Notes under the pieces: model-generated
Told to the model about the DNA's origin: nothing
Seen by the model: the letters and a program-made list of their open reading frames with translations, nothing else
Databases searched by the model: none
Made by a program: the position numbers and the translations under genes
Assembly: GCA_029880245.1 (NCBI GenBank)
Contig: JAOUOR010000005.1
Span: forward strand, 1 to 49,320
Reading direction: 5' to 3'
DNA: 49,320 nt
Source: Alphaproteobacteria bacterium
Lineage (GTDB): Bacteria; Pseudomonadota; Alphaproteobacteria; Micavibrionales; Micavibrionaceae
Shown here: positions 1-49,320 of the stretch, piece by piece
Numbering within the stretch: the stretch's first letter is position 1
Layout of the letters: every line of letters begins with the position of its first letter

Positions 1-113
1 ATCTCGAGGTTACGCTGATTGCTCCGATTGCGATGAGCGAAGGTTTGCGCTTTGCGATCCGTGAGGGTGGCCGTACAGTGGGCGCCGGCGTTGTGTCAAA
101 AATTATTGAGTAG
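1..113 (+). CDS. tuf: Elongation factor Tu, C-terminal fragment
   Basis: Reading from base 3, the frame gives the last 37 residues of EF-Tu, including the family's C-terminal motifs [16 protein letters not shown] and VVSKI, and ends at a TAG at 111-113. EF-Tu delivers aminoacyl-tRNA to the ribosome in the cytoplasm. The 5' part lies outside the window. The gene is followed by a strong intrinsic terminator, so it ends its own transcription unit. In many alphaproteobacteria one tuf copy lies just before tRNA-Trp and secE; here a glycine cleavage operon intervenes and no tRNA was seen. Confidence 0.95.
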
Positions 114-139
114 GGATACTCAAAAGTAAATTTTTAAAA

Positions 140-174
140 AGTCCTGCCTAATAGAATGGCAGGGCTTTTTTTTT
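140..174 (+). terminator. Rho-independent terminator of tuf
   Basis: A nine-pair stem (140-148 with 158-166, one G-U pair) closes a nine-base AU-rich loop and runs into an uninterrupted stretch of T at 165-173. It lies 27 bases after the tuf stop codon and ahead of the next gene. Confidence 0.9.
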
Positions 175-237
175 ATGTCATAGTGTAATAGTATAAAATA
201 CTTTCTGACGTTATTTGTTTTTACCATAGGGTGTGCC

Positions 238-996
238 ATGCAACGCTTTCTAGTTTTTTTGTCTGTAGTCTTTGTCTTTATTTCAGTGCCTTCACTTGTT
301 TTTGCCCAGTTTAAAAAGGGTCAGGAAAATTACTCCAGACAGGAGATGAGTATTCATAGGAATATGGAAGTTGCTGAACGGTATTATAACGAGGCTCTGC
401 AAAAATTGGAAAGTGGAAGTCGTTTTGGTTCGGATAATTCATATATTGCATCAATGCACTCATTCTATCCGCAAACGAGTGCGTATGATGCGGATTCTGG
501 AAAGCTTGTCGATCAACTCATGCAATATGCGTTTCTTTATGATACGGAAGAAGATCCGGTCAAAAAATCTCAGGCTCTGGTTAATTACAATACGTTTGTG
601 AAAGAGCATCTTATGGATATCAACGTTTTGTTTATGGCCTATAGTCTTAGCCAGCAAGATGCAAGTTTCGGGAACGTCGCATATTATAATAAGATTATTG
701 ATATTCTGGAGACTATTATTGTTCCGGAATTCAAGAAGGGGGAAACACCCGCAGATGCGTTTCGGGCGTCTAATTTTGGGGAACCGACCTTTGTGATGCA
801 ATCATTGGGAGTTGAGCCTTTGAAAGAGGAAAGTTATGAAGTTAGCCCCGGTGAACATTACAGGGTGTATGATGTAAAAAACACGAAAACAGGTGAGGAA
901 TATCCTCTGTTTTTTGATATCAGCATTCCAATGAAGGCGATGGCAGATAAAGCCGCTCTTGAAAAGGGAAAAAATCCCATTGTTCCAAAACTATAA
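238..996 (+). CDS. Secreted protein of unknown function
   Basis: The 252-residue product starts with a classical signal peptide: a short basic start (MQR), a hydrophobic core over residues 4-20 and a likely cleavage after VFA at residue 23. The mature part is mostly helical in character, with no cysteine pairs and no motif that I recognise. The family is not identified; a tetratricopeptide-like helical fold is possible but is only a guess. The gene sits 14-20 bases before gcvT on the same strand, so it may be the first gene of the glycine cleavage transcript. A possible -10 box (TATAAA, 192-197) lies upstream, after the tuf terminator. The ATG at 238 is preceded by a weak AGGG ribosome site. 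Confidence 0.75.
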   Translation: MQRFLVFLSVVFVFISVPSLVFAQFKKGQENYSRQEMSIHRNMEVAERYYNEALQKLESGSRFGSDNSYIASMHSFYPQTSAYDADSGKLVDQLMQYAFLYDTEEDPVKKSQALVNYNTFVKEHLMDINVLFMAYSLSQQDASFGNVAYYNKIIDILETIIVPEFKKGETPADAFRASNFGEPTFVMQSLGVEPLKEESYEVSPGEHYRVYDVKNTKTGEEYPLFFDISIPMKAMADKAALEKGKNPIVPKL

Positions 997-1016
997 TTTT
1001 TAAAAGTAAGTTGAAA

Positions 1017-2147
1017 ATGGTAAAGAAAACGGCCTTACACGAAGCGCATAAGAAGCTTGGCGCAAAAATGGGTGAATTTGCCGGCTATGATATGCCGCTT
1101 TATTATGGTCTGGGGGTAATGAAAGAACATGAATGGACGCGGAATCGGGCCGGTCTTTTCGATGTTTCCCATATGGGGCAAATCCATGTTAAGGGGATGG
1201 AGGGAAAAAAAGATGCGGTTGAATTTTTCGAGAAGATTACGCCGTCTTCCTTTCAAAACCAGAAAATCAATCGCACGAAATATACGGTCCTTACCAATGA
1301 ACAGGGTGGAATTATTGATGATCTGATGGTCACGCGCACGGGCGAGAATGAGTTTCACTGCGTGATCAATGCAGGGTGCAAGGATAAGGATATTGCATGG
1401 ATCAAAAGCCAGATAACGCCGGGGCTGGATTTCCATTATTATGATGACTTGTCACTAATCGCTTTGCAGGGGCAGGCTTCCGAGAAAGTTATTAGGGATG
1501 TTCTTGGAGTTGACCTTTCGGAGCTTCCTTATATGGGCTTGTGGGCGCAAGATGACAATAAACTCTTTATCAGCCGTTTGGGCTATACAGGGGAAGACGG
1601 GTTTGAATTGAGTGTGCCGGACGCCGATGCCGAGCATTTATGGAATAACCTTCTTTCTCACGAAGATGTACAGCCCATAGGTCTGGCAGCAAGAGATTCT
1701 TTGAGGCTGGAGATGGGCTATTGTCTGTACGGCCATGATATTGATGCGACCACCTCGCCGCTAGAAGCCGATCTGGGCTGGGTGATGGGCAAGGATAATA
1801 CAGGCTTTATCGGTACCGATGTTGTTTTAAAACAAAAGGCGGAAGGCATTACCCGCAAGCGCGTGGGCATTAAATTGCTTGATAAGGGCGTGGCCCGTGA
1901 AGGCGCAGAAGTGCAGCTTGAAGACGGCGCAAAAATAGGTGAGTTGTGCAGCGGCGGATTTTCACCGACGCTAGGCTATTCTATCGGGCAGGCTTATTTG
2001 CCTATCGCTTATGTGAATGAGAGGCAAAAAATTATCGTCAATGTCAGGGGGCGGGCCATTAAAGCAGAAGTGGCCAAAATGCCGTTTCTTGCTCCTAAAA
2101 CAAAAACAACGCAGAAAGTAACAGCAGGAGAAAAGAAATATGGCTGA
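1017..2147 (+). CDS. gcvT: Glycine cleavage system T protein (aminomethyltransferase)
   Basis: GcvT moves the methylene group from the aminomethyl-lipoyl arm of GcvH to tetrahydrofolate and releases ammonia. The 376-residue product has the family's N-terminal folate-binding segment (FAGYDMPLYY, residues 21-30, and RAGLFDVSHMGQ, 44-55) and the catalytic aspartate within GGIIDD at residue 101, the same number as in E. coli. The C-terminal part carries ARDSLRLEMGYCLYGHD and the family's barrel domain. Length is normal. The ATG at 1017 is preferred; a TTG at 1011 in frame would add two residues. The end overlaps gcvH by eight bases, so the two are probably translationally coupled. Confidence 0.95.
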   Translation: MVKKTALHEAHKKLGAKMGEFAGYDMPLYYGLGVMKEHEWTRNRAGLFDVSHMGQIHVKGMEGKKDAVEFFEKITPSSFQNQKINRTKYTVLTNEQGGIIDDLMVTRTGENEFHCVINAGCKDKDIAWIKSQITPGLDFHYYDDLSLIALQGQASEKVIRDVLGVDLSELPYMGLWAQDDNKLFISRLGYTGEDGFELSVPDADAEHLWNNLLSHEDVQPIGLAARDSLRLEMGYCLYGHDIDATTSPLEADLGWVMGKDNTGFIGTDVVLKQKAEGITRKRVGIKLLDKGVAREGAEVQLEDGAKIGELCSGGFSPTLGYSIGQAYLPIAYVNERQKIIVNVRGRAIKAEVAKMPFLAPKTKTTQKVTAGEKKYG

Positions 2148-2514
2148 GCTTAAATATACGAAAGACCATGAATGTGTGTATCTGGACGGTGATACGGCGT
2201 GGATCGGGATCAGTAAATATGCGCAGGAAGCTCTCGGCGATCTGGTTTTTGTCGAATTGTCGGAAGTGGGTAAAATCGTGGATAAGGGTGATGATGTAGC
2301 TGTGGTTGAATCAGTGAAAACAGCCGCGGAAGTCTACGCACCTTTGGCTGGTGAGGTTGTCGAGATCAATGAGGCTATGGCTGATGATTTTGATCTGATC
2401 GCAAAGCCTGTAAATGAACAGGGGTGGATTGTAAAGCTTAAGGTTTCCGAAACATCTTCGGATGATTTAATGGATGAAGCTGCTTATGCACAGTATTTGA
2501 AAGAAATTGATTAA
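2140..2514 (+). CDS. gcvH: Glycine cleavage system H protein (lipoyl carrier)
   Basis: GcvH is the small carrier whose lipoylated lysine shuttles the aminomethyl group between the P, T and L proteins. The 124-residue product has the expected length. The lipoylation site is Lys60 in VVESVKTAAEVYAPL, preceded by the usual LGDLVFVELPEVG-like strand (here LSEVG). An AGCAGGAG-type ribosome site at the end of gcvT serves its start. It overlaps gcvT by eight bases and is three bases from gcvPA. The L protein (lipoamide dehydrogenase) is not in the window and is presumably shared with other dehydrogenase complexes. Confidence 0.96.
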   Translation: MAELKYTKDHECVYLDGDTAWIGISKYAQEALGDLVFVELSEVGKIVDKGDDVAVVESVKTAAEVYAPLAGEVVEINEAMADDFDLIAKPVNEQGWIVKLKVSETSSDDLMDEAAYAQYLKEID

Positions 2515-2517
2515 CGT

Positions 2518-3795
2518 ATGAGATACTTGCCTTTAAGTAAAAACGCGCATGACGAAATGCTTGAGGAAGTTGGCGCAAGCCGTATTCGTGATTTATACAA
2601 GGATGTACCGTCTTCTGCGTTGCTCGATGATATTGTCGATATGCCGCATCATAAAGGTGAAATTGAGGTTGAACGAGAGCTTTCGGCTATGGCTGCTAAA
2701 AACCGGAGTGCCGGTGATGGCCCGTTTTTCCTTGGGGCGGGTGTGTATTACCACCATGTGCCCGCAAGTGTTGATTATATCATCCAGCGCAGCGAGTTTC
2801 TGACCGCCTATACGCCGTATCAGCCGGAAATCGCACAAGGCACTCTGCAAGCTGTGTTTGAATTCCAGAGCTTTATCGCGCAGCTTACAGGGCAGGATAT
2901 TGCTAATGCTTCGCTCTATGACGGTTCAACAGCTTGCGTTGAGGCTGCGCTTATGGCTATGCGGATCACCAAACGCCGCAAAGTTTCTATCGGAACGCCG
3001 CTTCATCCGGAATACCGCAAGGTTCTGGATAGTTATATGGGTAATCTCGGCGACGTGGAGATTGTCGATGGGGAGCCAGATGAAGAAACGGCGTGTGTGA
3101 TTGTACAATCGCCTGATTTCTTGGGTAATCCTCATGCTTATGATTTATGGCGCAAGAGATGTGATGAGACAGGCGCTTTGCTGGTTGTTGTGATTACAGA
3201 AATTGTTTCGCTGGGGCTTTTGCCTGCTCCATCCGAAGCCGATATTGTATGCGGTGAAGCGCAAAGTATTGGCATTCCGATGAGTTATGGCGGGCCGCAT
3301 CTAGGCTTTTTCGCATGCCGCGAAAAATTTTTGCGGCAAATGCCCGGGCGTTTATGCGGCATGACAGAGGATGCAGACGGACGCAGGGGTTTTGTGCTCA
3401 CACTGTCCACGCGGGAGCAGCATATCCGCCGCGATAAGGCGACCAGTAATATCTGCACCAATCAGGGGCTTTGTGCGCTGGCCTTTACAGTGCATATGAG
3501 TTTGCTCGGTGAAACAGGGGTTAGGCAGCTTGCACGGCTCAACCATGAAAAGGCCTGCGCTCTGGCGGATGCTTTGGAGAAAATCAAAGGCGTGGAAATA
3601 GAGAATAAAAATTTCTTCAATGAGTTTGTCGTAAGTTTACCAAAACCCGCCAATCAGATTGTTGATGAGCTTGTGACTCTGGATATTATCGGAGGTTTGG
3701 CTTTAGATGGAAACCGTTTGCTGGTCTGCGCTACGGAAATGACACGAGATGAAGATATAGAGCGGCTGGTTACAGCGCTTAGGAAGGTGTTGTAA
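2518..3795 (+). CDS. gcvPA: Glycine dehydrogenase (decarboxylating) subunit 1
   Basis: This is the N-terminal half of the P protein in its two-subunit form. With GcvPB it decarboxylates glycine and loads the lipoyl arm of GcvH. The 425-residue product begins with RYLPLSKNAHDEML and contains GAGVYYHHVPA, QPEIAQGTLQAVFEFQS and NASLYDG, all typical of the alpha chain, plus RREQHIRRDKATSNICTN-like sequence (here STREQHIRRDKATSN). It does not carry the pyridoxal-phosphate lysine, which is in GcvPB. It is unusual that GcvPA and GcvPB are separated by another gene here. Confidence 0.96.
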   Translation: MRYLPLSKNAHDEMLEEVGASRIRDLYKDVPSSALLDDIVDMPHHKGEIEVERELSAMAAKNRSAGDGPFFLGAGVYYHHVPASVDYIIQRSEFLTAYTPYQPEIAQGTLQAVFEFQSFIAQLTGQDIANASLYDGSTACVEAALMAMRITKRRKVSIGTPLHPEYRKVLDSYMGNLGDVEIVDGEPDEETACVIVQSPDFLGNPHAYDLWRKRCDETGALLVVVITEIVSLGLLPAPSEADIVCGEAQSIGIPMSYGGPHLGFFACREKFLRQMPGRLCGMTEDADGRRGFVLTLSTREQHIRRDKATSNICTNQGLCALAFTVHMSLLGETGVRQLARLNHEKACALADALEKIKGVEIENKNFFNEFVVSLPKPANQIVDELVTLDIIGGLALDGNRLLVCATEMTRDEDIERLVTALRKVL

Positions 3796-3797
3796 TC

Positions 3798-4196
3798 ATG
3801 AGATCCCCTTGGCCCCCTGTTATTATTCTGGTTATAGGCATTATATGTCTTATGGCTTTTCTGGTGACGAATATTTTTCGCATTGGTTCTTCCCCGCAGC
3901 ATCACCAGATTAAAATGGTAAAAACTATTAAATGTATGAATCCGCATTTTGATATCGCTATGATGATTGAGGATAGTGACAAGACATTCTTTGTGGGAGG
4001 TCAGCAGGTCGAACCAGAGAATATAGAGATGTTCAACGATATGGCGATACGGGCGAAGTGGCTGCATAAGGATGGGTATACTAATATTTTCCTTGATCGT
4101 GTGAACGGGAAAGTAGAACTAACAGAATATGACTTTCAAGATATTCCGATCAAAAAAGACGAGCTAAATTGTGTGAATAAAAGATCGGAGTTTTAG
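3798..4196 (+). CDS. Small single-pass membrane protein inside the gcv operon
   Basis: A 132-residue product with one strongly hydrophobic segment at residues 6-26 (PPVIILVIGIICLMAFLVTN), then a soluble domain of about 100 residues with two cysteines. The segment could be a signal anchor or an uncleaved signal peptide, so the soluble part probably faces the periplasm. The family is not recognised. The gene starts two bases after the gcvPA stop and ends two bases before the gcvPB start, so it must be co-transcribed and probably co-translated with both. AGGAAGG lies 11 bases before its ATG. Nothing in the sequence links it to glycine metabolism apart from position. Confidence 0.7.
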   Translation: MRSPWPPVIILVIGIICLMAFLVTNIFRIGSSPQHHQIKMVKTIKCMNPHFDIAMMIEDSDKTFFVGGQQVEPENIEMFNDMAIRAKWLHKDGYTNIFLDRVNGKVELTEYDFQDIPIKKDELNCVNKRSEF

Positions 4197-4198
4197 GT

Positions 4199-5731
4199 GT
4201 GAGTGCGGAATTGAAACAGTTTGAAGAAGGATTTCAGCAAGAGATGAGAGAAGGTAATCGCGGGCTTCACTATGAGGAAAGTCTGCTGTGGGAAAAGGAA
4301 TATAGCGAAAGATCTGGTGTGGATTTACCGCAAAGTAGCGGCATAGCTGTGCGGACCGGTTTGCCGGAGCGCGGTGATATAGGCTTGCCGCAAGTCTCCG
4401 AGCCACAGGCTCTGCGCCATTTCGTGCGGATGAGTACATGGAATTATTCGATTGATCATGGCTTTTTTCCGCTCGGAAGCTGTACGATGAAGCATAATCC
4501 GCGTCTGAATGAAAAGGCGGCTCGTTTTGCTGGATTTTCCCATATCCATCCCATGCAGCCTGTTAGTACTGTGCAAGGCGCTTTGGAGCTTATGTATGAA
4601 CTCCAGAACTGGCTGGGTACGCTGACCGGATTGCCGGGGGTTTGCCTTACACCATCTGCCGGAGCGCATGGGGAATTGGCAGGGTTGATGACCATCCGCC
4701 GTGCTCATGAGGTGCAGGGAAACACAGCGCGCAAAGTTGTGCTGATCCCTGACTCGGCGCATGGCACAAATCCGGCGACGGCTGTGATGTGCGGCTTTAC
4801 GGTGCGCAACATTCCGACTGGTCCCGATGGGCGTTTGACGGTGGAGGCTTTCAAAGAGGCGCTGTATAAGGGCGATGAAAACGGCGCGGATATCGCGGGC
4901 ATGATGGTGACTAATCCTAATACATGCGGCCTGTTTGAGCGCCATATCGTAGAGATTGCCGATTTGCTGCATAAGGCGGGCGGGTATTTCTATTGTGACG
5001 GAGCGAATTTCAATGCTCTGGTGGGTCGAGTGCGGCCTGCGGATTTTGGCGTTGATGTGATGCATATAAATTTGCACAAGACGTTCTCGACACCGCATGG
5101 GGGAGGAGGGCCGGGTTCGGGTCCGATTTGCTGCACGGAAGAATTGGCCGCCTATATGCCTGTGCCGACAGTTGTGAAAAAAGGGGATGACTATATCTTT
5201 GAGACCAAGGAAGATCGGGAAACAAGCCTTGGTACTTTGAAAGCTTTCCAAGGGCAATTCGGCATGTTTGTGCGCGCGCTGTCCTATATCATGTCACACG
5301 GGGCGGATGGTCTGGCGCAGGTTTCCGGCGATGCGGTGTTATCGGCGAATTACATTATGGCGAAGCTCTCGGAAGACTATCATGTTCCTTTCGAAGGGCC
5401 ATGTATGCATGAATGCTTGCTGACCGATAAAAAGCAAAAATCCTTTAATGTGACGACGCTGGATATCGCCAAGGCCTTGATCGAGTATGGCTATCACCCG
5501 ATGACGGTGTATTTTCCCTTAGTGCTTTCAGGAACGATGCTGATCGAGCCGACCGAAACCGAAAGCAAAGACGCGGTAGATCGCTTTATCGAAACGATGA
5601 GGCAAATTGCACAGGATGCGCAAAACAAGGGTGAAGCGTATTTTCATGCTCTACCGCAATCTTCTCCGCGCAAGCGTCTGGATGAGGTTAAGGCAGCGCG
5701 GAATCCTGTCTTAAAGTGGAAAGCATCATAA
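4199..5731 (+). CDS. gcvPB: Glycine dehydrogenase (decarboxylating) subunit 2
   Basis: This is the catalytic half of the two-subunit P protein. The pyridoxal-phosphate lysine is Lys294 in MHINLHKTFSTPHGGGGPG. Other family blocks are FFPLGSCTMKHNPR (residues 89-102), SAGAHGELAG and DSAHGTNPA. The 510-residue length is normal for this subunit. The start is a GTG at 4199, chosen because GGAG at 4187-4190 is correctly spaced and no ATG is near; the GTG two bases earlier runs straight into a stop. It is the last gene of the gcv operon; a palindromic repeat follows directly. Confidence 0.96.
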   Translation: MSAELKQFEEGFQQEMREGNRGLHYEESLLWEKEYSERSGVDLPQSSGIAVRTGLPERGDIGLPQVSEPQALRHFVRMSTWNYSIDHGFFPLGSCTMKHNPRLNEKAARFAGFSHIHPMQPVSTVQGALELMYELQNWLGTLTGLPGVCLTPSAGAHGELAGLMTIRRAHEVQGNTARKVVLIPDSAHGTNPATAVMCGFTVRNIPTGPDGRLTVEAFKEALYKGDENGADIAGMMVTNPNTCGLFERHIVEIADLLHKAGGYFYCDGANFNALVGRVRPADFGVDVMHINLHKTFSTPHGGGGPGSGPICCTEELAAYMPVPTVVKKGDDYIFETKEDRETSLGTLKAFQGQFGMFVRALSYIMSHGADGLAQVSGDAVLSANYIMAKLSEDYHVPFEGPCMHECLLTDKKQKSFNVTTLDIAKALIEYGYHPMTVYFPLVLSGTMLIEPTETESKDAVDRFIETMRQIAQDAQNKGEAYFHALPQSSPRKRLDEVKAARNPVLKWKAS

Positions 5732-5739
5732 TTCTGAAT

Positions 5740-5834
5740 TGTCATTCCGACTAAGGGCATAGCCCGCATGGAGGAATCTTATTAGATCCCTCGACGGAGT
5801 TTACCCCGTACTTGATACGGGGCTCGGGATGACA
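5740..5834. repeat. Palindromic repeat element with TGTCAT ends
   Basis: A 95-bp element bounded by TGTCATTCCGA (5740-5750) and its near-perfect inverse TCGGGATGACA (5824-5834, one mismatch). It contains an inner perfect hairpin CCCCGTA/TACGGGG (5804-5822). Further members of the same family lie after nusG. This looks like a non-coding mobile or REP-like element; it may also act as a transcription end for the gcv operon. Confidence 0.8.
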
Positions 5835-5998
5835 TGGAAATGGAATAGTTTCATAATTTTTTGTTTTTCTTCTGGAAATTATGAGTTTTTTGTTGTAGTA
5901 ATCGTGATAATCCCCTTAAAAAGAGATTTCCCAGAGTAAAAACGGCAAGAGCCGACACGAATTTTGGGCGGGAGACAAAAAAATAATAGGTAAGAGAT

Positions 5999-6190
5999 AT
6001 GGCAAAAACAGGCCCGGCAACATTTATAAAACAGGTTAAAAGCGAAGGTAAAAAGATAACGTGGCCTTCTAAAAACGAAACCATTACAAGCATGATTGCT
6101 GTGTTTATTATGGTTTTTATTTCCTCTGTTTTTCTGTATTTCACCGACCAGATCATTGCGTTTTTTATTCGCATGATTATGGGTGTATAA
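5999..6190 (+). CDS. secE: Preprotein translocase subunit SecE
   Basis: SecE is the essential small subunit that clamps SecY in the inner-membrane translocon. The 63-residue product is the short one-helix form found in alphaproteobacteria. The amphipathic part (FIKQVKSEGKKITWPSKNET, residues 9-28) carries the conserved KxTWP motif, followed by one transmembrane helix at about 32-55. It is followed 33 bases later by nusG, the widely conserved pairing. The stretch from gcvPB to this gene (about 270 bases) contains one palindromic repeat and no tRNA that I could find. Confidence 0.95.
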   Translation: MAKTGPATFIKQVKSEGKKITWPSKNETITSMIAVFIMVFISSVFLYFTDQIIAFFIRMIMGV

Positions 6191-6223
6191 ATTGAAGGAT
6201 TTTTAAAAGAAGGACATAATAAG

Positions 6224-6757
6224 ATGGCTAAGCGTTGGTATGTATTGCACGTCTATTCGGGTTTTGAAAACAAGGTTGCTGACGGCATTCGGGAAAAAGC
6301 AAATAAACAAGGTCTGGGCGACCATATAGAGGAAATACTTGTTCCAACCGAAGAAGTGGTAGAGGTAAAACGCGGGCAGCGCGTCAATGCGGAGCGTAAA
6401 TTTTTCCCGGGCTATGTTTTGGCAAAGCTGGATATGACCGATGATGTCTGGCACTTGATCAAGAACACCCCAAAAGTCAGCGGTTTCTTGGGTGCCGGCG
6501 GGAACAAACCTGTGCCGATCAGCGAAAAAGAAGCGCAGCGTATCATCACACAGGTCCAAGAAGGTGTCGATCGTCCGCGTCCATCCGTGATCTATGATAT
6601 TGGCGAAGAGGTCAAAGTTACAGATGGGCCGTTTGCTTCCTTTAACGGCATTGTCGAGGAAATCGACGAGGAAAAATCAAAGCTCAAAGTCTCGGTGTCG
6701 ATCTTTGGTCGTTCAACGCCTGTGGAGCTTGAGTATTCTCAAGTCGAGAAAGCATAA
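6224..6757 (+). CDS. nusG: Transcription termination/antitermination factor NusG
   Basis: NusG binds RNA polymerase, promotes elongation and links it to Rho or to the leading ribosome. The 177-residue product has the NGN domain (KRWYVLHVYSGFENKVAD at residues 3-20, RKFFPGYVLAKL near 60) and a C-terminal KOW domain starting at about residue 122 (VKVTDGPFASFNGIVEEID). Length is standard. The AAGAAGGA ribosome site is close upstream. The usual neighbour rplK is not the next gene; an 850-base region of repeats follows instead. Confidence 0.97.
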   Translation: MAKRWYVLHVYSGFENKVADGIREKANKQGLGDHIEEILVPTEEVVEVKRGQRVNAERKFFPGYVLAKLDMTDDVWHLIKNTPKVSGFLGAGGNKPVPISEKEAQRIITQVQEGVDRPRPSVIYDIGEEVKVTDGPFASFNGIVEEIDEEKSKLKVSVSIFGRSTPVELEYSQVEKA

Positions 6758-6796
6758 GAGCTTCCATCGTTCAATTTGAGATGCGTTATTATGCCT

Positions 6797-6840
6797 TGTC
6801 ATTCCGACCGACCGTTAGGGAGTGGAGGAATCTTAGCGGC
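6797..6840. repeat. Half copy of the TGTCAT palindromic repeat
   Basis: TGTCATTCCGAC at 6797 is followed by GGAGGAATCTTA, matching the left half of the element at 5740-5834, but the right half is not present nearby. It may be a copy broken by insertion of the following repeat. Confidence 0.6.
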
Positions 6841-6927
6841 TCTGAGCTTTCCTTTTAACCGCAGATGAACACGAATATTCGCGTTCATTTGCGTCTATTC
6901 GCGGTGAAAAATAAGTGGCGCCTCCTT

Positions 6928-6991
6928 GCATCCTGACGAAAGTCAGGATCTCTTAAAACCCTTCTTTAGATCCTGATTGACATCAGGATGC
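6928..6991. repeat. Double-hairpin palindromic unit
   Basis: The ends GCATCCTGA and TCAGGATGC are inverted repeats. Two small hairpins make up the unit: CCTGAC-gaaa-GTCAGG (6932-6947) and CCTGAT-tgac-ATCAGG (6972-6987), separated by about 24 bases. The two-hairpin plan is shared with the unit at 7126-7193. Confidence 0.75.
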
Positions 6992-6995
6992 GCAC

Positions 6996-7089
6996 CGTCA
7001 TCGCCTTAATTTGTGTGTCAAATTCTAAGGCGATCCATAAAATTAATGGATTCCCTTAGAATCCACTTAACGTGGATTCAGGGATGACG
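6996..7089. repeat. Double-hairpin palindromic unit
   Basis: The ends CGTCATC and GATGACG are inverted repeats. Inner hairpins are TCGCCTTA/TAAGGCGA (7001-7033, extended by ATTTG/CAAAT) and GAATCCAC/GTGGATTC (7059-7079). Confidence 0.75.
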
Positions 7090-7125
7090 ATAAGGGTTAT
7101 CTGTGTTCATCTGCGGCAAAATAAC

Positions 7126-7193
7126 TGTCATCCCTGCGTAGACAGGGATCTCTTTTCCTTATCCACCAGATCCCCGCTTTCGCGGGGATGACA
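7126..7193. repeat. Double-hairpin palindromic unit
   Basis: The ends TGTCATCCC and GGGGATGACA are inverted repeats. Inner hairpins are CCCTG/CAGGG (7132-7147) and CCCCGC-tttc-GCGGGG (7172-7187). The unit closely resembles dispersed alphaproteobacterial repeats built around the words TGTCATCCC and CGCGGGGATGACA. Confidence 0.8.
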
Positions 7194-7201
7194 CCAGAGT
7201 C

Positions 7202-7230
7202 TTGACAAAAGAGGAATATTATCCTATTAT
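7202..7230 (+). promoter_or_regulatory. Near-consensus sigma70 promoter without an obvious gene
   Basis: TTGACA (7202-7207) and TATTAT (7225-7230) are separated by exactly 17 bases. The expected start is near 7237. No recognisable gene lies on this strand until 8336. A possible intrinsic terminator follows at 7328-7355 (CTTTTCG/CGAAAAG then five T), which would make a transcript of about 120 bases, but that hairpin also overlaps a degenerate repeat unit. Confidence 0.6.
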
Positions 7231-7270
7231 GCCTGCATGTCTATGTTATTAACAAACCCAACCCCGCAGA

Positions 7271-7345
7271 TGTCATTGTGCGGCTTGGTACCTTGCCCCT
7301 TGGGGCGGGATTGCTCATTTTTCTACGCTTTTCGCAGGGATGACG
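7271..7345. repeat. Degenerate TGTCAT palindromic unit
   Basis: It begins with TGTCATTGTGCGGCTTG and ends with GGGATGACG, with an inner GCCCC-tt-GGGGC hairpin. It is a more decayed relative of the units before it. Confidence 0.5.
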
Positions 7346-7390
7346 AAAAGTTTTTAAAGGTGCTTTCCATTAAGTTATTGAAAAAACAGG

Positions 7391-7565
7391 ATAAACCAAA
7401 AAAAGAGAAAATGAAAATGCCGGAACAAACTATTGGATTATGGGTCAGAAATTTTTTAAAACGCGAAAACGAACTGTACAAACCCCAAAAAAGAAAAAAT
7501 GAAAATGCCGGAACAAACTATTGGATTACGGGTCGGGAATTTTTTAAAACGAGCAAGCAAACTAG
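7391..7565. repeat. 88-bp imperfect tandem direct repeat
   Basis: A block starting near ATGAAAATGCCGGAACAAAC at 7411 recurs at 7499, an offset of 88 bases, with only a few changes over about 75 bases. Both copies could encode the peptide start MKMPEQTIGL, and two of the differences change an amino acid (W to R, R to G). The offset is not a multiple of three, so the copies are in different frames. I see no good ribosome site and do not call a gene. Confidence 0.7.
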
Positions 7566-7603
7566 ACAGAATGTTAAATTATATATTTTTATACATGCTT
7601 CTG

Positions 7604-8266
7604 TTACTTCTTCACATCCTTCATTTTCTTCTTGAACCAAACTCTGGGGTGCATTTGCCCGTTTTCGCGTTCATATTTCTCGTAATATTGCTGGTGGTAC
7701 TCCTCACCCATCCAAAACTCGTTCGCCTGTCCCAGTTTTGTTGCCAATGGCTTATCCCATATTTTCCGCGCTGTCACATCATCCATGACCTCTTGAGCTA
7801 TCTTTTTTTGCTCTTCATCAGCATAAAAAATTTCGGAGCGGTATTGCGTGCCGACATCCACGCCTTGACGGTTTACTTGTGTCGGGTCGTGCGCCTTGGT
7901 CAGGAAAAACTCAACAAGGTTACGATAGGTGATTTTCTCCGGGTCAAAAGTGATTTCCACAACCTCCGCGTGACCTGTTTCTCCCGTGGTAACGTCATGA
8001 TAAGACGGGCTTTCCAGCGTTCCTCCCATATAGCCCACGCTCGTGAAAAGCACACCGTTAAGGCCTCTGAATTCGCTTTCAAGACACCAGAAACAGCCGC
8101 CGCCAAAGATTGCTGTGGGGTAGTTGTCGGGTTTTTCGCTCATGAGGTTTTCTCCCTGATTATCAAGTACGCCACCAGTTTCGGCGCGAAGTTGGTGTTG
8201 CATAACAAAAATTATACTGCAAAAGCCTATGGCTAAAAATATGATAGAGATTTGCACTATTTTCAT
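7604..8266 (-). CDS. msrA: Peptide methionine sulfoxide reductase A, with optional signal peptide
   Basis: MsrA reduces the S-form of methionine sulfoxide in proteins. The catalytic motif GGGCFWC is clear; the classical C-terminal resolving cysteines are absent, so the second Cys of GCFWC (three residues on) is the likely partner. Two starts each have their own ribosome site. The long form begins at 8266 (AAGGACT upstream) and carries a hydrophobic N-terminus of about 22 residues that looks like a signal peptide or anchor. The short form begins at 8143 (AGGGAG upstream, MSEKPDNYPT) and gives the standard 179-residue cytoplasmic enzyme. Location is therefore uncertain: periplasmic, cytoplasmic or both. 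No gene lies directly upstream on this strand. Confidence 0.92.
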   Translation of the reverse strand: MKIVQISIIFLAIGFCSIIFVMQHQLRAETGGVLDNQGENLMSEKPDNYPTAIFGGGCFWCLESEFRGLNGVLFTSVGYMGGTLESPSYHDVTTGETGHAEVVEITFDPEKITYRNLVEFFLTKAHDPTQVNRQGVDVGTQYRSEIFYADEEQKKIAQEVMDDVTARKIWDKPLATKLGQANEFWMGEEYHQQYYEKYERENGQMHPRVWFKKKMKDVKK

Positions 8267-8335
8267 GTTTTTAGTCCTTATCTTTCTGTGTTTAATATAA
8301 TAGTATACATAGATATATTCGTAAGGAATCAATAA

Positions 8336-9046
8336 ATGTTTCTCTGGAAAAAACCAAAATATGTGAATTGTGAGGAGCGCGCCAAAGACGCGGATCCCAA
8401 TATAATCCTTTTGCATTATACAGGGATGGAGAGCGCTGAGGCAGCATATGAGCGGCTGAGTAATGCAGAAGACAAGGTCAGCGCGCATTATATCGTCTAT
8501 GAAGATGGTGACTTTGATACAATTATCCCCGAGAGCTTAAGAGCTTGGCATGCGGGCGATGCTTACTGGAAGGGTGAGACGGATATTAATTCTTATTCTA
8601 TTGGTATCGAGATTGTTAATCCGGGGCACGAGTTTGGCTACAGGCCTTTCCCATCAGAGCAAATGAAAACTGTGATGGATCTCTGCAAGGATATTATCTC
8701 GCGCCATGATATCGAATATGTTCTGGGGCATTCGGATGTCGCGCCGGAGAGAAAACGAGATCCCGGAGAGTTGTTTGACTGGAAATGGCTGGCGGAAAAC
8801 GGGGTGGGGTTGTGGCCTGATCCGACACCGGAAGAACGCGAAAGGGCCGAGGATTTAGCGATTAAAGATTTTGATGTCGAGAAGCTATTTAGCCAGTTCG
8901 GCTTTAATCCTATGGCTGCGTTTCAGGATAGAGTGACCGCGTTTCAGCGTCATTATCATCCCGAAGTTTTTGTTAATAATACAGAAGGTCAGGTCAGCAG
9001 CGAAACTGTGGCGCGGCTATTGTCTTTGCTCAGGCAATCGGCATAA
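8336..9046 (+). CDS. N-acetylmuramoyl-L-alanine amidase, AmpD/AmiD-like
   Basis: An Amidase_2-type zinc amidase that cuts the bond between muramic acid (or anhydro-muramic acid) and the peptide during wall recycling. Likely zinc ligands are His27 (ILLHYTG), His132 (GHSDVAP) and Asp142 (RKRDPGE), with Glu91 in IGIEI as the probable catalytic residue. After the catalytic domain (about residues 8-170) comes a C-terminal region ending QRHYHPEVFVNNTEG...ETVARLLSLL that resembles a PG_binding_1 domain, as in AmiD. There is no signal peptide, which favours a cytoplasmic AmpD-like recycling role. The response regulator follows 21 bases later with a good TAGGAG site, so the two may share a transcript. 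Confidence 0.88.
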   Translation: MFLWKKPKYVNCEERAKDADPNIILLHYTGMESAEAAYERLSNAEDKVSAHYIVYEDGDFDTIIPESLRAWHAGDAYWKGETDINSYSIGIEIVNPGHEFGYRPFPSEQMKTVMDLCKDIISRHDIEYVLGHSDVAPERKRDPGELFDWKWLAENGVGLWPDPTPEERERAEDLAIKDFDVEKLFSQFGFNPMAAFQDRVTAFQRHYHPEVFVNNTEGQVSSETVARLLSLLRQSA

Positions 9047-9067
9047 ATCCTTTATAGGAGAAATTAT

Positions 9068-9478
9068 ATGGATTTAGGCTGTATTAAGGTTTTGGTTATT
9101 GATGACCAGTCGACTATGCGCTCTATATTACGTGATTATCTCAGGAGATTATCCATAACAGATGTGATCGAGGCTGCAGATGGAAATGCTGCTTTTGAGG
9201 TGCTTGCTAAATTTGGAGCAAAGCGCGCTATGCCTGATGTCATTATCTGTGATTTGTATATGGAAGGTATGGATGGGCTGGAGTTTTTGAAAAAGCTCAG
9301 GAATGGCTCTGTGATAGAAACCAAAAATATTCCGGTGTTGATCCTGACGGGCGAGTCTGATGATTTGCTGATGGAGGTCTGTATGCAAATCGGTGCTGCG
9401 AGGGTGTTGCATAAGCCGGTTTCGGTGAATGATCTGGGTAAGGAAATAGCAAAAATTCTTGGTTTTACCAGTGGTTGA
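9068..9478 (+). CDS. Single-domain response regulator (CheY-like receiver)
   Basis: A stand-alone receiver domain of 136 residues with no output domain. The acidic pocket is Asp12-Asp13 (VLVIDDQSTMR), the phosphoacceptor is Asp62 (VIICDLYMEGMDG), and the Thr (ILTGESD) and Lys (RVLHKPVSV) switch residues are present. It should be phosphorylated by a histidine kinase encoded elsewhere; no kinase or chemotaxis gene is in the window, so its pathway cannot be named. It lies just downstream of the amidase gene and directly before rnpB. Confidence 0.92.
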   Translation: MDLGCIKVLVIDDQSTMRSILRDYLRRLSITDVIEAADGNAAFEVLAKFGAKRAMPDVIICDLYMEGMDGLEFLKKLRNGSVIETKNIPVLILTGESDDLLMEVCMQIGAARVLHKPVSVNDLGKEIAKILGFTSG

Positions 9479-9524
9479 GCACTAAAGACTTGCGTCAGGG
9501 GGACGGTTTATCGTAGTTTAGGGT

Positions 9525-9931
9525 GCTTTTCGGGAAGTCGGATAGTTGCTGCTACGTGTTTACGCGGGAGAGGAAAGTCCGGACTTCACGGGAAAACGGC
9601 GCCGGGTAACGCCCGGGAGTGGCTCGCATCAAGCGGGTTATTACGGATAGTGCTGAAGAAATTTAAACTACCCGATTTTATCGGGAAAAGGTGAGAAGGT
9701 GCGGTAAGAGCGCACCGCAATGTCCGGTAACGGCATTGGCAAGGTAAACCCCGCCGGAAGCAAAACCAAATAGGGACTGTGTTTCAGGGTCTTGGCCCTG
9801 AAGGTGTTTCCCGCACCAGCAGTCCGGGTAGGTTGCTCGAGGTTATTGGTAACAATGACCCTAGATGAATGGCTATCGATAAGAAGCATGCTTCTTTGAA
9901 CAGAATCCGGCTTACAGATTTTCCGAAAAGC
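9525..9931 (+). ncRNA. rnpB: RNase P RNA, bacterial class A
   Basis: This is the catalytic RNA that matures the 5' ends of tRNAs. The universally conserved blocks are all present in order: GAGAGGAAAGTCCGGACT near 9570, GGGTAACGCC, AGTGCTGAAGAAA, AGGTAAACCCCG, AAACCAAATAGGG, and near the 3' end AGATGAATGG followed by ACAGAATCCGGCTTA. The ends pair to form helix P1 (GCTTTTCGG at 9525 with CCGAAAAGC ending at 9931). Boundaries are set from this pairing and may be off by a few bases. A possible promoter (TTGCGT, then TAGTTT 18 bases on) lies just upstream. Confidence 0.95.
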
Positions 9932-9948
9932 ATTTTATAAAGTAAAAA

Positions 9949-9972
9949 CCACGGGCTTAAGCCCGTGGAATT
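9949..9972. terminator. Bidirectional terminator after rnpB
   Basis: The perfect palindrome CCACGGGCTTAAGCCCGTGG (9949-9968) is followed by AATTTT on the plus strand and by GGTTTTTACTTT on the minus strand. It can serve rnpB and the small minus-strand reading frame at 9973-10062. Confidence 0.85.
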
Positions 9973-10062
9973 TTACCGGTTTAATATTAAGGAATACAAG
10001 ATAGTTCCTAAATATAATCCAGCATTTAAAGCCATAATGATTAATAAAAACATCATCAGCAT
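9973..10062 (-). CDS. Candidate 29-residue membrane peptide
   Basis: A short frame beginning MLMMFLLIIMALNAGLYLG and ending in ILNR is almost entirely hydrophobic over residues 1-26 and would form a single membrane helix. A GGGGGAC ribosome-site-like sequence lies about seven bases before the ATG, and the bidirectional terminator begins right after the stop. The family is unknown. The case rests on the ribosome site, the helix and the terminator; such a short frame can also arise by chance in this AT-rich stretch. Confidence 0.4.
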   Translation of the reverse strand: MLMMFLLIIMALNAGLYLGTILYSLILNR

Positions 10063-10399
10063 TTTTAGTCCCCCACACAGTAATTGTCTTACGACTGCCC
10101 CTTCAGGCATTTTGAGTATTAGCAAAAACTTATAAGTAATGCAAGGAAAATTGTATTATAAAACAGTATGTTGCCAGTATTTCTTGTCTGGGATTTCTTG
10201 ATAAAACCCTCTATTTTATTTATTTAATAAAGTAATATGCATATATAATGTATTTTTACAGATTTTCTTACATATTATAGGTTGTAGAAAAAATTTGAAT
10301 AAATAGCATATTTTTTATGAAAAAAATTTTTCAAAAGCTGTGATCTTAGGTCTATTTTATAAAAACTGTTACTTAATAGAGGTTAAGTAGTAGATTTTA
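10063..10399. other. AT-rich gap before mraZ
   Basis: This stretch holds no convincing gene or RNA. It is strongly AT-rich with many TATA-like words and short A and T runs, and it probably contains the upstream part of the mraZ promoter region. Confidence 0.6.
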
Positions 10400-10470
10400 T
10401 TGACGGCCCAAACTATCCCATGATATCCCATATATACCCATTTATTTCTGATGGGTGTATTTCTATGGGA
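10400..10470 (+). promoter_or_regulatory. MraZ box and probable dcw promoter
   Basis: Four CCCA words stand at 10407, 10417, 10427 and 10437, an exact 10-base period, followed by TGGG at 10452 and 10466. Read on the minus strand this is the TGGG repeat with 10-base spacing that MraZ binds upstream of its own operon. A possible -35 (TTGACG, 10400-10405) overlaps the start of the array and a weak -10 would fall inside it, which fits autorepression. Confidence 0.8.
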
Positions 10471-10476
10471 TTTTTT

Positions 10477-10956
10477 ATGGCTCTTTTTCTATCGCGTTTT
10501 ACAAATAGGATAGATAAGAAGGGGCGGGTGTCCGTTCCTGCGCCGTTTCGTGCGGCTTTGGGGGGTCAGCTCCATAACGGTGTTGTGCTGTTTTGTTCTC
10601 ATCAGCATTCTTGCCTTGAGGGGTTTGACTGGGCACGCATGGATGAGATAGGTGATCGTATGGATAAGTTTGATTTGTTTTCCGAGGATCAGGATGATCT
10701 TGCCACTACAATTTTCGGGGAAAGCGTCCAGCTTATCTGTGACGGGGAAGGTCGCATTACCTTGCCTGTTGAGTTAATGGAAGCTGTTCATATTGCCGAG
10801 AGGGCTATGTTTGTCGGGTTAGGGCGTAAATTCCAGATATGGTCGCCGGAAATGTTTGAGCGTCGCCGTTTGAAAGCTAGAGATAATGTAATTGATCGGA
10901 AGCTGACGGTGCCAGGCGCGCCGCAGGGGCGAAAAGGGGGCGAAGATGGTGCCTGA
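10477..10956 (+). CDS. mraZ: Transcriptional regulator MraZ
   Basis: MraZ is a ring-forming DNA-binding protein that represses the dcw operon by binding TGGG repeats before its own gene. The protein has two SpoVT/AbrB-type halves: NRIDKKGRVSVPAPFRAAL near the N-terminus and CDGEGRITLPVEL in the middle. The start at 10477 (MALFLSRFTNRIDKKGR) is chosen because it gives the family's usual N-terminus and leaves the MraZ box untranslated. In-frame ATGs at 10420 and 10465 would place coding sequence within the operator. The product is 159 residues. It overlaps rsmH by 11 bases. Confidence 0.93.
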   Translation: MALFLSRFTNRIDKKGRVSVPAPFRAALGGQLHNGVVLFCSHQHSCLEGFDWARMDEIGDRMDKFDLFSEDQDDLATTIFGESVQLICDGEGRITLPVELMEAVHIAERAMFVGLGRKFQIWSPEMFERRRLKARDNVIDRKLTVPGAPQGRKGGEDGA

Positions 10957-11917
10957 GTATAGGCAAGAACATTTCCCTGTGATGCTTCCACAAGTGCTGG
11001 AATATCTGGCGCCTAAGGATGGCGAGACTTATGTTGATGGAACATTTGGTCTGGGCGGATATAGTCGTGCAATATTAGAGGCTGCGCAGTGCAGGGTGAT
11101 TGCGATTGATCGTGATGTGAATGCTGAGCCTTATGCGAAAGAACTGTTCGAGGAATATGGGGATCGTTTCAAGCTGGTTTCGGGATGTTTTGGTGATGTA
11201 AAGGAGTTGCTGGCGCAAGAATCTGTGCGTTTTGTTGATGGGTTTGTTCTGGATATTGGGGTGTCCTCGGTTCAGATTGATGATGCGAAGCGCGGTTTTT
11301 CATTCCGCTTTGACGGGCCGCTTGATATGCGCATGGGGCAAAGCGGCAGGAGTGCGGCTGATCTTGTGAATGAGACAGATGAAAAAGAACTGGCTGATAT
11401 CATATATCTGTATGGAGAAGAGCGTCATTCTAGACGCGTGGCCAAAGAGATTGTTCGAAGACGCGTGGAAGAGCCGTTTACAACCACACTTGATTTGGCA
11501 GATGTTGTGCGCTCGGTTGTCTCAAGATTTGGAAAAGAGAAGATTGATCCGGCAACAAGAACGTTTCAGGCTTTGCGTATTGCGGTGAATGACGAGCTAG
11601 GCGAATTGGAAAGAGCTTTGGCGGCTTCGGTTGATATTTTGAAGCCGGGAGGACGTTTGGTTGTGGTAACGTTTCATTCCCTGGAAGACCGGATCGTCAA
11701 GAGGTTTATGAGAGAGAAGGGAGGGCAGGTTTCTTCCGTATCTCGTCATATGCCTGTGGAGAATAGTCCTGATGCGCCAAGGGTTTTCGAGATTTTAACG
11801 CGTAAGGCTGTTTTTCCCGATGAAAAAGAGGTTAGGGTAAATGATCGTTCGCGCTCGGCAAAGCTGAGGGCGGCTATGCGCACTGATTATAAAGAGGAGA
11901 ATAGTCATGGGTATTAA
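10946..11917 (+). CDS. rsmH: 16S rRNA m4C1402 methyltransferase RsmH
   Basis: RsmH uses S-adenosylmethionine to methylate N4 of C1402 in 16S rRNA, in the decoding centre. The 323-residue product has the family start HFPVMLPQVLEYL, the cofactor motif VDGTFGLGGYSRAIL (residues 30-44), AIDRD, VLDIGVSSVQID and the C-terminal VVVTFHSLEDRIVKRFM. A GGGGG ribosome site lies in the end of mraZ, which it overlaps by 11 bases; its own end overlaps ftsL by 11. Confidence 0.97.
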   Translation: MVPEYRQEHFPVMLPQVLEYLAPKDGETYVDGTFGLGGYSRAILEAAQCRVIAIDRDVNAEPYAKELFEEYGDRFKLVSGCFGDVKELLAQESVRFVDGFVLDIGVSSVQIDDAKRGFSFRFDGPLDMRMGQSGRSAADLVNETDEKELADIIYLYGEERHSRRVAKEIVRRRVEEPFTTTLDLADVVRSVVSRFGKEKIDPATRTFQALRIAVNDELGELERALAASVDILKPGGRLVVVTFHSLEDRIVKRFMREKGGQVSSVSRHMPVENSPDAPRVFEILTRKAVFPDEKEVRVNDRSRSAKLRAAMRTDYKEENSHGY

Positions 11918-12308
11918 AGTTCGGTTTTTGTTTATGTTTGTTGTGTTGTTTCTGACGGGGAGTGCCGTGTCTATCTATGTCGGGCATAAGGTTAGGGTTG
12001 CCGAAGAAAAACTTGAGAGTCTTGATTATGCTTATCAATTAGAAATTTCCAGAATGCAGGCTTTGGAGGCGGAATATGCTTTTCTAAATAATCCGGAAAG
12101 GCTTGAAAAACTTGCTGTTCAATATCTTGGTATGGCAATGCCAGAGAAAATAGCGGCGGTAAACGCTAGAGATTTAAATGATAGGGACAATATCTATGTG
12201 GAACATTTGATGTCTAATGCGGCATACGGTGTTAGGCGTTCCCAGAAGCGTTCCCCCGATTATGTTGTTGAGAAGCCGATGTTTATTTCTGCGGAAGGGA
12301 CGCGATGA
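11907..12308 (+). CDS. ftsL: Cell division protein FtsL
   Basis: FtsL is a small bitopic inner-membrane protein that works with FtsB and FtsQ to activate septal wall synthesis. The 133-residue product has one transmembrane helix at about residues 5-25 (VRFLFMFVVLFLTGSAVSIYV), then a coiled-coil stretch rich in leucine and glutamate (residues 30-60) and a C-terminal tail. Sequence identity in this family is low, so the call rests on this build and on its place between rsmH and ftsI. AGGAG lies 9-13 bases before the ATG. It overlaps ftsI by four bases (ATGA). Confidence 0.88.
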   Translation: MGIKVRFLFMFVVLFLTGSAVSIYVGHKVRVAEEKLESLDYAYQLEISRMQALEAEYAFLNNPERLEKLAVQYLGMAMPEKIAAVNARDLNDRDNIYVEHLMSNAAYGVRRSQKRSPDYVVEKPMFISAEGTR

Positions 12309-14053
12309 GATTATCCTTTCTTCATAATAAGGTTATTAGAATACGGGGTGATCAAAGCGCGTCACTCGGTGTTATGCGCGAGCGCCTTTTTATGTTGGGC
12401 GGCGTTTTTATCTTGTGCTTTCTCGTTATCTCTGTGCGGGTTATTGATCTAAGCTTAACACATGGTCTGAGCGTCACGGAGTCTGAAATATTTAGTTCGC
12501 ATGAAGGTTCCGATACCCAAAAAGGAGCCGAAATTCGGCGCGGTTATATTTATGATCGCAACGGAGAGTTATTGGCAACAAGTGTAAAAGTTCCTGCGTT
12601 GTTTGCTGATCCATCTCTTATTCTGGAGCCTGAAATAGTGGCGGCGCAGCTTGCGGAAATCTTTCCCGATATCAAGATTGATGAAATTGCCGATGCTATG
12701 CGTGGGACTAATAAGTATACGCTTTTGGTGAGACCTGTTACGCCAGAACAGCAAGCCAGAGTCCTGGAGCTTGGGCAGCTTGGTCTTGGATTTGAATATC
12801 AATATAATCGCGTTTATCCTAATGGCTCGCTTGTTTCCCATATTGTAGGTTATGCCGGAAAGGATAATACAGGGTTATCCGGTATTGAGCTTGGGCAAGA
12901 CGAGATATTGGCCAAAGGCGAGAATGTCTATTTATCTCTTGATCTCAGGTTGCAGCATATCTTGAGGCGTGAGCTTACCAAGGCAATGGATGAATTCAGG
13001 GCGGTTGGTGCGATTGGTGCCATTTTGGATATAAAAACCGGTGAAGTGCTCGCCGGTGTTTCCCTGCCTGATTTTGATCCGAATTATCTGGCGCGTTATG
13101 AAGCTGAAGGAGAGGCTCATAAGAAATTCAATCAACTGAATCTGGGGGTTTATGAGCTTGGGTCTATATTCAAAGTCTTCTCCATTGCGGCATTTTTGGA
13201 TTTAAAAAGCGGTGCTTTAGGGCAAAGGTTTAATGTGCGTAAACCGATCAAAATAGGGCGTTTCAGGATTAATGATTATCACCCGAAAAAGGCTGATCTG
13301 AGTATTCCGGAAATTTTTGTGCATTCCTCGAATATTGGTACGGCGCTTATGGCTGAGGAACTTGGAGCAGAAAAACTTAAAGGGTTTTACAGTGATTTGG
13401 GTCTTTTAACCCGAATGAAAACGGAAGTGGCAGGTTCGGGCTTGCCACAATTTCCTGAAAAATGGCCAAGGTCGACATTGCTGACAGTGTCTTATGGGCA
13501 TGGTTTGTCGACAACGCCATTGCAGGTGCTAAGCGCTTTTGCAACAGTGGTTAATGACGGAATAGTTGTGAAACCGAGTTTTCTGAAAAAAAGCAAAGAT
13601 AAAAGTGATCAGGAGGAAGTTCAGGTTTTATCGGAAGTAACATCGGCTAAAATGCGTAAGCTACTCCGGCTTAATGCTATTCACGGTACGGGAGAGAGCG
13701 CTGATGTATCGGGTTTTTATGTGGGAGGAAAGACAGGAACAGCGAATAAATATGGTAGAGATGCCAGGGTATCAAGTTTTGCAGGTGTCTTTCCGGCGCA
13801 TGATCCTCGTTATGCGATTATCATAGTTGTCGATGAGCCAAAAGGACATAAGGGTACATATGGCTATGCGACTGCTGGCTGGGTGGCTGCGCCGACATTT
13901 GCACGAGTTGTGAAATCAATGGCTGTGGTTTTAGGTTTGCAGCCGGATGGAAGTAAAGAAGCAGAAGAGTTTGCGCAAGATTTAGTGCGCTATATTCCGG
14001 TTGAAGATCAAAAGGTAAAAAAGAAGGAAAGGGCGCAATTTGTCTCATACTAA
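12305..14053 (+). CDS. ftsI: Septal peptidoglycan transpeptidase FtsI (PBP3)
   Basis: FtsI cross-links peptidoglycan at the division site, in complex with FtsW. The product has 582 residues: a transmembrane helix at about 29-47, the pedestal domain (GYIYDRNGELLATS near residue 82) and the transpeptidase domain. The catalytic serine is Ser287 in ELGSIFKVF (SxxK), the second motif is HSSN, and KTG starts at Lys476 (GGKTGTANK). All active-site motifs are intact. It starts within the ftsL stop codon and overlaps murE by 14 bases. Confidence 0.97.
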   Translation: MRLSFLHNKVIRIRGDQSASLGVMRERLFMLGGVFILCFLVISVRVIDLSLTHGLSVTESEIFSSHEGSDTQKGAEIRRGYIYDRNGELLATSVKVPALFADPSLILEPEIVAAQLAEIFPDIKIDEIADAMRGTNKYTLLVRPVTPEQQARVLELGQLGLGFEYQYNRVYPNGSLVSHIVGYAGKDNTGLSGIELGQDEILAKGENVYLSLDLRLQHILRRELTKAMDEFRAVGAIGAILDIKTGEVLAGVSLPDFDPNYLARYEAEGEAHKKFNQLNLGVYELGSIFKVFSIAAFLDLKSGALGQRFNVRKPIKIGRFRINDYHPKKADLSIPEIFVHSSNIGTALMAEELGAEKLKGFYSDLGLLTRMKTEVAGSGLPQFPEKWPRSTLLTVSYGHGLSTTPLQVLSAFATVVNDGIVVKPSFLKKSKDKSDQEEVQVLSEVTSAKMRKLLRLNAIHGTGESADVSGFYVGGKTGTANKYGRDARVSSFAGVFPAHDPRYAIIIVVDEPKGHKGTYGYATAGWVAAPTFARVVKSMAVVLGLQPDGSKEAEEFAQDLVRYIPVEDQKVKKKERAQFVSY

Positions 14054-15491
14054 GTCTTGCATGAGTATTGATGAGTTTGATGTATCCTGTCTCAAAGGAG
14101 TGGCGATTGATAGTCGTCAAGTGCAGGAAGGGTATCTTTTCGCAGCGCTTTCCGGTGAAAGACATGACGGGCGTGATTATATTGATCAGGCTATCACAAG
14201 CGGAGCTTCCGCTGTTTTGGTGGAAGAAGGGTTTCAACCTAAGAGTGACGGCAATGTTATTTATATAGCCGATCAAAATCCTAGGAAGGCGCTGAGCTAT
14301 ATTCTTTCCATCTATTACAAGGATCAACCCGAGCATAATGTTGCGGTGACGGGCACAAATGGAAAAAGTTCTGTTGTGCATTTTCTGCGACAAATCTGGC
14401 AATCTCTGGGACATAAAGCTGTGAGTATGGGGACGTTGGGGCTTTCTGGTGATACGAATGTTAAAATGGAAGGCTCTATAACAACGCCTGATCCGGTATC
14501 CTTACACAGAGTTTTGCAGGAGTTAAAGGGTGAGGGGGTGGATTATCTGGCGATGGAGGCTTCTAGCCACGGGCTGGATCAATATCGCCTTGATGGGGTT
14601 AATGTCAGTGTGGCGGCCTTTACCAGTTTTTCACAAGATCATCTGGATTATCATAAGAGTGAGCAGGACTATTTGGCGTCTAAAGCCCGATTGTTTTCAA
14701 AAGACATTATGCAAGAGGGCGTGGCTGTTTTGAATGCCGATATCCTTGAATATGATGAACTGGTGGAAATCAGTAAAGCATCAGGTCACCGTGTTTTGTC
14801 TTATGGTTTTGAAGGTGAAGAGTGCAAGATTTGTAAGGTCGAGCCGCTGATGAACGGGCAGGATGTCGAGCTTGAGGTTTTTGGTGAAAAATATAAAACG
14901 CATTTGCCTTTGATTGGCGAGTTTCAGGTCATGAATGTGTGTTGTGCTTTACTGAGTGCTTTGGCTTTGGAGGAGAGTGTAAGAGCAAAAGTCATGAAAG
15001 CTCTTCCAGAATTAAAAGCTGTTGCAGGTCGAATGGAGCCTGTGGCGCATAATGCTTATGTCGACTACGCCCATACGCCTGATGCTTTGGAAGTGGCGCT
15101 GAAAGCTTTGCGCCCTCATGTAAGAGGTAAGATTTTCTGCATATTTGGCTGTGGCGGTGATAGAGATCAAAGCAAACGTTCCTTAATGGGGAAAGCGGCT
15201 TATGCACATGCGGATGTAGTGATTATTACCGATGATAATCCAAGAAGCGAGGACCCTGAAACTATTAGGAACCAAATACGGTCGGGTATGCCTGAAGAAG
15301 CACAAAATATTCATTTAATAGGGGGGCGCCGCGCTGCGATTGACTATGCCGTGTCCAAAGCCGGAGAAGGTGACATTATTTTGCTGGCAGGCAAAGGCCA
15401 TGAACAGCAACAGATTTTTAAAGACCACATTGAAAACTTTAATGATGTGGAAGAGTTGAAAAAAGCTATTACTAGAGTAGGTACTTTCTGA
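14040..15491 (+). CDS. murE: UDP-MurNAc-dipeptide:meso-DAP ligase MurE
   Basis: MurE adds the third amino acid of the peptidoglycan stem peptide in the cytoplasm. The P-loop is VTGTNGKS (about residues 103-110), and the motif DNPR at 399-402 marks the meso-diaminopimelate-specific class. The C-terminal GKGHEQ motif is present. The start is uncertain: TTG at 14040 has a good ribosome site (AAGGAAAGGG, 14024-14033), whereas the in-frame ATG at 14061 has a poor one. Both retain the substrate-binding IDSR motif. The usual next gene, murF, is missing; a 152-residue protein follows. Confidence 0.96.
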   Translation: MSHTKSCMSIDEFDVSCLKGVAIDSRQVQEGYLFAALSGERHDGRDYIDQAITSGASAVLVEEGFQPKSDGNVIYIADQNPRKALSYILSIYYKDQPEHNVAVTGTNGKSSVVHFLRQIWQSLGHKAVSMGTLGLSGDTNVKMEGSITTPDPVSLHRVLQELKGEGVDYLAMEASSHGLDQYRLDGVNVSVAAFTSFSQDHLDYHKSEQDYLASKARLFSKDIMQEGVAVLNADILEYDELVEISKASGHRVLSYGFEGEECKICKVEPLMNGQDVELEVFGEKYKTHLPLIGEFQVMNVCCALLSALALEESVRAKVMKALPELKAVAGRMEPVAHNAYVDYAHTPDALEVALKALRPHVRGKIFCIFGCGGDRDQSKRSLMGKAAYAHADVVIITDDNPRSEDPETIRNQIRSGMPEEAQNIHLIGGRRAAIDYAVSKAGEGDIILLAGKGHEQQQIFKDHIENFNDVEELKKAITRVGTF

Positions 15492-15537
15492 GTTGTTGAG
15501 GTTAAAATGAATTCACTAAAGGAGTTAAAGAATTACA

Positions 15538-15996
15538 ATGATTAAGGATAACCGTTACTTCTGGTCACATGTCAAAATGCATAATGTAACAGTCAGTGTT
15601 AAGCCAAGAAAGAGCACGCAAGGTGTGGTTTTTCGCGTGGTCAATATGATCGACATAGGTGACGGTCGTCAGACTGTAGTTCTGGGGGCTTTGAATGGTG
15701 TTGAAAACAGGGTTGCAGAAGGAAGTGATTTTCCCGCTGTGCCATTTCGCATGGGCAGTTTGGATTTTGTCTATACGTCGCGGCGGGTCCCTTCTTTGTG
15801 CGATTATCGGCATTTAATTACTTCAACCTATCCCGAAGCCAGAATTGAAGAAATTGTTCCGGAGGTTCTTGCGCCGGGGGATCTGCTGGTTTTTAGACAA
15901 AAAAGGGGAGAAAATTCTATAAAGCTGGCAGGAGCTATGAGAGTAGTCTGTCAGAATAATCAATATGGAAGAAAGCAGGCTGGTTATGCTTTATAA
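15538..15996 (+). CDS. 152-residue protein in the murF position, possibly a lone MurF C-terminal domain
   Basis: I do not recognise this protein with certainty. Residues 45-150 can be lined up with domain 3 of Mur[18 protein letters not shown] resembles the GRKIAVLGDMLELGE-type strand and loop, DFVYTSRRV resembles the next strand, and [14 protein letters not shown] the closing GD-x-VLVKGSR strand. It has neither the P-loop nor the substrate domain, so it cannot be a ligase alone. It lies exactly where murF belongs, between murE and mraY, and its end overlaps the mraY start by 11 bases. It could be a MurF remnant kept for a regulatory or scaffold role, or an unrelated protein. The ribosome site (GGAG) is rather far, 13 bases before the ATG. 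Confidence 0.6.
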
Positions 15997-17071
15997 TCTT
16001 TTAGCGCCTTATGCAGATCAAATTTTGTTTTTTAACCTGTTCCGGTATATTACGTTTCGCACGGGTTGTGCAATTTTAACGGCACTAATCATTTGTTTTT
16101 TAATTGCCCCGCCTATGATCCGTTGGTTGAAAGTGAAGCAAAAGGAAGGTCAGCCTATCCGCGAATTTGGTCCGGAAGAACATTTCAAAAAGGCAGGTAC
16201 GCCGACGATGGGCGGATTGATGGTCTTGATTTCAGTAACAATATCGACGTTGCTTTGGGCGGATTTAAGCAATGTTTTTGTCTGGGTGGCTCTTATGGTG
16301 ATGGTTGGTTATGGCGCGATTGGTTTTGCCGATGATTACTTGAAATTGACCAAACGCAATACAAAAGGTTTATCCGGGAAGTTAAAGCTGGTGGCGCAAT
16401 TCGGGATTGGTCTGGCTGCAACACTTTTGATAATGGAGAACTTACCGCCTGAACTTAGTACACATGTTGCGATTCCGGTTTTCAAGGATGTGCTGATAAA
16501 TCTGGGTTGGTTCTTTTTGCCGTGGTCTCTGATTGTTATGGTAGGCGCGTCAAACGCCGTGAATCTGACAGATGGTCTTGATGGTCTGGCGATTGTGCCT
16601 GTGGCGATTGCAGCGGCATGCTTTGGTTTGATTTCATACTTGGTAGGGCGCGTTGACTATTCTGCCTATCTTCATATCCCTCATGTTCCGGGCACGGCAG
16701 AGCTTGCGATTTTATGTGGGGCACTGATTGGCGGAGCGATGGGCTTCCTGTGGTATAACGCGCCGCCAGCGGCTATTTTTATGGGAGATACAGGATCTCT
16801 TGCAATGGGCGGGTTTTTAGGTGCTGTGTCCGTGATGACCAAGCACGAGATTGTATTGGCAATAATTGGCGGGCTGTTTGTGCTTGAAACGGTTTCGGTT
16901 ATTGTGCAGGTAGCATCATTCAAGCTTACCGGAAAACGGGTTTTTGCTATGGCCCCGCTTCATCATCACTTTGAAAAAAAGGGTTGGTCTGAGCCGACAA
17001 TCGTAATACGGTTTTGGATTATTGCCGTTATTTTAGCTTTGGTTGGACTTGCCACTCTTAAATTGCGATAA
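15986..17071 (+). CDS. mraY: Phospho-MurNAc-pentapeptide transferase MraY
   Basis: MraY makes lipid I from UDP-MurNAc-pentapeptide and undecaprenyl phosphate at the inner membrane. The product of 361 residues is a ten-helix protein with KAGTPTMGG, the aspartate motif [35 protein letters not shown] and [12 protein letters not shown], all hallmark sequences. The ATG at 15986 ([12 protein letters not shown], then [12 protein letters not shown]) is chosen because it matches the family N-terminus; an upstream ATG at 15965 would add seven residues lying inside the previous gene. Confidence 0.97.
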
Positions 17072-17111
17072 TGGCTTTCGCGAATCCGGCGACAATCAAT
17101 AAGAGAACTAG

Positions 17112-18530
17112 ATGATAAATGCATCAGAGTATATCAAGAGTCTCGAAAAAAAATCATTTCTTGTTTATGGTCTGGCAAGAACATCAACGGCGGTTGTAAA
17201 GGTTTTAGTGAAGGCGGGGGCTACTGTTTTTGCCGGAGATGATGATCCTGAAAAAGTTAAAGATTTCTGTAAAGAATATTCTGTGAAACCTTATCTATCT
17301 GGTGAGCAGGACTGGAGTGATATAGCTTCTCTTGTTCTTTCGCCCGGTGTGCCGTTTACACATCCCGAGCCTCATGATGTCGTGCAAGAAGCTGCAGAAG
17401 CAGATGTTGAAGTGATTTGTGATATAGAGCTGTTTTTTCGCATAGCGCCGTCTTGCAAGACTGTTGGCGTAACAGGAACGAATGGTAAATCAACGACGGC
17501 TTGCCTTGTTTATAGTCTTTTGAAGGAAGGCGGTAAAGATGTGGCTTTGGCCGGGAATATTGGAAATCCGGTTTTTACTCTCAATACGTCTAAAAAGGAA
17601 CAGATTATTGTTTTGGAGCTATCTTCATTCCAGATTGATTTGATGCCGGAATTCCGACCTGATATTTCGGTGTTAACAAATATTACGCCTGATCACCTCG
17701 ATCGGCATGGCACATTCGAACAGTATGCCGAAGTTAAAAGCCGTTTATTTGTTGCTAAAAATGGCGATAAGGAAAAAGTCGGTATTATATGTACTGATGA
17801 TAAGGATAGTCAGAAAATTTATAATACGGCCAAAGAGGCGGGCTGTAAGATGATTGAGGTCTCAACAATGAAAAAACTCAGTGACGGGGTTTATGTTGAA
17901 GGAGATCATTTATGGGATGCCCAGAATAATGGTGAGCCGTTGGACGTAGGTGATGTTTCTGATATTCCGAGTCTCAAAGGTGTTCATAATTACCAAAACG
18001 GTGCATGTGCTTATGTGGTGGCCAGAACTTTGGGAATGGGGACGGATGAGATTTTTGCAGCGATGAAAACTTTTCCCGGGCTGGAACATAGGCAATATCT
18101 GGTAAGAACACTTAATGGTGTTGGTTATATCAATGATAGCAAAGCTACGAATGCAGCGGCTTCGGCTATGGCTTTGGGGTGCCGGAACAATATTTACTGG
18201 ATTGTTGGCGGGCGCAAGAAAAAGACGGGTCTTGAGGGGCTGGAAACCTATTTCAAAAATGTCAAACATGCTTTTTTGATCGGGGAATCGATGGATGATT
18301 TTGCGGATTGGCTGGGTAAATACGGGGTTGAGTATACGCGGTCTATGACGATGGAAAGAGCTGTTGAAGATGCTCATAATATGGCTCAGGAAAACCGTGG
18401 TCAACCCGGCGGCACAGGTGTGGTGCTTCTTTCTCCGGCCTGCGCATCCTTTGATCAGTTTGCCTCTTTTGAAGAAAGAGGTAATGTGTTTACCAAACTT
18501 GTTCAGGATTTACCCGAGGATAGTAATTAA
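17112..18530 (+). CDS. murD: UDP-MurNAc-L-alanine:D-glutamate ligase MurD
   Basis: MurD adds D-glutamate as the second residue of the stem peptide. The 472-residue product has the N-terminal Rossmann segment (FLVYGLARTSTAVVKVL), LSPGVPFTHP, the P-loop GVTGTNGKSTT, the ELSSFQID motif, TNITPDHLDRHG, and the domain 3 motif INDSKATN. AGAGAA lies just before the ATG. It overlaps ftsW by one base (TAATG). Confidence 0.97.
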   Translation: MINASEYIKSLEKKSFLVYGLARTSTAVVKVLVKAGATVFAGDDDPEKVKDFCKEYSVKPYLSGEQDWSDIASLVLSPGVPFTHPEPHDVVQEAAEADVEVICDIELFFRIAPSCKTVGVTGTNGKSTTACLVYSLLKEGGKDVALAGNIGNPVFTLNTSKKEQIIVLELSSFQIDLMPEFRPDISVLTNITPDHLDRHGTFEQYAEVKSRLFVAKNGDKEKVGIICTDDKDSQKIYNTAKEAGCKMIEVSTMKKLSDGVYVEGDHLWDAQNNGEPLDVGDVSDIPSLKGVHNYQNGACAYVVARTLGMGTDEIFAAMKTFPGLEHRQYLVRTLNGVGYINDSKATNAAASAMALGCRNNIYWIVGGRKKKTGLEGLETYFKNVKHAFLIGESMDDFADWLGKYGVEYTRSMTMERAVEDAHNMAQENRGQPGGTGVVLLSPACASFDQFASFEERGNVFTKLVQDLPEDSN

Positions 18531-19765
18531 TGGATAAAAGCTTTGCACCAGTGCCATTATCAAGGACAGACCGCTCGGTTCTGGGGCGGTGGTGGTGGAC
18601 GGTGGATCGTATGATGTTGTTTTTGGTTCTTATTCTGGCGCTGTTTGGTGTGGCTATGGTTGCCACAGCCAGTCCGTCTGTGGCGCAGCGTATAGGATTA
18701 GAGGATTATCATTTCCTTTTCAGGCATTTGGCTTTCTTAGTTGTCTCGGTTGTTCTGATCTTAGCGTTGTCTTTTGTAGAACCGCGTATGATCCTTCGGA
18801 TTTTTACCATTCTGTTCATTTTAAGTGTACTGGCGATCATTGCTGTTTTATTTGTAGGACAGGAGATTAAAGGTGCGACGCGATGGGTTCATTTCTTGGG
18901 AGTTTCAGTGCAACCGAGTGAATTTTTAAAACCTTCATTTTCTGTGATAGCTGCGTGGCTTGTGGCCAAACAGCAAGAGTCTATGTCGGGGGGGGGCAGT
19001 GATGATGAGGGAAAGATTGGTTTTCATGGGTTTAATATTACTGTTTTGATTTACATCTGCTTGATCGCGCTTTTGTTGATGCAGCCTGATTTGGGGATGA
19101 GTGTGGTTTTAACCTGTATTTTTGCTGTGCAGATTTTTCTGGCGGGGCTTCGTTTCCGTTACCTTGCAGTCTTGGGCGGTGTTGGTGTTGGAGGTTTAGG
19201 GCTGGCTTATTTGTTTTTGGATCATGTGCGCGGTCGTATTGACTGTTTTATTGATCCATCTAGCAGGGATTGTGAACAGGTTGAACGGTCTTTGGATTCT
19301 TTTCGAAATGGAGGATTATTTGGTACAGGACCGGGGCAGGGAGAAGAAAAACTGCTTTTGCCTGATGCTCATGCTGATTTCATTTTTTCTGTGCTGGCAG
19401 AAGAAATGGGCGCTATTTCTACGATTTTGGTTATTGGTTTATTCGCGTTGATTTTATTGCGCGGGATAAGGCGATTGATGGATAATGGTGATATATTTTC
19501 TGTACTGGCTGTGGGTGGTTTACTGACAATGTTCGGGGTGCAGGCTATTGTGCATATGGGCTCAAGCGTAAGTTTGCTTCCTGCAAAGGGGATGACATTA
19601 CCTTTCATAAGCTATGGCGGATCATCGTTGCTCAGTACTTCTATGGCCTTTGGTATTATTTTGGCATTGACTCGTTCTAAAAATCGGCCTTCAATTGCCA
19701 AGTATGGCCTGAGGATGAAGCGGAGTGTAAAACATCTTCAGGAAGAAATGGTGCAAGCAGAATAA
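18530..19765 (+). CDS. ftsW: Septal peptidoglycan glycosyltransferase FtsW
   Basis: FtsW is a SEDS-family polymerase that makes septal glycan strands together with FtsI. The 411-residue product has about ten membrane helices and the family blocks GATRWVHFLGVSVQPSEFLK, LLMQPDLGMSVVL and LPFISYGGSSLLS. The extramembrane aspartate thought to be catalytic lies in the large periplasmic loop region (GPGQGEEKLLLPDAHADFIF). It is coupled to murD and to murG by one- to three-base overlaps. Confidence 0.96.
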   Translation: MDKSFAPVPLSRTDRSVLGRWWWTVDRMMLFLVLILALFGVAMVATASPSVAQRIGLEDYHFLFRHLAFLVVSVVLILALSFVEPRMILRIFTILFILSVLAIIAVLFVGQEIKGATRWVHFLGVSVQPSEFLKPSFSVIAAWLVAKQQESMSGGGSDDEGKIGFHGFNITVLIYICLIALLLMQPDLGMSVVLTCIFAVQIFLAGLRFRYLAVLGGVGVGGLGLAYLFLDHVRGRIDCFIDPSSRDCEQVERSLDSFRNGGLFGTGPGQGEEKLLLPDAHADFIFSVLAEEMGAISTILVIGLFALILLRGIRRLMDNGDIFSVLAVGGLLTMFGVQAIVHMGSSVSLLPAKGMTLPFISYGGSSLLSTSMAFGIILALTRSKNRPSIAKYGLRMKRSVKHLQEEMVQAE

Positions 19766-20886
19766 TGTCAGAATCAGAGCAAAGAAAAGAACCTTTTATT
19801 GTATTAAGTAGCGGCGGAACGGGTGGACATATGAGTCCGGCTAGCGCCCTTGCCAGTGACCTGAAATCAAGGGGATATCGTGTTGGTCTGGCTACTGACC
19901 AAAGGGGCTTAAAATATAAATCTATGTTCGAAGGTATTCCGATTTATGTAGTAAATTCCGGTACTGCTGCAAGAGGGATTACTGGTAAAATTAAAGGTGC
20001 TGTTTATTTGATTGTTGGTATTGTGCAGGCAATAGGTTTGCTTTTGCGCCTAAAACCTGATCTGGTAGTTGGGTTTGGAGGTTATCCATCTGTTCCGGTG
20101 GTTCTGGTGGCGCAATATATGAAAATTCCGACTATATTACATGAGCAAAATGCTATTATTGGTAAGGCTAATGATTTTCTGGCGTCTAAGGCTGAGCGTA
20201 TTGCCTTGTCTTTGCCCGGTACTAAAGGGCTGGATGACAATGAGAAATATCGATCCGTGGTTACCGGTAATCCTGTTCGGCCAGATGTCGGAGCATTGTT
20301 TACCAAGCCCTATCCGGCGTTTTCACAGGACGGGGAACTCCGTATTCTTGTGATGGGTGGCTCGCTCGGGGCTTCTGTGTTTAGCGATGTCATTCCCAAG
20401 GCATTAGCGGGGTTATCGGCAGATCATAAAAAACGACTTGATATTGTGCAGCAATGCCGTGTTGAAGATCTGGATCAGGCTAGATTGGTTTATGAAGAGG
20501 CAGGAATTAAGGCTTCTCTTTCAACTTTTATTGATGATGTGGCGAAGGCCTTATCTGATGCGCATCTTGTTATTGCGCGTTCAGGGGCTTCGACAGTGGC
20601 GGAGATTACGGCTGCCGGACGGCCTGCTATATTTGTGCCTTATCCGCACCATAAAGACCAGCAACAGAAGATGAACGCGGATTCTGTGGCGGATCATGGT
20701 GGTGCTTGGGTTATGACAGAGCCAGGATTTACGCAAGAAGCTTTGCTGGCGCAAATAGAAATGTTCTTGCAAAATCCCGAAAGTTTGTTTAGAGCTGCTG
20801 AAAAATCTCGGGAAGTGGCAAAGCCTGATGCTGCCCGAAAGCTTGGAAATTTAGTCACAGCCGTTGTAAGTGGCTGGAAGGATTAG
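19765..20886 (+). CDS. murG: Lipid II synthase MurG (N-acetylglucosaminyltransferase)
   Basis: MurG transfers GlcNAc to lipid I on the cytoplasmic face of the inner membrane. The 373-residue GT-B protein has the glycine-rich loop SSGGTGGHMSPA (about residues 14-25), VGFGGYPSVP, LHEQNAIIGKAND, VMGGSLGA and the donor-binding segment RSGASTVAEI followed by PYPHHKDQQQKMNA. It begins in the ftsW stop (ATG overlaps TAA). Two hairpins separate it from murC. Confidence 0.97.
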   Translation: MSESEQRKEPFIVLSSGGTGGHMSPASALASDLKSRGYRVGLATDQRGLKYKSMFEGIPIYVVNSGTAARGITGKIKGAVYLIVGIVQAIGLLLRLKPDLVVGFGGYPSVPVVLVAQYMKIPTILHEQNAIIGKANDFLASKAERIALSLPGTKGLDDNEKYRSVVTGNPVRPDVGALFTKPYPAFSQDGELRILVMGGSLGASVFSDVIPKALAGLSADHKKRLDIVQQCRVEDLDQARLVYEEAGIKASLSTFIDDVAKALSDAHLVIARSGASTVAEITAAGRPAIFVPYPHHKDQQQKMNADSVADHGGAWVMTEPGFTQEALLAQIEMFLQNPESLFRAAEKSREVAKPDAARKLGNLVTAVVSGWKD

Positions 20887-20902
20887 AATTTAGCTTTTCG
20901 TC

Positions 20903-20956
20903 ATCACACGTCTTTGTGCGTGTGATCAAAATAGATTATACGGATAAACCGTATAA
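20903..20956. promoter_or_regulatory. Two tandem hairpins before murC
   Basis: Perfect eight-pair stems ATCACACG/CGTGTGAT (20903-20926) and TTATACGG/CCGTATAA (20937-20956) stand between murG and murC. Neither is followed by a T run, so a simple terminator is unlikely. They may be RNA processing or attenuation structures. Confidence 0.45.
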
Positions 20957-20985
20957 TGACGTACAAAAAACAAAGGAGTTTACTC

Positions 20986-22449
20986 ATGCGTACTATGTCT
21001 CCTGACATTGGAACACTCCATTTTATTGGTATTGGCGGGATCGGGATGAGCGGTATTGCTGCGCTCTTGCTTTCTCTGGGCTATGATGTGCAAGGTTCTG
21101 ACCTTTCGGACGGTGCGAATGTCGAAAGGCTTCGCAATGCCGGAGCGCGTGTTGCCATAGGGCATAAGGCTGATCAGATTAGAGATAAAGACGGCGAGCT
21201 TCCGGCGGCGGTGGTTATTTCCTCGGCAGTGAAAGATGATAACCCCGAGCTTGTTGCTGCGCGTGCGGCTAAAGTGCCGATTGTTCAAAGGGCCGAGATG
21301 CTCGCCGAACTTATGCGCTTGAAAAGCGCGGTGGCTGTGGCAGGAACGCACGGCAAAACCACAACGACCTCTATGGTAGGGCAAATGCTGGATACGGCGG
21401 GACTTGATCCGACTGTGGTCAATGGCGGGATCGTGAATGCTTATGGTACGAATACGCGCTTTGGTAAGTCGGACTGGATGGTGGTTGAGGCCGATGAGAG
21501 CGACGGCAGTTTTATTCGTTTACCTGCGACTGTGGCGGTGGTTACAAATATCGATCCCGAGCATCTGGATCACTATGGATCATTTGATAAAGTCCGCAAT
21601 GCATATAAGCGATTTATTCTGAATCTACCGTTTCATGGTTATGCGCTTTTGTGTATCGATCATCCGGAAGTGCAGAGCTTGGCGGCGCAGGTTTCGGATC
21701 GCAAGGTTATAACTTACGGATTGAACCCCCAAGCTGATATTAGGGCGGAAAATATCCGTACACATGCAGGGGGTAGTATTTTCGATGTGACTTTTGCCGG
21801 ATGGCTGTGTGAGGATGGACAGGATCTGGTTGTGCGAGATATTCCGCTTTCCATGCTGGGGCAGCATAATGTGCAAAACTCTCTTGTAGCGCTTGGTGTG
21901 GCACAGCAAATGGGCGTTCCTGTGGCGACGATGAAAGATGCGATGTCTAATTTCGGAGGTGTCAAGCGCCGCTTTACCAAAACAGGTGAGACTAAAGGTG
22001 TAATTTTTATAGATGATTACGCGCATCATCCTGTGGAAATTGAAGTTGTTCTTAAAACGGCCAAATCTGTTGTTGAAGACAGGCAGGGCCGTGTGGTCGC
22101 GGTGGTGCAACCGCATCGATATTCCCGTTTGAATGATTTGTTCGAGGAATTTTGCCGTTGCTTTAATCAGGCGGATTATGTTCTGGTCGCCGATGTTTAT
22201 GCAGCCGGAGAAAATCCGATTGAGGGAGCCGGTAAAGAAGCTTTGGTCCAAGGGTTAAAGTCACATGGACATAAATCAGCCTTTGCGTTAGAGAGTAAGG
22301 ATGTGCTGGCGCAGGAATTATTCAGTATTGTTGAGGATGGTGATCTGGTTGTTCTGATGGGGGCAGGGGATATCACAAAATGGGCGCAAGACTTGCCCAA
22401 GGAAATCGAGGCCCTGATTGATTTGAAAGAAAAAGGGCTGGCAGCATAA
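20986..22449 (+). CDS. murC: UDP-MurNAc:L-alanine ligase MurC
   Basis: MurC adds the first amino acid to UDP-MurNAc. The product has the N-terminal IGIGGIGMSGIA loop, the P-loop GTHGKTTTTS (near residue 120), EADESDGSF, TNIDPEHLDHYG and the domain 3 block DDYAHHPVEI. The start at 20986 is chosen for the strong AAAGGAG at the right distance; an ATG ten codons upstream lies on the hairpin and has no ribosome site. The stop codon abuts the murB ATG. Confidence 0.97.
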   Translation: MRTMSPDIGTLHFIGIGGIGMSGIAALLLSLGYDVQGSDLSDGANVERLRNAGARVAIGHKADQIRDKDGELPAAVVISSAVKDDNPELVAARAAKVPIVQRAEMLAELMRLKSAVAVAGTHGKTTTTSMVGQMLDTAGLDPTVVNGGIVNAYGTNTRFGKSDWMVVEADESDGSFIRLPATVAVVTNIDPEHLDHYGSFDKVRNAYKRFILNLPFHGYALLCIDHPEVQSLAAQVSDRKVITYGLNPQADIRAENIRTHAGGSIFDVTFAGWLCEDGQDLVVRDIPLSMLGQHNVQNSLVALGVAQQMGVPVATMKDAMSNFGGVKRRFTKTGETKGVIFIDDYAHHPVEIEVVLKTAKSVVEDRQGRVVAVVQPHRYSRLNDLFEEFCRCFNQADYVLVADVYAAGENPIEGAGKEALVQGLKSHGHKSAFALESKDVLAQELFSIVEDGDLVVLMGAGDITKWAQDLPKEIEALIDLKEKGLAA

Positions 22450-23385
22450 ATGGCACTGCTTTCGGCTCACAGACAGGGCACATATCGCGGGAAGTTTACC
22501 AAGGATTTTCCCTTGGGGGAGAAAAGCTGGTTTCGTTGCGGCGGCAAGGCTGACCTACTTTTTGAACCCGAAGATATCGAAGATTTATCTGTTTTTCTGA
22601 AAGAATATCCCGCAGGAGATCCGCTTATGGTGCTGGGCGGGATGGCTAATTGTATTATTCGTGATGGCGGTATTCGGGGTTGTGTGGTTCGTCTGGGTAA
22701 GCCTTTTGCGGAAATTGAAATTCAGGGCAACAGGATTATGGCAGGGGCTGGTGCGCTCAATGGCTCTGTGGCTGCGGCTGCGGCGAAGGAGGGGATTGGA
22801 GGTCTGGAATTTCTCTCCGGTATTCCGGGTACAGTCGGCGGGGCTTTGGCGATGAATGCAGGGGCGTATGGGACTGAAGTCAAGGATGTGCTGGCGGCAG
22901 CGATGGCTCTGGATGATTTTGGGGTTTTTGTTCCGCTGGAACTTGAGGATATGGATATGTCCTACCGGACATGCGGGGCAGCGTCTAGGGGGATTACCTT
23001 TGTCGGCGCTGTGTTTGAAGGGAAAGAAGAAGATAGGGAAATCGTGCGAGAGCGCCTGAAAGAGATCAAAGCCAAACGTCAGGAAACGCAGCCTATATCG
23101 GAGAAAACAGGGGGTTCGACCTTTGCTAATCCAACAGATACCGAGCTTGAAAAGGCGGGTCTGGAGAAAGGGACGCGGGCATGGCAACTCGTGGAAAAAG
23201 TCGGCGGGCGTGGTCTAAAAATCGGCGGCGCACAGATGAGTGAAAAGCACTGTAATTTTATGATTAATACGGGCGATGCTACGGCCAAAGATCTGGAAGA
23301 ATTAGGCGATGAACTTATTCGCCGTGTCCGCGAGGAATGCGGCATAGAGCTTCACTGGGAGATTAAGCGGCTGGGTGAGCGGTAA
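22450..23385 (+). CDS. murB: UDP-N-acetylenolpyruvoylglucosamine reductase MurB
   Basis: MurB is the FAD enzyme that reduces UDP-GlcNAc-enolpyruvate with NADPH to make UDP-MurNAc. The 311-residue type II-length product has SWFRCGGKADLLFEP, the segment GIPGTVGGALAMNAGAYG, the YR motif (SYRTCGA), the catalytic Ser in EKTGGSTFANP and the C-terminal glutamate in IELHWEIKRLG. The usual GxGSNLLxRDGG loop reads GGMANCIIRDGG, an uncommon variant at a FAD-contacting site. It directly follows murC and is the last plus-strand dcw gene before the minus-strand island. Confidence 0.95.
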   Translation: MALLSAHRQGTYRGKFTKDFPLGEKSWFRCGGKADLLFEPEDIEDLSVFLKEYPAGDPLMVLGGMANCIIRDGGIRGCVVRLGKPFAEIEIQGNRIMAGAGALNGSVAAAAAKEGIGGLEFLSGIPGTVGGALAMNAGAYGTEVKDVLAAAMALDDFGVFVPLELEDMDMSYRTCGAASRGITFVGAVFEGKEEDREIVRERLKEIKAKRQETQPISEKTGGSTFANPTDTELEKAGLEKGTRAWQLVEKVGGRGLKIGGAQMSEKHCNFMINTGDATAKDLEELGDELIRRVREECGIELHWEIKRLGER

Positions 23386-23402
23386 AGCCATAGTTACTCT
23401 CC

Positions 23403-24047
23403 TTACTCTACTCGATTATAATAAAATTCCGGGTTATCCTTTAAATATGCTTCAATTTGTTCACGGAACCTCTGATCCCTTTCCAGAAAGAAATCCGGCG
23501 TATCTACTTTGACCTCAGTTTCATCATAACTAATTTGTAGTCCTTTTTTGTAAAAATACAGAGTAGTACAACCACCGCCAACTTTACTGTTTCGTAGCTC
23601 ACGCCACTTCGTACATTCAAAAAATACAGGTTCATCATTCACAGTCGGAGCTTGCTCTAAAGGCAACATTATTCCTTGTGTGGTTCCAAAATCATAATGC
23701 ACAATCCCCGAAGGATATTTTTTCATGCTCCCTTTTTGTTGAGCCTCAATAATTTTTTCTTCCCATGTTTTATACGTTGTTTTTGGTATGTATGAATTGC
23801 TGGCAGTACCACGAAAATATAACTGCACACCTGATTTCAATGAAACTTGGTTTTGCCATTTTTCTACTTGCTCAGAGGTCATAGGTAGAACAACGTCTAT
23901 ATATGCAGGAATACCCAAAAGAAGTCTTATTGAGGTTATCCCACCACCTAGAAGAAGCCAATATAAAATAGACAAAACTATTATTAGAACTGTGGCCCGT
24001 TTCCAAGGTCTTCGCTTTTTAGTCACGCCTTTTTTACCTTCCTGCAT
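23403..24047 (-). CDS. Single-pass membrane protein of unknown function, AT-rich
   Basis: The 214-residue product has a basic N-terminus (KKRRPWKR), one membrane helix at about residues 18-40 and a soluble C-terminal domain of about 170 residues, probably outside the cytoplasm, with two cysteines. I do not recognise the family. It lies 12 bases after the MurF-like gene and may be the last gene of that transcript. Its codon use is more AT-rich than its neighbours', which suggests transfer. A GTG seven codons in (24026) has a better ribosome site (AGGAAGG) and is an alternative start. Confidence 0.65.
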   Translation of the reverse strand: MQEGKKGVTKKRRPWKRATVLIIVLSILYWLLLGGGITSIRLLLGIPAYIDVVLPMTSEQVEKWQNQVSLKSGVQLYFRGTASNSYIPKTTYKTWEEKIIEAQQKGSMKKYPSGIVHYDFGTTQGIMLPLEQAPTVNDEPVFFECTKWRELRNSKVGGGCTTLYFYKKGLQISYDETEVKVDTPDFFLERDQRFREQIEAYLKDNPEFYYNRVE

Positions 24048-24059
24048 TTATTTTTCTGA

Positions 24060-25670
24060 TTAAATCTTCGGGATGTCCTCGTAAATATCGGGGAGGTCGT
24101 TTTCCAGCAGGATCAGGTCGCCTTTTTTGCGGTTTTTGGTAAGCCAGCTTTGTGCTTCGAGGAAACTATTAAAGGTTTTAAGCGGCTTGGCCGGATTGGT
24201 TTTTTGGAAGCCTTCGATAAAGGTCGGGATGCGGTCTGGCTGGATGATGATGGCGATATCGCAGCAATCTGCAGCATAAGCGCCGAGCTTTTCATGTGTG
24301 TCATCATGGGCAGGTCCTAGCTCTACAATGCCGGGTGTGACAAGGATGGTGCGCTTGTAATCTTCTTTGAGTTTTTTGAGGAGATCGAGTGCCGATCTGA
24401 AACCTGTAGGGTTGGAATTATAGGCATCATCCAAAAGGGCGCTGCCGTCATCTTGCTTTTTAAGCTCCAGCCTGTGCGCGATTTGCGGCAGGCGCGTGAG
24501 AGCAGCCTTAATATCATCGGCTTCTATTCCCAGTGACATTGCCGTGGCAAAAGCCATCGCTATATTCTCGGCATGGTGATGTCCGTAAATCGGTGCGCGC
24601 AGTGCATGTTCCTTGCCTTGCCACATAACGCCGATAACAAGACCTTTGGAATTCTGGTCAACCAAGGTAATGGCCAGATCGTCCTTGGTGAGATGTCCAT
24701 CCGTATCCGGTCCTCCGCACACAATGAAGTTACGCGCATCTTTGTGGCGCATTTGCTGAGTGTGTTTAAAGCGCAAGGTTTTTTCACCGATAATCACCAT
24801 ACCGCCGCGTGAAAGAACGGATTCTGCCAGCTCGAATTTTGCATGGGCTACTGTATCGAGTGTTTTGAACCGCTCGTAATGTGCATGACCGATTGAGGTT
24901 ATAATGCCTGTATCAGGTGGGGTAAGCTCGCATAAGGCTTTGATCGAGCCGGGTCCGTAAGCGCCCATTTCTACGATGAAATATTTGTGATTGGGCTGGA
25001 GATGTTCGCGTATGATGCGGGTAATGCCCATAAGGGTGTTGACACTGCCCGGTGTCATAAGGGTCGGGGCGGTACTTCCAAGAATATGTCCAAGGATATG
25101 TTTAACCGATGTTTTCCCATATGAGCCTGTAATTCCTATAATATTAGGGCGCATCTGCTCCAGCTTTTCTTTTGCCTCGGCAGCGAATTTTTGCTGCACG
25201 GCTTTTTCATGCGGCTGAAGAAATTTATTGCCGGATATCAAAATCAAAGGGATAAGCTGTATTGGTAATATCCATATAGCTGGCGTTGAGATGAAGAACC
25301 CGATCGAGCCAAAGGCTGCGCAGATGACCAAAGACATGTTCAGTATACGTCTGGCACGGGGCGTTAAGATAAGATTTTTTTTACCGTCTTTGCGGGCATC
25401 TTTTTCTATAAAGATAATAATCGCGAAAATCAGGAATGTCAGAAAATGCGTTGCCAGAGGAGGAATTAGGCTCAGTGCGGCAGGAATGCTCAGGAGTAAG
25501 AGTAAGAAAGTTGCCCGTTTATCAAAAACTTTATTTTTTATTGTCCAGCGCCAAAACCGGCTATTATCGTAATCATCCTGCTGGAGCGCATGAAGGTAAT
25601 TCATCAGACGTTTGGCACAAAAAGCCAGATAGGCCAGATAAATAATAGTTAATGTTGCAATCTCGATCAT
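24060..25670 (-). CDS. Membrane-anchored MurF-like Mur ligase
   Basis: The protein of 536 residues has about five membrane helices in its first 150 residues (roughly 1-20, 52-70, 72-89, 109-129, 131-147), followed by Mur ligase domains 2 and 3. The P-loop is GITGSYGKTSVK (residues 179-190), and domain 3 carries LLDDAYNSNPTGFRSAL, the MurF signature. The usual MurF domain 1, which binds the UDP-MurNAc-tripeptide, is absent and replaced by the membrane part. Since murF is missing from the dcw cluster, this is the only candidate in the window for adding D-Ala-D-Ala, and ddl lies nearby. Alternatively it could amidate or extend a different, membrane-linked substrate. Confidence 0.85.
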   Translation of the reverse strand: MIEIATLTIIYLAYLAFCAKRLMNYLHALQQDDYDNSRFWRWTIKNKVFDKRATFLLLLLSIPAALSLIPPLATHFLTFLIFAIIIFIEKDARKDGKKNLILTPRARRILNMSLVICAAFGSIGFFISTPAIWILPIQLIPLILISGNKFLQPHEKAVQQKFAAEAKEKLEQMRPNIIGITGSYGKTSVKHILGHILGSTAPTLMTPGSVNTLMGITRIIREHLQPNHKYFIVEMGAYGPGSIKALCELTPPDTGIITSIGHAHYERFKTLDTVAHAKFELAESVLSRGGMVIIGEKTLRFKHTQQMRHKDARNFIVCGGPDTDGHLTKDDLAITLVDQNSKGLVIGVMWQGKEHALRAPIYGHHHAENIAMAFATAMSLGIEADDIKAALTRLPQIAHRLELKKQDDGSALLDDAYNSNPTGFRSALDLLKKLKEDYKRTILVTPGIVELGPAHDDTHEKLGAYAADCCDIAIIIQPDRIPTFIEGFQKTNPAKPLKTFNSFLEAQSWLTKNRKKGDLILLENDLPDIYEDIPKI

Positions 25671-25697
25671 GTGTTTTTATCTTTCGTGCCTTGCGAT

Positions 25698-26570
25698 CTA
25701 GGCTTGTTTATTATCACGCATATATTTGATAAAGCCATAGAGATTCTCTGCATCTATGCCATGTAGCATTAGTCGAAACCCTGCCTCGATAGTTGAAAGT
25801 GGCACCATTGGGTGCTTGTTATTCACAAGGCCCATAATCTCCCCCTGATTAAACATGGTTGCCGCATAGACTGCAATAGTTTCATCCAGTTGCAGGGAAT
25901 TACTGGCGCGCTCGAAATCCTCACGAGAGAGCATCAGGGCGAATAAGGGCGTATACAATTCTATTGCACTTTGTAAATCTAGAAAATTGTGCCATTTATT
26001 GGGCACTTCCTCAATCTTGAAATCATGAATGGCAGAAAAATCTATGTCCTTAATCCTGATGGGGGCAATACGTTTGTTTTTCTCTTTAAGGTATTTATTC
26101 AACTCAATTACAAAATTATAAATATTGAGATCATGTTGAACGAAGACGTTATCGCGCAAATCTTCTATTGTTTTAGGCTTGAGTGGGTGAGAGGGAAGCG
26201 TACCTTCAGCCAAGTTATCACCCATAAATTTCAGGACCTGTGATCCCATATTGAAATGTCGCAAGATCAGGTAATTGGCCTCTTTGCTCACGAAATTATG
26301 CATGCCCCAGCATATGGTGCTGTGTAAAGCTCTGGAGGATGTCAATTTCTCGGGTATAAACAAACGGATAAAGCGGAAAACCCCAATAAATAATCTGGCG
26401 AATGGTCTTATAATAGGGAGTAATACACGACGCGAAAAAGACGAGTTATTAATTAAAAGTGCTTCCTTTGCAGTTTGATTGACAAAGGTGCTTTGATCCA
26501 AAGCTAAAGCCATCCATGGGTCAGGATTATCCTTATCATGTTTACTTACATCAAAAGGTATTTCAGACAT
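25698..26570 (-). CDS. Unknown protein of the ketosynthase operon
   Basis: The 290-residue product has a hydrophobic, basic stretch at about residues 49-75 (RRVLLPIIRPFARLFIGVFRFIRLF region) that could be an amphipathic membrane-binding helix, and an otherwise helical soluble body. I do not recognise the family. The start at 26570 (MSEIPFDV) is chosen because GAGGA precedes it by eight bases; it overlaps the heme-oxygenase-like gene by eight bases. This tight coupling suggests that the two proteins act together, but no function can be read from the sequence. Confidence 0.75.
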   Translation of the reverse strand: MSEIPFDVSKHDKDNPDPWMALALDQSTFVNQTAKEALLINNSSFSRRVLLPIIRPFARLFIGVFRFIRLFIPEKLTSSRALHSTICWGMHNFVSKEANYLILRHFNMGSQVLKFMGDNLAEGTLPSHPLKPKTIEDLRDNVFVQHDLNIYNFVIELNKYLKEKNKRIAPIRIKDIDFSAIHDFKIEEVPNKWHNFLDLQSAIELYTPLFALMLSREDFERASNSLQLDETIAVYAATMFNQGEIMGLVNNKHPMVPLSTIEAGFRLMLHGIDAENLYGFIKYMRDNKQA

Positions 26571-27228
26571 TATCGATTTCCTCAAGTTGCAATAAATATA
26601 GGCGTGCAGTTATTTTGGCGGTTTTTATAATCTGTTCTCCCATGTTTTCGATTTCTAAAATACCGGATTTTAGTGCTTCGTCAAATTCTTCCATATGTTC
26701 GTCATCATGCTCGGCATGGTAAATGTAAAAACTGACCTGATCTTCCGTAAGATCAAGCTGTTCCATAATGGCACGACCCCAGCCTCCGGCTTTGTTTTGG
26801 CCCAGCCCTTCGATGATAAACATCGATCCCAGCATATCAAAAGGATTGGGCTGTGAGGCTCTATGAAACATAAAAGCATTCAAGGCTTCAGAACCAATAT
26901 TTTTTGAAGCGTTCTGTATATCTTCATGCGTACCGCCAACAGAAACATAGTTTTTCTCCAACATTTTAAAGTCTTTATGTTCTGTGATACAATGCTGCAT
27001 GAATTTGGAGCGCATTTCGGAATAATGCTCGTCTATGCTGGAGGCTGCTCGCGCAATCCAGCGTCCGCCTTCCACGACTTGCTGGCGATGATTAATTAGC
27101 AGCGTCTTGTAATCTTCAAGTCTGAACTTACCGCGATTAAGCTTGTCGATGATAGGTACCTGATCGAGTTTTGTCTCAAAATCTGTCCAGACCTTGATTA
27201 GCCCTCGCATTACTTCTTCACTTTTCAT
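26563..27228 (-). CDS. Heme-oxygenase-like (iron-containing redox enzyme) protein
   Basis: A 221-residue all-helical protein with the spacing expected of the heme-oxygenase-like di-iron oxidase/oxygenase superfamily (relatives include TenA, PqqC and UndA). Candidate metal ligands are Glu83/His84 (ITEHKDF), Glu140 (MFIIEGLG) and the cluster His171-His174-Asp175-His178 (YHAEHDDEH). Known members oxidise or cleave small carboxylic acids and amino acids. Here the gene is locked between a ketosynthase III (one base apart) and the unknown gene (8-base overlap), so an acyl or acyl-derived substrate is a fair inference. The exact reaction is not known, and a non-iron TenA-like role cannot be excluded. 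Confidence 0.78.
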   Translation of the reverse strand: MKSEEVMRGLIKVWTDFETKLDQVPIIDKLNRGKFRLEDYKTLLINHRQQVVEGGRWIARAASSIDEHYSEMRSKFMQHCITEHKDFKMLEKNYVSVGGTHEDIQNASKNIGSEALNAFMFHRASQPNPFDMLGSMFIIEGLGQNKAGGWGRAIMEQLDLTEDQVSFYIYHAEHDDEHMEEFDEALKSGILEIENMGEQIIKTAKITARLYLLQLEEIDNV

Positions 27229-28341
27229 TTAGATAACCTCCAACATCATTAAACCATTTACACAGCGCCCACTTTCAGGAACATGACATAATATGTTCTG
27301 TCCGGACTTTAGTGTACCGCTATAAAAAAGTTCCTCAAGCATTATAAAAATTGAGGCTGTGCCCGTATTGCCTTTTGAGTATAAATTGCTGAACCATTTA
27401 TTTTCATCAATTAGTGCGCCTGCCTTGTCCAGCAGAGTGACTGCTTCTTCCCGCAGAGAATGAGAAGAATAATGGCTGCATAGATGATCAATGTTATCAG
27501 TAACGATTTTCCCCTGATCAATGAGATCAAGATAATGAAATACCCAAATGGCAATCATTTTATTCAGGACTTTGAAGTTCTGTTTTAAGAAAAGCGCGCC
27601 ATTTTGAACGGCTTCAATCGGATTTCCAAAATTCCCCCAATACATGTTATCGGTTTCTCCTGCGCTCATACATGTGTCGAAGCGATCGGCATAGGAGCGT
27701 ATATCAATCCATTTTATTTTAAGGGAAAGCTGTCGCTCATTGGGTTTTGCTTCTAAAAGTGCTGCACCTGCACCATCTGATAAAGTAAATCTCAAAAAAT
27801 CCGCTTCGAAGGGGAGAGACTTTTGTCCCGAGGCTTTGAGGTAAGGTTCATAAAAGCCGGGGCGGAAATAACGGCTAGCAAACTCACTTCCAGTGACGGC
27901 AGCACATTCATGTTCTCCGCTTCCAAGCTGTAGCCATGCTGATTTTAGTGCCATGATTGAGCTTGCACACACACTTTGAAAATTTGCAATTTCAAGAGGT
28001 GGAATCTTTAGAGCACCATGAATATTCGATGCATGGCCAGGTACAAGAACATCTCCTAAGGTTGAAGATGCTGCGAGATAGCGTATATTTTGGAGACTAA
28101 CTTCCGAGTTTTTTAGTGCGTTTGTAACGGCGTGTGCAGCCATCTGTGCTGAGGAATATTGTGGTGCTCCTTTATCATCAAGAGCGTAATGGCGGGTTTT
28201 GATTTTATTTTGTCTTAGGACAATGGCTTTATTTCGGGATTTTTGACCATTAATTTTGCCAATATAGCTTTCAATGTCCTTATTCGGAACAGGTTTGTTT
28301 GGAAGAAACGCCCCGAGGCCATTAATATAAACATCTCGCAT
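27229..28341 (-). CDS. Ketosynthase III-type condensing enzyme
   Basis: A 370-residue thiolase-fold protein of the FabH/OleA/DarB group. The catalytic triad is intact: Cys125 (FQSVCASSIMALKSA), His290 (DHLCSHYSSH) and Asn325 (SKGNTGTAS). Such enzymes join an acyl-CoA or acyl-ACP to a second acyl or malonyl unit. It is clearly diverged from housekeeping FabH, which is shorter and usually sits beside plsX. With the adjoining hydrolase and heme-oxygenase-like genes it suggests a small fatty-acid-derived product. The stop codon abuts the next start, and the upstream hydrolase ends 15 bases before its ATG. Confidence 0.88.
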   Translation of the reverse strand: MRDVYINGLGAFLPNKPVPNKDIESYIGKINGQKSRNKAIVLRQNKIKTRHYALDDKGAPQYSSAQMAAHAVTNALKNSEVSLQNIRYLAASSTLGDVLVPGHASNIHGALKIPPLEIANFQSVCASSIMALKSAWLQLGSGEHECAAVTGSEFASRYFRPGFYEPYLKASGQKSLPFEADFLRFTLSDGAGAALLEAKPNERQLSLKIKWIDIRSYADRFDTCMSAGETDNMYWGNFGNPIEAVQNGALFLKQNFKVLNKMIAIWVFHYLDLIDQGKIVTDNIDHLCSHYSSHSLREEAVTLLDKAGALIDENKWFSNLYSKGNTGTASIFIMLEELFYSGTLKSGQNILCHVPESGRCVNGLMMLEVI

Positions 28342-28356
28342 AATATGGCCCTGTAT

Positions 28357-29121
28357 TCACTCTTTCACGGTATCGGCAATAATCTTAATGACTTGATGGC
28401 GTCCTTCGGACAGGACGCTATAGTGATCTTGCCCGTCCAGTAAAAACAATTTGCTGTCTTCGATCAAGCGGGAATATCTTTCGCCGAATTCAGGCGGGGT
28501 TTCTGTGTCATTTGTACCATAAATTAAAGTGGTCGGGCATATTACGTTTTGTGCAAGCTTGCTAAGGTCTTCATTCACAGTGCGTACAAAGACTTTGCGG
28601 ATTGGGCCTGCGTTTTTGTAATCGGTGCTGCCAAATCTGGCCATGAGTTTTTCTTTGAAAGCACCTTCGGGTACGAATTTTTTTAGAAATTTAAACAGCT
28701 TGATACGGCAATAGAAATAGATTTCCTTGTGTAAGGGGCGTTTGCGTTTTAAACCAGCGCCAGAAATTAGAATGAGTTTTTGTATTTTATCTGGATATTT
28801 GGTGGCAATGCGAATTCCAACGCGGCAACCAAAAGAATGTCCGATCCAGATAACGGGGGGGAAGTTCATGCTCTCTAGCCATTTAGCTACAAAATCAGCG
28901 TAACTTTGCACGTCCCAATCTTCGGGAGGCTGTGAAGATTCACCAAAACCAGGAAAGTCCAGCATGTAGTGATTGCCTAGAGATTTCAGGCTTTCCATGA
29001 TTTGCAGAAAGGCTTTGTGGTCCTGTCCCCATCCATGGGCCCAGATGATTACCGGCTCTTCTTTTTGAAGCTTATGGTTTTTGTAAGCCAGCTTTATATT
29101 GCCTGAAGTATAAAATTCCAT
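28357..29121 (-). CDS. Alpha/beta hydrolase, first gene of the ketosynthase operon
   Basis: The 254-residue alpha/beta hydrolase has the oxyanion segment AHGWGQDHKAF (residues 28-38), the nucleophile elbow GHSFG with Ser96, Asp205 in YGTNDTETP and His233 in GQDHYS, a full catalytic triad. There is no signal peptide. It could release or cleave the condensation product made by the ketosynthase, as the hydrolase OleB does in olefin pathways, but the substrate is unknown. The start lies 93 bases from the divergent ddl gene, so this intergenic region holds the promoter of the operon. Confidence 0.85.
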   Translation of the reverse strand: MEFYTSGNIKLAYKNHKLQKEEPVIIWAHGWGQDHKAFLQIMESLKSLGNHYMLDFPGFGESSQPPEDWDVQSYADFVAKWLESMNFPPVIWIGHSFGCRVGIRIATKYPDKIQKLILISGAGLKRKRPLHKEIYFYCRIKLFKFLKKFVPEGAFKEKLMARFGSTDYKNAGPIRKVFVRTVNEDLSKLAQNVICPTTLIYGTNDTETPPEFGERYSRLIEDSKLFLLDGQDHYSVLSEGRHQVIKIIADTVKE

Positions 29122-29214
29122 AGCTCAAGCCCTTCTTTCTCTTTTCCGAAGCTTCATTTCATGTTTAAATAAGAGTTCTATATGTGATCACTTTCCTTAT
29201 ACGATGTTATAACC

Positions 29215-30462
29215 ATGTCTCAAACAAAAACTTCGACAAAAGTTTCCGGCCGAAAAAAAATAGCTGTGTTTATAGGTGGGCGTTCGCCCGAACACGATGT
29301 AAGCGTTGTTTCTGGCCTGCAGGTTTATAGTGCCATTGATCGCAGTGCCTATGATCCTTTTATTGTGTATATTAGTACGAATGGGCGCTGGTTCATAGGG
29401 GAGGGGCTGGAAATCCGCGGGAATTATATCCCGAAAGATTTTGGAAAATTTACCGAAGTTACGATGGATATGAACGGGTCCTCAAATAAAGGGATTTTGA
29501 TTCCAAAGGAAAAAGGATTGTTTTCAAAACCCAAGCCTATTGAATTTGATGCGGCTATTCCGGTTTTTCATGGGCTTTATGGCGAGGATGGTAATATTCA
29601 GGGCATGTTCGAATTTGCCAATATTCCTTATGCGGGGATGCGCACTAAGGCGTCGTCTATTCTTATGGATAAGATTACAACAAAATATGTATTGCAAACA
29701 CTTGATATTCCGGTTTTACCTTTTGCCAAGATCAATCGTCCGGAGGATGGCGGGTATTTAGTGCCGGAAGGTAAGCTTGAGGAAATATTAGGGCCTATTG
29801 GCTTCCCATGTATCTTGAAGCCGGCTCATCTTGGAAGCTCGATTGGCGTAGCTAAAGTCAATGATGTAAAGGAAGCCAAAGCCTGTCTTCCGGCTATTTT
29901 CGAATATGATGTGAGCGCAATTGCCGAACCTTTTGTTCCTAATCTGGTGGAATATAATGTGTCAGTCGGGCGTATAAGCGGGGCGCTTAAAACTTCGGCG
30001 ATCGAGCGTCCAAAATCTACTGATGAATTGCTGGATTTTAAGCAGAAATATCTATCGGGTTTCGGTTCCGGAAAAGACGGTGATAAGCTGGGCGGGAATA
30101 AACAATTCTCAGGCCCTGTGAGTGAAGGGATGCTTTCGCTTACTCGTGAGATAAATCCCGATATTCCGTCAGAGTTAGATAGTAATATCCGCAAATGGGC
30201 TTTTGCTATGTTTGAAGCTTTGGATGGAACGGGCGCGCCGCGCATAGATTTTATCGGGAACAGAAAGACAGGTGAAATCTGGATGAACGAGGTCAATCCT
30301 TTGCCCGGCTCTTTTGCTTATTTCCTTTGGGAGGCTGCAGCCGATTCGGTTTTGTTTACTGATTTGATGACATCCTTGATTGAAGAGGCTTTTGCGCAAA
30401 ACCGGAGTATGGTGATTCCGAGCGATCCTGTGCCCAAAGATGCAAGATTGCTCAAGAGGTAA
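29215..30462 (+). CDS. ddl: D-alanine:D-alanine ligase
   Basis: Ddl joins two D-alanines with ATP to make the dipeptide that MurF adds. The ATP-grasp protein has IAVFIGGRSPEHDVSVVSG (N-terminal domain), FHGLYGEDGNIQG, KPAHLGSSIGVAKV and the metal-binding WMNEVNPLPGSFAY. At 415 residues it is longer than E. coli DdlB (306); an insert in the omega-loop region around residues 270-310 (YLSGFGSGKDGDKLGGNKQF) explains part of the excess. The invariant ATP and Mg motifs are intact. It starts the second plus-strand dcw block and ends two bases before ftsQ. Confidence 0.94.
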   Translation: MSQTKTSTKVSGRKKIAVFIGGRSPEHDVSVVSGLQVYSAIDRSAYDPFIVYISTNGRWFIGEGLEIRGNYIPKDFGKFTEVTMDMNGSSNKGILIPKEKGLFSKPKPIEFDAAIPVFHGLYGEDGNIQGMFEFANIPYAGMRTKASSILMDKITTKYVLQTLDIPVLPFAKINRPEDGGYLVPEGKLEEILGPIGFPCILKPAHLGSSIGVAKVNDVKEAKACLPAIFEYDVSAIAEPFVPNLVEYNVSVGRISGALKTSAIERPKSTDELLDFKQKYLSGFGSGKDGDKLGGNKQFSGPVSEGMLSLTREINPDIPSELDSNIRKWAFAMFEALDGTGAPRIDFIGNRKTGEIWMNEVNPLPGSFAYFLWEAAADSVLFTDLMTSLIEEAFAQNRSMVIPSDPVPKDARLLKR

Positions 30463-30463
30463 G

Positions 30464-31336
30464 ATGATGGTGGCAAGAAAACAAACCAAATCAAGGGGAA
30501 CAAGACGTTCTAGCTTAAGACGCTATAAAAGCAGTAAGGGGTTTTTGCGTAACATCTTAAAAAAAGCGGCAGCGATTGTGACTATTATGGTTGCTGTTCT
30601 TTGGTCAGGAGCATGGTTCTTTCTGAGTGATGCTGATGAAAATACTTCGAATTATATTTATGCTTCTGTGATGGATGCTACGGCTAGAGCCGGATTTCGG
30701 GTGGAAAATTTTTTGGTTGAGGGGATAGATCAAACCGATCCGGATTTATTATTAAGTCTTGTGAATATAGGAAAAGGTGATCCTATTTTTATGTTCAATC
30801 CGAAAAATGCCAAGGAACAGATCGGAAAAATTAACTGGGTTAAGGATGTTCATGTGGAGCGGCGCTTGCCCGATACGCTCTTTATAAGTGTAACCGAGAG
30901 GAAGCCTATGGCCTTGTGGCATAATGGTATAAAGCTGGTTTTAATTGATCGAGAAGGAAGTGTTATTGATAATGTCAATCTAAAAGATTTTTCTGATTTG
31001 GTGATGATTAAGGGTGTTGGAGCGCCTGAGAATGTTAAAACTTTGATCGAGGTGATTTCTGCAGAGCCGGAAATTGCGGAAAGGATTGATCACGCCAAAT
31101 ATATTGATAATCGTAGATGGAATTTGCATTTCAAGGACAAGAAACTGGTCAAGATGCCCGAGCAGGATTTGGGTCTGGCATTAAGGCGCTTGGCGCAGAA
31201 GCAGGAAGAAGAAGCAATACTGGATAAAGAGATAACCCTTATTGACCTGCGTGACTCTAAACGTTTTATTGTCCGGACGGAACTTGGTAAAGTGCAAGAA
31301 TATAAAATGTCCTCAGGTGAGGGCGTTTCGCTGTAG
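30464..31336 (+). CDS. ftsQ: Cell division protein FtsQ
   Basis: FtsQ is a bitopic divisome protein that links FtsL/FtsB to the rest of the complex. The 290-residue product has a very basic cytoplasmic start, one membrane helix at about residues 30-52, a POTRA domain (FLVEGIDQTDPDLLLSLV, then GKINWVKDVHVERRLPDTL and SVTERKPMALW) and a C-terminal beta domain. The start is set at the ATG at 30464, just after the ddl stop and with an AGAGG site; the next codon is also ATG. ftsA follows within about 12 bases. Confidence 0.94.
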   Translation: MMVARKQTKSRGTRRSSLRRYKSSKGFLRNILKKAAAIVTIMVAVLWSGAWFFLSDADENTSNYIYASVMDATARAGFRVENFLVEGIDQTDPDLLLSLVNIGKGDPIFMFNPKNAKEQIGKINWVKDVHVERRLPDTLFISVTERKPMALWHNGIKLVLIDREGSVIDNVNLKDFSDLVMIKGVGAPENVKTLIEVISAEPEIAERIDHAKYIDNRRWNLHFKDKKLVKMPEQDLGLALRRLAQKQEEEAILDKEITLIDLRDSKRFIVRTELGKVQEYKMSSGEGVSL

Positions 31337-31348
31337 ATAAAGATTTTG

Positions 31349-32626
31349 ATGATGGTAGAAAAACACTCTTTAAGTCCCAAAGGATCAGTGCTAGCAGCCC
31401 TTGATATTGGCAGTAGCAAAATCTCGTGTTTTATCGGGCGGATGATTGATGATTCCGGTGGGTTTGAGTTGATTGGAGTTGGTAACAGGCCGTCTCAAGG
31501 GATTAAAAACGGTGTGATTGTTGATTTGGATGAAGCCGAAAAATCCATCAGGCAAACAGTCCATTTGGCTGAAAATATGGCGGCAGATGTGATGAAGGGA
31601 TATCCACTTCGTGAAGTCATTGTCAATGTTTCGGGGGTGTGTGCTAAATCATATGGTCACAGGGTTGAAGTCGGGGTGAATGGCCACGAGGTCACAGAAA
31701 ATGATGTGCGTCGCGCTTTAGCCAGCGCCCAGCAAAAGGAGATGAGTGAAGATCTTGAGCTGATTCATACTATCCCAACGTTTTTTACACTGGATGGACA
31801 GGAAGGTATCCGTGATCCGAGGGGTATGGTGGCAGATCATATGAAAGTTGATATTAACCTTGTCACGGGCGACGCAAATATTCTACGCAATGTCGCGAGT
31901 TGTATTGAACGTAGTCATCTGGATATATCTGCTTTATGTGTGAATTCCTATGCGTCGGGGTTATCTTCATTGGTGGATGACGAGGTTGATCTGGGTTGTA
32001 CGGTGATTGATATTGGGGGTGGTACGACATCCTTTGCCGTTTTTCATAGCGGTTATATGATTTTTTGTGATGCATTTGCCATTGGTGGCAAGCATGTGAC
32101 AAATGATATCGCCAAGGGGCTGACGACGTCGATTGAACATGCGGAGCGTCTCAAAACTCTTTATGGGGGCGCAATGGCGTCACACACCGATGAAAGCGAG
32201 ATGATTGATGTGGTCAAACTCGGTGAGGATGAGCGTAGCGGGCATAGTCACGTGCCGCGTTCTTATCTGGTTGGTATTATTCAGCCACGTCTTGAGGAAA
32301 TTTTTGAAATGGTTCGCGCGCGCCTTGATGATAGCGGCCTGACCAATATTATAGGACGCCGTGTTGTTATTACAGGCGGCGGTAGCCAAATTACAGGGAT
32401 TAAGGATCTGGCCGAGCATGTTTTGGATAAGCAAGTTCGTCTGGCTAAACCGATCCGTCTTGACGGTCTGCCCGATGCGGTAAGTGGTCCCGCTTTTTCA
32501 ACCGTTGCCGGATTGCTGATTTACGCGGCTCATCATGCGCATGAAATGCCTGCCGAGATTATGGCACGAGTTGAGCCTGAATCTGTGCTGGAGAGGGCCA
32601 AGCTGTGGCTGCGTGAGAATTGGTAG
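31349..32626 (+). CDS. ftsA: Cell division protein FtsA
   Basis: FtsA is the actin-like ATPase that ties FtsZ filaments to the inner membrane. The product has AALDIGSSKISCFIG (phosphate 1), the 1C/SHS2 domain region (VIVNVSGV), VIDIGGGTTSFAVF (phosphate 2) and VVITGGGSQITGI (adenosine). The C-terminal amphipathic helix needed for membrane binding is visible (ESVLERAKLWLRENW). The ATG at 31349 is followed by a second ATG; a TTG one codon upstream is less likely. Confidence 0.96.
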   Translation: MMVEKHSLSPKGSVLAALDIGSSKISCFIGRMIDDSGGFELIGVGNRPSQGIKNGVIVDLDEAEKSIRQTVHLAENMAADVMKGYPLREVIVNVSGVCAKSYGHRVEVGVNGHEVTENDVRRALASAQQKEMSEDLELIHTIPTFFTLDGQEGIRDPRGMVADHMKVDINLVTGDANILRNVASCIERSHLDISALCVNSYASGLSSLVDDEVDLGCTVIDIGGGTTSFAVFHSGYMIFCDAFAIGGKHVTNDIAKGLTTSIEHAERLKTLYGGAMASHTDESEMIDVVKLGEDERSGHSHVPRSYLVGIIQPRLEEIFEMVRARLDDSGLTNIIGRRVVITGGGSQITGIKDLAEHVLDKQVRLAKPIRLDGLPDAVSGPAFSTVAGLLIYAAHHAHEMPAEIMARVEPESVLERAKLWLRENW

Positions 32627-32834
32627 TAAATCTTCTTATTTATGCACAACACCCTGTGGGTTGTCCGGACATAAATCCGTGAGTCTCTTTTGGGAATTGC
32701 AATAGCAAAAAAACACTATTTTGTCTTTCCTGTGGAAAAATAGGGTGTTGCGGCTTTATCTTCTTTAAAAAAAAAGAGAACACCCATAGACTCAAATTGT
32801 CCTACCACGAACATCCAATTCTAGGGGTTCTAAA
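32627..32834. other. ftsA-ftsZ intergenic region with two hairpins
   Basis: A 208-base gap with a short hairpin at 32646-32664 (ACAAC/GTTGT around CCC-tgt-GGG) and a longer imperfect one at 32712-32749 (AACACTATTTT with AAAATA-gg-GTGTT). Two GANTC words occur (32681, 32789). An independent ftsZ promoter is likely here, but no clear -35/-10 pair stands out. Confidence 0.4.
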
Positions 32835-34640
32835 ATGATCACGAACTTAAAAATACAAAACGAGAATCCGTCAGGGATTCAGCAACTAGCACCGAAGATT
32901 GCCGTTATTGGTATTGGCGGCGCAGGCGGTAATGCCGTCAATAATATGATTTCTTCCAATCTTGAAGGGTGCGAGTTTCTTGTCTGTAATACAGATGCTC
33001 AGGCGTTAAGCGGATCGCTCGCGGATCACAAGGTTCAGCTTGGTGCGAATATCACTGGCGGACTTGGTGCTGGCTCGAAGCCCGAAGTCGGGCAGGCTGC
33101 AGCGGAGGAGTCACTTGAGGATGTTCTTCGTCATCTTGATGGTGCGAATATGGTTTTTGTTACTGCCGGAATGGGTGGTGGTACAGGGACAGGGGCAGCG
33201 CCGGTTATCGCCAAGGCTTGCCGTCAGCAGGGTATTTTGACTGTGGGTGTTGTAACCAAGCCCTTCCATTTTGAAGGTGTACACCGTATGACACAGGCTG
33301 ATAAGGGGATTGAAGAGCTTCAACAATATGTCGATACGCTCATTGTGATCCCAAACCAGAACTTATTCCGCATTGCGAATGAAAAAACAACATTCGCCGA
33401 AGCTTTTAAAATGGCGGATTCTGTGCTGCAATCAGGTGTGCGCGGCGTGACTGATCTTATGGTTCGTCCGGGTCTTGTTAATCTTGATTTTGCCGATATT
33501 CGCACTGCTATGCTCCAAATGGGTAAAGCTATGATGGGGACTGGTGAGGCTTCCGGTGATAAACGTGCCATTGAAGCTGCTGAGGATGCTATTAATAACC
33601 CATTACTTGATGATGTGTCTATGAAGGGCGCGAATGGTGTGATTATCAATGTAACTGGTGGTTATGACATGACTCTGTTCGAGGCCGATGAAGCCTGTAA
33701 CCGTATTCGTGACGAGGTTGATTCAAACGCTAATATTATCTTTGGTGCAACATTCGATGAGAATATGGACGGTATGATGCGTGTGTCTATTGTTGCCACA
33801 GGTATAGAAGGTGAAGGCTCGAAAGGTAAGATATTTGGTGGCGGGTCTTCTTTGGGGAAAGCTATAGAGACCAAGAAGATCGAGGGTTCGAATAGTAATG
33901 AGTCCGAAGTTAAGGCAGAGGTTCAAGCACCCGCTCCTGTCGTAGAAGAGCAGGTCAAGCCAGCTACTCCGCCACAACAGGATCGAGGACTTTATGCGCC
34001 GAGTGGGTTTTCACCTATGGTATCTGTGCCAGCCGATAAAAATTCTGCCCCTCCGCAGTCAGATATTATGCGGAGCTTGTCCGCTAAGGAAACTGTCCAG
34101 AATTTGAAGGCGCCTTCGCCAAAACCGGTAGAAGATACTCGTCAAGTTGTGAAGGCTGAGTCTATGGATATGTTTGCTGCACAGCCAAGAGGGGAGACTT
34201 CTGATAGGATGAGTGTTGAGCCTTTGCGCGGGACAACCTATAAGGATTCCTTTATTCCACCCAGGCCAATGATGCCGGATCAGAGCGTTCCAACCGAGGG
34301 TATCGGTCCACATATTTCGAATTTTCATGCAAAGCATGTTACGGAAGATGTGAGGGAGCCAAGACTTAAGCTGACGCCTCCACGTCTGGCCGCTTCGGGT
34401 GAAAGAGCAAATCGGTCTTCTTCCTTATTTGAGCGGATTACCGGATCTGTACAGCAGCATATTGATAGTCTTCGAGATGAGGGGGCCTTAGTGAAATCCA
34501 AGCCTTTGACTGGTGGTAGGCCGGAAACTGCGGCGCCCTCGCAAAAGAGCCTTAACATAAGCCGGCCGGATGGTTTGAAGTTGGACAATTCTAAGGATGA
34601 TTTGGATATTCCAGCATTCCTAAGGCGTCAAGCGAATTAG
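32835..34640 (+). CDS. ftsZ: Cell division GTPase FtsZ
   Basis: FtsZ polymerises into the division ring. The GTP-binding loop is [14 protein letters not shown] (residues 111-124), and the T7 catalytic loop region is [12 protein letters not shown]. Residues 20-335 form the globular core. A very long linker rich in Pro, Ser and charged residues follows, ending in the conserved peptide [14 protein letters not shown] that binds FtsA and other partners. The 601-residue length is large compared with 383 in E. coli, but long linkers are usual in alphaproteobacteria. AGGGG precedes the ATG, and a strong terminator follows. Confidence 0.97.
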
Positions 34641-34686
34641 TTTTTCTTCTGAGTTATAAAGCTGCGTAGAGTTTTTTTGCGTCATT

Positions 34687-34720
34687 GAGGCCCTTAATAG
34701 GGCCTCTTCTTTTTTCTTTC
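34687..34720 (+). terminator. Rho-independent terminator of ftsZ
   Basis: The perfect stem GAGGCCC/GGGCCTC (34687-34706, six-base loop) is followed by a T-rich run TTCTTTTTTC. It ends the dcw transcript before lpxC. Confidence 0.88.
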
Positions 34721-34837
34721 AGTATGTAATAATTTTGTAACAAAATGCAATAAAGCGTGATTTGCTGCTATGCGAAAGCTTTTGTATTATTAGGCTCCGA
34801 ATTATGGCTTTCCACAAACAGGGTCTGGAATATATCT

Positions 34838-35764
34838 ATGATAAACGAACAACACACACTCCGTGCCCGGACGACGATAAAAGGTGTGGGCCTTCATACA
34901 GGTAAGGTGATCCGCATGGATATGATTCCTGCCGATGCGGGGACAGGTATTGTTTTTGTGCGCACAGATATCAGGCAGGGCGATAATGTTATTCCGGCGC
35001 TTTGGGATAAGGTCGTTGATACACAGCTATGTACAGTGATCGGGAATGAAAATGGTGCACGCGTTGGCACGATAGAGCATCTTATGTCAGCACTTCGCGG
35101 GTGCGGTGTTGATAATTTGCGCATTGAAATTGATGGGCCGGAAGTGCCGATCCTTGATGGAAGTGCTGTGCTTTTTGTCGAATGTATCGAGAAAGTTGGT
35201 AAACAGGCACAAAATGCACCGCGCCGCGCAATCCGTGTATTGAAAGAGGTGAGTGTTGAGCTTGATGGTAAGAGAGTGAGCCTGAGTCCTGATGAGGGTA
35301 GCCTGTTTGAAGGTGAGATTACTTTTGATCATGGTGATATCGGGCACCAGAGCTTTTCAACGCGTCTGATTAACGGGAATTTCAAACATGATATCGCGCA
35401 GGCCCGCACTTTCGGTTTCCTGCATGAGGTTGAATATATGCGCTCTCAAGGCCTAGCTTTGGGCGGGTCCATGGATAATGCAATTGTGCTTAGTCCCGAA
35501 GCGGTTATGAATCCCGAAGGGCTCCGTTTTTCCAATGAGTTTATTCGTCATAAATTGCTGGATGCGATCGGTGATTTATATCTGGCAGGCGGTGTGATTC
35601 TTGGCGCATATGACGGCGTGAAAGCCGGACATATGATGAATAACAAGATATTGCATGCCTTGTTTGCCGATGATGCGAACTGGGAATATGCGGAAGAAAT
35701 TTCTCATATGCCTGTGTCGGCAGGTCAGGGTGCTTCTGAAGGTAGTCTTGTTTTTGCTGAATAA
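34838..35764 (+). CDS. lpxC: UDP-3-O-acyl-GlcNAc deacetylase LpxC
   Basis: LpxC is the zinc enzyme that commits UDP-acyl-GlcNAc to lipid A synthesis. The 308-residue product has GVGLHTGK near the start, the zinc motif TIEHLMSAL, DGSAVLFVE, ARTFGFLHEVE and the second zinc site FIRHKLLDAIGDLYL. The ATG at 34838 (MINEQHTLRARTTIKG) is chosen because it gives the family's usual N-terminus; an in-frame ATG at 34757 would add 27 unrelated residues. Having its own region after the ftsZ terminator, it is probably transcribed separately. Confidence 0.97.
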   Translation: MINEQHTLRARTTIKGVGLHTGKVIRMDMIPADAGTGIVFVRTDIRQGDNVIPALWDKVVDTQLCTVIGNENGARVGTIEHLMSALRGCGVDNLRIEIDGPEVPILDGSAVLFVECIEKVGKQAQNAPRRAIRVLKEVSVELDGKRVSLSPDEGSLFEGEITFDHGDIGHQSFSTRLINGNFKHDIAQARTFGFLHEVEYMRSQGLALGGSMDNAIVLSPEAVMNPEGLRFSNEFIRHKLLDAIGDLYLAGGVILGAYDGVKAGHMMNNKILHALFADDANWEYAEEISHMPVSAGQGASEGSLVFAE

Positions 35765-35819
35765 ATTCGGCTCATGGCCTTACCCTTTTTTTCATGAGAT
35801 GAACAGATTATGAACTTTA

Positions 35820-36743
35820 CTAACTTTGTGAGGGATAGGGCGAATTATCTTCTGGTTCGTCTTGTAAGTGCTTTGTTGCAAGAATTGTATGTTTGGCAAC
35901 ATAAAACTCGTCATCGAACATCGTGTTTTCGTCAAAGAGTGCAGATTCGATTTGCTCTTCAGTCAGACCTATTGCGCCTCTTAGATTGGCGCCTCTCAGA
36001 TCGGCTCCGGTCAAATCGGCCTTGGTCAGGGTAGCATCGGTCAGGATGGCGTCTCTCAGATTGGCACCCCTAAGATCGGCGCCGTACAGATTGGCACCGT
36101 ATAGATTGGCGCCTTCCAGATTGGCCCATCTCAGATAGGCATAAGTGAGTATAGCGTCATCCAGGTGGGCACCCTGTAGCTTTGCACTTTTTAGGTTAGC
36201 CGAGACTAAGTGAGCAATGGTTAGTATGGCTCCTCTTAGATCGGCATCACTCAGGATAGCGTTTTCCAGATTGGCATGAGTCAGGACGGCCCCTCTTAGA
36301 TCGGCATTGCTTAGGTCGGCCTTGTGCAGGATGGCATGGGTCAGTATGGCGCCTTCTAGATCTGCGTCTTTCAGTGTAGCCTCCATTAGATCAGCGTTGG
36401 CCAGGATGATATCTCTCATATCCGAACCGGCTAAGTTAATGTAGCGCAGATGGGCAAAAGACAGGTTTATCTTCTTTTCGTCCTGTTCTTTCTTGAGGAT
36501 CTCTTTTCTTAGTGTCTCAAGGATAAAGATTCCATGGTTGTAGCTATCGCGTTCTCTTTTATTGAGGCGAAAGATGCCGTTATCTTCATGGTTGTCGCGA
36601 AGCATGCATAGGGGTTCATGTCTATACTTATAATGCTTAAGAATCTCTTTGTGTTTGATGTAGCGCTGGCGGATATCTTCATCTTTATTTGTGAAGGCGT
36701 TTCGCAAATCGTTAAATGCATGTTGCAGGTAATGGGCGAGCAT
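35820..36743 (-). CDS. Pentapeptide-repeat protein 1
   Basis: The 307-residue product has a charged helical N-terminal region (about residues 1-95, containing NGIFRL) and then about 30 tandem pentapeptides of the A(D/N)Lxx type over residues 100-265 (for example ADLRGANLRDAILTDATL). These fold into a right-handed quadrilateral beta helix. Some family members mimic DNA and protect gyrase, others are structural; the N-terminal region does not tell which. It is a close paralogue of the next gene (same layout, same NGIF(R/T) region). There is no signal peptide. In the plus direction the repeats produce long meaningless frames. Confidence 0.9.
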   Translation of the reverse strand: MLAHYLQHAFNDLRNAFTNKDEDIRQRYIKHKEILKHYKYRHEPLCMLRDNHEDNGIFRLNKRERDSYNHGIFILETLRKEILKKEQDEKKINLSFAHLRYINLAGSDMRDIILANADLMEATLKDADLEGAILTHAILHKADLSNADLRGAVLTHANLENAILSDADLRGAILTIAHLVSANLKSAKLQGAHLDDAILTYAYLRWANLEGANLYGANLYGADLRGANLRDAILTDATLTKADLTGADLRGANLRGAIGLTEEQIESALFDENTMFDDEFYVAKHTILATKHLQDEPEDNSPYPSQS

Positions 36744-36838
36744 GGCGTTGGGAATCTACCTTTTTATGATTTTTTGTTATGTACCTATGAGTATAAGATT
36801 TTACCATATTATGTCAATAAAAATACTGGTTCGTATCA

Positions 36839-37765
36839 TCAGGAAATTACAGGAGTATCTGGCTGCGAGAAACTTTCCTTGTTTACAGGGTTTGAACGTT
36901 GTGCTTTAAGGATTTCCGCTTTGAGGTTGTTGAAACCCGAGCCTAACATTGTTGTTTCATCGATATAGGCAGATATTATCTGTTGTGAGGTCAGATTTCT
37001 TGTTCCTCTCAGATTGGCTCCTCTTAGATCGGCACCTCTCAGATCGGTTTTGGTCAGAAAGGCGCCTTCCAGATTGGCGCCTTCCAGATTGGCACCTTCC
37101 AGATTGGCACCGTCCAGATGGGCCCGTTCCAGATGGGCCTTTTTTAGATTAGCGTAGGTCAGAGTTGCTTTGAACAAAAGAGTTTTTACCAGATTGGCTT
37201 TGGTCAGCGTTGCCCCTGTCAGATCGGCTCCTTCCATATTGGCTCCAAACAGATCAGCCCTAGTCAGTATGGCTTGGGTCAGATCGGCTTCGCTCAGATC
37301 GGTTCCTGCCAGATCGGCTTTGACCAGTCTGGCCTCGACAAGATCTGCCCCGTTCAGATTGGCTCCACTCATATAGGCTCTGGTCAGATTAGCGCTTGTC
37401 AGTGTGGCATTGCCTAGATCGGCTTCAGTCAGGATGGCCTTGATCAGATCAACTCCGGTTAGGTCGGCATTATTTAAACGTGCGTAGGGAAGGTTTATTT
37501 TTCCCTGCGGAATTTTTTCTTTTATTTTATTAAGTATATAGGTTCCATGTTCATATTCGTCTTTTTTAAGGCGGAAAATGCCATTATCTTCATCAGCGTT
37601 GCGATGCTCGCATAGCTTTTTGTCTAATATTATGTGATGGTTATATTTATTGTCATCTTTGAGCTGTTGGAGAATCTCTTGATGTTTGAGATAACGCTCA
37701 ACGTGGTCATCATCGGAAATAGAATTTGTGTTTTTAAAAACAATAGATGCTAGTCTTTTAAGCAT
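36839..37765 (-). CDS. Pentapeptide-repeat protein 2
   Basis: The 308-residue paralogue of the protein at 35820-36743 is built the same way: a charged N-terminal region of about 90 residues (RYLKHQEILQQL, DEDNGIFRLKKDEYEHGTYIL) followed by about 30 pentapeptides (for example ANLEGANLEGANLEGAFL) and a C-terminal tail ending TPVIS. It lies upstream of its partner on the same strand, and the start codons are exactly 1,022 bases apart. The cellular role is not known. The best guess is an adaptor or protective protein. Confidence 0.9.
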   Translation of the reverse strand: MLKRLASIVFKNTNSISDDDHVERYLKHQEILQQLKDDNKYNHHIILDKKLCEHRNADEDNGIFRLKKDEYEHGTYILNKIKEKIPQGKINLPYARLNNADLTGVDLIKAILTEADLGNATLTSANLTRAYMSGANLNGADLVEARLVKADLAGTDLSEADLTQAILTRADLFGANMEGADLTGATLTKANLVKTLLFKATLTYANLKKAHLERAHLDGANLEGANLEGANLEGAFLTKTDLRGADLRGANLRGTRNLTSQQIISAYIDETTMLGSGFNNLKAEILKAQRSNPVNKESFSQPDTPVIS

Positions 37766-37832
37766 GGCCCTGTGGCTCCCCTTAATTTATAATTTATTGT
37801 TATGCGCATAATTATAGAAACCTATTATTCTT

Positions 37833-37885
37833 ATGTCAATAAAAATGGCAGTCCGTATCATCAAGAGATAACCGGAAAAGTTTTC
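37833..37885 (-). pseudogene. Vestige of the 3' end of a third pentapeptide gene
   Basis: Read on the minus strand, the bases ending at 37861 encode TFPVIS and a TGA stop, matching TPVIS-stop at the end of protein 2. The following bases to 37833 match those after the stop of protein 2 (shared ATTTTTATTGACAT). The distance to the equivalent position is exactly 1,022 bases, and the 95-base gap from this stop to the next start is the same length as that between the two intact genes. The rest of the third copy is gone. Confidence 0.65.
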
Positions 37886-37980
37886 CTTATATTGTCTTGG
37901 GTTGATTTAGGAAAGTTCTTTCTTTGGCTTTATCTTCAGTTTATCAATAAGACATGTCTAAGAAGAATCGGAGCCAATAT

Positions 37981-38802
37981 ATGATCTTCAGAAAATTTTT
38001 TCTGTTTACCATGATTGTGGTCAGCTTATCTGCGTGCTCGTCATCCGGAGGTAAAAAGGAAAAAGTCGAAGCGGATTCGGTGGAGGCTTTGTATGAGCGG
38101 GCTGATACGGCGCTTAAGAAAAAAAACTATGTCGAGGCTACGAAATATTTTGAAGAGCTTGAGCGGCAGCATCCTTATTCCGAATGGTCGGTACGGGCAC
38201 AGATCATGGGGGCGTATGCCTCTTATCTGGATCAGCGTTATGATGAGGCTATAGCATCGATTGATCGTTATATCCAGCTTCACCCCGGCGCGGAAGATGT
38301 GGATTATGCCTATTATCTCAAGGCGATGTCTTATTACGAGCAGATATCGGATGTGCGCCGCGACCAGAATATGACGATTGATGCTTTAAGGGCGTTTAAT
38401 ACTTTGATCGGGCGATTCCCCAATAGTGAGTATTCCCGCGATGCATCCTTGAAACGTGATTTGGCGATGGACCATCTTGCGGGAAAAGAAATGGAAGTCG
38501 GGCGTTATTATCTGGAGCGTGGGCATGTGAATGCGGCGATTAACAGATTTCGCAGTGTGATCGTCAATTTCCAGACTACGAGCCATGTACCCGAGGCATT
38601 GCATCGTCTGGTTGAGGCTTATCTGACTTTGGGGTTGAAGCATGAAGCCCTTAAAGTAGCAGCGGTTCTAGGGCATAATTACCCGGGCAGCAAATGGTAT
38701 GAGCGGTCCTATGCGTTGCTTGATCCGGCTTCGCGGAGCAAAATTGATGATGATAAGGGCTTCTTTACGCGTACGATTGAATCACTTTTATCACCGGGTT
38801 AG
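37981..38802 (+). CDS. bamD: Outer membrane assembly lipoprotein BamD
   Basis: BamD is the essential lipoprotein partner of BamA in inserting outer membrane proteins. The 273-residue product has a lipoprotein signal peptide with lipobox LSAC and acylated Cys19, then tetratricopeptide-like repeats (VEALYERADTALKKKNYVEAT, YDEAIASIDRYIQLHPGAEDVDYAYYLKAMSYY). The start at 37981 is chosen because CGGAG is seven bases upstream and the signal peptide starts there. It is followed by recN, the usual order in alphaproteobacteria. Confidence 0.95.
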   Translation: MIFRKFFLFTMIVVSLSACSSSGGKKEKVEADSVEALYERADTALKKKNYVEATKYFEELERQHPYSEWSVRAQIMGAYASYLDQRYDEAIASIDRYIQLHPGAEDVDYAYYLKAMSYYEQISDVRRDQNMTIDALRAFNTLIGRFPNSEYSRDASLKRDLAMDHLAGKEMEVGRYYLERGHVNAAINRFRSVIVNFQTTSHVPEALHRLVEAYLTLGLKHEALKVAAVLGHNYPGSKWYERSYALLDPASRSKIDDDKGFFTRTIESLLSPG

Positions 38803-38816
38803 GAGGCTGTTCTGAT

Positions 38817-42795
<3,979 letters not shown>

Positions 42796-42839
42796 AAAAT
42801 TTTTCTCCTGAATCAATTATGTGCTATCTTGCATTTTTC

Positions 42840-43844
42840 TTAAAAAGGTTTCAAGGTCTCTGGTCGTTTGATAGTCATTTTATCAATCAGATTATAGAAT
42901 TTTTGTAAAAAATCATTCCGGATTTCATCTTTTTCCATCAAAATTTCATGATAAGACTCTGGGTATTCGAGTATTTCCGTGTTTTTCATATTGTTTACGG
43001 TCTTTAAGGACGTTTTATTATCAACCAGATGTTCATGCTCCGGTATTCCAAAAATGCACGGCGTTTCAATTCTTTTATGATAATTCGAATTTTGAAGGCT
43101 CATGCAGGATTTATGGGCCTGATGAACCCAGCCATATGTAACATCTCCGCAACGCAAAGATTCATTGAGTTCACACCATTGATTGTGAATAAGCGAGCGT
43201 ACTGGATCGCTCGTAAGTTTTTTTTCAGGTGAGGGTAAAGTATTCACCCAGTCTTTGCCACCAGGAATATAGTTATTACCCATAAGGGTGCTGCAAAAGG
43301 TACTTGCCACGGAGGCTACAGGATTTGGAATATGTTCAAAAACTTTTAGTCCTATCATTGGGGCGCTCATTGCTGCGCATTCTACGATTTTTGGATGGTC
43401 GTGCAGAAGTCGCAGCCCAATATGCGCTCCCATAGAATGAGCGAGCATTGCCAGGGGTATCCGTCCCTTATCGGGGTGAACGCTGGAGTGTTTGATGTAT
43501 TCATTGATAAAATAATGGAGATCTGCAACATCTTCTCTAAAATCTCCGTTAAAACGCTTTTGGGGGTTTGCAGGGATATAACGCGTAGATTCTCCTTGTC
43601 CGGCCCAGTCCAATGTCCAGAAAGCAAAATTATGATCAAGGCACCAATGGGCGGTTTCAAAATATTTTTCGCTAAATTCGCGGACACCCTGCAGGCATAT
43701 GATTACGGCATCGGGGATACTGTCTTGTGGGAAAACAGAGCCAAAACGGATTTTGCGACCCTTTATGCGCTCGAAATGATGCCAGCGCCACCCTTTGGGC
43801 TGCCTGAAACGCTCTTCAATATCCGGTGTAATATTGTTATCCAT
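42840..43844 (-). CDS. Lysophospholipase-like alpha/beta hydrolase
   Basis: The 334-residue protein is of the serine aminopeptidase S33 / monoglyceride lipase group. The nucleophile is Ser137 in LAHSMGAHIG, and the oxyanion region is CLQGVREFSEKYFE with DWAGQGES following. The C-terminal PESYHEILME holds the catalytic histidine. It has no signal peptide and probably acts on lysophospholipids or short esters in the cytoplasm or at the membrane. It lies downstream of pntB on the same strand, 70 bases away, with no clear link to it. Confidence 0.85.
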   Translation of the reverse strand: MDNNITPDIEERFRQPKGWRWHHFERIKGRKIRFGSVFPQDSIPDAVIICLQGVREFSEKYFETAHWCLDHNFAFWTLDWAGQGESTRYIPANPQKRFNGDFREDVADLHYFINEYIKHSSVHPDKGRIPLAMLAHSMGAHIGLRLLHDHPKIVECAAMSAPMIGLKVFEHIPNPVASVASTFCSTLMGNNYIPGGKDWVNTLPSPEKKLTSDPVRSLIHNQWCELNESLRCGDVTYGWVHQAHKSCMSLQNSNYHKRIETPCIFGIPEHEHLVDNKTSLKTVNNMKNTEILEYPESYHEILMEKDEIRNDFLQKFYNLIDKMTIKRPETLKPF

Positions 43845-43914
43845 AGTTACTTTTGCCCTTGATATCTGTATTATCTTTTAAAAAAGTTAACAGATTATCA
43901 AAGTTAAACAAAAA

Positions 43915-45303
43915 CTATTCCATAGCTTTGATAATTTCTTCGGTCATCTTTTTGGCATCGCCAAGAAGCATCATCGTATTACTACTGTAAAACAAAGGGT
44001 TATCAATGCCAGCATAGCCAGAACCCATAGAGCGTTTGACAAATAAAACTGTTTTTGCTTTTTCAACGTCCAGTACCGGCATGCCATAAATTGGAGAAGA
44101 GGAATCGTTTTTGGCGGCGGGGTTGGTTATATCATTGGCGCCAATTACATAGGCGATATCGGCTTGGGCAAAATCGCGGTTTATATCATCCATCTCGAAC
44201 ACTTCGTCATAGGGAACATTGGCTTCGGCAAGTAGAACATTCATATGACCCGGCATGCGGCCTGCGACAGGGTGTATGGCGTATTTTACGTCAACACCTT
44301 CCTTTTTCAATATATCTGCCATTTCCCGCACAGCATGTTGGGCTTGGGCTACAGCCATACCATAACCGGGGACTATGATAACTTTTGATGCATTTTTCAT
44401 CAGATAGGCGGCATCATCTGAGGCTCCTATTTTAGCCGAGCGATCGCCCATATCTTGCGTTCCTGACGCAGTATCATCGACGCCAAAACCGCCAAGGATA
44501 ACATTAAGGAAAGAGCGGTTCATGCCCTTACACATAATATAGGATAGGATGGCACCGGAAGACCCAACCAGCGCGCCGGTGACAATCAAAAGGTTATTAT
44601 GCAGTGTAAAACCAATTCCTGCGGCGGCCCATCCCGAGTAAGAATTCAGCATAGAAATAATTACGGGCATATCTGCGCCGCCAATCGGGATAATCATTAG
44701 TACACCAAGAGCAAGCGCAATCAGGCATATCAGCCAGAAATAAAAGCTGCTCCCTGTCCAGCAGAGCAGAATAATGCTGAGGAACATAATGCCCCCCAAA
44801 ATAGCATTAAGCTTATGCTGTCCGTTAAAGATCACAGGTTTCCCCGAAATTTTTCCATGGAGTTTTCCCCATGCGATGATAGATCCTGTAAAAGTAATTG
44901 CTCCGATGGCAAGACCTAATGCCATTTCAAAAAGGCTTGCGCCCTTAATATTGCCGAATGTTCCTATACCGTAAGCTTCCGGATTATAGAAGGCGGCTGC
45001 AGCAACGAAGACGGCGGCAAGACCAACCAGAGAGTGGAAGGCTGCCATAAGTTGCGGCAGGTCGGTCATGGCTATACGCGTTGCGATAAACCAACCAATA
45101 AAACCTCCGACAGGAATGCCAAGCAATATAAGTGTATAACTTTCTATTTGTGGGGCAAAAAAGGTTGTGAGAATGGCCAGAGCCATACCTGCAATTCCGT
45201 AATTAAGTCCTTTAAGCGCTGTGGTCGGGTGGGAAAGGCCACGTAAAGACAGAATAAACAGGACCGAGGCAACCAAATAAGCCAGTGAAGCTGTTATTGA
45301 CAT
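43915..45303 (-). CDS. pntB: NAD(P) transhydrogenase subunit beta
   Basis: PntB forms the NADP(H)-binding half and most of the proton channel of the membrane transhydrogenase, which drives NADPH formation with the proton gradient. The 462-residue product has about eight or nine membrane helices over residues 1-260, then domain III with the Rossmann loop VPGYGMAVAQAQHAV, VKYAIHPVAGRMPGHMNVLLAEA and GANDITNPAA. AGGAG precedes the ATG. It is the third gene of the pntA1-pntA2-pntB operon. Confidence 0.97.
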   Translation of the reverse strand: MSITASLAYLVASVLFILSLRGLSHPTTALKGLNYGIAGMALAILTTFFAPQIESYTLILLGIPVGGFIGWFIATRIAMTDLPQLMAAFHSLVGLAAVFVAAAAFYNPEAYGIGTFGNIKGASLFEMALGLAIGAITFTGSIIAWGKLHGKISGKPVIFNGQHKLNAILGGIMFLSIILLCWTGSSFYFWLICLIALALGVLMIIPIGGADMPVIISMLNSYSGWAAAGIGFTLHNNLLIVTGALVGSSGAILSYIMCKGMNRSFLNVILGGFGVDDTASGTQDMGDRSAKIGASDDAAYLMKNASKVIIVPGYGMAVAQAQHAVREMADILKKEGVDVKYAIHPVAGRMPGHMNVLLAEANVPYDEVFEMDDINRDFAQADIAYVIGANDITNPAAKNDSSSPIYGMPVLDVEKAKTVLFVKRSMGSGYAGIDNPLFYSSNTMMLLGDAKKMTEEIIKAME

Positions 45304-45329
45304 GTTTTTCTCCTAAATATTCTGCTTCT

Positions 45330-45740
45330 TTATGTTTTTTTCTGAAACATATTCAGCATACGTTTTGTTATAATGAAGCCACCGAAAATATTCACCGAAG
45401 CCAATGTTATAGCCAGAAATCCCAAGAATTTAGAAAATCCGCCGTCAATTGGCCCTGCGGCAAGTATTGCGCCAACAATAATCACAGATGAAATTGCATT
45501 TGTGATACCCATGAGTGGGGAGTGCAGAGCCGGTGTAACACGCCAGACAACATGATATCCGACAAAGCAGGCCAGAACGAATACGGTCAGGGCGGTGATA
45601 ATAAAGGGCTCGGTGTGCATAGAGTCCAAAGTCGTCGCGCTTACGTCTGATGCAATTTGGTCGGCCTCGGCTGCCAGACCTCTAAGACGATCAGCCATTT
45701 CTGTGTAGCTTTCGATCAAAGTCTTTGTTTCTGTTGTCAT
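45330..45740 (-). CDS. pntA2: NAD(P) transhydrogenase alpha part 2 (membrane part)
   Basis: This short subunit supplies the membrane helices of the alpha chain in organisms that split PntA. The 136-residue product has an N-terminal soluble stretch of about 45 residues, then three or four helices ([61 protein letters not shown]). AAGGACT lies just upstream and overlaps the stop of pntA1. pntB follows 26 bases later. Confidence 0.93.
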
Positions 45741-45743
45741 GAT

Positions 45744-46973
45744 CTAGTCCTTTTTGGTCTTGGTCGTCGTCTTTTTGCTCGTGGCAGATTTAGAGTCTTT
45801 TGCTTTTTTATTGGATCCGATTGTCTTGCTCTTTGTGTCTTTTATAAAATTCGGATGGATTATTTTTCCATTCTTGGTCATAGCTATACCCTTGATGATA
45901 TCATCTTCCCAATCGATGGCGAGTTTCCCGCTCTCCTTGTCCATAATAAGGCTGATTAGATTAAATAAGTTTTTGGCATAGAGCATGGAAGCATCAGCGG
46001 CCAAGCGACTTGGTACATTAATGTGCCCAATAATCGTCACGCCATGTTTTTCAATAACTTTTCCAGATTCTGAAAGGGCGCAATTTCCTCCTGTTTCAAC
46101 TGCAAGGTCTACTATGACGCTGCCTGGTTTCATTGATTTAACCATATCAGCCGTAATTAGAACAGGGGCAGGGCGGCCCGGGATAAGGGCAGTGGTAATA
46201 ACAATATCCTGTTTTGCTATATGGCTTTCGATGAGTGCCGCTTGTTTTTTCTTATAAGCGGCAGACATTTCCTTGGCATAACCGCCAGCAGTTTCGGCTT
46301 CCTTAAATTCATCATCCTCGACAGCAATAAAATTTGCGCCAAGGGATTGGACCTGCTCTTTTGCAGCGGGGCGGACATCTGTGGCTGATACAACGGCACC
46401 AAGACGTTTGGCTGTGGCAATGGCTTGAAGTCCTGCAACGCCCGCACCCATAACGAAGACTTTTGCCGGTGGTACTGTTCCGGCGGCTGTCATCATCATT
46501 GGAAAAGCATGAGCGTAATGTTCGGCAGCATCCAGTACTGATTTATATCCGGCCAGGTTTGACTGAGAGGAAAGCACGTCCATACTTTGGGCACGACTGA
46601 TGCGCGGGACAAATTCCATGGAAAATGTATCAATACAGGCTTTCGCGCAGTCATTTAGGATTTTGTCGTTACTAAAGGGGGAGAGCATGGAAATTAAAAG
46701 TTGTCCTCTTGAAAGAACATCTAATTCATTTTTATCAGGAGCCTGAACTTTTAGGATAATATCTGCTTCCTTTACTGTGGATTCGTAGTCTTTCTTAATA
46801 GTAGCCCCAGCTTTTTTAAGAACATCATCAGGAAAATTGGACGCTTCACCTGCTCCGGATTCTATAATAATACTGCACCCCATATCGCTGAGTTTTTTTA
46901 CAACTTCCGGCGATATTGCCACACGTTTTTCGTGTTTTGCTGTTTCTTTCGGTATTGCTATTTTCAGGCCCAC
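45744..46973 (-). CDS. pntA1: NAD(P) transhydrogenase alpha part 1 (NAD-binding)
   Basis: This soluble subunit binds NAD(H) and passes hydride to PntB. The 409-residue product has the alanine dehydrogenase-like N-terminal domain (KIAIPKETAKHEKRVAISPEVV), the Rossmann loop FVMGAGVAGLQAIATAKRLGA and SATDVRP. The last 35 or so residues are an unusual tail rich in Lys, Ser and Thr (KTIGSNKKAKDSKSATSKK) not needed for catalysis. The start is a GTG at 46973 with AAGGATC about seven bases upstream; no ATG is nearby. It heads the operon. Confidence 0.95.
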   Translation of the reverse strand: MGLKIAIPKETAKHEKRVAISPEVVKKLSDMGCSIIIESGAGEASNFPDDVLKKAGATIKKDYESTVKEADIILKVQAPDKNELDVLSRGQLLISMLSPFSNDKILNDCAKACIDTFSMEFVPRISRAQSMDVLSSQSNLAGYKSVLDAAEHYAHAFPMMMTAAGTVPPAKVFVMGAGVAGLQAIATAKRLGAVVSATDVRPAAKEQVQSLGANFIAVEDDEFKEAETAGGYAKEMSAAYKKKQAALIESHIAKQDIVITTALIPGRPAPVLITADMVKSMKPGSVIVDLAVETGGNCALSESGKVIEKHGVTIIGHINVPSRLAADASMLYAKNLFNLISLIMDKESGKLAIDWEDDIIKGIAMTKNGKIIHPNFIKDTKSKTIGSNKKAKDSKSATSKKTTTKTKKD

Positions 46974-47232
46974 GGCAAGATCCTTGTAAACATTTTTTGT
47001 TTAACTTTGAACTGATAAGTCAAAGAACAATGCACGATTTGATGCGTTTTGTGAAGAGGGGATAAGGGAGATTAGCTCATTTTATTTCAGCGAAGAAAAA
47101 TATCGACTTTTTACTGATTGTTATTAAGATTCCAGTGTAAAGTCTTGATTAAATTTATACCTTCTGTATTATGAATAGTTCTATGGCAGATATTCGTTCT
47201 TCTGCTTTTTCACTAACGAGTAACCTATTTAT
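46974..47232. other. Divergent intergenic region between pntA1 and the TolC-like gene
   Basis: This gap of 259 bases holds promoters for both sides and no gene that I can support. The plus-strand promoter is listed separately; the minus-strand promoter of the pnt operon was not resolved. Confidence 0.6.
47145..47172 (+). promoter_or_regulatory. Probable sigma70 promoter of the type I secretion operon
   Basis: TTGATT (47145-47150) and TATTAT (47167-47172) are 16 bases apart, with the start expected about 50 bases before the ATG at 47233. Confidence 0.5.
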
Positions 47233-48561
47233 ATGAATGGTATAAACCAATTTTTTCTGGCCGTTTTTGCTTTGTGCAGCGTGGCTTTACAGAGTGTTGC
47301 TTCTGCGGAAACTCTGCAGGACTCGCTTATTAGTGCCATGAAAGAACATCCATCTGTTGAAGTTGCCGAGGCGGGGTATATGTCTGCTCTGCAAGATGAA
47401 CGACGTGCTTTTTCCGGATATTTCCCAGAGGTTAATGTTTCCGGAGCGTTTGGTCGCGTGTATCAGGATAATGCGACAAGCCGTGGTCTGGATGTTGTGC
47501 GTGGGGCCGGGTATTCAGGTTATGGTGAAGGCAATATTACCATGCGCCAGCATCTTTTTGATGGTTTTAAAACAACCCGCAAGATTGATGCTGCCGAGGC
47601 TGCTGCGTTGAAAAAAAATCTGGATATTCTGGAGGTTAAGAATGATCTGGTCTTTCGGGTTGCACGGAGCTATCTCGATTTATTGCGTGTAGGGGAATCT
47701 ATCGCTTTGCTACAAGAGCAACGCGATAAAATAACAGAATACGAACAAAAAATACTTTCTCTTGTCAAAGAGGGGTTGTCTGATGAAGTGGAAGGACAAC
47801 AAGCTCGTGATGTACGTATGATTGTTGATGGTGTGATCGCTGAATATAAGGGGCAGTTTCTTTCGGCCAAATCAAAATATACGGAGCTTACAGGACAGGC
47901 GGCGAAAGGGGGATTCGTTGTACCAGAATCTCTTGCCTATTATGTATCGGAAAATATTGAAGATGAAATAACACTGGCTAATGATTATCACTATTCGGTT
48001 TTAATTGCCGATGCCGATATCCTCGCTGCGGAATCTCAGATGTTGGCGGCTAAATCAGAATATTATCCCGATATGGATGGTGAAGTATCTTTTGCTAAAA
48101 CAGATAAGAGGGATTTGATTGGTGGTGAATCTAAAGATGTAAAAGCTTTGGTTCGGATGAACTGGAATTTCTCAATGGGTGGGAAGAAGGCTGCAAATAC
48201 TAAAGGGCTGACCTATAAATATGAGGCGGCGAAGGCGAATAAGAAAGATATCCTTAGGAAAATCAGCCAATCAATCGAAAACTCTTATGCACAATATGAT
48301 ACGGCAAAGCAGAAGCTGGCTTTGTCTACAGAGCGCATAGTATTGAACAGGAAACTTCTGGATGCCTATAAGTCCCAATATGAAGGGGCACGGATTAGCC
48401 TTCTTGCTCTTATGCGTGCAGAAAGTCAGCTTTTTAATGCACGGCTTGAGGAAATTGAAAACAGATACGGCTTACTTCTATCGGAATTCTATTTGCTCTC
48501 ATCATCAGGTCGCCTGGGCAGTATTTTGCTCGGTGAATATTTACAGGAAACGCATCAGTAA
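47233..48561 (+). CDS. TolC-family outer membrane channel for type I secretion
   Basis: TolC-type proteins form the outer membrane and periplasmic tunnel of type I secretion and efflux systems. The 442-residue product has a signal peptide cleaved after SVASA (residue 25), then two repeats of long helices (ETLQDSLISAMKEHPSVEVAEAGY near the start and ISQSIENSYAQYDTAKQKLALS near residue 350) and the family motif LFDGFKTTRKIDAAEA. Because a LapB-type ATPase gene follows two bases later, it probably exports a large adhesin or similar RTX protein. Confidence 0.94.
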   Translation: MNGINQFFLAVFALCSVALQSVASAETLQDSLISAMKEHPSVEVAEAGYMSALQDERRAFSGYFPEVNVSGAFGRVYQDNATSRGLDVVRGAGYSGYGEGNITMRQHLFDGFKTTRKIDAAEAAALKKNLDILEVKNDLVFRVARSYLDLLRVGESIALLQEQRDKITEYEQKILSLVKEGLSDEVEGQQARDVRMIVDGVIAEYKGQFLSAKSKYTELTGQAAKGGFVVPESLAYYVSENIEDEITLANDYHYSVLIADADILAAESQMLAAKSEYYPDMDGEVSFAKTDKRDLIGGESKDVKALVRMNWNFSMGGKKAANTKGLTYKYEAAKANKKDILRKISQSIENSYAQYDTAKQKLALSTERIVLNRKLLDAYKSQYEGARISLLALMRAESQLFNARLEEIENRYGLLLSEFYLLSSSGRLGSILLGEYLQETHQ

Positions 48562-48563
48562 TT

Positions 48564-49320
48564 ATGTCTGCTTCTAAAGCCAAGGCAATAAAGCAAGAAC
48601 CCAAGGCGGACGCCTCTGATTATCTTATTAAGTGTCTGGCGAGACTTTGTGCGCATCATGGTTTTGCGCGTTCGGAAGAAAGTCTTAAGTCAGGGTTGCC
48701 TTATGAGGGGCAAGCCATTGGACCTGAATTATTTTGTGAAGCGGCGCGTAGTGCAGGGCTACATGCAAAGACGGTAAAAAAGGCAAAGCTTGACGGGATT
48801 TCTACATCTGTTTTGCCTTGTGTGGTTTTTCTGGATAAGGCTTCACCGGTGCTGGTATTGGAGAAAAACGGCAAGGTTTTGAAATTCTATGATCCTGAGC
48901 ATGACGAGGTGATGGAACATAGTATTGCGGCTGTTCAAAAACGGTATAGAGGATATGCGATTTTAGCATATCCGAAGGCATCTTTAGATCATTCATCACA
49001 AAATGATAGCATAAAAAATTCCGGTCATTGGTTCTGGGGCCTTGTTCAAGAAAACAGGCGCACCTATCAGATGGCGATTATGGCCTCCCTTTTTATCAAT
49101 CTTTTTGCATTGGTCAGTCCGTTATTTGTGATGAATGTTTATGACCGTGTTATTCCCAATGAGGCTATTGATACGGGTTGGGCGCTGGGGATAGGGGCGT
49201 TGGTTGCCTTTATTTTTGATTTTATCTTCCGGAATTTGCGGGGCTATCTGATTGATTTTTCAGGGCGGCGCATTGATGTGAGTGCGGCCAAGAAAATCTA
49301 TGGTCATGTTTTGAATATGC
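48564..49320 (+). CDS. LapB-type type I secretion ATPase, N-terminal part (runs off the window)
   Basis: This is the ABC transporter that powers type I secretion. The visible 252 residues contain an N-terminal C39-like peptidase domain (DYLIKCLARLCAHHGFARSEESLKSGLP...) that lacks the catalytic Cys/His pair, as in the LapB group, and from about residue 155 the first membrane helices, including VSPLFVMNVYDRVIPNEA, the typical motif of these exporters. The nucleotide-binding domain is beyond the edge. The start at 48564 is two bases after the TolC-like stop. The substrate and the membrane-fusion protein are not in the window. Confidence 0.9.
   Translation, partial: MSASKAKAIKQEPKADASDYLIKCLARLCAHHGFARSEESLKSGLPYEGQAIGPELFCEAARSAGLHAKTVKKAKLDGISTSVLPCVVFLDKASPVLVLEKNGKVLKFYDPEHDEVMEHSIAAVQKRYRGYAILAYPKASLDHSSQNDSIKNSGHWFWGLVQENRRTYQMAIMASLFINLFALVSPLFVMNVYDRVIPNEAIDTGWALGIGALVAFIFDFIFRNLRGYLIDFSGRRIDVSAAKKIYGHVLNM

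Follow-up and report, generated by a model that had tools for sequence, protein, structure and literature searches.

A ketosynthase, heme-oxygenase-like oxidase and DUF6999 cassette is inserted into a cell-wall gene pair in an alphaproteobacterial genome

Four genes lying nearly end to end within a cell-wall (dcw) gene cluster raise the question of whether such tight spacing denotes a single pathway. In the window, as we call the whole 49,320-nt stretch of DNA analyzed here, all four open reading frames are present on the minus strand and encode an alpha/beta hydrolase (28357-29121; 254 aa; Abhydrolase_1, 9e-20), a ketosynthase III (KS3; 27229-28341; 370 aa; ACP_syn_III_C, 2e-7; StlD/DarB, 2e-110), a heme-oxygenase-like protein (HO; 26563-27228; 221 aa; Haem_oxygenas_2, PF14518, 7e-10) and a member of DUF6999 (PF22523; 25698-26570; 290 aa counted from the ATG at 26570, with an alternative TTG start upstream at 26585; 7e-109). 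The spacings given in an earlier note on this DNA, which described a four-gene operon, match the window exactly: 15 bases between the hydrolase and KS3, none between KS3 and HO, and an 8-base overlap between HO and DUF6999. The same-strand run also extends past DUF6999, a feature missed by that note, continuing after 27 bases into a gene for a MurF-like ligase with hydrophobic N-terminal segments instead of the usual first Mur domain (24060-25670, minus strand; TIGR01143, 216 bits) and, after 12 more, into a gene for a small membrane-anchored protein (23403-24047, minus strand), described from the family scan and unrecognized in the fetched relatives. Scans of the region predicted 15 promoters, with no excess over the 14.2 obtained in shuffles, and 10 terminators against 6.9 in shuffles (sd 3.2), within their spread.

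We fetched the neighborhood of the MurF-like gene from 14 relatives. The hydrolase and MurF-like genes are adjacent, on the opposite strand and inside the dcw cluster in 13 of them, between ddl at one end and murB or murC at the other, and in the fourteenth (L061) the pair adjoins ddl only. KS3, HO and DUF6999 are absent from all 13 dcw loci fetched from relatives. In the closest relative, Micavibrio sp. UBA1672 (genome G006, locus L048; 84-86% identity, 85% for the hydrolase), the hydrolase and ligase genes overlap by 4 bases, and KS3, HO and DUF6999 are found on another contig. Comparison with L048 demonstrates that the position of the cassette is exactly that of the old hydrolase-ligase junction. 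In the window, the left junction (28342-28360, minus strand), between the hydrolase stop and the ketosynthase start, runs from the hydrolase through AAAGAGTGAATACAGGGCCATATT to the ATG of KS3, and the right junction (25671-25700, minus strand), between the DUF6999 stop and the ligase start, runs from the TAG of DUF6999 through AAAGATAAAAACACATGATCG into the ligase; the L048 counterpart reads AAAAGATGGAAACACATGACCG, and AAACACATGA at the right junction is common to both loci. Both edges of the cassette carry a short AAAGA motif, which might be a vestige of the insertion or a product of chance.

The other cassettes that we examined lie at unrelated loci outside dcw, and the hydrolase was not found beside them. 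Because the hydrolase-ligase pair is unbroken in relatives and the cassette resides elsewhere, the presumed four-gene operon consists of two modules, a three-gene cassette inserted into a two-gene cell-wall unit, and the hydrolase has a history different from that of the other three genes, which the earlier note did not detect. Given where the other cassettes are found, the simplest view is that the dcw position is derived and the cell-wall location of the cassette incidental; the envelope role previously proposed from this position is rejected on the same grounds.

Relative to the closest relative, the cassette genes are under purifying selection. Amino acid identity is 81% for KS3, 91% for HO and 84% for DUF6999, with a dN/dS of 0.06 for KS3 and low dN values, at saturated dS, for HO (0.05) and DUF6999 (0.11). 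The GC content of the cassette (0.40-0.42) is slightly below that of the window (0.45), but it does not decide for transfer, because neighboring genes vary as much, and relocation within the lineage is an equally good fit, since KS3 groups with that of the same-genus relative at 100/100 support.

Using DUF6999 as a marker, we examined 33 loci, all within the Pseudomonadota: this window, 12 loci from a collection of named genomes, 10 from samples of relatives, class and phylum, 4 from the order of genome G475, 1 from a Pseudoalteromonas chromid and 5 from the wider class. The full set of KS3, HO and DUF6999, in unchanged order, occurs in 31 of the 33 loci, spanning the Alpha- and Gammaproteobacteria and including one (L012) in which the ketosynthase is truncated by a contig end. 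Of the two exceptions, L117 has decayed, leaving remnants of each of the three genes, and in L114 DUF6999 stands alone beside an IS3-like transposase, in a genome without a ketosynthase of the StlD/DarB family. A search of plasmids found a single relative. When 249 genomes of the phylum were searched for the StlD/DarB family, scores were bimodal, with five genomes at 561-601 bits and five at 302-369 bits, and the latter are exactly the five that harbor DUF6999 in this sample. The three genes thus almost certainly constitute a functional unit. The operon reading and the proposed test by genome neighborhoods therefore stand for KS3, HO and DUF6999, which co-occur well beyond close relatives, but not for the hydrolase, which is paired in relatives with the MurF-like ligase.

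The ketosynthase and HO form one polypeptide (626-655 aa) in eight loci (L067, L068, L069, L080-L083 and L113). A fatty-acid desaturase gene precedes seven of these eight fused genes, and a fatty-acid hydroxylase gene also precedes six. Among unfused cassettes, a P450 gene follows in L014, L015 and L018 and a desaturase gene precedes in L013, while most alphaproteobacterial cassettes are without pathway neighbors that would narrow the substrate. Occurrence is patchy, at about 2% of sampled genomes, as would suit an accessory function.

Among solved structures, KS3 best matches Photorhabdus StlD (5gk0; 2.7e-73, 250 bits), and the next best match is a FabH at 40 bits. KS3 falls below the curated NCBIfam cut-offs for both StlD/DarB (NF005293; 369 versus 450 bits) and DarB (NF053539; 319 versus 550 bits), as does the fused relative L081 (330 and 263 bits, respectively), and its reaction may for this reason differ from that of DarB. 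Maximum-likelihood inference separated 26 cassette ketosynthases from five classic DarB sequences with 100/100 support, and the catalytic residues Cys125, His290 and Asn325 are invariant in all 31. By sequence, KS3 is a member of a sister clade of DarB/StlD, a placement that rests on the unrooted split because rooting with the genome's own FabH-like protein as outgroup gave a very long branch.

The genomic context of the two clades also differs. In classic loci, DarB is adjoined by a flavodoxin-like protein, taken as DarA by position, and by DarG, with a DarH-type acyltransferase identified in one classic locus, the one scanned; in the Azoarcus cluster, the neighbor of darB is annotated as a DAR-aromatase, that is, DarA (PMC3949708). 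With one DarA-type query, DarA-like and DarG proteins were found in all five classic genomes and in none of ten cassette genomes, which thus lack the DarA and DarG that, together with DarB, would indicate a dialkylresorcinol pathway. The cassette therefore resembles the DarA-DarB pathways for dialkylresorcinols, flexirubin and arcuflavin, and Photorhabdus StlD, in that its ketosynthase belongs to their superfamily, has the invariant Cys, His and Asn and is paired with an oxidizing enzyme. It departs from them in that its ketosynthase forms a clade of its own, scores under the curated cut-offs and is unaccompanied by DarA or DarG, and in that the partner is HO-like, in eight loci even fused to the ketosynthase, and is joined by DUF6999.

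HO scores 39.4 bits against PF14518 (cut-off, 28.9), and its AlphaFold model (pLDDT 92.6) has 3dde, CADD, TenA, PqqC and UndA (4wwj) as structural neighbors, with TM-scores of 0.83-0.84 to 3dde and CADD. As modeled, HO has a heme-oxygenase-like fold of the diiron-oxidase type, and it is predicted to be a non-heme metal oxidase. In canonical heme-oxygenase-like diiron oxidases (HDOs) the ligands are three His and three carboxylates (Glu86, His89, Glu143, His172, Asp176 and His181 in MboA), and most of the HDOs characterized act on amino-acid substrates (PMC13185094). Placing the ligand positions of HO by sequence alignment to 3dde, and comparing them with the MboA ligands, yielded the candidate ligands E83-xx-D86, E140 and H171-D175-H178, which all 31 sequences retain, the most distant at 29% identity. 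HO hence retains five of the six canonical diiron ligand positions, and at the sixth, where E-xx-H has its His, every one of the 31 has Asp, so that the canonical three-His, three-carboxylate set (E-xx-H, E, H-D-H) is replaced by a putative 2-His/4-carboxylate site. Replacement of His by D86 could entail a different chemistry or an altered metal occupancy, and H79, one turn before E83 and also invariant, could serve as an alternative ligand. HO thus shares its fold and five ligand positions with the HDOs (UndA, CADD, SznF and MboA; PF14518), but differs from them in its E-xx-D motif, in place of the second-helix His, and in its linkage to a ketosynthase; its putative metal site is akin to that of ferritin-type diiron oxygenases.

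The fourth protein, formerly listed as unknown, is a clear member of DUF6999/PF22523 (363.5 bits; cut-off, 27), a family that still has no assigned function. The protein was modeled, at moderate confidence (pLDDT 81), as all-alpha. A fold search found no relative in the PDB (best E 0.38), and a sequence search found none of solved structure. Homology between DUF6999 and HO was ruled out (hhalign probability 0.2%). We checked fifteen core positions across 32 aligned copies of DUF6999. Eleven residues (R47, R104, H105, N119, H146, D147, D198, N224, D229, H270 and E275) are invariant in 32 of 32, the diverged L116 is the sole copy to differ at N251, R266 and G271, and H253 is altered in L115 and L116. 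This polar core looks more like an active site than a scaffold and, since His, Asp and Glu residues are invariant, DUF6999 is probably an enzyme; it would be the obligatory third component of the cassette.

We consider the best explanation for these observations, with a probability of about 0.5, to be that KS3 makes a fatty-acid-derived product, perhaps a cyclohexanedione, which HO oxidizes in the place of DarA, the hydrolase being external to the cassette. KS3 would condense two fatty-acid-derived acyl thioesters supplied by primary metabolism. DarB joins a beta-ketoacyl thioester to a 2-enoyl thioester, giving 4-carboxy-2,5-dialkylcyclohexane-1,3-diones (PMC5515871), and by analogy the output of KS3 could be a 2,5-dialkylcyclohexane-1,3-dione-type or related beta-keto product. 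The existence of KS-HO fusions suggests that HO would take this product directly, oxidizing it with O2 in the position held by the flavodoxin-like aromatase DarA in dialkylresorcinol pathways, with aromatization, hydroxylation or decarboxylation as conceivable outcomes; DUF6999 would act as the third, probably enzymatic, component. In cell-wall metabolism, the hydrolase would act together with the MurF-like ligase. An oxidized product derived from fatty acids is probable, in line with the lipid product first suggested for this locus and supported by the pairing of a DarB/StlD-like ketosynthase with an HO-like oxidase, and a DAR-like ring product is a more tentative proposition.

It is unlikely that the cassette instead alters membrane fatty acids, with HO and DUF6999 acting on membrane-lipid acyl intermediates diverted by KS3. 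The desaturase and fatty-acid hydroxylase neighbors are consistent with such a role, as is the number of cassettes that stand alone and whose substrates must come from primary metabolism, but a distribution confined to some 2% of sampled genomes is unlike that of a housekeeping lipid function, and KS3 is kin to secondary-metabolite ketosynthases. A head-to-head lipid or hydrocarbon route, in which KS3 would join two acyl chains in an OleA-like reaction and HO would decarboxylate the beta-keto acid oxidatively, in the manner of UndA, to a ketone or alkene, is quite unlikely. The match of the HO fold to UndA, the fatty-acid desaturase and hydroxylase neighbors and the compatibility of a two-substrate acyl condensation with a ketosynthase III all favor this route, yet of the solved ketosynthase III chains StlD is by far the closest to KS3, and the supposed OleB-like hydrolase lies outside the cassette. 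OleA/OleB hydrocarbon synthesis itself, a parallel drawn earlier from the co-location of a ketosynthase III and an alpha/beta hydrolase in one gene run, is rejected, because the ketosynthase is StlD/DarB-like by sequence (250 bits, against 40 for FabH) and the hydrolase belongs to the other module, tracking with the MurF-like ligase. That all four genes belong to a single pathway in this genome, the hydrolase having been recruited on insertion to release the KS/HO product as a thioesterase would, is very unlikely, for the intact alpha/beta-hydrolase family match and the 15-base gap on the same strand are set against the 85% identical hydrolase of the closest relative, which overlaps the ligase while the cassette sits on another contig, and against the other cassettes, which are without a hydrolase.

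Together, these results favor oxidation of a KS3 product by HO in DarA's place, carried out by enzymes of known kinds whose combination, like the ligand variant of HO, is apparently undescribed in the literature searched. In that search, which left out most subscription journals, we found no paper mentioning DUF6999 and none pairing the annotation names of a ketosynthase III and the iron enzyme. The claim that the gene combination matches no known pathway accordingly appears to hold for the ketosynthase and HO-like oxidase set, but not with the hydrolase as a member. More tentatively, KS3-HO-DUF6999 might represent an undescribed class of lipid-metabolite pathway distributed across the Proteobacteria, with a 2-His/4-carboxylate HO fed directly by a ketosynthase and with DUF6999 as a new enzyme family. 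The locus also carries a caution, in that tight spacing within a cell-wall cluster hinted at a single pathway of four genes, which comparative genomics resolves into two units.

For the families involved, the analysis ties DUF6999, an unannotated family, to a defined biochemical setting, and it pairs a ketosynthase clade with a putative oxygen-dependent metal oxidase where dialkylresorcinol pathways use a flavodoxin-like aromatase. The natural fusions of ketosynthase and oxidase make the order of these steps testable in one protein, and Caulobacter vibrioides, a familiar laboratory species, has matches to DUF6999 as well as to the ketosynthase family, so that standard genetics could reveal the product.

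Five of the genomes sampled from the phylum carry classic dialkylresorcinol loci of the DarA-DarB-DarG type (loci L094-L098), and these loci serve as controls for the ketosynthase III, heme-oxygenase-like protein and DUF6999 cassette. In Pseudoalteromonas (chromid locus L079, 6621-7178) and a relative (L115, 2623-3189), a conserved protein of 185-188 aa, 67% identical between the two and lacking any Pfam match, is encoded upstream of the cassette and constitutes a possible fourth member in these organisms. At locus L114 (7889-9912), the DUF6999 gene stands alone, adjoining an IS3-like transposase, and the ketosynthase is absent from the genome, the first part of the cassette having apparently been lost through the insertion element.

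Within the window, two neighbouring minus-strand genes downstream of lpxC encode pentapeptide-repeat proteins (35820-37765). Examination of the murE-mraY interval revealed that murF is absent between these genes (14040-17071), with murE (14040-15491) being followed by a single 152-aa ORF without family matches. The membrane-anchored MurF-like protein encoded at 24060-25670, of which the alpha/beta-hydrolase is a conserved partner, scores below the TIGR01143 cut-off (216 versus 289 bits) and is missing the first Mur domain. It is the sole match of its kind in the genome (E ≤ 1e-30), and may be the organism's MurF, moved from its usual place and tethered to the membrane.
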